29,027 bases of DNA. Source: a virus. The stretch is from positions 1 to 29,027 of the IMG/VR virus record IMGVR_UViG_3300031857_001013; one strand, written 5' to 3'. Below, piece by piece: positions 1-29,027 of the stretch. The notes under the pieces are model-generated. The model had not been told where the DNA came from, did not search any database, and saw nothing but the letters and a program-made list of their open reading frames with translations. Made by a program: the position numbers and the translations under genes. Every line of letters starts with the position of its first letter. Within the stretch, counting starts at the first letter, position 1.

Positions 1-39
1 TATGCACTTAATACTAAAAACTTAGCAACATTCGGATAA
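1..39 (+). CDS. C-terminal fragment of an upstream gene (partial)
   Basis: Frame 1 is open from the first base and encodes YALNTKNLATFG before a TAA at 37-39. The next gene starts 3 bases later. The ending resembles C-termini of tail or fibre proteins I have seen in marine phages, but only 12 residues are visible, so the identity is not established. The tight spacing to the receptor-binding-type gene suggests it belongs to the same tail operon. Confidence 0.45.
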   Translation, partial: YALNTKNLATFG

Positions 40-42
40 CAG

Positions 43-1173
43 ATGGCATATTCAAATATAGATAAACCTAGTAAATATTTCCAACCTACTTTATGGGTTG
101 CTGACGATACCTCTCCAAGAACAATTAATGGCTTTGGACATCAACCAGACATGGTGTGGGTTAAACATAGAGGTACTTCAAGTTTAAATCCTACTATCTG
201 TGATAGAGTAAGAGGTGGAGACAAAATGAGTGGTTCAAATATAACAGATGCAGAAGATACAAAATCTCATGGAGAGATAACTTCTTGGAACGCAGATGGA
301 ATAACTGTTGCTGATGGAACAAGTGGTGCTTATCCTAGATTATATTTTAATGATTTTGACCCATTTGGTGCTGGTGGTGGAAATTATATTGCATGGTCTT
401 GGTCTGCTTCTGGCACAACTCCAGTATCAAATACTCAAGGTTCTATAACAAGCACAGTATCAACTAATACAACAAGTGGATTTAGTATATTTTCTTATAC
501 AGGAACAGGTGCATCAATAACTACTGTTGGTCATGGTTGTTCATCTGAACCTAGATTAGTTTTTGTTAAAAATAGAAGTAGTACAGGTAATTGGGTTACT
601 TATCATTATGGTGCTGGTGCAACAGGATTATACAATCCAAATCAAGCTTCTTTGATGTTAAATACAACAAATGCAAGTGCCAATCCTGCAAGTGGTGCTT
701 ATTTAAGTGGTGGTTATTTTAGTAATGTAAGTTCAACAACTATTACTTTAAGAGATGTAAATAATGCAAGTAATGTAAATGCAACTGGAAATAATTATAT
801 TGGTTATGCTTTCGCTGATGTAAAAGGATTTAGCAAGATGGGTTCTTACACAGGTAATGGTTCTACTGATGGTACTTTTGTCTATACAGGATTTAAGCCT
901 TCTTTTATTATGATAAAAAATTCAAATAATTCTGGTACAGGTTGGTCAATGTGGGATAGTAAAAGAAATACATACAATTTAGTAAATACATATCTTCAAG
1001 CAAATTCTACTGGTGCTGATGATACTCAAGCATTCGCTGATTTTTTAAGTAATGGTATAAAAATAAGAGATTCAAATTCATTTTGTAATGGTTCTGGCAA
1101 TACAATTATATATATGGCTTTTGCAGAAAATCCTTTTGTAAGTTCTAAAGGCATACCTACGACTGCAAGATGA
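43..1173 (+). CDS. Receptor-binding-type tail protein with repeated beta domains
   Basis: 376 aa, rich in Gly, Ser, Thr and Asn, with no signal peptide or membrane segment. At least two, probably three, copies of one domain are visible: a first unit ending in PDMVWVKHRG, a second with FSIFSYTGTG followed about 25 residues later by PRLVFVKNRSS, and a third with SYTGNGS followed by PSFIMIKNSN. This 'G-x-x-P-x-(h)-(h)-x-(h)-K-x-R/N' unit is typical of a tail or receptor-binding family common in marine phages (DUF7483-like, named from memory). It probably forms part of the tail tip or fibre that contacts the host. It starts 3 bases after the preceding stop and ends in an ATGA overlap with the next small gene. 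Confidence 0.7.
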   Translation: MAYSNIDKPSKYFQPTLWVADDTSPRTINGFGHQPDMVWVKHRGTSSLNPTICDRVRGGDKMSGSNITDAEDTKSHGEITSWNADGITVADGTSGAYPRLYFNDFDPFGAGGGNYIAWSWSASGTTPVSNTQGSITSTVSTNTTSGFSIFSYTGTGASITTVGHGCSSEPRLVFVKNRSSTGNWVTYHYGAGATGLYNPNQASLMLNTTNASANPASGAYLSGGYFSNVSSTTITLRDVNNASNVNATGNNYIGYAFADVKGFSKMGSYTGNGSTDGTFVYTGFKPSFIMIKNSNNSGTGWSMWDSKRNTYNLVNTYLQANSTGADDTQAFADFLSNGIKIRDSNSFCNGSGNTIIYMAFAENPFVSSKGIPTTAR

Positions 1174-1277
1174 TTTGGTTTATCTTAGGAATAATTATAG
1201 GTATCTGGTTTGAGTGGCGATACCAAAATGCTAATCACATTATTGAATCAATTAAAGAACATTTAAACATCAAATAG
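1170..1277 (+). CDS. 35-aa single-span membrane protein
   Basis: The ATG at 1170 overlaps the stop of the tail gene (ATGA), implying coupled translation. The product starts MIWFILGIIIGIWFEW, one hydrophobic segment, followed by a charged, probably cytoplasmic tail ending KEHLNIK. A tiny N-anchored protein just before the lysis genes could be a holin accessory or spanin-like part, but nothing in the sequence proves this. Family not recognised. It is too short for most gene callers; the overlap and composition support it. Confidence 0.55.
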   Translation: MIWFILGIIIGIWFEWRYQNANHIIESIKEHLNIK

Positions 1278-1302
1278 TATTGTAATTTTATTGCAACGCA
1301 CC

Positions 1303-1322
1303 ATATATCTTAAATGATATAT
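1303..1322. repeat. 7-bp inverted repeat ahead of the 39-aa gene
   Basis: ATATATC (1303-1309) and GATATAT (1316-1322) are perfect inverted copies separated by 6 bases. It lies about 40 bases upstream of a strongly started small gene, overlapping where a promoter would be expected (TTGTAA at 1280-1285 and TTGCAA at 1291-1296 are possible -35 boxes). It could be an operator, or chance in AT-rich DNA. Confidence 0.3.
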
Positions 1323-1361
1323 ACGACTGAAGAAAATAACTTTTACTCAAAGGAGAACTCA

Positions 1362-1481
1362 ATGTTAAACTATTCTGACATTAAGAACTATTGGTCTAAA
1401 TTCTATGCAGATGCTTTTGAAGATGCTAAAAGCTTTTGGAAGAACTACGCAGACACAGTAGAAAAATTTTATAAAAAATAA
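1362..1481 (+). CDS. 39-aa aromatic amphipathic peptide
   Basis: Preceded by an excellent ribosome binding site (AAAGGAG, about 6 bases before the ATG). 11 of 39 residues are Tyr, Phe or Trp, no Cys or Pro is present, and the whole chain could be one amphipathic helix. It contains an imperfect internal repeat: W11-SKF-YAD and W26-KN-YAD. The aromatic helix with alternating charges is loosely phasin-like, but I do not assign it to a family. It stands alone between two longer non-coding stretches, so it probably has its own promoter. Confidence 0.6.
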   Translation: MLNYSDIKNYWSKFYADAFEDAKSFWKNYADTVEKFYKK

Positions 1482-1591
1482 CTTTATTAAAACACAATAG
1501 TTTGATATTAGTGCATAAAATTTAATGTGCATTTACAAACTTTGGATTGGTGGGTGTGTCTTGCTAAAGTCTTGCAAATGCGAAAAAGACA

Positions 1592-1780
1592 ATGGCAAGA
1601 ACTCACAACGAAGAACTGATATCTCTAAGGGGACATATAACAGGAATTAAACGAGAAGTTAAATTACTAAGTTCATCAGTATATAAACTGGAAAAGAAGG
1701 TAGAAAACCTATATTGGTCAATACTTGTAGCTACTGGTTCATTATCTTTGGCTTTGATAACAATATTTCTTGCTAAGTAA
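1592..1780 (+). CDS. XhlA-like small membrane protein
   Basis: 62 aa: residues about 5-40 form a charged coiled-coil-like helix (ISLRGHITGIKREVKLL, then KLEKKVENLYW), followed by a single membrane helix (ILVATGSLSLALITIFL) ending in Lys. This coiled-coil-then-TM layout is that of the XhlA (hemolysin XhlA) family, membrane proteins that help holin and endolysin act in some phages. It sits three genes before an M15 endolysin, which fits a lysis-accessory role. No clear Shine-Dalgarno precedes the ATG (upstream is A/G-rich, AAAAAGACA). Identity rests on topology and context, so it is moderate. Confidence 0.5.
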   Translation: MARTHNEELISLRGHITGIKREVKLLSSSVYKLEKKVENLYWSILVATGSLSLALITIFLAK

Positions 1781-1818
1781 GTATTGCAAGTTTTAACGAA
1801 TACAACTAGTAGGTAGTT

Positions 1819-2520
1819 ATGGATACAAGAAGGATTTTGGTTATCTCAGATTTGCACCTGCCTTATCATAGGCAAGATTCTTTTGATTTTCTAAAAGCAC
1901 TAAAGAAAGAATACAAACCTACTTTTGTAATGTCTATTGGAGACTTATTAGACCATCACGCTTTATCATTCCACGATTCAAACCCTGATTTATTTTCTGC
2001 TGGACATGAACTTGTTAAAGCAAAAGATTATGTAAAAGAACTTGAATCAATATTCCCTGACTTAATTGAAATAGATTCTAACCACTCATCAATGGTTTAT
2101 AGACGAGCATTAAAACATGGAATGCCAAGAGCCTATTTAAAAGAATACGGAGAGTTCTTAGGAACTAAAAAATGGAAGTGGGTAGATGATTTAACTTTAA
2201 CGCTGCCAAACAAACAAAGATGTTTATTTACTCATGGTCGTTCTGCTGATGTTTTAAAAGTATCACAAACAAATGGAATGAATTGTGTGCAGGGACATTT
2301 TCATACTAAGTTTAAAATAGAATACTGGGCTAATCCTGATAATCTTTTTTGGGGTATGCAAGTTGGTTGTTTAATAGACCAAAAATCTTTAGCTTTTGAA
2401 TATGCTAAGAATTTTAAAACTAGATTTATAATAGGGACTGGTTTAATAATAGATTCACAACCAAAGTTAGCACCTTGTGTTTTAAATAGAGATGGCAAAT
2501 GGATAGGCAAGTTAGTTTAA
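1819..2520 (+). CDS. Calcineurin-like metallophosphoesterase
   Basis: 233 aa with the full set of metallophosphoesterase motifs in order: SDLHLP (D-x-H) near residue 10, GDLLDH (G-D-x-x-D) near 42, SNHSS (usually G-N-H; here S-N-H) near 91, THGRS near 140, and GHFH near 160. These residues bind the two metal ions in the calcineurin/Mre11/Icc superfamily. Phage members may act on nucleotides, DNA ends or phosphoproteins; the substrate cannot be told. A TAGGTAG sequence lies just before the ATG. The 3' end overlaps the endolysin gene by 22 bases. Confidence 0.85.
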   Translation: MDTRRILVISDLHLPYHRQDSFDFLKALKKEYKPTFVMSIGDLLDHHALSFHDSNPDLFSAGHELVKAKDYVKELESIFPDLIEIDSNHSSMVYRRALKHGMPRAYLKEYGEFLGTKKWKWVDDLTLTLPNKQRCLFTHGRSADVLKVSQTNGMNCVQGHFHTKFKIEYWANPDNLFWGMQVGCLIDQKSLAFEYAKNFKTRFIIGTGLIIDSQPKLAPCVLNRDGKWIGKLV

Positions 2521-2945
2521 AAGAATTACTATTTTCTGAAACTGCAACTAGACTTGGAATAGATAATACACCAACTGACCAAATCTTAATTAATCTACAA
2601 ACATTAATTTACGAAGTTATTGAACCAATTATAAATAAATTTGGCGATATCAAAATAACTTCTGGTTATCGTTCTCCTGAATTATGCAAAGCAATAGGAA
2701 GTTCTACAACATCACAACATACTCTTGGTCAAGCTGTTGATTGCGAAGTTCTAGGAGTGCCTAATAAAGAACTTGCTGACTGGGTTGTTAATCATTTAGA
2801 ATTTGACCAGTGCATATTAGAATTTTGGAAACCAGAAGAAACTAATTCAGGTTGGGTTCATATCTCTTACAACAAAGGTAATAATCGTAAAATGTATTTA
2901 AGAGCATACAAAGCTAATGGAAGAACAGTCTATGAAGTCTTATAA
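2499..2945 (+). CDS. M15-family peptidase, endolysin
   Basis: 148 aa. The central region has the zinc-site signature of peptidase M15 (D-Ala-D-Ala carboxypeptidase/VanY-like): SGYRS near residue 56, SQHTLGQAVDCE (H-x(6)-D) near 72-83, and WVHIS (third zinc ligand His) near 119. M15 endolysins cut peptide cross-links of peptidoglycan at lysis. There is no signal peptide, so a holin is needed to release it. The N-terminal 40 residues, with 'TRLGIDN' near residue 17, are typical of M15_3-type phage endolysins. The start lies inside the phosphoesterase gene. Confidence 0.85.
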   Translation: MDRQVSLKELLFSETATRLGIDNTPTDQILINLQTLIYEVIEPIINKFGDIKITSGYRSPELCKAIGSSTTSQHTLGQAVDCEVLGVPNKELADWVVNHLEFDQCILEFWKPEETNSGWVHISYNKGNNRKMYLRAYKANGRTVYEVL

Positions 2946-3141
2946 AAAACAAGTTGGTGGAAGCCACTATAAAAAATACAAAATACAACCAGTTGAGTTT
3001 ATAGTTAAAAATAATATTGGATTTTGTGAAGGTAATATCATAAAGTACATTTTAAGGTTTAAAGAGAAGGGTGGTGTACAAGACTTGGAAAAGGCTAAAC
3101 ACTACATAGAACTACTAATAGATTCAACTAAAAGTAGATAA
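2932..3141 (+). CDS. DUF3310-family protein
   Basis: 69 aa from the ATG at 2932 (an in-frame ATG at 2917 would add MEEQS). KQVGGSHYKKYKIQPVEFI at the N-terminus, then FCEGNIIKYILRFKEKGG and LEKAKHYIELL are the hallmarks of DUF3310, a small phage family related to T7 gene 1.7 type nucleotide-metabolism proteins. A role in nucleotide handling is known only for some relatives and is inference here. It overlaps the end of the endolysin gene. I prefer the second Met because the family normally begins a few residues before the GGSHY motif. Confidence 0.8.
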   Translation: MKSYKKQVGGSHYKKYKIQPVEFIVKNNIGFCEGNIIKYILRFKEKGGVQDLEKAKHYIELLIDSTKSR

Positions 3142-3203
3142 TATCATTTAAAACGATTTATAGCTTATTTTAAGGCATTGTGGCTTTAATATAAGACACG
3201 ACT

Positions 3204-3209
3204 TATAAT
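3204..3209 (+). promoter_or_regulatory. Possible -10 box in the 3142-3273 gap
   Basis: An exact TATAAT lies in a 132-bp gap before the beta-rich protein gene. A matching -35 is poor (TTGTGG is 20 bases upstream), so the promoter is only suggested. No stable terminator hairpin was seen in this gap. Confidence 0.25.
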
Positions 3210-3273
3210 TTCCTAACTTGTTAAAATTTAGGGGTAATTTGTCGGTTTAAATAGGTAAATTTTAGGAGTTTAA

Positions 3274-3567
3274 ATGGCATTTTACGTAATAAACAAGATA
3301 GACCCAGACTATTTCTCAGAAACACATACTATTGGTGCTACATCAGCACAATCATCAGCGGTTATAACAGGTTCAGGCATTGTAAGAATATCAATATCAG
3401 GAACACACGCTCATATTAAGTTTGGAAGTAATCCAACTGCAACTGAAAATGATGTTATGCTAACCCAAGATTCTGTGAATTATTTTTCATTCAAATCAGG
3501 AGAGAAGATAGCTTATATTAAAGGTGGAGATGGAACTGGTCAAATCAACATTTGCGCAGTAGATTAA
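3274..3567 (+). CDS. Beta-rich virion-type protein, unknown
   Basis: 97 aa, probably all beta. The pattern HIKFGSNPTAT ... MLTQDSVNYFSFKSGEKIAY ... GTGQINICAVD resembles small beta-sandwich proteins that recur in marine phage genomes among structural genes; a decoration or tail-associated role is inference. It has no signal peptide or Cys pair. Preceded by TTTTAGGAGTTTAA, a good ribosome binding site. The next gene begins 1 base after its stop. Confidence 0.55.
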   Translation: MAFYVINKIDPDYFSETHTIGATSAQSSAVITGSGIVRISISGTHAHIKFGSNPTATENDVMLTQDSVNYFSFKSGEKIAYIKGGDGTGQINICAVD

Positions 3568-3568
3568 T

Positions 3569-3946
3569 ATGTGGTGGAACATCATACCTACAGTTTTCAA
3601 GATTGGCGCAGATATCTATAAGAACAGAAAAGAATCTGAACTTTTAGAATCTCAAGCTGAAAGACTTTACTATGAGAAAATGAGTCGTGGGGAAATTGAA
3701 TATCAAAGAGAAGTTTACAACGACCAAGACAAATCATTTAAAGATGAGATAGTATTATTTGTTGTTTGCATTCCTATTGTCGTATTGTCTTATGCAATCA
3801 TTAGTGATGATGCCAACATAAAAGCAAAGTTAGATTTATTCTTTGACTATTTTGGAAAGTTTCCTAGCTGGTATCAATGGTTAATCGTTGGTATATTCTC
3901 GGCGATTTACGGATTAAAGCCCACACTGGACGTCTTCAAAAAATGA
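3569..3946 (+). CDS. Holin-like two-span membrane protein
   Basis: 125 aa. The N-terminal half is soluble and charged (residues 15-60, KNRKESELLESQAERLYYEK). It is followed by two hydrophobic segments, about residues 65-80 (IVLFVVCIPIVVLSYAI) and 100-116 (WYQWLIVGIFSAIYGLKP), with a Lys-rich end. The arrangement resembles GTA/phage membrane proteins of the 3TM-holin type, but with only two clear spans I call it holin-like from topology. Placement beyond the endolysin supports a lysis role. The final bases overlap the next start (ATGA). Confidence 0.5.
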   Translation: MWWNIIPTVFKIGADIYKNRKESELLESQAERLYYEKMSRGEIEYQREVYNDQDKSFKDEIVLFVVCIPIVVLSYAIISDDANIKAKLDLFFDYFGKFPSWYQWLIVGIFSAIYGLKPTLDVFKK

Positions 3947-4173
3947 ATGAGTTAAGGCTCATAACTTGTGCAGTACATTTTGTAAAGAATGGCGATATGA
4001 CTGAAGATATGTCTTATGTAAGATTTTTAGATTCAACTAATAATGCTAACTTTAATATTTTTTTAACGTCATTAAAGAATGTTAAGAAGTTTAGAATCTT
4101 AGCTGTTGAATGGGAATCTGAGCCTATTGATTTTGAAGATTCAGATTATGATTATTCAAATACTATACATTAA
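3943..4173 (+). CDS. Small acidic-tailed hypothetical protein
   Basis: 76 aa starting at the ATG that overlaps the previous stop (ATGA at 3943-3946); a longer reading from 3877 would bury 22 extra codons in the previous gene and is less likely. The sequence has alternating beta strands (LRLITCAVHFV, KKFRILAVEW) and an acidic C-terminus (EPIDFEDSDYDY). No family recognised. It is the last rightward gene before the leftward block; the two converge with an 11-base tail-to-tail overlap and no terminator hairpin. Confidence 0.6.
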   Translation: MNELRLITCAVHFVKNGDMTEDMSYVRFLDSTNNANFNIFLTSLKNVKKFRILAVEWESEPIDFEDSDYDYSNTIH

Positions 4174-4615
4174 TTTCAAAGTATTCTACTCCATCATTTT
4201 GGAAAGTTTTTAACTTTGAATCCGGCAGCATTCTTAATAATTGCTCAACTGATATAAAACGAATTTTATCTTTAAGTGGAAAACAAATAGTAAATTTAGT
4301 CCAGTAATTAGTATAAAGTTCATTTATAACAATATACTTTTTTAAATCTCTTAATTTAATCTTATTAGACTGTTTTAATGAAACGAAGAACTGTTCTTGT
4401 TTATTGGTTTCTGTCGCAGCTTTATATACGAAAAAATCTGCTGTAAGTTTTGCGATTGTTGGTATTTTGGAAAACAAAGGTATATTAGTTTCAATAACTG
4501 ATTTATTAGGGTCAACAGAATTATAACCAAGACGACGAAAAAGATAGCCAACGGAATTGCAATAATCAATAAAGCGGCTTTCAGCATAATTGAAATTATT
4601 TTTAACATCTGTCAT
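4163..4615 (-). CDS. Hypothetical; possible degenerate PD-(D/E)XK-type fold
   Basis: 150 aa. The centre reads ADFFVYKAATETNK followed by QEQFFVSLKQSNKIKL, resembling the two core strands of a restriction-endonuclease-like fold (Asp on one strand, then x-x-K on the next; here S-x-K rather than E-x-K). The end, RFISVEQLLRMLP, looks like the closing strand-helix unit of such proteins. This is a weak structural guess; it could equally be an unrelated phage protein. It is the last gene of the leftward block and overlaps the upstream stop by 4 bases (ATGA). Confidence 0.45.
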   Translation of the reverse strand: MTDVKNNFNYAESRFIDYCNSVGYLFRRLGYNSVDPNKSVIETNIPLFSKIPTIAKLTADFFVYKAATETNKQEQFFVSLKQSNKIKLRDLKKYIVINELYTNYWTKFTICFPLKDKIRFISVEQLLRMLPDSKLKTFQNDGVEYFEINV

Positions 4616-4950
4616 CTACTCAGTTCTCTATTAGTGGCTAGCCAACTTCTATACAAATCTATCCAAGCCTGTAAGTTACTATATTTACCTTTAGCTATTG
4701 AATAGTTTTTTTCTGCCACTAATAATCCTTCTATAATAGTTTTGTAATCATTAGAAGTATAAGCCCATTTTTCTGCTTCTGCAACGCTACAATTTTTCTC
4801 TAATTTATTTGTAAGAGTTAATTGGCTAAAAGTTATTTTGCGAAATTCTTCGCAGCGTCTAAAGTCATAAAGAGCGTGAGACATTTCCTCAGAAAGAGTA
4901 TCTAATTCTTGTTTTATATCGTCAGGGTTTTTTAGAGCAAAATCTTCCAT
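4612..4950 (-). CDS. Helical hypothetical protein
   Basis: 112 aa, predicted largely alpha-helical and probably coiled coil: KQELDTLSEEMSHALYDF at the front and LLVAEKNYSIAKGKYSNLQ then AWIDLYRSWLATNREL at the end. Small helical proteins of this style (central 'A-x-x-S-x-x-Y' region, aromatic W-I-D end) often sit beside recombination genes in phages, and this one is near an SSB-like and a RecB-like gene. I recall no function for them. A GGAAGG ribosome binding site precedes the ATG. Confidence 0.65.
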   Translation of the reverse strand: MEDFALKNPDDIKQELDTLSEEMSHALYDFRRCEEFRKITFSQLTLTNKLEKNCSVAEAEKWAYTSNDYKTIIEGLLVAEKNYSIAKGKYSNLQAWIDLYRSWLATNRELSR

Positions 4951-4982
4951 AACCTTCCTTTACATATTTATAGTTGTATTAC

Positions 4983-5141
4983 CTACTTAGTAAGTAATTT
5001 CTCAAATTCAAAGATATATCTAGAGTTTAGAAGTTCTTTTAACTTTTTTGCTTTCTCTAACTTCATTTTATACTCTAGTTCAAGGTTAAGAAGTTTCTGA
5101 CTTCTGTCCCTGATTCTTTGAACTACTTGTTGTTGTGTCAT
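4983..5141 (-). CDS. 52-aa charged helical protein
   Basis: The reading frame from ATG (5141) to TAG (4983-4985) encodes MTQQQVVQRIRDRS, then a Lys/Glu/Leu-rich stretch ending FEFEKLLTK. It is one long, highly charged helix. It overlaps the end of the upstream gene by 56 bases, and no good ribosome binding site precedes its ATG; an internal ATG 25 codons in (MKLEKAKK) is the alternative start. Supported by filling an otherwise empty gap with plausible composition. Confidence 0.4.
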   Translation of the reverse strand: MTQQQVVQRIRDRSQKLLNLELEYKMKLEKAKKLKELLNSRYIFEFEKLLTK

Positions 5142-5295
5142 CAAATAGTTTAATATTATTTCTAATAAACTTTTTGTTTAGTAAGTCCACAGAAATAATC
5201 TTTCCTTCACATTCATTTTTGAGAGCATCTTCTTGTTTGTCAAAAAGTTCTTTAACTTTAATTGTACACTCAAGAATTTTCTCCCTCACAAACAT
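5086..5295 (-). CDS. 69-aa hypothetical protein, perhaps leaderless
   Basis: 69 aa, with a helical N-terminal half (REKILECTIKVKELFDKQE) and a polar Ser/Thr/Gln-rich tail (DDTTTSSSKNQGQ). Family unknown. Its ATG lies about 7 bases after a good -10 element (5302-5307), so the mRNA may begin at or next to the start codon. A strong GAGGGAG sits just inside the reading frame, which would fit an alternative start at an internal ATT or TTG codon. First gene of a short leftward sub-operon. Confidence 0.45.
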   Translation of the reverse strand: MFVREKILECTIKVKELFDKQEDALKNECEGKIISVDLLNKKFIRNNIKLFDDTTTSSSKNQGQKSETS

Positions 5296-5301
5296 TTAAA
5301 A

Positions 5302-5329
5302 TATATACCATTTATATATGTGAAATCAA
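5302..5329 (-). promoter_or_regulatory. Leftward sigma70-type promoter
   Basis: On the minus strand TTGATT (5324-5329) is followed after 16 bases by TATATA (5302-5307); a 17-base spacing to ATATAT is equally possible. Transcription should begin near 5295, at the start codon of the next gene. A 12-bp inverted repeat lies immediately upstream of the -35. Confidence 0.5.
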
Positions 5330-5333
5330 GGGA

Positions 5334-5378
5334 TAGTGGCAAAATAAAAGGGGATAATGATTTAAAATTTTGCCACTA
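5334..5378. repeat. 12-bp perfect inverted repeat
   Basis: TAGTGGCAAAAT (5334-5345) and ATTTTGCCACTA (5367-5378) are exact inverted copies with a 21-base A/G-rich loop. No U-run follows on either strand, so it is not a standard terminator. Its place between the SSB-like gene and the next promoter suggests an operator pair for a repressor, or an RNA hairpin at the end of the SSB-like transcript. Confidence 0.6.
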
Positions 5379-5392
5379 AAAATAACTAACAA

Positions 5393-5893
5393 CTAAGAAT
5401 TATGAAAGTTCACTTGGTAAAGATATTTTAAATCCTTAATAAGCGAATCCATAGATTCTTTTGTAACATTTATTGAGCCTGATTCCAAGCAACTTTTTGC
5501 CAAAGCCATAGTCCACATATACTCATCTTTGTCAAAAGGCTTCTTTGTTTCAACTGTTAATTCAGCATCAAATTCCTTTGCTACTTGCTGCAGTTGTGAT
5601 TCTAGTTCTTCTGGATTAAAGCTAGTATCAGGTGCATTGTCATTAGGCAGTTCTTGCATCATTGGAGTTTTATCTGGCTTTGTTTGCACAAATAAACTTC
5701 CATTTTTTTTACTGGCTTGGACTGCTACACTCAGCTTTTTACCCTTCTCTAAGAACACAGGTTTAATTGCTGACCAAAGAACTATTTTCTGGTCATTAAT
5801 TCCAAAAGTGTAATTTGGATATTTGTTTGGACTACCATCTTTCATCAATCGGTTGTCATAAACAAATTTTACTACTCCACTTATATTAGGCAT
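5393..5893 (-). CDS. OB-fold, SSB-like DNA-binding protein (putative)
   Basis: 166 aa. The N-terminal 75 residues look like an OB fold (ISGVVKFVYDNR, YPNYTFGINDQKIVLW, KKLSVAVQASKKNGSLFVQT), with aromatic and basic residues suited to single-stranded DNA. The middle is acidic and Pro/Asn-rich (about 80-110). The end (YMWTMALAKSCLESG ... SLIKDLKYLYQ) forms a helical domain seen with phage OB proteins. The gene sits 1 base after the RecB-like nuclease, forming a recombination pair. It has a strong ribosome binding site (AAGGAG). SSB-like role is inferred from fold and context, not from a diagnostic motif. Confidence 0.5.
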   Translation of the reverse strand: MPNISGVVKFVYDNRLMKDGSPNKYPNYTFGINDQKIVLWSAIKPVFLEKGKKLSVAVQASKKNGSLFVQTKPDKTPMMQELPNDNAPDTSFNPEELESQLQQVAKEFDAELTVETKKPFDKDEYMWTMALAKSCLESGSINVTKESMDSLIKDLKYLYQVNFHNS

Positions 5894-5894
5894 A

Positions 5895-6629
5895 TTACTT
5901 CTCCTTCTTGTTTAGCCAGCTATATATTTTTAGGCAGGATATAGCGGCTTCTTCCTGCATTTCTCCTATTAGAAATTCCTTAATATTTAATTTACCTTGC
6001 TTGGTACAATTAACTATAATTCCTTTTTTTACATCTATTCCAAGTTCTTCTTTAATCGCAATCTTATAAAGATAGATTTGAATAAGCATAGAATCTCTTA
6101 TTCCTGATGATGACTTCCAATCATAGATAATATGTTCTCCTGATTTGTTTTTAAATAAAGCATCAAGCGTTCCAGTAAACTTATTAATTCTGCTTAATAC
6201 TTTTCTTTCAGTAAAAAGAATCTCTAAGCCTTCTTGCTTATCGTACCACTCCTTAAATTTGCCAAAAGATTTTTTTATTTCAGGATTATGTATTTCAGGC
6301 TCTATACCTTTATGAATATATTCTTCTATAAGGTTGTGAACCTGTGAACCAACTAAGCCAGCATCTCCCATTGTTTGATTAGGTGCTTTTTTAATTTGGT
6401 CTGCAATCTTAGCTAGTTCTATTTCATCATAGGTAACGCCGGCTCTAATTAATTTTTTAAATTCTTCAGAGCAAACCTTAGCTGACCAAGCGCCAATAAC
6501 ATTTGCCGGAGTTAATAATTTACAAATTGTTGTAGCGCTAGGTAATTGTTCTTCATTCCAAAAGTATTTGTGGAGAACCGAGTCAAAGAAAAGCGTTTCC
6601 TGACCATTGTATAGTTTTATTTCTTCCAT
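5895..6629 (-). CDS. RecB/Cas4-like PD-(D/E)XK exonuclease
   Basis: 244 aa. The nuclease core motifs are in order: GSQVHNLIEEYI near residue 100 (motif I, with conserved His), TERKV near 145, FTGTLDALF near 155 (metal Asp), YDWKSSS near 172 (D-x-K), and IQIYLYKIA near 187 (Q-x-x-x-Y motif). The N-terminus, with SATTICKLLTP, matches phage members of this family. It probably processes DNA ends for recombination or concatemer resolution together with the adjacent SSB-like protein. The family and catalytic residues are clear; the substrate is inference. Confidence 0.9.
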   Translation of the reverse strand: MEEIKLYNGQETLFFDSVLHKYFWNEEQLPSATTICKLLTPANVIGAWSAKVCSEEFKKLIRAGVTYDEIELAKIADQIKKAPNQTMGDAGLVGSQVHNLIEEYIHKGIEPEIHNPEIKKSFGKFKEWYDKQEGLEILFTERKVLSRINKFTGTLDALFKNKSGEHIIYDWKSSSGIRDSMLIQIYLYKIAIKEELGIDVKKGIIVNCTKQGKLNIKEFLIGEMQEEAAISCLKIYSWLNKKEK

Positions 6630-6642
6630 TTTTATCCCTCTT

Positions 6643-6708
6643 TTAAGTTTTACTCATAATGTAAACTAATCCAATAAATAGAATAATTATGAATATTAGT
6701 TTAAGCAT
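6643..6708 (-). CDS. 21-aa hydrophobic micro-protein
   Basis: ATG (6706-6708) to TAA (6643-6645) encodes MLKLIFIIILFIGLVYIMSK plus a final Thr, essentially one membrane helix with Lys at each end. The ATG overlaps the stop of the XRE regulator gene by 8 bases, suggesting coupled translation. The next gene starts 13 bases downstream. Size and shape resemble type I toxin or small phage inner-membrane peptides, but function cannot be told. Confidence 0.4.
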   Translation of the reverse strand: MLKLIFIIILFIGLVYIMSKT

Positions 6709-7003
6709 ATATGTCGTATTTAAGTATTTTCTTGTATTCTGATTTGGTTAAATCTTCAAACATTGAATCAACCGAAACATCAAATACTTTTGCTATTTTA
6801 TAAAGCTGGCTAGCTGACATTTGATTCGTTCCTAATTCAAATTTAGAAATCTGCTGCTCGCAGCTTCCACCAATAAATTCAGCTAAATGTCTTTGGGACA
6901 TAAATCTAATTTTACCAGTCATTGGTTCTTCAACTTGTGTGTTGTGGCGCAAGTATCTTAAATTACTTGCTAACTTATTTACTATATCTTGTTTTGTGTC
7001 CAT
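6701..7003 (-). CDS. Cro/CI-type helix-turn-helix regulator
   Basis: 100 aa starting at ATG 7003, which has GGAAGG 4 bases upstream; an in-frame ATG at 7015 lies before that ribosome binding site and is unlikely. The XRE helix-turn-helix runs about residues 33-75: SQRHLAEFIGGS, then QQISKFELGTNQMSASQLYKI. The E-x-GTN-x-(M)SAS-x-L signature is common in alphaproteobacterial regulators. No peptidase or oligomerisation domain follows, so it is a short repressor-like protein. The inverted repeat at 5334-5378 is a candidate target, unproven. Confidence 0.85.
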   Translation of the reverse strand: MDTKQDIVNKLASNLRYLRHNTQVEEPMTGKIRFMSQRHLAEFIGGSCEQQISKFELGTNQMSASQLYKIAKVFDVSVDSMFEDLTKSEYKKILKYDIYA

Positions 7004-7224
7004 ATTTCCTTCCATCTGTTATGTTGAGTTTGCCAATATTCACAATTTATATCTGGGTTATGATAAGGAAACGACTTATAGAATTCATCTAAAGTTATTG
7101 TTTTATCTTCCACCGAACATAAATCATAATAGTAAGGCGCTTCATTAGAAACTATATATCTGTTAGTTTTAGATTCTAATAAAAGTCTATTTATTTCTTG
7201 TTGTACTGTTTTAGTTGATAACAT
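6982..7224 (-). CDS. 80-aa hypothetical protein
   Basis: 80 aa, mixed composition with many Tyr, Trp and Asn (YYYDLCSVEDK, EYWQTQHNRWKEIW). No membrane segment or known motif. The sequence GGAAGGGG precedes the ATG (spacing about 6-10). It overlaps the lipoprotein gene by 14 bases and the regulator start by 22. Function unknown. Confidence 0.6.
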   Translation of the reverse strand: MLSTKTVQQEINRLLLESKTNRYIVSNEAPYYYDLCSVEDKTITLDEFYKSFPYHNPDINCEYWQTQHNRWKEIWTQNKI

Positions 7225-7519
7225 TATGACCCCTTCCAGCTAAACATTTTTTAGTATAATTTTCTCTAGTTCTTTTTTCTTCAGGTGGCAACCAAAAGAA
7301 TAAACCTCTAAAGACATTGTTGTAACCCCAAACAATACTATCAGTCAAAGCGCCAATCTCTTGATTTGCAAGAGTTGAGCAATGTTGAATATCGTCTGTT
7401 ATTTCTGCTGCTCTATCGCTTGGATAGCTGCCACTTCTTCCTTTTGTATCTATAACAGGCTTGTAAGCGCAGTTAGTTAATAATCCGCTTAGTAAAGCGA
7501 ATAATATTAGTTTTTTCAT
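7211..7519 (-). CDS. Lipoprotein with CL-x-GRG-x-x-V end
   Basis: 102 aa. The N-terminus is a lipoprotein signal: MKKLILFALLSGLLTNC, Cys17 in a lipobox (LTNC). After cleavage about 86 residues remain, including GRSGSYPSDRAAEITDDIQHC and the ending KKCLAGRGHNVIN. The 'C-x-x-GRG-(Y/H)-x-V' tail occurs in some bacterial envelope lipoproteins with glycine-zipper neighbours. In a leftward early block it could be a superinfection-exclusion or envelope-modifying lipoprotein, which is inference. Three mature Cys residues may form a disulfide. Ribosome binding site AAGGAG. It may have been acquired from the host. Confidence 0.75.
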   Translation of the reverse strand: MKKLILFALLSGLLTNCAYKPVIDTKGRSGSYPSDRAAEITDDIQHCSTLANQEIGALTDSIVWGYNNVFRGLFFWLPPEEKRTRENYTKKCLAGRGHNVIN

Positions 7520-7700
7520 TTTTATCTCCTTTTTTTAAATATTCCATAACCTTAACATTTCTGTAATCTAAAAATCTTATTCTTGGAAATTTACTCCAAG
7601 TTAAGAGTATATAGTCTGCAAGTGTATGGAATCTTTTGTTTTGTATTAAGTCGTCTATTACTTTTAAAGCAATAATTAAATCAGTCTTTTTTTTTCTCAT
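7473..7700 (-). CDS. 75-aa basic hypothetical protein
   Basis: 75 aa, rich in Lys and Arg, beginning MRKKKTDLIIALKVIDDLI with a helical pattern and a short aromatic middle (YILLTWSKFPRIRF). A strong GGAG precedes the ATG. The last 47 bases overlap the lipoprotein gene, whose own ribosome binding site lies inside this frame. Family unknown. Confidence 0.5.
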   Translation of the reverse strand: MRKKKTDLIIALKVIDDLIQNKRFHTLADYILLTWSKFPRIRFLDYRNVKVMEYLKKGDKNEKTNIIRFTKRIIN

Positions 7701-7827
7701 TTGCCTTCTCCATTTGTTGTTTTTCCTTTTTAAGTTCTGCTTCTTTAAGTGCCTGCTTTAGTTTTTCTGCAAATACACTTTCTCCTAATTTTGTACTAAG
7801 AGTTTTTTCTTTGTTTATAAAGTTCAT
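7681..7827 (-). CDS. 48-aa Lys/Glu-rich protein
   Basis: ATG 7827 to TGA 7681-7683 encodes MNFINKEKTLSTKLG followed by a Lys/Glu-rich helix (FAEKLKQALKEAELKKEK). The ATG overlaps the TGA of the upstream 51-aa gene (ATGA). It is probably a soluble charged helix. No family recognised; the overlap on both sides and composition argue for a real gene. Confidence 0.5.
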   Translation of the reverse strand: MNFINKEKTLSTKLGESVFAEKLKQALKEAELKKEKQQMEKANEKKKD

Positions 7828-7979
7828 TTTTTCTCACTATTTATAATTTTTTTTAATTCGTTGTAAATAGCTTTGTCATAGCTAGATACTTTTGAACCTG
7901 AGAATTCTTGAGTGATTATAAATTTTTCTATAATTTCTAATGAACCCTTCAGTATATCAATACTAATTAATCTTTTCAT
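7824..7979 (-). CDS. 51-aa hypothetical protein
   Basis: MKRLISIDILKGSLEIIEKF, then a short polar middle and KKIINSEKK. Helical, soluble, unknown family. It starts 2 bases after the stop of the 27-aa membrane protein gene and ends in an ATGA overlap with the next gene. No strong ribosome binding site is visible, so coupled translation is likely. Confidence 0.5.
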   Translation of the reverse strand: MKRLISIDILKGSLEIIEKFIITQEFSGSKVSSYDKAIYNELKKIINSEKK

Positions 7980-7981
7980 AA

Positions 7982-8065
7982 TTAATTAATTATCCAATTT
8001 AATAATATTATGCTTGACGAACCTAATATTATAGTAATTACAAAGCCTATTTCATCTTTATTCAT
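7982..8065 (-). CDS. 27-aa membrane micro-protein
   Basis: From ATG 8065 the peptide is MNKDEIGFVITIILGSSSII then LLNWIIN: one short polar head and a single hydrophobic helix. GGAGA lies 6 bases before this ATG, so I prefer it to the in-frame ATG 15 bases upstream (MGELQ). The ATG overlaps the stop of the upstream 28-aa gene (ATGA). Unknown function. Confidence 0.5.
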   Translation of the reverse strand: MNKDEIGFVITIILGSSSIILLNWIIN

Positions 8066-8148
8066 TTGTAGTTCTCCCATATTAATATTGTTAAAATAAC
8101 CGCAAAAGAAAACCAAGCAAATCCCAAGTCAGATATAAGTTCAATCAT
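8062..8148 (-). CDS. 28-aa membrane micro-protein
   Basis: MIELISDLGFAWFSFAVILT followed by ILIWENYK: one aromatic-rich membrane helix with a charged end. Its ATG overlaps the stop of the 60-aa gene (ATGA, 8145-8148) and its stop overlaps the next ATG (8062-8065). Four-base overlaps at both ends are strong circumstantial support for a real, translationally coupled gene. Unknown function. Confidence 0.5.
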   Translation of the reverse strand: MIELISDLGFAWFSFAVILTILIWENYK

Positions 8149-8327
8149 TTTTTAAATCCTTGTTTTGTTAACATTCCATTTAATTTCTCAATTAAATTAG
8201 TTATTCGTTTTTTAGTGTTTACACCTTTAACCTCATTATCCAATAAGATTTTAGTCATGCAGCCAACTAAAAGGCGCATTTCATTAAAACTCATTGAGCA
8301 AATTACCCCTACTTCTCTATTTGCCAT
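8145..8327 (-). CDS. 60-aa hypothetical protein
   Basis: 60 aa: an N-terminal part with two Cys residues (VGVICSMSFNEMRLLVGCMT) and a basic helical C-terminal part (KKRITNLIEKLNGMLTKQG). No clear ribosome binding site precedes the first ATG, which lies inside the 32-aa gene; an internal Met at residue 12 (MSFNEMR) is an alternative start. Family unknown. Confidence 0.5.
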   Translation of the reverse strand: MANREVGVICSMSFNEMRLLVGCMTKILLDNEVKGVNTKKRITNLIEKLNGMLTKQGFKK

Positions 8328-8407
8328 AGCGTTTTAAATATTCGTTTTTTCTTGGTTGGACACCAATATCCATAATATCCAGATATTGTTTTTTTTCTTT
8401 TTTTCAT
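8309..8407 (-). CDS. 32-aa basic micro-protein
   Basis: A near-perfect AAGGAGAT lies 5 bases before the ATG (8407), the best start signal in this gene cluster. The peptide MKKRKKTISGYYGYWCPTKK then KRIFKTLWQIEK has 11 Lys/Arg and a Tyr/Trp-rich centre with one Cys. It overlaps the neighbouring frames by 4 bases upstream and 19 downstream. Could bind nucleic acid; function unknown. Confidence 0.5.
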   Translation of the reverse strand: MKKRKKTISGYYGYWCPTKKKRIFKTLWQIEK

Positions 8408-8568
8408 TCTATCTCCTTTTTTGGTTTATCCTCTTTGTAATCACATTCTAGATTAGTAACATTGAAAAAAGATAATTTAATAAACTGCTTAAACTTCTTT
8501 ATCATGTCTTCTATATCCTCTTTATTACAATGAGAATTCCATTTGATATTGCATTTATAATTTTTCAT
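8404..8568 (-). CDS. 54-aa hypothetical protein
   Basis: GGAGA precedes the ATG (8568). The product MKNYKCNIKWNSHCNKEDIE ... KQFIKLSFFNVTNLECDYK has three Cys residues and a beta-alpha-beta look, with a Lys/Glu tail. Family unknown. It overlaps the PD-(D/E)XK-like gene by 14 bases and the 32-aa gene by 4. Confidence 0.55.
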   Translation of the reverse strand: MKNYKCNIKWNSHCNKEDIEDMIKKFKQFIKLSFFNVTNLECDYKEDKPKKEIE

Positions 8569-8947
8569 TAAATCTCCATTGGTTTAAATACTCGCTCATT
8601 TGAATTAAAACACATTTACTAGCCTTATTATCTCCAAGCATAACTTCTTTATAATTTCCTCTTTTGACAATACCTTTTAATCGTTCAACTTCAATAATTG
8701 TAATGCCTACCAATTTATCTCCATCATAAAAACTATGTACCCAGTATTTAGCCTGAGTCGCATTTAAACCAGACTTTTTTCCATAAGATTCTAATTCAAT
8801 ACAAACATTGCCAGTTTTCTTCCAGTAATCTCTTTCTGACTTACATTCAAATTTGTCTTTTGCCATTCCAAGAAAAGCTGCAACTGACTTCTCGTTTTCT
8901 ATTCCTTTGGCTAAATCAAAATCAAATTTAGAATCATTATTAAACAT
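8555..8947 (-). CDS. Small PD-(D/E)XK-type nuclease-like protein
   Basis: 130 aa. The pattern GIENEKSVAAFL, then KSERDYWKKTGNVCIELES (with the metal-binding acidic residues expected on the two core strands) and KSGLNATQAKYWVHSF resembles small phage nucleases in which a conserved TGN-x-x-(I/V)E strand is followed by SG-(I/L)-x-x-T-x-A-x-(Y)-W. These are thought to be restriction-endonuclease-fold enzymes acting in phage DNA processing. The catalytic Lys/Glu layout is E-x-E rather than E-x-K, so activity is not certain. AAGGA precedes the ATG. Confidence 0.55.
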   Translation of the reverse strand: MFNNDSKFDFDLAKGIENEKSVAAFLGMAKDKFECKSERDYWKKTGNVCIELESYGKKSGLNATQAKYWVHSFYDGDKLVGITIIEVERLKGIVKRGNYKEVMLGDNKASKCVLIQMSEYLNQWRFNEKL

Positions 8948-9119
8948 TAGATTCCTTTTTCATTAGTTTTTTAATTATCTTAATTGCATTAGCTTTATTA
9001 TCCGCAATACAGAATCTTCCTTTTTCTAATTTTTTATAATCAACTGTATTAGCAAAAGTCATTAATTCATCTTTTGTAAACTCAGCAACAGTTCTGTCTT
9101 TCAAATCAATTACAAACAT
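8940..9119 (-). CDS. 59-aa hypothetical protein
   Basis: Starting at the ATG at 9119, which is 6 bases after GGAG (an ATG at 9125 overlaps that GGAG and is less likely). MFVIDLKDRTVAEFTKDELM then a basic helix (NAIKIIKKLMKKES). Beta strand then helices; family unknown. It overlaps both neighbours. Confidence 0.55.
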   Translation of the reverse strand: MFVIDLKDRTVAEFTKDELMTFANTVDYKKLEKGRFCIADNKANAIKIIKKLMKKESNV

Positions 9120-9285
9120 TATCATCTCCTTTTGTGTATTTAATTAAAGCTGGTAATTTTTCATTTTTAGCCAAACCTTTAGTTTTAATTATTTTCCAAC
9201 CATTAGCTAAAGCGTGTAAAATTCTAGCAACAGTTTTTTTTCTTAATCTAGGGTAGTAAGTTTTTAAATAATCGTAGTCGCTCAT
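9106..9285 (-). CDS. 59-aa basic hypothetical protein
   Basis: A GGAAGG ribosome binding site lies 5 bases before the ATG (9285). The product starts MSDYDYLKTYYPRLRKKTVA and continues RILHALANGWKIIKTKGL, a helix-turn-helix-like basic region, so DNA binding is possible but unproven. It overlaps the next gene by 14 bases. Confidence 0.5.
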   Translation of the reverse strand: MSDYDYLKTYYPRLRKKTVARILHALANGWKIIKTKGLAKNEKLPALIKYTKGDDNVCN

Positions 9286-9296
9286 GTTTCCTTCCT

Positions 9297-9488
9297 TTAT
9301 TGATTTGTTTTATTTAATTCTTCTAAAGCCAATAAATATAAACCCTGAGTAATTGTCCAGTAATCAGAATTATTAGTATCATCACATAAAAAAGAATATG
9401 TATTTATTTCTCTTTTAACTAAAGAGTATTTTTTTTCTGAAAATAATTTTCTTATTTTTTCTAAGATTGTCTTTGCTTGGTTTGTCAT
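9297..9488 (-). CDS. 63-aa hypothetical protein, first of the leftward block
   Basis: 63 aa, mostly helical: KTILEKIRKLFSEKKYSLVK, then TITQGLYLLALEELNK. No known motif. AAAGGAG lies 5 bases before the ATG, and a good promoter sits directly upstream, so it is probably the first and most highly made early leftward product. Confidence 0.6.
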   Translation of the reverse strand: MTNQAKTILEKIRKLFSEKKYSLVKREINTYSFLCDDTNNSDYWTITQGLYLLALEELNKTNQ

Positions 9489-9515
9489 ATTATCTCCTTT
9501 TAGTTATATGTAAAA

Positions 9516-9544
9516 AATATAATCTAACTAAATAATTAGTTCAA
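9516..9544 (-). promoter_or_regulatory. Main leftward sigma70-type promoter
   Basis: On the minus strand, TTGAAC (9539-9544) and TATATT (9516-9521) are separated by exactly 17 bases. Start of transcription is expected near 9508, giving a leader of about 20 bases with AAAGGAG before the first gene. It is the best match to a bacterial promoter I saw in this window. Confidence 0.65.
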
Positions 9545-9611
9545 GCCTAAAAATTGAGAAAAATACAAAATTATGCAAAATAAAGTCTTTTAATTTCAAT
9601 AAGATAAACTG

Positions 9612-9640
9612 TTGCTATTATGTTCCACTTTTGATACTAG
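9612..9640 (+). promoter_or_regulatory. Possible rightward promoter
   Basis: TTGCTA (9612-9617) and TACTAG (9635-9640) are 17 bases apart, and a TG lies one base before the -10 (extended -10). The match to consensus is weak. Transcription would begin right at the hairpin described next. Confidence 0.3.
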
Positions 9641-9671
9641 GAATTGTGGTGCTATGCCTTCCTAGCACCAC
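9637..9671 (+). promoter_or_regulatory. Two competing hairpins in the rightward leader
   Basis: GTGGTGCT (9646-9653) pairs perfectly with AGCACCAC (9664-9671). CTAGGAA (9637-9643) pairs perfectly with TTCCTAG (9659-9665). The two stems share bases 9664-9665 and cross, so only one can form fully. They lie about 11 bases before the ribosome binding site of the first rightward gene (AGGAGAT). No U-run follows. Confidence 0.45.
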
Positions 9672-9690
9672 GTAAAATAATAGGAGATAT

Positions 9691-9831
9691 ATGCCACTTA
9701 TTAAAGGTTATTCTGCCGCTAGCATTGCAAAAAATATCAAAAGAGAAATGAAATCAAAGCCAAGAAAGCAGGCTATTGCTATTGCTCTTTCTGTAGCTAG
9801 AGCAGCAAAGAAAAAAGCTAAGAAAAAATGA
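9691..9831 (+). CDS. 46-aa basic protein, DUF6496-like
   Basis: MPLIKGYSAASIAKNIKREM then KSKPRKQAIAIALSVARAAK and a Lys-rich end. The 'MPLIKGYS ... I-x-x-NI-x-x-E ... P-x-x-QA-x-AIAL-x-x-AR' pattern is a common small phage/bacterial family (DUF6496, named from memory), with no proven function; strongly basic, so nucleic-acid binding is likely. Excellent AGGAG 5 bases before the ATG. It ends in an ATGA overlap with the HNH gene. Confidence 0.7.
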   Translation: MPLIKGYSAASIAKNIKREMKSKPRKQAIAIALSVARAAKKKAKKK

Positions 9832-10211
9832 TTCTAAAAAGGAAGGCTATTAAGTCCCTAAGACATTTAAAATGGGTGTCTCAAAATTATCATTGTGTTA
9901 TTTGCAAAAACCCAGAAGTTCAAGTTTGTCATATTAGAAATCTACCATTTGGCAATGTAGGCTTGGCAGTTAAGAATGATGCCTTTGTAACCCCTATGTG
10001 CCAGAATCATCATTTGGAACAGCATAGAATGAATGAAAGAAAGTTCTGGCAAAATTATAAAATAAACCCTATATATATTTCCTATAAATTGGCTTGTAGA
10101 AGTCCATGCAAAAAGATACAAAAGTTAATAACAAAAGGATACTATGACGAATACATATCAAGATATTTTGGAGATAACAAAGAAAGTTCTTTGCAATCCG
10201 AAACTATATAA
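9828..10211 (+). CDS. HNH endonuclease (DUF968-like)
   Basis: 127 aa. Zinc-type motif CVICKNPEVQVCHIRN around residues 23-38, then VTPMCQNHHLEQHRMNERKFW near 54-74. The C-x-x-C ... C-H-I ... C-x-x-H-H-x-x-(Q)H layout is that of DUF968-type HNH nucleases in phages, which may process recombination or replication intermediates. The start codon overlaps the previous stop. Its 3' end overlaps the DnaA-like gene by 68 bases. Confidence 0.75.
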   Translation: MILKRKAIKSLRHLKWVSQNYHCVICKNPEVQVCHIRNLPFGNVGLAVKNDAFVTPMCQNHHLEQHRMNERKFWQNYKINPIYISYKLACRSPCKKIQKLITKGYYDEYISRYFGDNKESSLQSETI

Positions 10212-10416
10212 CAAAGTTAATTTCTATAAAGTTCCATTTAATAAAATTGGCGTAACTGTAATTAGAAATATAACAAAGGATTCTTATGCTAAAATAGGAA
10301 AGCATTTTAATAAAAGCTGGTTTAGTTGTTATGCAGCAGTAGAGAACTGCTCTAAAAATGGATTAAAGGCTTTTACAGAAGAAGTTATTTCATTAGTTAA
10401 AAAAGAAATAAAATGA
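10144..10416 (+). CDS. DnaA domain IV-like protein
   Basis: 90 aa. The middle reads GVTVIRNITKDSYAKIGKHF, close to the 'R-x-x-A-M-x-L-x-(R/K)-x-x-T-x-x-S-(Y/L)-x-x-IG-x-x-F' helix set of the DnaA DNA-binding domain. The signature DHTT loop is replaced by SWFSC, so the DNA site may differ. Such stand-alone domains occur in phages and are thought to bind origin or DnaA-box sequences. AAAGGA lies 4 bases before this ATG, which supports a start inside the HNH gene. Identity is moderate. Confidence 0.55.
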   Translation: MTNTYQDILEITKKVLCNPKLYNKVNFYKVPFNKIGVTVIRNITKDSYAKIGKHFNKSWFSCYAAVENCSKNGLKAFTEEVISLVKKEIK

Positions 10417-11033
10417 AAGTTCTAGTTGCTTGTGAATATTCTGGCATTGTAAGAGACGCCTTTAGCAAACTTGGACATGAGGCTTGGAGTTGCGATATTT
10501 TGCCAACTGAATCAGAAGGAAATCATATTCAAGATGATGTATTAAAACATTTAGACAAAGGTTGGGATTTAATGATAGCACACCCACCTTGCACATATTT
10601 ATCTAATGCTGGTATTAGATGGTTTAATGAAGAAAAATATGGAGAAAAAGCAAAGCTAAGAAAGCAATTAAGATTAGAAGCATTAGAATTTGTTAAAAAA
10701 TTGTATTATTCTAATATCCCTAAAATTTGTATTGAAAATCCAGTAGGCTATTTAAATTACAATTTTAAAAAACCAGACCAAATTGTCCAACCTTATTTTT
10801 TTGGAGATGAAGAATCTAAAAGAACTTGTTTTTGGTATAAGAATTTAAAGCCTTTAAAACATACTAAAATTGTTGAGCCTAAGATTTATGGTTATTATAA
10901 AACTGGAAAAAAAATTGGTAAACCAATATACTTCCATGAGTATAATTCAGGAAAAGATAGAGCTAAAATTCGCTCAAAATTTTGGAAAGGAATAGCAGAA
11001 GCAATGGCAAATCAATGGGGTAAAAATGACTGA
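10413..11033 (+). CDS. DNA cytosine methyltransferase-like protein
   Basis: 206 aa. The start MKVLVACEYSGIVRDAFSKL is an SAM-site Rossmann strand (motif I-like). HPPCTYLSNAGIRW near residue 57 is motif IV with the catalytic Pro-Cys; IENPVGYL near 108 matches the ENV/ENP motif. It lacks the large target-recognition domain of full C5-methyltransferases (usually over 300 aa), as do other members of this short phage family, so whether it methylates cytosine is unproven. ATGA overlap at the front and an 8-base overlap with the next gene. Confidence 0.75.
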   Translation: MKVLVACEYSGIVRDAFSKLGHEAWSCDILPTESEGNHIQDDVLKHLDKGWDLMIAHPPCTYLSNAGIRWFNEEKYGEKAKLRKQLRLEALEFVKKLYYSNIPKICIENPVGYLNYNFKKPDQIVQPYFFGDEESKRTCFWYKNLKPLKHTKIVEPKIYGYYKTGKKIGKPIYFHEYNSGKDRAKIRSKFWKGIAEAMANQWGKND

Positions 11034-11589
11034 TGGTTGGATAGCATTACACCGGAAGATATATAACTCTAGCGATTTTAATAATCAGTTAGAGGTAGCT
11101 GTATTTTTATATTTGGTTGCTATGGCTTCGCATAAGCCTACTCAGGTTGTTTATCGCAGAAAAAGAATTAATTTAAAAAGAGGCGAAGTTTCAATAGCTT
11201 ACAAAGATTTGGCTAAAAAATTTGACATTTCTGAGAGGAAGATAAGAACAATTATTAAGAACTTGGTTAAGAGCGGAAATGTGAATCAAACTTTGACATC
11301 TAATTTAAGCGTATTTAGCATTGTAAAATATAGCAAATATCAAGATGTACCTGTGAAAGCGGAGCAAACTTTGACAGACAGAACAACAACTATTATATAT
11401 AATACTAATAGTAGTAAATCTGTTAATAGTAGTTCAATGAATAATAATAAAAAACCTACTATTCCTATTCTGCCAAGCCTTAATAAAAAGATTTTAGTTA
11501 AGAAAGAACTTAACGAATGGGAACTTATGCGCCAAAAACTTGACGCAGAAGATTATCAAAAATGGGTATTGTCTAGGCTAAACTCTTGA
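11026..11589 (+). CDS. Winged-helix replication protein (replisome-organiser-like)
   Basis: 187 aa. The N-terminal 105 residues are typical of phage replisome-organiser N-domains: WIALHRKIYNSSDF, YLVAMASHKPTQV, then RGEVSIAYKDLAKKFDISER and IRTIIKNLVKSGNVNQ (winged helix). The centre is a Ser/Asn/Thr linker (about 118-143), and the C-terminus a short helix (WELMRQKLDAEDYQKW) that could contact a helicase loader. With no phage polymerase in the window, it probably recruits the host replisome. The origin may lie nearby but I see no iterons inside the gene. Confidence 0.65.
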   Translation: MTDGWIALHRKIYNSSDFNNQLEVAVFLYLVAMASHKPTQVVYRRKRINLKRGEVSIAYKDLAKKFDISERKIRTIIKNLVKSGNVNQTLTSNLSVFSIVKYSKYQDVPVKAEQTLTDRTTTIIYNTNSSKSVNSSSMNNNKKPTIPILPSLNKKILVKKELNEWELMRQKLDAEDYQKWVLSRLNS

Positions 11590-11681
11590 TTTTATTAACT
11601 ATTTAGTTCTTTAAAAATTATATATTTACATAACTAATAAATATCTTTATTCGGAGTTCTAAACAACTAGGAGAAATAGTT

Positions 11682-11855
11682 ATGGATAAAACAATAGAAA
11701 AAACTCTAAAGCAATTAGAAAAAATAGAAGATATGATTGCTAAACTTAGAGACCAACTAGAGTCTGCGATTGACGACTATTCTGAAGATGAATCTTATGA
11801 TGATTCTGATGAGGATTCGTTTGATGACGAAGACTTTGATTCTGACGAAGAATAA
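11682..11855 (+). CDS. 57-aa protein with long acidic tail
   Basis: TAGGAGA lies 6 bases before the ATG. Residues 1-29 form a charged helix (MDKTIEKTLKQLEKIEDMIA); residues 30-57 are nearly all Asp, Glu and Ser with Tyr/Phe (DDYSEDESYDDSDEDSFDDE). The tail has no Lys or Arg. It could mimic DNA, block a DNA-binding enzyme, or act like the acidic C-tail of SSB. Function not established. It sits alone between replication and lysis-type genes in an otherwise empty 312-base gap. Confidence 0.65.
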   Translation: MDKTIEKTLKQLEKIEDMIAKLRDQLESAIDDYSEDESYDDSDEDSFDDEDFDSDEE

Positions 11856-11881
11856 TCAAATTAGATAAGCTGCAAAGCTGG

Positions 11882-11896
11882 AAGGTTATCAACCTT
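11882..11896 (+). repeat. Hairpin ahead of the glucosaminidase gene
   Basis: AAGGTT-ATC-AACCTT forms a perfect 6-bp stem with a 3-base loop, ending 5 bases before the ATG at 11902. It includes the only Shine-Dalgarno-like sequence (GGAAGG, 11880-11885) before that gene, so translation could be restrained. Confidence 0.4.
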
Positions 11897-11901
11897 TAAA
11901 A

Positions 11902-12516
11902 ATGAACTCAAAAATACTTAGTATAAAACTATGGGACTACTCTATTGTCTGTGCATTTTTATCATTTGTTTTTGTGGTTGGCACATTCTTTCCGAATGAT
12001 TATACAAAAAACATCATTAGACAAAAAACATTAGACGAAATAAAAAAAATAGGTTTCTTTGAACCTAAAATAGAAACTATGTCTAGCGAAAGGTTTATTG
12101 AAAGCATGAAGAAATGTATTGCTTTTCATAACCTAGACATAAGGAAGGAAGAACAAATACCAACGTCATTAATCATAGCGCAGGCAATTGTAGAATCTAA
12201 TTTTGGAACATCAAGATTTGCAACTGAAGGAAATAACTTATTTGGAATTAGAGTTTGGTCTAAGAACGGAATCCTGCCACTTAAACAAGACCCATCTATC
12301 AACTGGCGAGTTAAAACATTTAAGACTAAATGCCAATCAGTTAAATTTTACATTAACCTATTAAATACTAATCATCATTACCAAGAATTTAGAATTGTAA
12401 GAAATAGAATAAAAGACCCAATGAAATTAGCTGATACATTAGACAATTTTTCCACTAGCAAAGAATATTCAAATCATGTTAAACAGATACTAATTAAATA
12501 CAAAGGCAAAATATAA
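11902..12516 (+). CDS. Membrane-anchored glucosaminidase (GH73-like)
   Basis: 204 aa. Residues about 14-29 form a membrane anchor (YSIVCAFLSFVFVVGTFF). The domain from about residue 60 has IPTSLIIAQAIVESNFGTSRF followed by GNNLFGIRVW, the GH73/Bax-type glucosaminidase signature with catalytic Glu in A-x-VESNFG. It should cleave peptidoglycan glycan strands from the periplasmic side of the inner membrane, so it may open the wall at lysis or act as a second lysin next to the M15 endolysin. Only a weak ribosome binding site, within a hairpin, precedes it. Confidence 0.75.
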   Translation: MNSKILSIKLWDYSIVCAFLSFVFVVGTFFPNDYTKNIIRQKTLDEIKKIGFFEPKIETMSSERFIESMKKCIAFHNLDIRKEEQIPTSLIIAQAIVESNFGTSRFATEGNNLFGIRVWSKNGILPLKQDPSINWRVKTFKTKCQSVKFYINLLNTNHHYQEFRIVRNRIKDPMKLADTLDNFSTSKEYSNHVKQILIKYKGKI

Positions 12517-12626
12517 TGGCTAATGAAACAACTTCTAGTTCTTTAAGCGTTTTGATAACAAACAAAAAATCAAAAGGTACTTACAGAGTTTACAAACCAA
12601 AAAAAATGGCTAAAAAGAAAAAATGA
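12516..12626 (+). CDS. 36-aa micro-protein, capsid N-terminus look-alike
   Basis: MANETTSSSLSVLITN then a Lys-rich tail (KKSKGTYRVYKPKKMAKKKK, 10 Lys, 1 Arg). The first 16 residues match the major capsid protein start (MANETTSSTLSELFTN) at 13 positions, with different codons. It starts on a TAATG overlap with the glucosaminidase stop and ends in an ATGA overlap with the next gene, supporting real translation. Function unknown; a capsid-associated basic peptide is a hypothesis. Confidence 0.6.
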   Translation: MANETTSSSLSVLITNKKSKGTYRVYKPKKMAKKKK

Positions 12627-12796
12627 AAAAACCTATTTGGGAAAGAAAAAGACCAGTTAAACTTGGAAAGCCAAAACCATTTAATACAAAAACTAAAGCC
12701 TACAAGGCTGCAAGGCGTTCAGCAGGACAAAAGTTTGGCAAGAAAAACAGTTTTGTTAAAAATCTTTACATAGCAAAAAAACTTAAAAGAAAATGA
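12623..12796 (+). CDS. 57-aa very basic protein
   Basis: MKKPIWERKRPVKLGKPKPF, then KAARRSAGQKFGKKNSFVKN and a Lys/Arg end. About 40 percent of residues are Lys or Arg and there are no acidic residues after Glu7. It probably binds DNA or RNA; no family recognised. It overlaps both neighbours by four bases (ATGA), so it lies in one coupled chain with the 36-aa gene and the peptidase gene. Confidence 0.55.
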   Translation: MKKPIWERKRPVKLGKPKPFNTKTKAYKAARRSAGQKFGKKNSFVKNLYIAKKLKRK

Positions 12797-13116
12797 ACCT
12801 AGATAAAATAACCTTTGGAAGCAGGATTATTAATCTAAACCTAATAGACAAAGAACAAGCATCTAAGAAAAAGATTTTTGGCGAATTTGACTCAGATAAT
12901 AACACCCTTACCTTAGACAAATCTTTAGACAGTATTCAGTTAGCTAATACTATTGTCCACGAACTGTGCCATTTAATCCATGACGAATATAAAATAGATT
13001 TATCAGCAAAAGCTGAAGAACTAGTATGTAATTCAACAGCTAATGGTCTTTGCCATATTCTTTATCAAAATCAAGATTTACTAGACTTTCTTTACAAATC
13101 GTTAAAAAAAGACTAA
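12793..13116 (+). CDS. Small HExxH metallopeptidase
   Basis: 107 aa. The zinc site is TIVHELCHLIHDEY near residues 54-67 (H-E-x-x-H), with AEELVCNSTANGL about 15 residues later, whose Glu could be the third ligand (gluzincin/ImmA-IrrE-like layout). It has no signal peptide, so it acts in the cytoplasm. ImmA-like enzymes cleave phage or stress repressors, but no repressor is fused or next to it. The target is unknown. Confidence 0.7.
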   Translation: MNLDKITFGSRIINLNLIDKEQASKKKIFGEFDSDNNTLTLDKSLDSIQLANTIVHELCHLIHDEYKIDLSAKAEELVCNSTANGLCHILYQNQDLLDFLYKSLKKD

Positions 13117-13145
13117 AGAACATTTAACGAACATAGTCGGTTAAT

Positions 13146-14351
13146 ATGGAACTTATAAAAAAGAAGGTATCTGAACTCATTCCCTACATAAATAACAGTA
13201 GGACGCATAGCGAAGAACAAATTACACAGCTTGTTTCAAGCATTAAAGAATTCGGCTTTACAAACCCAATACTCTTAGCACCTGACAATTCAATTATTGC
13301 CGGACATGGCAGATTACAAGCAGTTAAAAGATTAGGACACGAAGAAGTGCCTTGTATTATAATTTCTGGGCTATCAAAAACACAAATCAAAGCACTCATC
13401 ATAGCTGATAACCAATTAGCACTTAATGCAGGTTGGGATTTAGAAAAGTTATCAGTAGAGATTGAAGGTCTTAAAGATGAAGATTTTAATATAGATATAT
13501 TAGGATTTAATGATGATTTTATAAAAGATTTATTATTTAAAGAAAATCAAGGTTTAACCGATGAAGATGATGTACCTGAAACTTCTGAGCAATCAATAAC
13601 TAAATTAGGAGATATTTGGAAATTAGGAAACCATAAACTAATATGTGGAGACAGTACATTATTAAACAATTATGAAAAATTATTTAATGATAAAAAAGCA
13701 GATTTATTAATGACAGACCCACCATACAATGTTGATTATGAAGGAAAAACTAAAGAAAAATTAAAGATAAAAAACGATTCAAAAGAAGATAACGAATTTT
13801 TAAAGTTTTTAACTGATTCATTTAATAATTGCAGCATTAATCTTAAATTAGGTTGCTCTTTTTATATATTTCACAGTGATTGGTTTGGATTGGAGTTTAG
13901 GCAATCAATAAAAAATTCTGATTTAGAACTTAAACAAAATTTAATATGGCAAAAAAATTCAATGGTTATGGGAAGACAAGATTACCAATGGCAACACGAA
14001 CCATGTTTATATGGTTGGAAAAAAGGAGGAACTCATTATTGGTATTCAGACAGAAAACAAACAACTATCATTAAATTTGACAGACCAACAAAATCTAAAT
14101 TACACCCAACTATGAAACCAGTTGGATTAGTTGAGTATTTAATTAAAAATAGTTCTAAACAAGAAGATATAGTATTAGACCCATTTTTAGGAAGCGGGAC
14201 AACATTAATTGCTTGTGAAAAATTACAAAGATTCTGTTATGGAATAGAACTAGACCCAAAATACTGTGATGTAATAATTAAAAGGTGGCAACAATTTACT
14301 GGGAAAGAAGCTATACATGAGCAATCAGGAAAAACCTACAACTCAATCTGA
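13146..14351 (+). CDS. ParB-like domain fused to a DNA methyltransferase
   Basis: 401 aa. Residues 1-100: ParB/Srx fold with IPYINNSRTHSEEQI, then IAGHGRLQAVKRLG and ADNQLALNAGWDLE. Residues 155-400: beta-class amino-methyltransferase, DPPYNVDY near 190 (motif IV) coming before FLGSGTTLIACE near 351 (motif I, F-x-G-x-G) and followed by YGIELDPKYCDVI. It should methylate adenine-N6 or cytosine-N4 in a specific site, perhaps to escape host restriction or mark phage DNA. Fused ParB-MTases are known in phages. Its 3' end overlaps the small terminase by 35 bases. Confidence 0.9.
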   Translation: MELIKKKVSELIPYINNSRTHSEEQITQLVSSIKEFGFTNPILLAPDNSIIAGHGRLQAVKRLGHEEVPCIIISGLSKTQIKALIIADNQLALNAGWDLEKLSVEIEGLKDEDFNIDILGFNDDFIKDLLFKENQGLTDEDDVPETSEQSITKLGDIWKLGNHKLICGDSTLLNNYEKLFNDKKADLLMTDPPYNVDYEGKTKEKLKIKNDSKEDNEFLKFLTDSFNNCSINLKLGCSFYIFHSDWFGLEFRQSIKNSDLELKQNLIWQKNSMVMGRQDYQWQHEPCLYGWKKGGTHYWYSDRKQTTIIKFDRPTKSKLHPTMKPVGLVEYLIKNSSKQEDIVLDPFLGSGTTLIACEKLQRFCYGIELDPKYCDVIIKRWQQFTGKEAIHEQSGKTYNSI

Positions 14352-14706
14352 GGTTAAAAAGGTAGGCAGACCAAAATTGAATATTGACCCAGAACAAGTA
14401 ACAAGATTAGCTAGATTACATTGTACTATGGACGAAATGGCTAGCTTTTTTGGTTGCCATAGAGATACTTTGCATAATAATTTTTCAGCAGAAATAGACA
14501 AAGGGAGAGCAGAAGGTAATATTTCACTTAGAAGAAAACAATGGCAGATGGCAGTTGAAAAGGGAAATGTGGTAATGCTTATTTGGCTCGGCAAGCAAAT
14601 GTTAGGTCAGGTTAATGAAAGATTAGATAACGATAATGATGCACCATTACCAATTTATGATATATTGCCAGAACCTAAGGAAACAATAGAAGCTAAAAAT
14701 GAGTAA
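14317..14706 (+). CDS. Small terminase subunit (putative)
   Basis: 129 aa. The N-terminal helix-turn-helix region reads VTRLARLHCTMDEMASFFGC then HRDTLHNNFSAEIDKGRAEG, followed by LRRKQWQMAVEKGNVVMLIW and LGKQMLGQ. This 'W-x-x-A-x-x-G-N-x-x-M-L-I-W-L-x-K-x-x-LG' ending is typical of phage small terminases. It sits upstream of the large subunit in the usual order, four small genes away. It should bind the packaging site. Confidence 0.8.
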   Translation: MSNQEKPTTQSEVKKVGRPKLNIDPEQVTRLARLHCTMDEMASFFGCHRDTLHNNFSAEIDKGRAEGNISLRRKQWQMAVEKGNVVMLIWLGKQMLGQVNERLDNDNDAPLPIYDILPEPKETIEAKNE

Positions 14707-14860
14707 ATGTATATTTTGTAAGAAACAAATGTTAAATAAACTAGAGCAGCATATTAAAGCCTGCAATGGTTGTATTGTTAAGGTGTTAATGAAAAAACAT
14801 AACTTAACCATTAGAAAACCTGCACCACCAATTTTAATTAAAAGTAAAATAAATGATTAA
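14699..14860 (+). CDS. 53-aa zinc-ribbon-like protein
   Basis: ATG 14699 to TAA 14858-14860, overlapping both neighbours by 8 bases. The sequence MSKCIFCKKQMLNKLEQHI then KACNGCIVKVLMKKH has two C-x-x-C pairs (Cys4/Cys7, Cys22/Cys25), a zinc-finger layout; the rest is Lys-rich with a PAPP stretch. It may bind DNA or a protein in the packaging cluster. Not recognised as a named family. Confidence 0.65.
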   Translation: MSKCIFCKKQMLNKLEQHIKACNGCIVKVLMKKHNLTIRKPAPPILIKSKIND

Positions 14861-15176
14861 ATTTGCATTAAGAAAATCAGACAAGAACCCACGAGGTGGT
14901 CTTAGTAGTTCAGGTAGAGCAAGATACAATAGAGCAACTGGAAGTAATTTAAGACCACCAGTTAAATCAAGACCAGACACTTTAAGCGAATACAGACGTA
15001 AAGGTTCATTCTTAGTTAGAATGGGAAGTTCACAAGGTAGGTTATTTGATTCTAAGGGTAGAAAAACTAGATTAAAATTATCTTTAGAGGCGTGGGGCTA
15101 TAAAGGCAAAAGCAAAGCTGAAGCAGTAGCTTTAGGCAGAAGATATTTGAGGGCATATCAGAATAAGAAAAAATAG
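14853..15176 (+). CDS. Basic phage protein, DUF6321-like
   Basis: 107 aa, rich in Arg, Lys and Gly: NPRGGLSSSGRARYNRATGS, then NLRPPVKSRPDT, FLVRMGSSQG and LSLEAWGYKGKSKAEAVALG. This 'GGLS-x-x-GR-x-x-YN-x-x-TGSNL-x-PP' signature marks a widespread family of small phage proteins (DUF6321, named from memory) near terminase genes. A virion or DNA-packaging role is inferred from position only. Confidence 0.75.
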   Translation: MIKFALRKSDKNPRGGLSSSGRARYNRATGSNLRPPVKSRPDTLSEYRRKGSFLVRMGSSQGRLFDSKGRKTRLKLSLEAWGYKGKSKAEAVALGRRYLRAYQNKKK

Positions 15177-15397
15177 TGGAATACTTCGCTATATTTTTCT
15201 TAATGATATTTAATGGGAACGATTATGAACCCATATTTTTGAAGATGGAAGATAATAGAACATTCCAGTCTTTAGAAGATTGTTATAAATTTGCGGATAA
15301 ACAAGCAGATTTAATTATAGAAACATTAAACGAACAAGGTATAGTATATAAGGATTTGATATTTAAATGTGTGGAAGAAAAAAACCAAAGAGCATGA
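15176..15397 (+). CDS. 73-aa hypothetical, GTG start
   Basis: The GTG at 15176 overlaps the previous TAG by one base (TAGTG). MEYFAIFFLMIFNG is a hydrophobic start like a signal or anchor; the rest is acidic with two Cys (CYKFADKQADLIIETL, FKCVEEKNQ). Possibly an exported or membrane-attached small protein. Function unknown. Confidence 0.6.
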   Translation: MEYFAIFFLMIFNGNDYEPIFLKMEDNRTFQSLEDCYKFADKQADLIIETLNEQGIVYKDLIFKCVEEKNQRA

Positions 15398-15543
15398 TTG
15401 ATAGGAAGCAAAGAGGTTCAAACGATTTGGAAGTTGTTATCTATGAACTTAAAAAAGAAATAGATAGATTAAACGAGGAAGTTCAAGCTAAACAAATTCA
15501 GATAAACCTTTTAGAAGAATCAATTAATAAAAAACCAGAATAA
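15394..15543 (+). CDS. 49-aa coiled-coil protein
   Basis: MIDRKQRGSNDLEVVIYELK then KEIDRLNEEVQAKQIQINLL, a clear leucine/isoleucine heptad coiled coil. The ATG overlaps the previous stop (ATGA). An in-frame ATG at 15367 would add MCGRKKPKS and start inside the previous gene; the choice is unresolved. It ends 7 bases before the large terminase. Confidence 0.6.
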   Translation: MIDRKQRGSNDLEVVIYELKKEIDRLNEEVQAKQIQINLLEESINKKPE

Positions 15544-15550
15544 TTAGGTT

Positions 15551-16783
15551 ATGTCTTTTAGCAAACCTCAATTAGCTGTCTATACTTGTCCCAATAGATT
15601 TAGAGTTCTTATTACTGGAAGAAGATTCGGTAAGACTCATTTAGCAATGTACGAACTATTAAGATTTGCAAGTCGCAAAGCCAACTCAAAGATATTTTAT
15701 GTAGCACCTACATACCGAATGGCTAAAGAGATTATGTGGAAACAATTAAAGAAAAAAGTAACCGAGCATAAATGGATTAAATACGCCAATGAAACAGAAC
15801 TATCTTTAACCCTTAGGAATGGTTCTCAAATAAGTTTAAAAGGTGCTGACAAATCCCCAGACAATTTACGAGGCGTAGGATTAGATTTCTTACTACTTGA
15901 TGAGTATGCAGATATTCCTTTTGAGGCTTGGTCAGAAGTATTAAGACCAACTATTTCAGATAGACACGTAACTGGTAATGTTTTGTTTGTAGGAACTCCT
16001 AGAGGATTTGGTAACTGGTCTTATGAGATATATCAAAAAGGTTTAGGCAACGACCCTGAATGGAAGTCATTTAAATTTACAACATTAGACGGCGGTCAAG
16101 TTGACCAAGATGAAATTGACCAAGCTATGAAAGATTTAGACGAAAGAACATTTAGACAAGAATATATGGCTAGTTTTGAAACATATAGCGGTGTTGTATA
16201 TTATAACTTTAGCAGAGATGAAAATGTTAGAAAATGCACTTATGACAAAGATTTAATTATTCACGTTGGACTGGATTTTAACATTGACCCTATGAGTGCC
16301 TGCTTATTTCATATCAAGAATGGAAACATAGAAGTATTTGATGAAATAGTCATATACAGTTCAAATACTGACGAATTTATTGATGAATTGCTATCAAGAT
16401 ACAACAAGAACAAAATCATTATTTACCCTGACCCAGCTTCAAGACAAAGAAAAACATCTGCCGGTGGAAGAACTGATTTAACTATATTGCAAAATGCCGG
16501 ATTTATTGTTAAATGTAAATCTACTCATGCTTTAGTAAGAGATAGAATTAACTCTGTGAATTCTAAATTGAAAGCATTTGATGGTAAGAGAAGCATCTTT
16601 ATAGATGGTTCTTGCAAAACATTGATTAATAGTCTAATGAAACAAATTTATAAAGAAGGAACAACGCAACCTGAAAAGAACAACGGATATGACCATATGA
16701 CTGACGCTTTAGGGTACGCAATAGAATTTTTATTTCCAATTACTTCAAACCTTCCAAAATCACAACCTAAGAGATTTTCATAA
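15551..16783 (+). CDS. terL: Large terminase subunit
   Basis: 410 aa, normal for the family. ATPase domain: Walker A-type LITGRRFGKTHLA at 20-32, Walker B LLLDEYAD at 114-121, followed by a FVGTPRGFGN coupling motif near 150. Nuclease domain: VGLDFNIDP near 239-247 (first metal Asp), YPDPASRQRK near 291, and YDHMTDALGYAIEF near 378 (last metal Asp). It drives DNA translocation and cuts concatemers. The packaging mode (cos or pac) cannot be read from this. Confidence 0.95.
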   Translation: MSFSKPQLAVYTCPNRFRVLITGRRFGKTHLAMYELLRFASRKANSKIFYVAPTYRMAKEIMWKQLKKKVTEHKWIKYANETELSLTLRNGSQISLKGADKSPDNLRGVGLDFLLLDEYADIPFEAWSEVLRPTISDRHVTGNVLFVGTPRGFGNWSYEIYQKGLGNDPEWKSFKFTTLDGGQVDQDEIDQAMKDLDERTFRQEYMASFETYSGVVYYNFSRDENVRKCTYDKDLIIHVGLDFNIDPMSACLFHIKNGNIEVFDEIVIYSSNTDEFIDELLSRYNKNKIIIYPDPASRQRKTSAGGRTDLTILQNAGFIVKCKSTHALVRDRINSVNSKLKAFDGKRSIFIDGSCKTLINSLMKQIYKEGTTQPEKNNGYDHMTDALGYAIEFLFPITSNLPKSQPKRFS

Positions 16784-18180
16784 TGGCATATTCAAGACAA
16801 GAAATAGAAAGCCAACATTCTCAATATCAGGGAATGATTACAAGATGGGAATATTTTATTCGTTCATATTTAGGCGGCAAAGAATACAAAGATGGAAAAT
16901 TTTTACAGCAATATAAATTAGAATTAGAAAATGAATTTTTTGATAGAATTACTTACACACCATTAGACAATCATTGCAGAAATATTATCCATATTTATTC
17001 AAGCTATTTATTTAGAGTACCACCAACTAGAGAACTTGGCATATTAGAAAACGATTCAACAATTCCTTATTTCTTTGAAGATGCAGATTTAGAAGGAAGA
17101 ACATTTGATTCTCTTATGAGAGAAGTACAAAATTACGCTTCTATTTATGGACATTGCTGGGTGCTAGTAGATAAACCATCAACTAATGTTTACACAAGAG
17201 CAGAAGAATTAGAGCAAGGCATTAGACCATATTTAAATATCTATACTCCAGAGAATATTTACGACTGGCATTATTCAAGAAGCGATTCAGGATATTATGT
17301 TTTAGATTATTTAAAAATTAGAGAATCAATAGATGAGAGCGGAGAGTTTTTTAAACTATGGTATCTAGATAAAATTGATACAGTTTATGTTTCATCAAAG
17401 AATAGAGATGAGCCAAAACTAATTGAATCAGTACCAAATCCAATAGGTAGAATTCCAGCAGTTGTAGTTTACAATCAAAGAAGTCCAATGAGAGGTATTG
17501 GAGTATCTGATTTAACTGACATAGCTGATTTACAAAAAGCAATTTACAATGAACTATCTGAGATTGAACAAATTATTAGAATATCAAACCACCCATCATT
17601 AGTTAAAACAAGAGACACTGACGCTACTGCTGGCGCAGGTTCAATTATAGAAATACCTGACAACATTGATGCAAACTTAAAACCTTATATCTTACAACCA
17701 AGCGGAAGTAATTTAGATGGCGTATTAAAATCTATTGAACATAAAGTTGATGCAATAAATAGATTATCTCATGTAGGCGCAATTAGAGCGACTGGAGAAA
17801 GAATACAATCTGGTATCGCACTAAGAACTGAGTTCCAATTATTAAATGCTAAACTTGCTGAAAAAGCAAAACTAATGGAACTTGCTGAAGAACAAATTTG
17901 GAGATTATATGCTATGTGGCAAGAAGAACAATTTGATGGCAAAATAACTTATCCAACTTCATTTGATATTAGAGACTGGGCTACTGACTTAGAATTATTA
18001 CAACAAGCAAAAGCTAGCAATATTAAATCATCTACTTTCAATAAAGAACTAGATAAACAAATTGCAAGAACAGTAATTGATGATGATGAAACATTAGTTG
18101 TTATTGATTCTGAAATTGAGCAAAATACACAAGCACTAGGAGAATTTCCACAGCAACCAATAACTTTACCAACAGTTTAA
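16783..18180 (+). CDS. Portal protein
   Basis: 465 aa, all mixed alpha/beta with no signal. YTPLDNHCRNIIHIYSSYLF near residue 65, GVSDLTDIADLQKAIYNELS near 240 and LATDLELLQ-like C-terminal helices match the DUF4055-like/SPP1-type portal group; position between terminase and head morphogenesis genes is decisive. Twelve copies should form the vertex channel. TAATG overlap with terL. Confidence 0.85.
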   Translation: MAYSRQEIESQHSQYQGMITRWEYFIRSYLGGKEYKDGKFLQQYKLELENEFFDRITYTPLDNHCRNIIHIYSSYLFRVPPTRELGILENDSTIPYFFEDADLEGRTFDSLMREVQNYASIYGHCWVLVDKPSTNVYTRAEELEQGIRPYLNIYTPENIYDWHYSRSDSGYYVLDYLKIRESIDESGEFFKLWYLDKIDTVYVSSKNRDEPKLIESVPNPIGRIPAVVVYNQRSPMRGIGVSDLTDIADLQKAIYNELSEIEQIIRISNHPSLVKTRDTDATAGAGSIIEIPDNIDANLKPYILQPSGSNLDGVLKSIEHKVDAINRLSHVGAIRATGERIQSGIALRTEFQLLNAKLAEKAKLMELAEEQIWRLYAMWQEEQFDGKITYPTSFDIRDWATDLELLQQAKASNIKSSTFNKELDKQIARTVIDDDETLVVIDSEIEQNTQALGEFPQQPITLPTV

Positions 18181-18181
18181 T

Positions 18182-19144
18182 GTGGCAACTCTTTTACAAG
18201 AACTTCAGGCAATAAGAGCAAACGCAATAACCTCATTAGAGAATAAGCAACAAGAACTATTAATTAAATCATTACAACAATTAGAAAATAGAGTTGTTGA
18301 AACTGCATTTAATCTTCCAAACAGAAATGGAATATTATTTGATACTAGACTTGCAATAGAGATTAGACCAAAATTACAACAAGCAATAGAAGAACTATAT
18401 TTAACTAAAGTTCAAACATTTATAAATGATTATGATAAGATTGCTGCTAACATTGTAGCCACTTATGGCAAACTACCAATTCCTGCTGAGTTTAAACAAA
18501 TCACAGAAATAGATTTACAAGTAATACAACAGCTTAAAAAATTATCATTTAGCCAATTTCAAAATCTAGGAAATGAATTTGTAAATACTTTAGCCAATGA
18601 AGTTTATCAATCTACTTTAACCGGCAGACCAGTTACAGAAATGATAAAAACTTTAAGAAGTAAAATAAATGGAATTTACCAACAGTCAGATAACAGAAAA
18701 GCACAAGAGTTAGTAGATTATATAGCCAACAATCCTAATGGCGCTGAAGTAGATACTGCTGTTAGTGAACTACAAACAATTTATGGCAGAGATAGACTAG
18801 GAGATAACCTTAATAGATATGCAACTCAAATAGTTCAAGATTCTTTAATGGGTTTTGATGGTCAGTTCGCTAAGTATAGAGCAGACCAATTAGGCTTAAC
18901 TAGCTATGTTTATTATGGTTCATTAGTTAGAGATAGCAGGGAATTTTGTAAAGAAAACGCCAATAAGATATTCACTGAAGATGAAATTAGACAGAAATGG
19001 TCTGATGAAACTTGGCAAGGCAAAGCACAAGGAGACCCATTTGTAGTTAGGGGTGGCTATAATTGCAGGCATCACTTCCAACCAGTCAATCCAGATTGGG
19101 GTATTGTCAACGAAGATGGTACTTTTGAATATACTTTAGAATAA
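18182..19144 (+). CDS. Minor head/head morphogenesis protein (MuF-like)
   Basis: 320 aa, starting at GTG one base after the portal stop. Largely helical N-terminal two thirds; the C-terminal section RDSREFCKENANKIF, then GDPFVVRGGYNCRHH and QPVNPDW, is the hallmark of the Mu gpF/SPP1 gp7 head morphogenesis family, which binds the portal and may be ejected with DNA. The Cys/His cluster resembles a metal site of that domain. Confidence 0.85.
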   Translation: MATLLQELQAIRANAITSLENKQQELLIKSLQQLENRVVETAFNLPNRNGILFDTRLAIEIRPKLQQAIEELYLTKVQTFINDYDKIAANIVATYGKLPIPAEFKQITEIDLQVIQQLKKLSFSQFQNLGNEFVNTLANEVYQSTLTGRPVTEMIKTLRSKINGIYQQSDNRKAQELVDYIANNPNGAEVDTAVSELQTIYGRDRLGDNLNRYATQIVQDSLMGFDGQFAKYRADQLGLTSYVYYGSLVRDSREFCKENANKIFTEDEIRQKWSDETWQGKAQGDPFVVRGGYNCRHHFQPVNPDWGIVNEDGTFEYTLE

Positions 19145-19206
19145 TAATTGCATTTTTGCCACACTACTGATATTTGAGTAATATTAATCAAGAAGGAGAA
19201 CAAAAA

Positions 19207-19926
19207 ATGAACGACAAAGTAAAAACAGAGTCGGTTGAGATTACAGCACCTCAAGAAAAAGCTGGAGAAACAAAAGTTTCTGAAACTCAATCTGAGAACA
19301 AAATCTTTACTGAAGAACAAGTAGAGAACATAGTACAAAGAAGATTAGAAAGATTTAAAAAATCTGTATCTAATAAACTTGATGGCATTGATATTGAAGA
19401 AGCCAAAAAGTTGATTGAAGAAAAGAAACAAAAAGAAATAGAACTCGCAAAACAACGAGGCGAGTTTGATAAAGTTTTGAAAGAAACTGTGTCAAAGAAG
19501 GACAGCAAGATTATGCAGTTGGAATCTGAATTGTCTAAAATCAGAATAGACGAAACATTAGTAAATGTAGCTAGTGGACTGAAAGCTGTTAAACCAGCAG
19601 AAGTTAAACAGTTACTAAGAAATAGTGTTCGTTTAAATGAGAATGGGGCAGTTGAAGTTATCAATGATAATGGAACTCCTAGATATTCAGAAAAAGGCGA
19701 GCCAATGTCAGTTAATGAATTGGTTAGCGAATATTTAAAAAACAATCCACACCATGTTACTGCCACTCCAAGTGGTGCAGGTAGCAAAGGTCAGATTGGT
19801 GGGGCAACACCAAAGCCTTTAAACATTGGTGCTTTGGACTTGAGCAAACCTGAAGACAGAAGATTATATTCTGAATACAGAAAGCAAAGAGACCAGAGTG
19901 TTTTTAAAATTAAACCAACAATATAA
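19207..19926 (+). CDS. Scaffolding protein
   Basis: 239 aa from ATG 19207, which has AAGGAG 8 bases upstream; a longer reading from TTG 19174 would place that ribosome binding site inside the gene. Acidic N-terminus, then a long Lys/Glu coiled coil (FTEEQVENIVQRRLERFKKS, IEEKKQKEIELAKQRGEFDK), a linker, and a C-terminus with LDLSKPEDRRLYSEYRKQR that is typical of capsid-binding scaffold ends. It lies directly before the capsid gene as expected. Confidence 0.85.
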   Translation: MNDKVKTESVEITAPQEKAGETKVSETQSENKIFTEEQVENIVQRRLERFKKSVSNKLDGIDIEEAKKLIEEKKQKEIELAKQRGEFDKVLKETVSKKDSKIMQLESELSKIRIDETLVNVASGLKAVKPAEVKQLLRNSVRLNENGAVEVINDNGTPRYSEKGEPMSVNELVSEYLKNNPHHVTATPSGAGSKGQIGGATPKPLNIGALDLSKPEDRRLYSEYRKQRDQSVFKIKPTI

Positions 19927-19943
19927 AATAGGAAAAAAAAACT

Positions 19944-20792
19944 ATGGCAAACGAAACAACAAGTTCAACTTTAAGTGAACTGTTTACGAATATAACTCAA
20001 GAAGCTATATTCACATTCCAAGAAACTTCAGTTATGAGACCACTTGTAACTACTTACCCAATTAGTGGTTCAGGTAAAACTATTGAAGTTCCTGTGTACC
20101 CTTCAATCAGTGCTGCTGGCGTAAACGAAGCAACTGATTTATCTAATACAGCAGTAAACCCTACTTCAGCTACTATTACAGCTTCTGAAGTTGGTGTTAT
20201 GACAACTTTAACTGACTTAGCTAGAGATTCAGCTAGCAGAAATGTTGCAGCTGACATTGGAAAACTTTTCGGCGAAGCAATCGCTGCAAAAGTAGATACT
20301 GATTTAGTAGGTTTATTCGTAAACTTTACAACTAATGAAGTAGGTGGCGCAGCAGTAGAATTAGATGCAGATTTAATTTTCAAAGCTGTTGCAAAACTAA
20401 GAATGCAAAATGTACCAGCTCCTCTATATGGTGTGTTCCACCCAAGAGCAGTGTACAATTTGAAAAAAACTTTAACGCAAGCTGGATATAACACATCAGC
20501 AAATGCAATTTCTGAACTAGGAAATGAAATTTTAAGAAATAATTTCATTGGAACAGTTGCAGGAGTTCAAATATTTGAAAATGCAAATATTACTGCAGAT
20601 GCAAATGATGATGCTTATGGTGCAGTATTTCACCCAGCTTCATTAGGTTTAGCTATCAAAGAAGACTTTAAAGTGGAGACTCAAAGAGACGCTTCGCTTA
20701 GAGCAACAGAAGTGGTGGCTAGCATAGTATATGGTAAAGGTGCAATCAAACAATCTTATGGTTGTGCGGTTATCACTGATACTACTATCTAA
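19944..20792 (+). CDS. Major capsid protein (HK97 fold)
   Basis: 282 aa, a common size for a delta-domain-free HK97-type coat. Features: ETSVMRPLVTTYPISGSGKT near 28, E-loop-like stretch with VYPSISAAGVNEATDLS, MTTLTDLARDSASRN (about 88-102, spine helix) and VFHPRAVYNLKKTL and VFHPASLGLAIKEDF near the P- and A-domains. It probably forms the icosahedral shell. Weak AGGA precedes the ATG; a hairpin follows the stop. Its N-terminal sequence recurs in a small gene at 12516. Confidence 0.9.
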   Translation: MANETTSSTLSELFTNITQEAIFTFQETSVMRPLVTTYPISGSGKTIEVPVYPSISAAGVNEATDLSNTAVNPTSATITASEVGVMTTLTDLARDSASRNVAADIGKLFGEAIAAKVDTDLVGLFVNFTTNEVGGAAVELDADLIFKAVAKLRMQNVPAPLYGVFHPRAVYNLKKTLTQAGYNTSANAISELGNEILRNNFIGTVAGVQIFENANITADANDDAYGAVFHPASLGLAIKEDFKVETQRDASLRATEVVASIVYGKGAIKQSYGCAVITDTTI

Positions 20793-20801
20793 TTAAACTT
20801 C

Positions 20802-20823
20802 GGTGGGGTGTAAAAGCCCCACC
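20802..20823. terminator. Hairpin between capsid and neck genes
   Basis: GGTGGGG (20802-20808) and CCCCACC (20817-20823) form a perfect 7-bp GC stem with an 8-base loop. The flank after it is A-rich (ACTAAAAAATT), so the rightward RNA has no U-run: it is probably a weak attenuator or an mRNA-stabilising hairpin that sets capsid over neck expression, not a full terminator. Confidence 0.4.
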
Positions 20824-20834
20824 ACTAAAAAATT

Positions 20835-21299
20835 ATGGCTAATTTTTCTACAGACACAGATTTAACATTTTACCAACCAGATATTTTAACTTTTGGAATT
20901 TCATCTTTTACTTCTCCAAATGATTACCACGCTCAAGCAAGAGCAGACATTGAAAGAGATTTAAGAATAAGATGGTTTCCAGTTTATTCAAAAGAAACTT
21001 ATAGAGATATAGCAATACTAAACACAACTGAAATGGACGCCACACTATTAACAGATGCTCAATTTAAAAGAGCAAGTGTATTTAGAGTAATAGGTTTTTA
21101 TGCTTGTCCACAATTAACTAAATTTAACTCAAATGATAATCCAGATAGATTTCAAGTTATGATGAAACATTATCAACAAATGTATGCAGATGAATTTGAA
21201 TCTATTTTAAGAGATGGTGTTGAATATGATGCTGATGATTCTAATACAATTGCTGATGCAGAAAAAGCGCCTTATCATAGATTAAAAGTTATAAGATGA
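20835..21299 (+). CDS. Head-tail adaptor protein (gp6-like)
   Basis: 154 aa. Helical pattern with DYHAQARADIERDLRIRWFP and DAQFKRASVFRVIGFYAC, then DRFQVMMKHYQQMYADEF, the packed-helix style of HK97 gp6/SPP1 gp15 adaptors, in the correct position after the capsid gene. It would ring the portal and prepare it for the neck. Assigned mainly by context. No good ribosome binding site. Confidence 0.65.
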   Translation: MANFSTDTDLTFYQPDILTFGISSFTSPNDYHAQARADIERDLRIRWFPVYSKETYRDIAILNTTEMDATLLTDAQFKRASVFRVIGFYACPQLTKFNSNDNPDRFQVMMKHYQQMYADEFESILRDGVEYDADDSNTIADAEKAPYHRLKVIR

Positions 21300-21739
21300 A
21301 AATTACAGTTCAAGACAACACACTCCAAGTTGCCAAGAACTTTGAAAAACAAGTTAGAGAGCAACCTCTAATAGTTAAGACTGCATTAGGAAGAACTGCT
21401 GAATTTGTTATGGGTATTATTAAACAAAGAACTGGCAGAGGAATAGGTGCAGATGGTTCTAAGTTTCCAGCTTATACTCAAGCATATAGAGATTTTAGAA
21501 TTAAAGCTGGCAGACAAACTCAATATCCTGATTTAAATTTTACTGGTCAAATGTTATCAAGTATGACACAAAAATCAGAACCTAGTTATGCTATTATTTT
21601 CTTTGCTAATAAATTCCAAAACATAAAAGCAGTTGGAAACCAAGCTAAGAGAAAATTCTTTGCAATAGGAGATAGAGAACAACAACCTATTATTAATGTG
21701 TTTATGAACGAATATAAAAAACTAAGTATAATTAAATGA
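21296..21739 (+). CDS. Neck/virion morphogenesis protein (gpG-like)
   Basis: 147 aa. LIVKTALGRTAEFVMGIIKQR, then RGIGADGSKFPAYTQAY and LNFTGQMLSSMTQKS are the signature of the Mu gpG/HK97 gp10 family (virion morphogenesis, head-tail joining). The 'FTG-x-ML-x-S' motif is typical. Four-base overlap with the adaptor gene. Confidence 0.75.
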   Translation: MKITVQDNTLQVAKNFEKQVREQPLIVKTALGRTAEFVMGIIKQRTGRGIGADGSKFPAYTQAYRDFRIKAGRQTQYPDLNFTGQMLSSMTQKSEPSYAIIFFANKFQNIKAVGNQAKRKFFAIGDREQQPIINVFMNEYKKLSIIK

Positions 21740-22176
21740 GCAAACGAGAAGATATAGCAAGTAATATAATAACAACTATTTCAACTGGGACATCTCCTAT
21801 AACTTTAAAGAAAGTTACTAGAGACCCTTTTAATGTTGATGAGTTATCTGAACAACAATATCCGGCTTGTTTCGTACAATCAGGAAACGAAGTTCGTTCT
21901 GATATCACTATTTTGTCTCCAAACATTACAAGACAAGCAACAGCAGATTATGTAATTGTTGGATTTGTTAAAGGCACTCCAACAAATATAGACACAAAAA
22001 GAAACGAATTGATTACAACTATTGAAACAAGGCTAAATTCTGATAGAACACGAGGTGGGTATGCGAAACAAACTCAAGTGGTAGAAGTATCTACTGATGA
22101 AGGAGTTTTATTCCCAATAGGTGGTATCAGAATGGTTGTGAGAGTTATGTATCAATACATTTCTGGCACACCTTAA
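21736..22176 (+). CDS. Tail terminator/completion protein
   Basis: 146 aa with a ferredoxin-like pattern: REDIASNIITTIST (helix), QQYPACFVQSGNEVR (strand), ADYVIVGFVKGTPT, KRNELITTIETRLNS (helix), and RMVVRVMYQYISG at the end. This resembles the lambda gpU/HK97 gp11 tail terminator group, and it sits just before the tube gene. Four-base overlap with the neck gene. Confidence 0.7.
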   Translation: MSKREDIASNIITTISTGTSPITLKKVTRDPFNVDELSEQQYPACFVQSGNEVRSDITILSPNITRQATADYVIVGFVKGTPTNIDTKRNELITTIETRLNSDRTRGGYAKQTQVVEVSTDEGVLFPIGGIRMVVRVMYQYISGTP

Positions 22177-22199
22177 TATAAACAAACAAGGAGAACAAC

Positions 22200-22589
22200 A
22201 TGGCAACTCATACTGGCTCAGAAGGGTTAATTAAAATTGGCTCAACTGTTTTAGGAGAACTAAGAAGCTATACACTAGAACAAACATCAGACACTATTGA
22301 AGATAGTTCAATGGGAGATACTGTAAGAACTTACAAAGCAGGTTTAAAAGGTAGTTCAGGTTCAGCAAGTGTATATTTTGACGAAGCTGATGCAGGTCAA
22401 TTATTATGCACAGTTGGTTCAGCAATAACTTTAAATTTATTCCCAGAAGGTAATTCTGCTGGCGACAAATTTTATGCTGTTGATGCAATCGTAACTGGAT
22501 ATAACGTTAGTGCATCTTTTGATGGAATGGTAGAAGCAGAGATTACTTTTCAAGGAACAGGCGCAGTAACAATCGGAACAGCTAATTAA
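22200..22589 (+). CDS. Major tail tube protein
   Basis: 129 aa, beta-rich. ELRSYTLEQTSDTIEDSSMG followed by TVRTYKAGLKGSSGSASVYF is the typical tube signature of small siphophage tail tubes; GYNVSASFDGMVEAEITF closes the fold. Hexameric rings of it form the tail. Strong AAGGAG precedes the ATG. The absence of a separate sheath gene supports siphovirus morphology. Confidence 0.85.
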   Translation: MATHTGSEGLIKIGSTVLGELRSYTLEQTSDTIEDSSMGDTVRTYKAGLKGSSGSASVYFDEADAGQLLCTVGSAITLNLFPEGNSAGDKFYAVDAIVTGYNVSASFDGMVEAEITFQGTGAVTIGTAN

Positions 22590-22611
22590 TTAAATAGAAA
22601 AGGAAGAAGTT

Positions 22612-22947
22612 ATGAATACAATAGATAGAGTGAAGGCACATTTTGAAGCAAAAGGCATTAAAAAAATTGAGGTTGCTGAATGGGGCGAGGAAGGCAAACC
22701 TTTAATCATTTATGCTCAACCAATGACTCTTGCTGAAACAAGAAACTTATTCAAAGGTGCTAAGAATGATGACTTAGGCGTAATGGTTGATGTTGTCGTT
22801 CTAAAAGCAAAAGATTCAGAAGGAAATAAAATATTTAAATTAGATGACAAACTAGTTTTGTTGAATAATGCTGACCCAAGTGTTATAGCTAGAGTGTCTA
22901 AAGATATTTTAAGTTCAACTTCATACGAAGAAGCTGAAAAAAAGTAA
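22612..22947 (+). CDS. Tail assembly chaperone (short form)
   Basis: 111 aa (gpG equivalent of lambda). Acidic, no signal peptide. The frame ends GAA-AAA-AAG-TAA, placing a slippery heptamer directly before the stop. It should bind the tape measure during tail assembly. AAAAGGAAG lies before the ATG. Confidence 0.85.
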   Translation: MNTIDRVKAHFEAKGIKKIEVAEWGEEGKPLIIYAQPMTLAETRNLFKGAKNDDLGVMVDVVVLKAKDSEGNKIFKLDDKLVLLNNADPSVIARVSKDILSSTSYEEAEKK

Positions 22948-23123
22948 GAAGTGATTCTGAGTTGTACACCATACTTGCTCTGGGTCATGAATTAGGCAAA
23001 AGTATGGAAGAAGTTTTGAGTATGACTCAAGATGAATTTTATTATTGGTTGGCATATTTTAAAGTAAAGGTAGATAGAGAAAAACTAAGATATGGCAGAG
23101 CAACAACTAAACATAAAACTTAA
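22612..23123 (+). CDS. Tail assembly chaperone, -1 frameshift form (gpGT-like)
   Basis: The heptamer A AAA AAG occupies 22938-22944, in the exact codon register of a -1 slip. After the slip, reading resumes at 22944 (GTA) and continues VRSDSELYTILALGHELG, then MTQDEFYYWLAYFKVKVDRE, and stops at TAA 23121-23123. The joint product is 170 aa (111 plus 59). The T-part with D-E-F-x-x-W is typical of gpT-like parts. It overlaps the tape measure start by 32 bases. I see no strong downstream hairpin. Confidence 0.85.
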
Positions 23124-25029
23124 TGTCATTGACAATGCCACGCAGGCTTTTAAATCTGTTAAAGATACAATATTTAATCTACGAACAGCACTTTTGGGTA
23201 TTGGTGCTGGTAGCGTTGTTAAAAGCATTTTAAATGTTGGCAGCCAAGCACAACAACTTAGAAACCAATTTTTATTATTAGCGCCATCAATAGAAGAAGG
23301 CAAAAAGGCATTTGAAGAATTACAAAAATTTACAGCACAAAGTCCATTACAATCAGATAGCATAGAAAGAGCATCTGAAATAGTTTTTGCATTTTCTAAA
23401 AACAGTAAAGAACTAACTAATAATCTTTTTGCAATTCAAAATGCTGCAATAACTTTAGGCTTAGACATTGAAACAGTTGCTAGAGAGTTTTCATCATTAT
23501 CAAGAACAGGAATAGAAGGCGCAAGAGAATTAAAAAGAAGAAACTTAGAATCTTTCTTAGGATTACAAGAAGGTGTTAAATTATCTTCTCAAGAAATAAC
23601 TAGATTATTCTTACAAACATTTGGCAGAGGTGGAACATTTGAATCTGCTTCTGATTCATTTGCTAATACATTTGCCGGCGCTACAAACAAGTTTAGAAAC
23701 TCATTAAAGCAAGTACAAGAATCAATAGCACAAGCAGGTTTATTAGATTTCTTTACAGATTTAGTTAATGTATTTTCTGATTTACTAAGGAACAACCCAG
23801 AAGCATTAGCTAGTTTTGTTAAAGACTTTACATTTGGATTAATAGAAGGAATAAAATCATTTGCTTCATTCACATCAACATTAATAGAATTATTAAAAGA
23901 ACCTTTTAATGTTTTAGTAATGTCTATTAAAGGCATCAATGATTTATTAGATTTATTTCCTGATGTTGTTAAAGAAATAGGAATTATAGGATTTTTCTTA
24001 CTTGGTAAAAAAGGAAAAGCAATAGCATTAGCATTAGGCTTTGTTATTAAAGCTATTGAAGACGCTATAACTAATTTAGGATTTAAAAGCGGAGAAGTAA
24101 CAAATTCGTTTGAAGAGCAAAAGAACAACTTAATTTTACAATTTGATTTATATAAAGCATTAGAAGAAAAAGCTAAATCAAGAGCAGACGCAGAAAAAAG
24201 AAACGAAGAAAATATAGCTAAATCAAAAAACAGTGCTGCTGAAACATTATCTATATTTAAAAGATTAGCTTCTACTTTAAGTGCATTAAATGATAGCACT
24301 TTAAAACAAATAGATTCTATCGCAACATTTGCTAATATTGCTAATCAAGGAGTTTCAGATTTCTCAAGAAGCATAGCTGAGATTATAGTATTAGGTAAAA
24401 ATTTAAGTGGAACATTTAGAGAATTCTTGCAAGGAATTTTAGTTAAGATTCTTGCTTCAACAATAGATTACCTTGTTAGATTATATATAATTCAACCTTT
24501 ATTAGATAAAATATTAGGAACTGAAAGAGATAGAACTAAAGAACAAAGCAAACAAACAGTTCAACTATTAGAAAATCTAGGAATTAATTATTTAGATTTA
24601 GATATTCATAAACAAAAGATTGAAGCTATGAGAGAACAAAATAGCTTATTACAATCTCAACTAGTATTAGAAAATGGAATAGCTGGTGCTAGAGCAGCGC
24701 AATCAAGTTATGGCGGTGGTGGCGGTGGCGGTACGGATATTTTTGGAAGTGTATTAAGTATTGGAAAATCTATATTTGGTGCAGAAGGTGGTTCTATGAC
24801 TGCTGGTCAACCTTATACAGTAGGAGAAAGAGGTAGAGAATTATTTATTCCTGAAACTAATGGAACTCTTATTCCTAATCACGATTTAGGCGGTGGAACA
24901 AATATTAATTTCACAATTAATGCAACTGATGTTAAAGGTGTTAAAGAATTGTTATTAAATAATAGAGCAACAATAACAAACATAGTAAACCAAGCATTAA
25001 ACGCTAAAGGAAAGTCTAATTTAATATGA
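23092..25029 (+). CDS. Tail tape measure protein
   Basis: 645 aa, implying a tail of roughly 95 nm if the usual 1.5 angstrom per residue rule holds. MAEQQLNIKLNVIDNATQAF starts it; then helical repeats, with hydrophobic stretches near residues 290-325 (VVKEIGIIGFFLLGKKGK and following). A Gly-rich hinge (SYGGGGGGG) lies near residue 540, then VGERGRELFIPETNG near 580, a common tape-measure ending motif. It sets tail length and is ejected with the DNA. Confidence 0.9.
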   Translation: MAEQQLNIKLNVIDNATQAFKSVKDTIFNLRTALLGIGAGSVVKSILNVGSQAQQLRNQFLLLAPSIEEGKKAFEELQKFTAQSPLQSDSIERASEIVFAFSKNSKELTNNLFAIQNAAITLGLDIETVAREFSSLSRTGIEGARELKRRNLESFLGLQEGVKLSSQEITRLFLQTFGRGGTFESASDSFANTFAGATNKFRNSLKQVQESIAQAGLLDFFTDLVNVFSDLLRNNPEALASFVKDFTFGLIEGIKSFASFTSTLIELLKEPFNVLVMSIKGINDLLDLFPDVVKEIGIIGFFLLGKKGKAIALALGFVIKAIEDAITNLGFKSGEVTNSFEEQKNNLILQFDLYKALEEKAKSRADAEKRNEENIAKSKNSAAETLSIFKRLASTLSALNDSTLKQIDSIATFANIANQGVSDFSRSIAEIIVLGKNLSGTFREFLQGILVKILASTIDYLVRLYIIQPLLDKILGTERDRTKEQSKQTVQLLENLGINYLDLDIHKQKIEAMREQNSLLQSQLVLENGIAGARAAQSSYGGGGGGGTDIFGSVLSIGKSIFGAEGGSMTAGQPYTVGERGRELFIPETNGTLIPNHDLGGGTNINFTINATDVKGVKELLLNNRATITNIVNQALNAKGKSNLI

Positions 25030-25628
25030 GTGGCACATTCCCATCAACACCAACTCCAAGAGATGTAGTTATTCGCTCTCAACAAAATACTATTGTATCA
25101 ACTACTGCATCAGGCAGACGTCAAGCAAGACAAATTGATGGTCAAAGATTTGCATTAACATTAAGATTCCCAGTTATGACTAGAGCAGAATTTGCACCTA
25201 TACTAGCCTTCATAATGAAACAAAGAAGCCAATTAGAATCATTTACTTACACTCCTGCAACTATGGACGATACTAGAGGAACAGCTTCAACTGTTATTTC
25301 TGTTAATGGTTCTCATTCTGCCGGAGATACTACTATTGATGTAGATGGTATGGGAAATAATTTAACTGGTGTTTTAAAAGCCGGAGATTTTATTAGATTT
25401 ACTGGTCAAACTAAAGTTTATATGGTTGTAGAAGATTTAAGTTCTAATGGCTCAGGCGCAGGAACATTAACTATTGAACCACCATTAAGAAGCAGTCTTT
25501 CAGATAATACAGTTTTAATTTATAACAATGTTGATTTCACAGTAGGATTAACAAGCGATATTCAAGAATTTAATATTGGAACATCTTTATATTATCAGTA
25601 CGAAGTTGATTTAGTTGAGGTATTGTAA
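25026..25628 (+). CDS. Distal tail protein (Dit-like, putative)
   Basis: 200 aa, beta-rich. Start RDVVIRSQQNTIVSTTASGR, then QIDGQRFALTLRFPVMTRAE and FAPILAFIMKQRSQLESFTY, a tube-like core; inserted beta region in the middle (GDTTIDVDGMGNN) and VDFTVGLTSDIQEFNIG. The position right after the tape measure and the tail-tip look suggest a distal tail or baseplate hub adaptor. ATGA overlap with the tape measure. Confidence 0.65.
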   Translation: MSGTFPSTPTPRDVVIRSQQNTIVSTTASGRRQARQIDGQRFALTLRFPVMTRAEFAPILAFIMKQRSQLESFTYTPATMDDTRGTASTVISVNGSHSAGDTTIDVDGMGNNLTGVLKAGDFIRFTGQTKVYMVVEDLSSNGSGAGTLTIEPPLRSSLSDNTVLIYNNVDFTVGLTSDIQEFNIGTSLYYQYEVDLVEVL

Positions 25629-26182
25629 TGACAAGAAGTTTAAATGCTTCATTAATATCAGAATTAGCAACTAATAAACTTAATCCAGTAGAATTAGTTT
25701 ATCTAGGCGTATCAACTGGAACTTATTACACAGACCATTACAAAAATATTTCTTATGATGGAAATACTTATGTTTCTTCTTCTTTATTTCTTGGTGCTTC
25801 TGAAGCAAATGAAAGTTCTGAAATAGGAGTTAATAATTTAGTTCTTAAATTTTCTGGCGCTGACCAAACAATCATATCTTTATTTCTTAACAATGATTAT
25901 ATGGATAAAAGAGCGTGGGTATATAGAGGCTTCTTAGATGAGAACCAAGCCTTAATTAATTATCCATTTCTTTTATTTGATGGAAGAATTGAAAATTTTA
26001 ACGTTGAAGAAGATGATACTAGTTCAACTGTTTCAATAAGTGTTGCTTCGCATTGGGCAGATTTTGAAAAGCAAAAGGGTAGAAAAACAAATACTGGTTC
26101 GCAGAAATTACACTTCCCTACTGATGTAGGATTTGATTATGCTTCTCAGGCAATACAGGATATTAAATGGGGCAGAGCCTAA
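25628..26182 (+). CDS. DUF2163-type tail hub protein
   Basis: 184 aa. NPVELVYLGVSTGTYYTDHY then NISYDGNTYVSSSLF, and WVYRGFLDENQALINYPFLL FDGRI-type strands (split here) match the DUF2163 family, whose GTA member (gp13) is a tail hub component. The C-terminus DYASQAIQDIKWGRA matches the 'F-x-x-A-x-x-I/V-x-D-I-x-W' end of the family. Next gene starts by TAATG overlap. Confidence 0.75.
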   Translation: MTRSLNASLISELATNKLNPVELVYLGVSTGTYYTDHYKNISYDGNTYVSSSLFLGASEANESSEIGVNNLVLKFSGADQTIISLFLNNDYMDKRAWVYRGFLDENQALINYPFLLFDGRIENFNVEEDDTSSTVSISVASHWADFEKQKGRKTNTGSQKLHFPTDVGFDYASQAIQDIKWGRA

Positions 26183-26598
26183 TGGACTTATACAAAATCA
26201 TTCATCTATATAGGCAGTTCAAAAAGTACGATAAATATTCTTATAAATATTTAGTTGAAGAAAATATTCCTGCAATTAACTTAGACCAATATCAATTATT
26301 CTACAAAGATAGAGATGTTGTGGGATTTGTTACTTGGGCTTTTCTTACAGATACAGTTGAGCAAAGATATATAGTAAGTGGCAAATTAAAAAAGAATGAA
26401 TGGAATTGCGGAGATAATATTTGGATTATTAACTGTGTAGCTAAATCAAATTTTAAAGAAATATATAAATGGTGCAAAGATTATTTTACTAGTATCACTG
26501 AAGAAAATGAACAGGTAAGATGGTTAAGAACAGATAACATTAATCATATTTACAAAACTTTTAAAACTCAACATAAGGCATTGCAAATAAATGGCTAA
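26182..26598 (+). CDS. HlyC-like (RTX toxin acyltransferase fold), catalytic residues replaced
   Basis: 138 aa from ATG 26182 (TAATG overlap); an ATG at 26167 would add five residues inside the previous gene. The stretch ENIPAINLDQYQLFYKDRD, then VVGFVTWAFLTDTVEQR, EWNCGDNIWIINCVA aligns with E. coli HlyC VLPAI-x-x-NQY, AYCSWANLSLENE, DWTSGDRKWFIDWIA. The HlyC family fold is a GNAT-type acyltransferase. HlyC His23 falls at Tyr16 and Asp92 at Asn84, so both catalytic residues are replaced. It sits between the DUF2163 hub and the J-like tip. A structural role is likely; acyl transfer unlikely but not excluded. Confidence 0.7.
   Translation: MDLYKIIHLYRQFKKYDKYSYKYLVEENIPAINLDQYQLFYKDRDVVGFVTWAFLTDTVEQRYIVSGKLKKNEWNCGDNIWIINCVAKSNFKEIYKWCKDYFTSITEENEQVRWLRTDNINHIYKTFKTQHKALQING

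Positions 26599-29027: not shown

Follow-up and report, generated by a model that had tools for sequence, protein, structure and literature searches.

A conserved, lysine-rich phage micro-protein whose start resembles the N-arm of the major capsid protein

Results

A small conserved gene next to the endolysin

The window (the whole 29,027-nucleotide stretch that we analyzed, from virus record IMGVR_UViG_3300031857_001013) contains a 36-residue ORF at 12516..12626 on the + strand, whose full translation is MANETTSSSLSVLITNKKSKGTYRVYKPKKMAKKKK. The encoded micro-protein has an N-terminal tag that resembles the start of the major capsid protein (residues 1–16, MANETTSSSLSVLITN; 12516..12563, + strand) and a basic tail that includes a conserved KGTYRVY block (residues 17–36; 12564..12623, + strand). 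The tail has 10 lysines and one arginine among its 20 residues, which agrees with its description as Lys-rich in an earlier reading of the DNA alone (hereafter, the sequence-only reading). Upstream lies the endolysin gene (11902..12516, + strand), which encodes a glucosaminidase (PF01832) with an N-terminal hydrophobic segment, and downstream is the next gene in the cassette, for a 57-residue basic protein (12623..12796, + strand). The micro-protein's start overlaps the endolysin's stop (TAATG) and its end overlaps the start of the next gene (ATGA); these overlaps are of 1–4 bases.

Using the endolysin as the query, we retrieved 66 viral contigs. An ORF of the micro-protein family (34–39 residues) is found 3' of the endolysin in 65 of these contigs, either immediately or past one tiny ORF. 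The sole exception is contig L055; because most of the contigs are fragments, absence of the gene is firm only for the complete HTVC genomes (see below). Seven positions (M1, T6, S7, L13, K20, Y23, and K29) are invariant in the 31 distinct members. Across the family, codons 2–7 have a pN/pS of 0.074 and codons 8–13 one of 0.553; in the tail, the value is 0.115 in the KGTYRV block and 0.156 over the final five codons. Selection on the micro-protein acts at the protein level and is strongly purifying at codons 2–7, which bears out the earlier claim that the protein sequence itself is kept. Synonymous codons vary freely, and we therefore rejected the idea that the gene begins with a conserved RNA or DNA element. 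Given the tight overlaps with both neighbors, the conservation in 65 of 66 contigs, and the low pN/pS of codons 2–7, we conclude that this is a real gene.

The micro-protein has no match in Pfam, PHROG, or NCBIfam. A tblastn search against phages with the micro-protein found no relatives, nor did a search with 24 residues of a KGRYKV relative as the query. When modeled alone by AlphaFold2, the micro-protein has just one helix, at residues 7–15, with low confidence (pLDDT of 63).

The surrounding region holds other small genes. The 57-residue protein (which begins KKPIWERKRPVKLGKPK) matches no named family, but it has relatives in many phages, some of them adjacent; these include L383–L419 (KARPKGLGKPK; some match phrog_34011), and relatives also occur in contigs in which the window-type capsid was not found. 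In cultured Pelagibacter phages, closely packed poly-lysine ORFs of 22–36 residues that are unannotated in the records lie 3' of the endolysin (L447:29931-30216, L448:28828-28905, and L450:29606-29674; MLTKKQKKLP..., MPYHTGSG..., and MVKKRRKKAPKGYHY...). Several loci (L016:3381, L043:791, and L037:3427) have, downstream of the basic cassette, a 26-residue ORF with a single hydrophobic helix, MTYFFICLALFIMLLAFVFFIIRICK, which is a candidate mini-holin. About a third of the loci (L011:4114, L044:3974, and others) have an amphipathic ORF of 31–32 residues, MIKFLIKINQFLDKIIWKHFNKLRNKRLNNGK, in the interval between the endolysin and the micro-protein, and this ORF overlaps the endolysin's stop. Elsewhere in the window, a DUF6321 protein is encoded at 14853-15176, upstream of the terminase.

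The tag resembles the capsid N-arm

The major capsid protein (19944..20792, + strand) has the HK97 fold (PF25209; PHROG major head protein), and its top fold match is the capsid of cyanophage P-SCSP1u (8i4l). It is preceded by a scaffolding protein (19174..19926, + strand; PHROG 2303, head scaffolding) with a conserved basic C-terminus, DLSKPEDRRLYSEYRKQRD. The basic motif in this C-terminus, LD[LM]..P.DRK.Y.E.RK, is kept in most related scaffolds of the lineage. In the AlphaFold2 model of the capsid protein, residues 1–7 are a disordered tip and residues 10–28 are a helix; the stretch that the tag resembles (residues 1–16; 19944..19991, + strand) is the N-arm. In one related contig (L095:9956-10720), the capsid gene has lost the N-arm helix in frame (MANETTSSTLSITSSGKTVEVP, 254 residues) and the micro-protein is retained; this capsid gene may be an assembly chimera.

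The tag and the capsid start at 19944 are identical at 13 of 16 residues; the sequence-only reading had given this figure, the ORF's coordinates, and its sequence exactly. The corresponding 48 bases are identical at 31 positions, and several of the identical residues use different codons. As background, we compared about 257,000 pairs of ORF N-termini from the same contig: 12 or more identities out of 16 were seen only for pairs of micro-protein and capsid, and the best other pair had 11. With the 36 residues as the query, the only match in the window's own record besides the micro-protein itself was the capsid N-terminus (E = 9e-4). Similarly, a profile of the micro-protein family, compared to 78,261 six-frame segments, matched the family itself and capsid N-termini; the only further significant match was one frame of 26 residues, which fits the tail motif. 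The profiles work both ways, as each family's profile recognizes the first 16–18 residues of the other. Furthermore, the variability of each site in the tag parallels that of the capsid arm (Spearman correlation of 0.83). Only arm residues 1–16 are alike, and the micro-protein lacks a full A-domain, P-domain, and E-loop of HK97-fold major capsid proteins.

The tag was described from the sequence alone as a copy of the capsid N-terminus. That it matches the N-arm holds up, but it is not a full copy because an acidic residue is missing. Of 23 distinct capsid arms, 19 have glutamate or aspartate at residue 12; in all 28 of the arms from the window's micro-protein lineage, this residue is valine, lysine, threonine, or serine, and never acidic. 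Whereas this lineage has lost the acidic residue, most of the other tail families (described below) have kept it.

Co-variation of the two N-termini had been proposed as a check, and we did not find it: tags and capsids from the same genome are alike at 10.1 of 16 residues, versus 10.3 of 16 for shuffled pairs. At the nucleotide level, identity is 28.4 of 48 bases within genomes and 28.6 of 48 for shuffled pairs. Because the two genes are no more similar in nucleotide sequence when they share a genome than when they do not, the resemblance is not recent, and we rejected recent duplication or gene conversion; the earlier statement that the differing codons exclude a fresh DNA duplication was correct. 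The tag could stem from the 5' end of the capsid gene, duplicated long ago, or from convergence. Chance resemblance was also rejected, given the background of ORF N-terminus pairs, the scans of sequence collections, and the selection on the tag.

The motif is nearly specific to the capsid and the micro-protein

We scanned 2.9 million viral contigs twice for the pattern MANETTS[ST][ST], with serine encoded by either TCN or AGY. Among the matches listed, all readable ORFs belonged to one capsid family or to the micro-protein; one listed match is a short frame that has a capsid-like start and then breaks off. In 257 Gb of bacterial and archaeal genomes, the same pattern (with TCN serine) gave seven unrelated chance frames among the matches listed. 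Among the N-termini of 751 long ORFs, only the capsid cluster has the motif. Among clusters of short ORFs, 7 of 415 basic ones and 0 of 4,110 non-basic ones contain the motif; this count is descriptive only, because the motif was defined after its members had been seen.

We also scanned for the tail motif, KGTYRVYK. All of the newly read matches listed have the T-T-S core, except for two tail-only frames of 26 residues (WTKRTTNKGTYRVYKPK, in L272 and L307). These are probably chance frames rather than relatives that lack the capsid-like start, because the one that we examined overlaps a long ORF and because neither contig has the window-type capsid. Relatives without a capsid-like start would have told against the sequence-only reading, and neither the profile search nor the tail-motif search found a clear one.

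Related tags precede several different basic tails

The tag, in the form T-T-[ST]-x-x-[LIVM]-x-x-[LM], occurs with at least four different basic tails. The tail types seen in phages that share the capsid lineage are KGTYRVY.., KGKYKVRKKKK.., KRPMKKRKGRRR..DLRAVQRIL, and KKIIGKKRKGK.. (examples of the tag are residues 1–16 of the window's micro-protein, MEGFTTTATLSELIDK, and residues 1–16 of HTVC202P gp54). Phages with EIIQE-type capsids, such as the L179 contig, encode MAITTST[LM]LKELY[TR]K[KR]F.KG[RK]YK[VI]RKKKK, and this small protein sits 3' of a peptidase-M15 endolysin and other basic micro-proteins. Two other contigs with EIIQE-type capsids (G058 and G059) have ATSTSLSVLYTKK followed by another basic tail. 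In phages with EIVAE-type capsids, a second tail family, M.GFTTT[AST]T[IL]SELIDKRPMKKRKGRRR..., is present at 51 loci (for example, MxGFTTTATLSELI followed by KKRKGRRR...). The GFTTT codons of this family have a pN/pS of 0.031, and in genomes with both genes, the capsid's ETTS[ST]TISELY pairs with a tag of TTT[AS]T[IL]SELI. In the cultured Pelagibacter phage HTVC202P, gp54 (annotated as hypothetical) is MVGFTTTATLSEMLNKFPMKKRRKKSGKKKKKKKST and lies 3' of an M15 peptidase. Relatives in many phage contigs keep the pairing that was to be sought in related phages, and related tags occur in further tail families; the original observation is confirmed and is larger in extent than first noted. That relatives keep the tag while their tails differ suggests that, in these phages, part of their own shell protein has been put to a second use as an address label.

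The gene is absent from HTVC026P, HTVC111P, and HTVC112P, which are complete genomes with the same capsid family. Such patchiness is more in keeping with an accessory function than with an essential step in assembly.

Discussion

Our tentative interpretation, which falls a little short of probable, is that the micro-protein belongs inside the phage head, as an accessory protein. The first 14–16 residues of the tag would mimic the capsid protein's N-arm; during procapsid assembly, the micro-protein would dock at the arm's site, either on the basic C-terminal helix of the scaffold or on the shell's inner face; and the Lys/Arg-rich tail would point inward and bind the incoming DNA. We infer each of these steps (translation, docking, packaging, and DNA binding). 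By analogy to P22 and SPP1, we propose the basic C-terminus of the scaffold as the partner of the N-arm. In P22, the helix of the N-arm (D14, E15, and E18) binds R293 and K296 of the scaffold, and it becomes an extended loop upon maturation (PMC9965877). In SPP1, the scaffold is bound by an N-terminal helix that later becomes the inter-capsomer arm (PMC6813328).

In favor of an internal head protein, the tag is selected as protein, both in the window's family and at the GFTTT codons. The parallel variability of tag and arm, the restriction of MANETTS[ST][ST] to the capsid family and the micro-protein among the listed viral matches, and the related tags on several basic tails within the same capsid lineage, including gp54 of HTVC202P, also point this way; so does the motif's occurrence in basic rather than non-basic clusters of short ORFs, albeit for a motif chosen post hoc. 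Against it, the tag does not co-vary with its own capsid, three phages with the same capsid family lack the gene, and the gene is in the lysis/basic cassette, outside of the head genes. Also, residue 12 is no longer acidic, and it is acidic arm residues that make the scaffold contact in P22.

The selection on the tag, the parallel site constraint, and the motif specificity would equally fit a free peptide that competes with capsid arms for the scaffold or for neighboring subunits, and so tunes the timing of assembly, nucleation, or scaffold release. Such a decoy need not be in the virion, and its basic tail would serve only for solubility or for retention on RNA or DNA. Satellites do redirect the assembly of helper capsids via capsid-protein homologues, such as Ccm of SaPIbov5 (PMC8569155). 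However, we think that a decoy is unlikely: a strict competitor should retain the acidic contact residue, the gene is patchy among phages with the same capsid, and the selection on the KGTYRV block in its own right, together with the several unrelated basic tails, suggests that the tail matters. It is similarly doubtful that this is an ordinary cytoplasmic basic protein, whose start came from an ancient duplication of the capsid's 5' end or from a single convergence and which now has another role (nucleoid disruption, RNA binding, or lysis timing). A cytoplasmic role would account for the location in a cassette of interchangeable basic micro-proteins, next to endolysin and holin-like genes in several lineages, as well as for the changed residue 12 and the absence of co-variation. 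But it would not lead us to expect site-by-site constraint that parallels the capsid arm, a tag that is repeatedly joined to different tails, or a motif that, among the matches listed, is nearly exclusive to these two proteins.

In mature capsids, N-arms fasten adjacent capsomers and, at the portal vertex, join a ring that meets the portal (PMC10575957), and the arms of SPP1 span between capsomers (PMC6813328). The tag might accordingly act as a cement that fills the groove of the mature N-arm where an arm is missing, such as at the portal vertex, with the tail anchoring packaged DNA at that site. This is improbable, as the micro-protein lacks the residues after position 16 (ITQEAIF...) that continue the arm's modeled helix. 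As for a chance or untranslated ORF, its conservation at 65 of 66 loci, the tight gene overlaps, the low pN/pS, and a background of N-terminus pairs that falls short of the similarity of tag and capsid leave this with very little probability.

If the micro-protein is an internal head protein, then the phage loads small proteins into its head by using the docking arm of its own shell protein. This would give a function to the unannotated poly-lysine micro-proteins of Pelagibacter-type phages and would offer a short, naturally occurring tag with which cargo could be loaded into capsids of the HK97 fold. Because HTVC202P is in culture, its gp54 makes the idea directly testable. Somewhat more tentatively, the first 14–16 residues of the capsid protein may, in phages with this type of capsid, be a portable docking tag that has been grafted onto at least three families of basic micro-proteins, yielding self-loading, DNA-binding internal peptides with an address label distinct from T4's targeting sequence.

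In the literature that we searched, we found no description of a separate arm-like peptide and nothing direct on an arm-mimicking peptide or on these lysine-rich proteins. As in P22 and SPP1, the stretch concerned is the arm, which docks the scaffold in those phages; their arms are part of the coat protein, whereas the window's phage also has a separate arm-like peptide. Like the micro-protein, Ccm of SaPIbov5 is a second gene with capsid-protein sequence, but Ccm belongs to a satellite and has the complete HK97 fold. The micro-protein corresponds to the arm alone, and its gene is in the phage's own set, with an endolysin, a terminase, and a capsid. The closest working analogue of the proposed mechanism is the internal proteins of T4 (IPI, IPII, and IPIII), which have only a targeting sequence in common and whose lysines contact the packaged DNA (PMC3012670). 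In both systems, a short conserved N-terminal tag is shared by unrelated bodies. Unlike in T4, the tag here resembles the N-arm of the phage's own capsid protein, and it is carried by micro-proteins of 32–52 residues that match no family.
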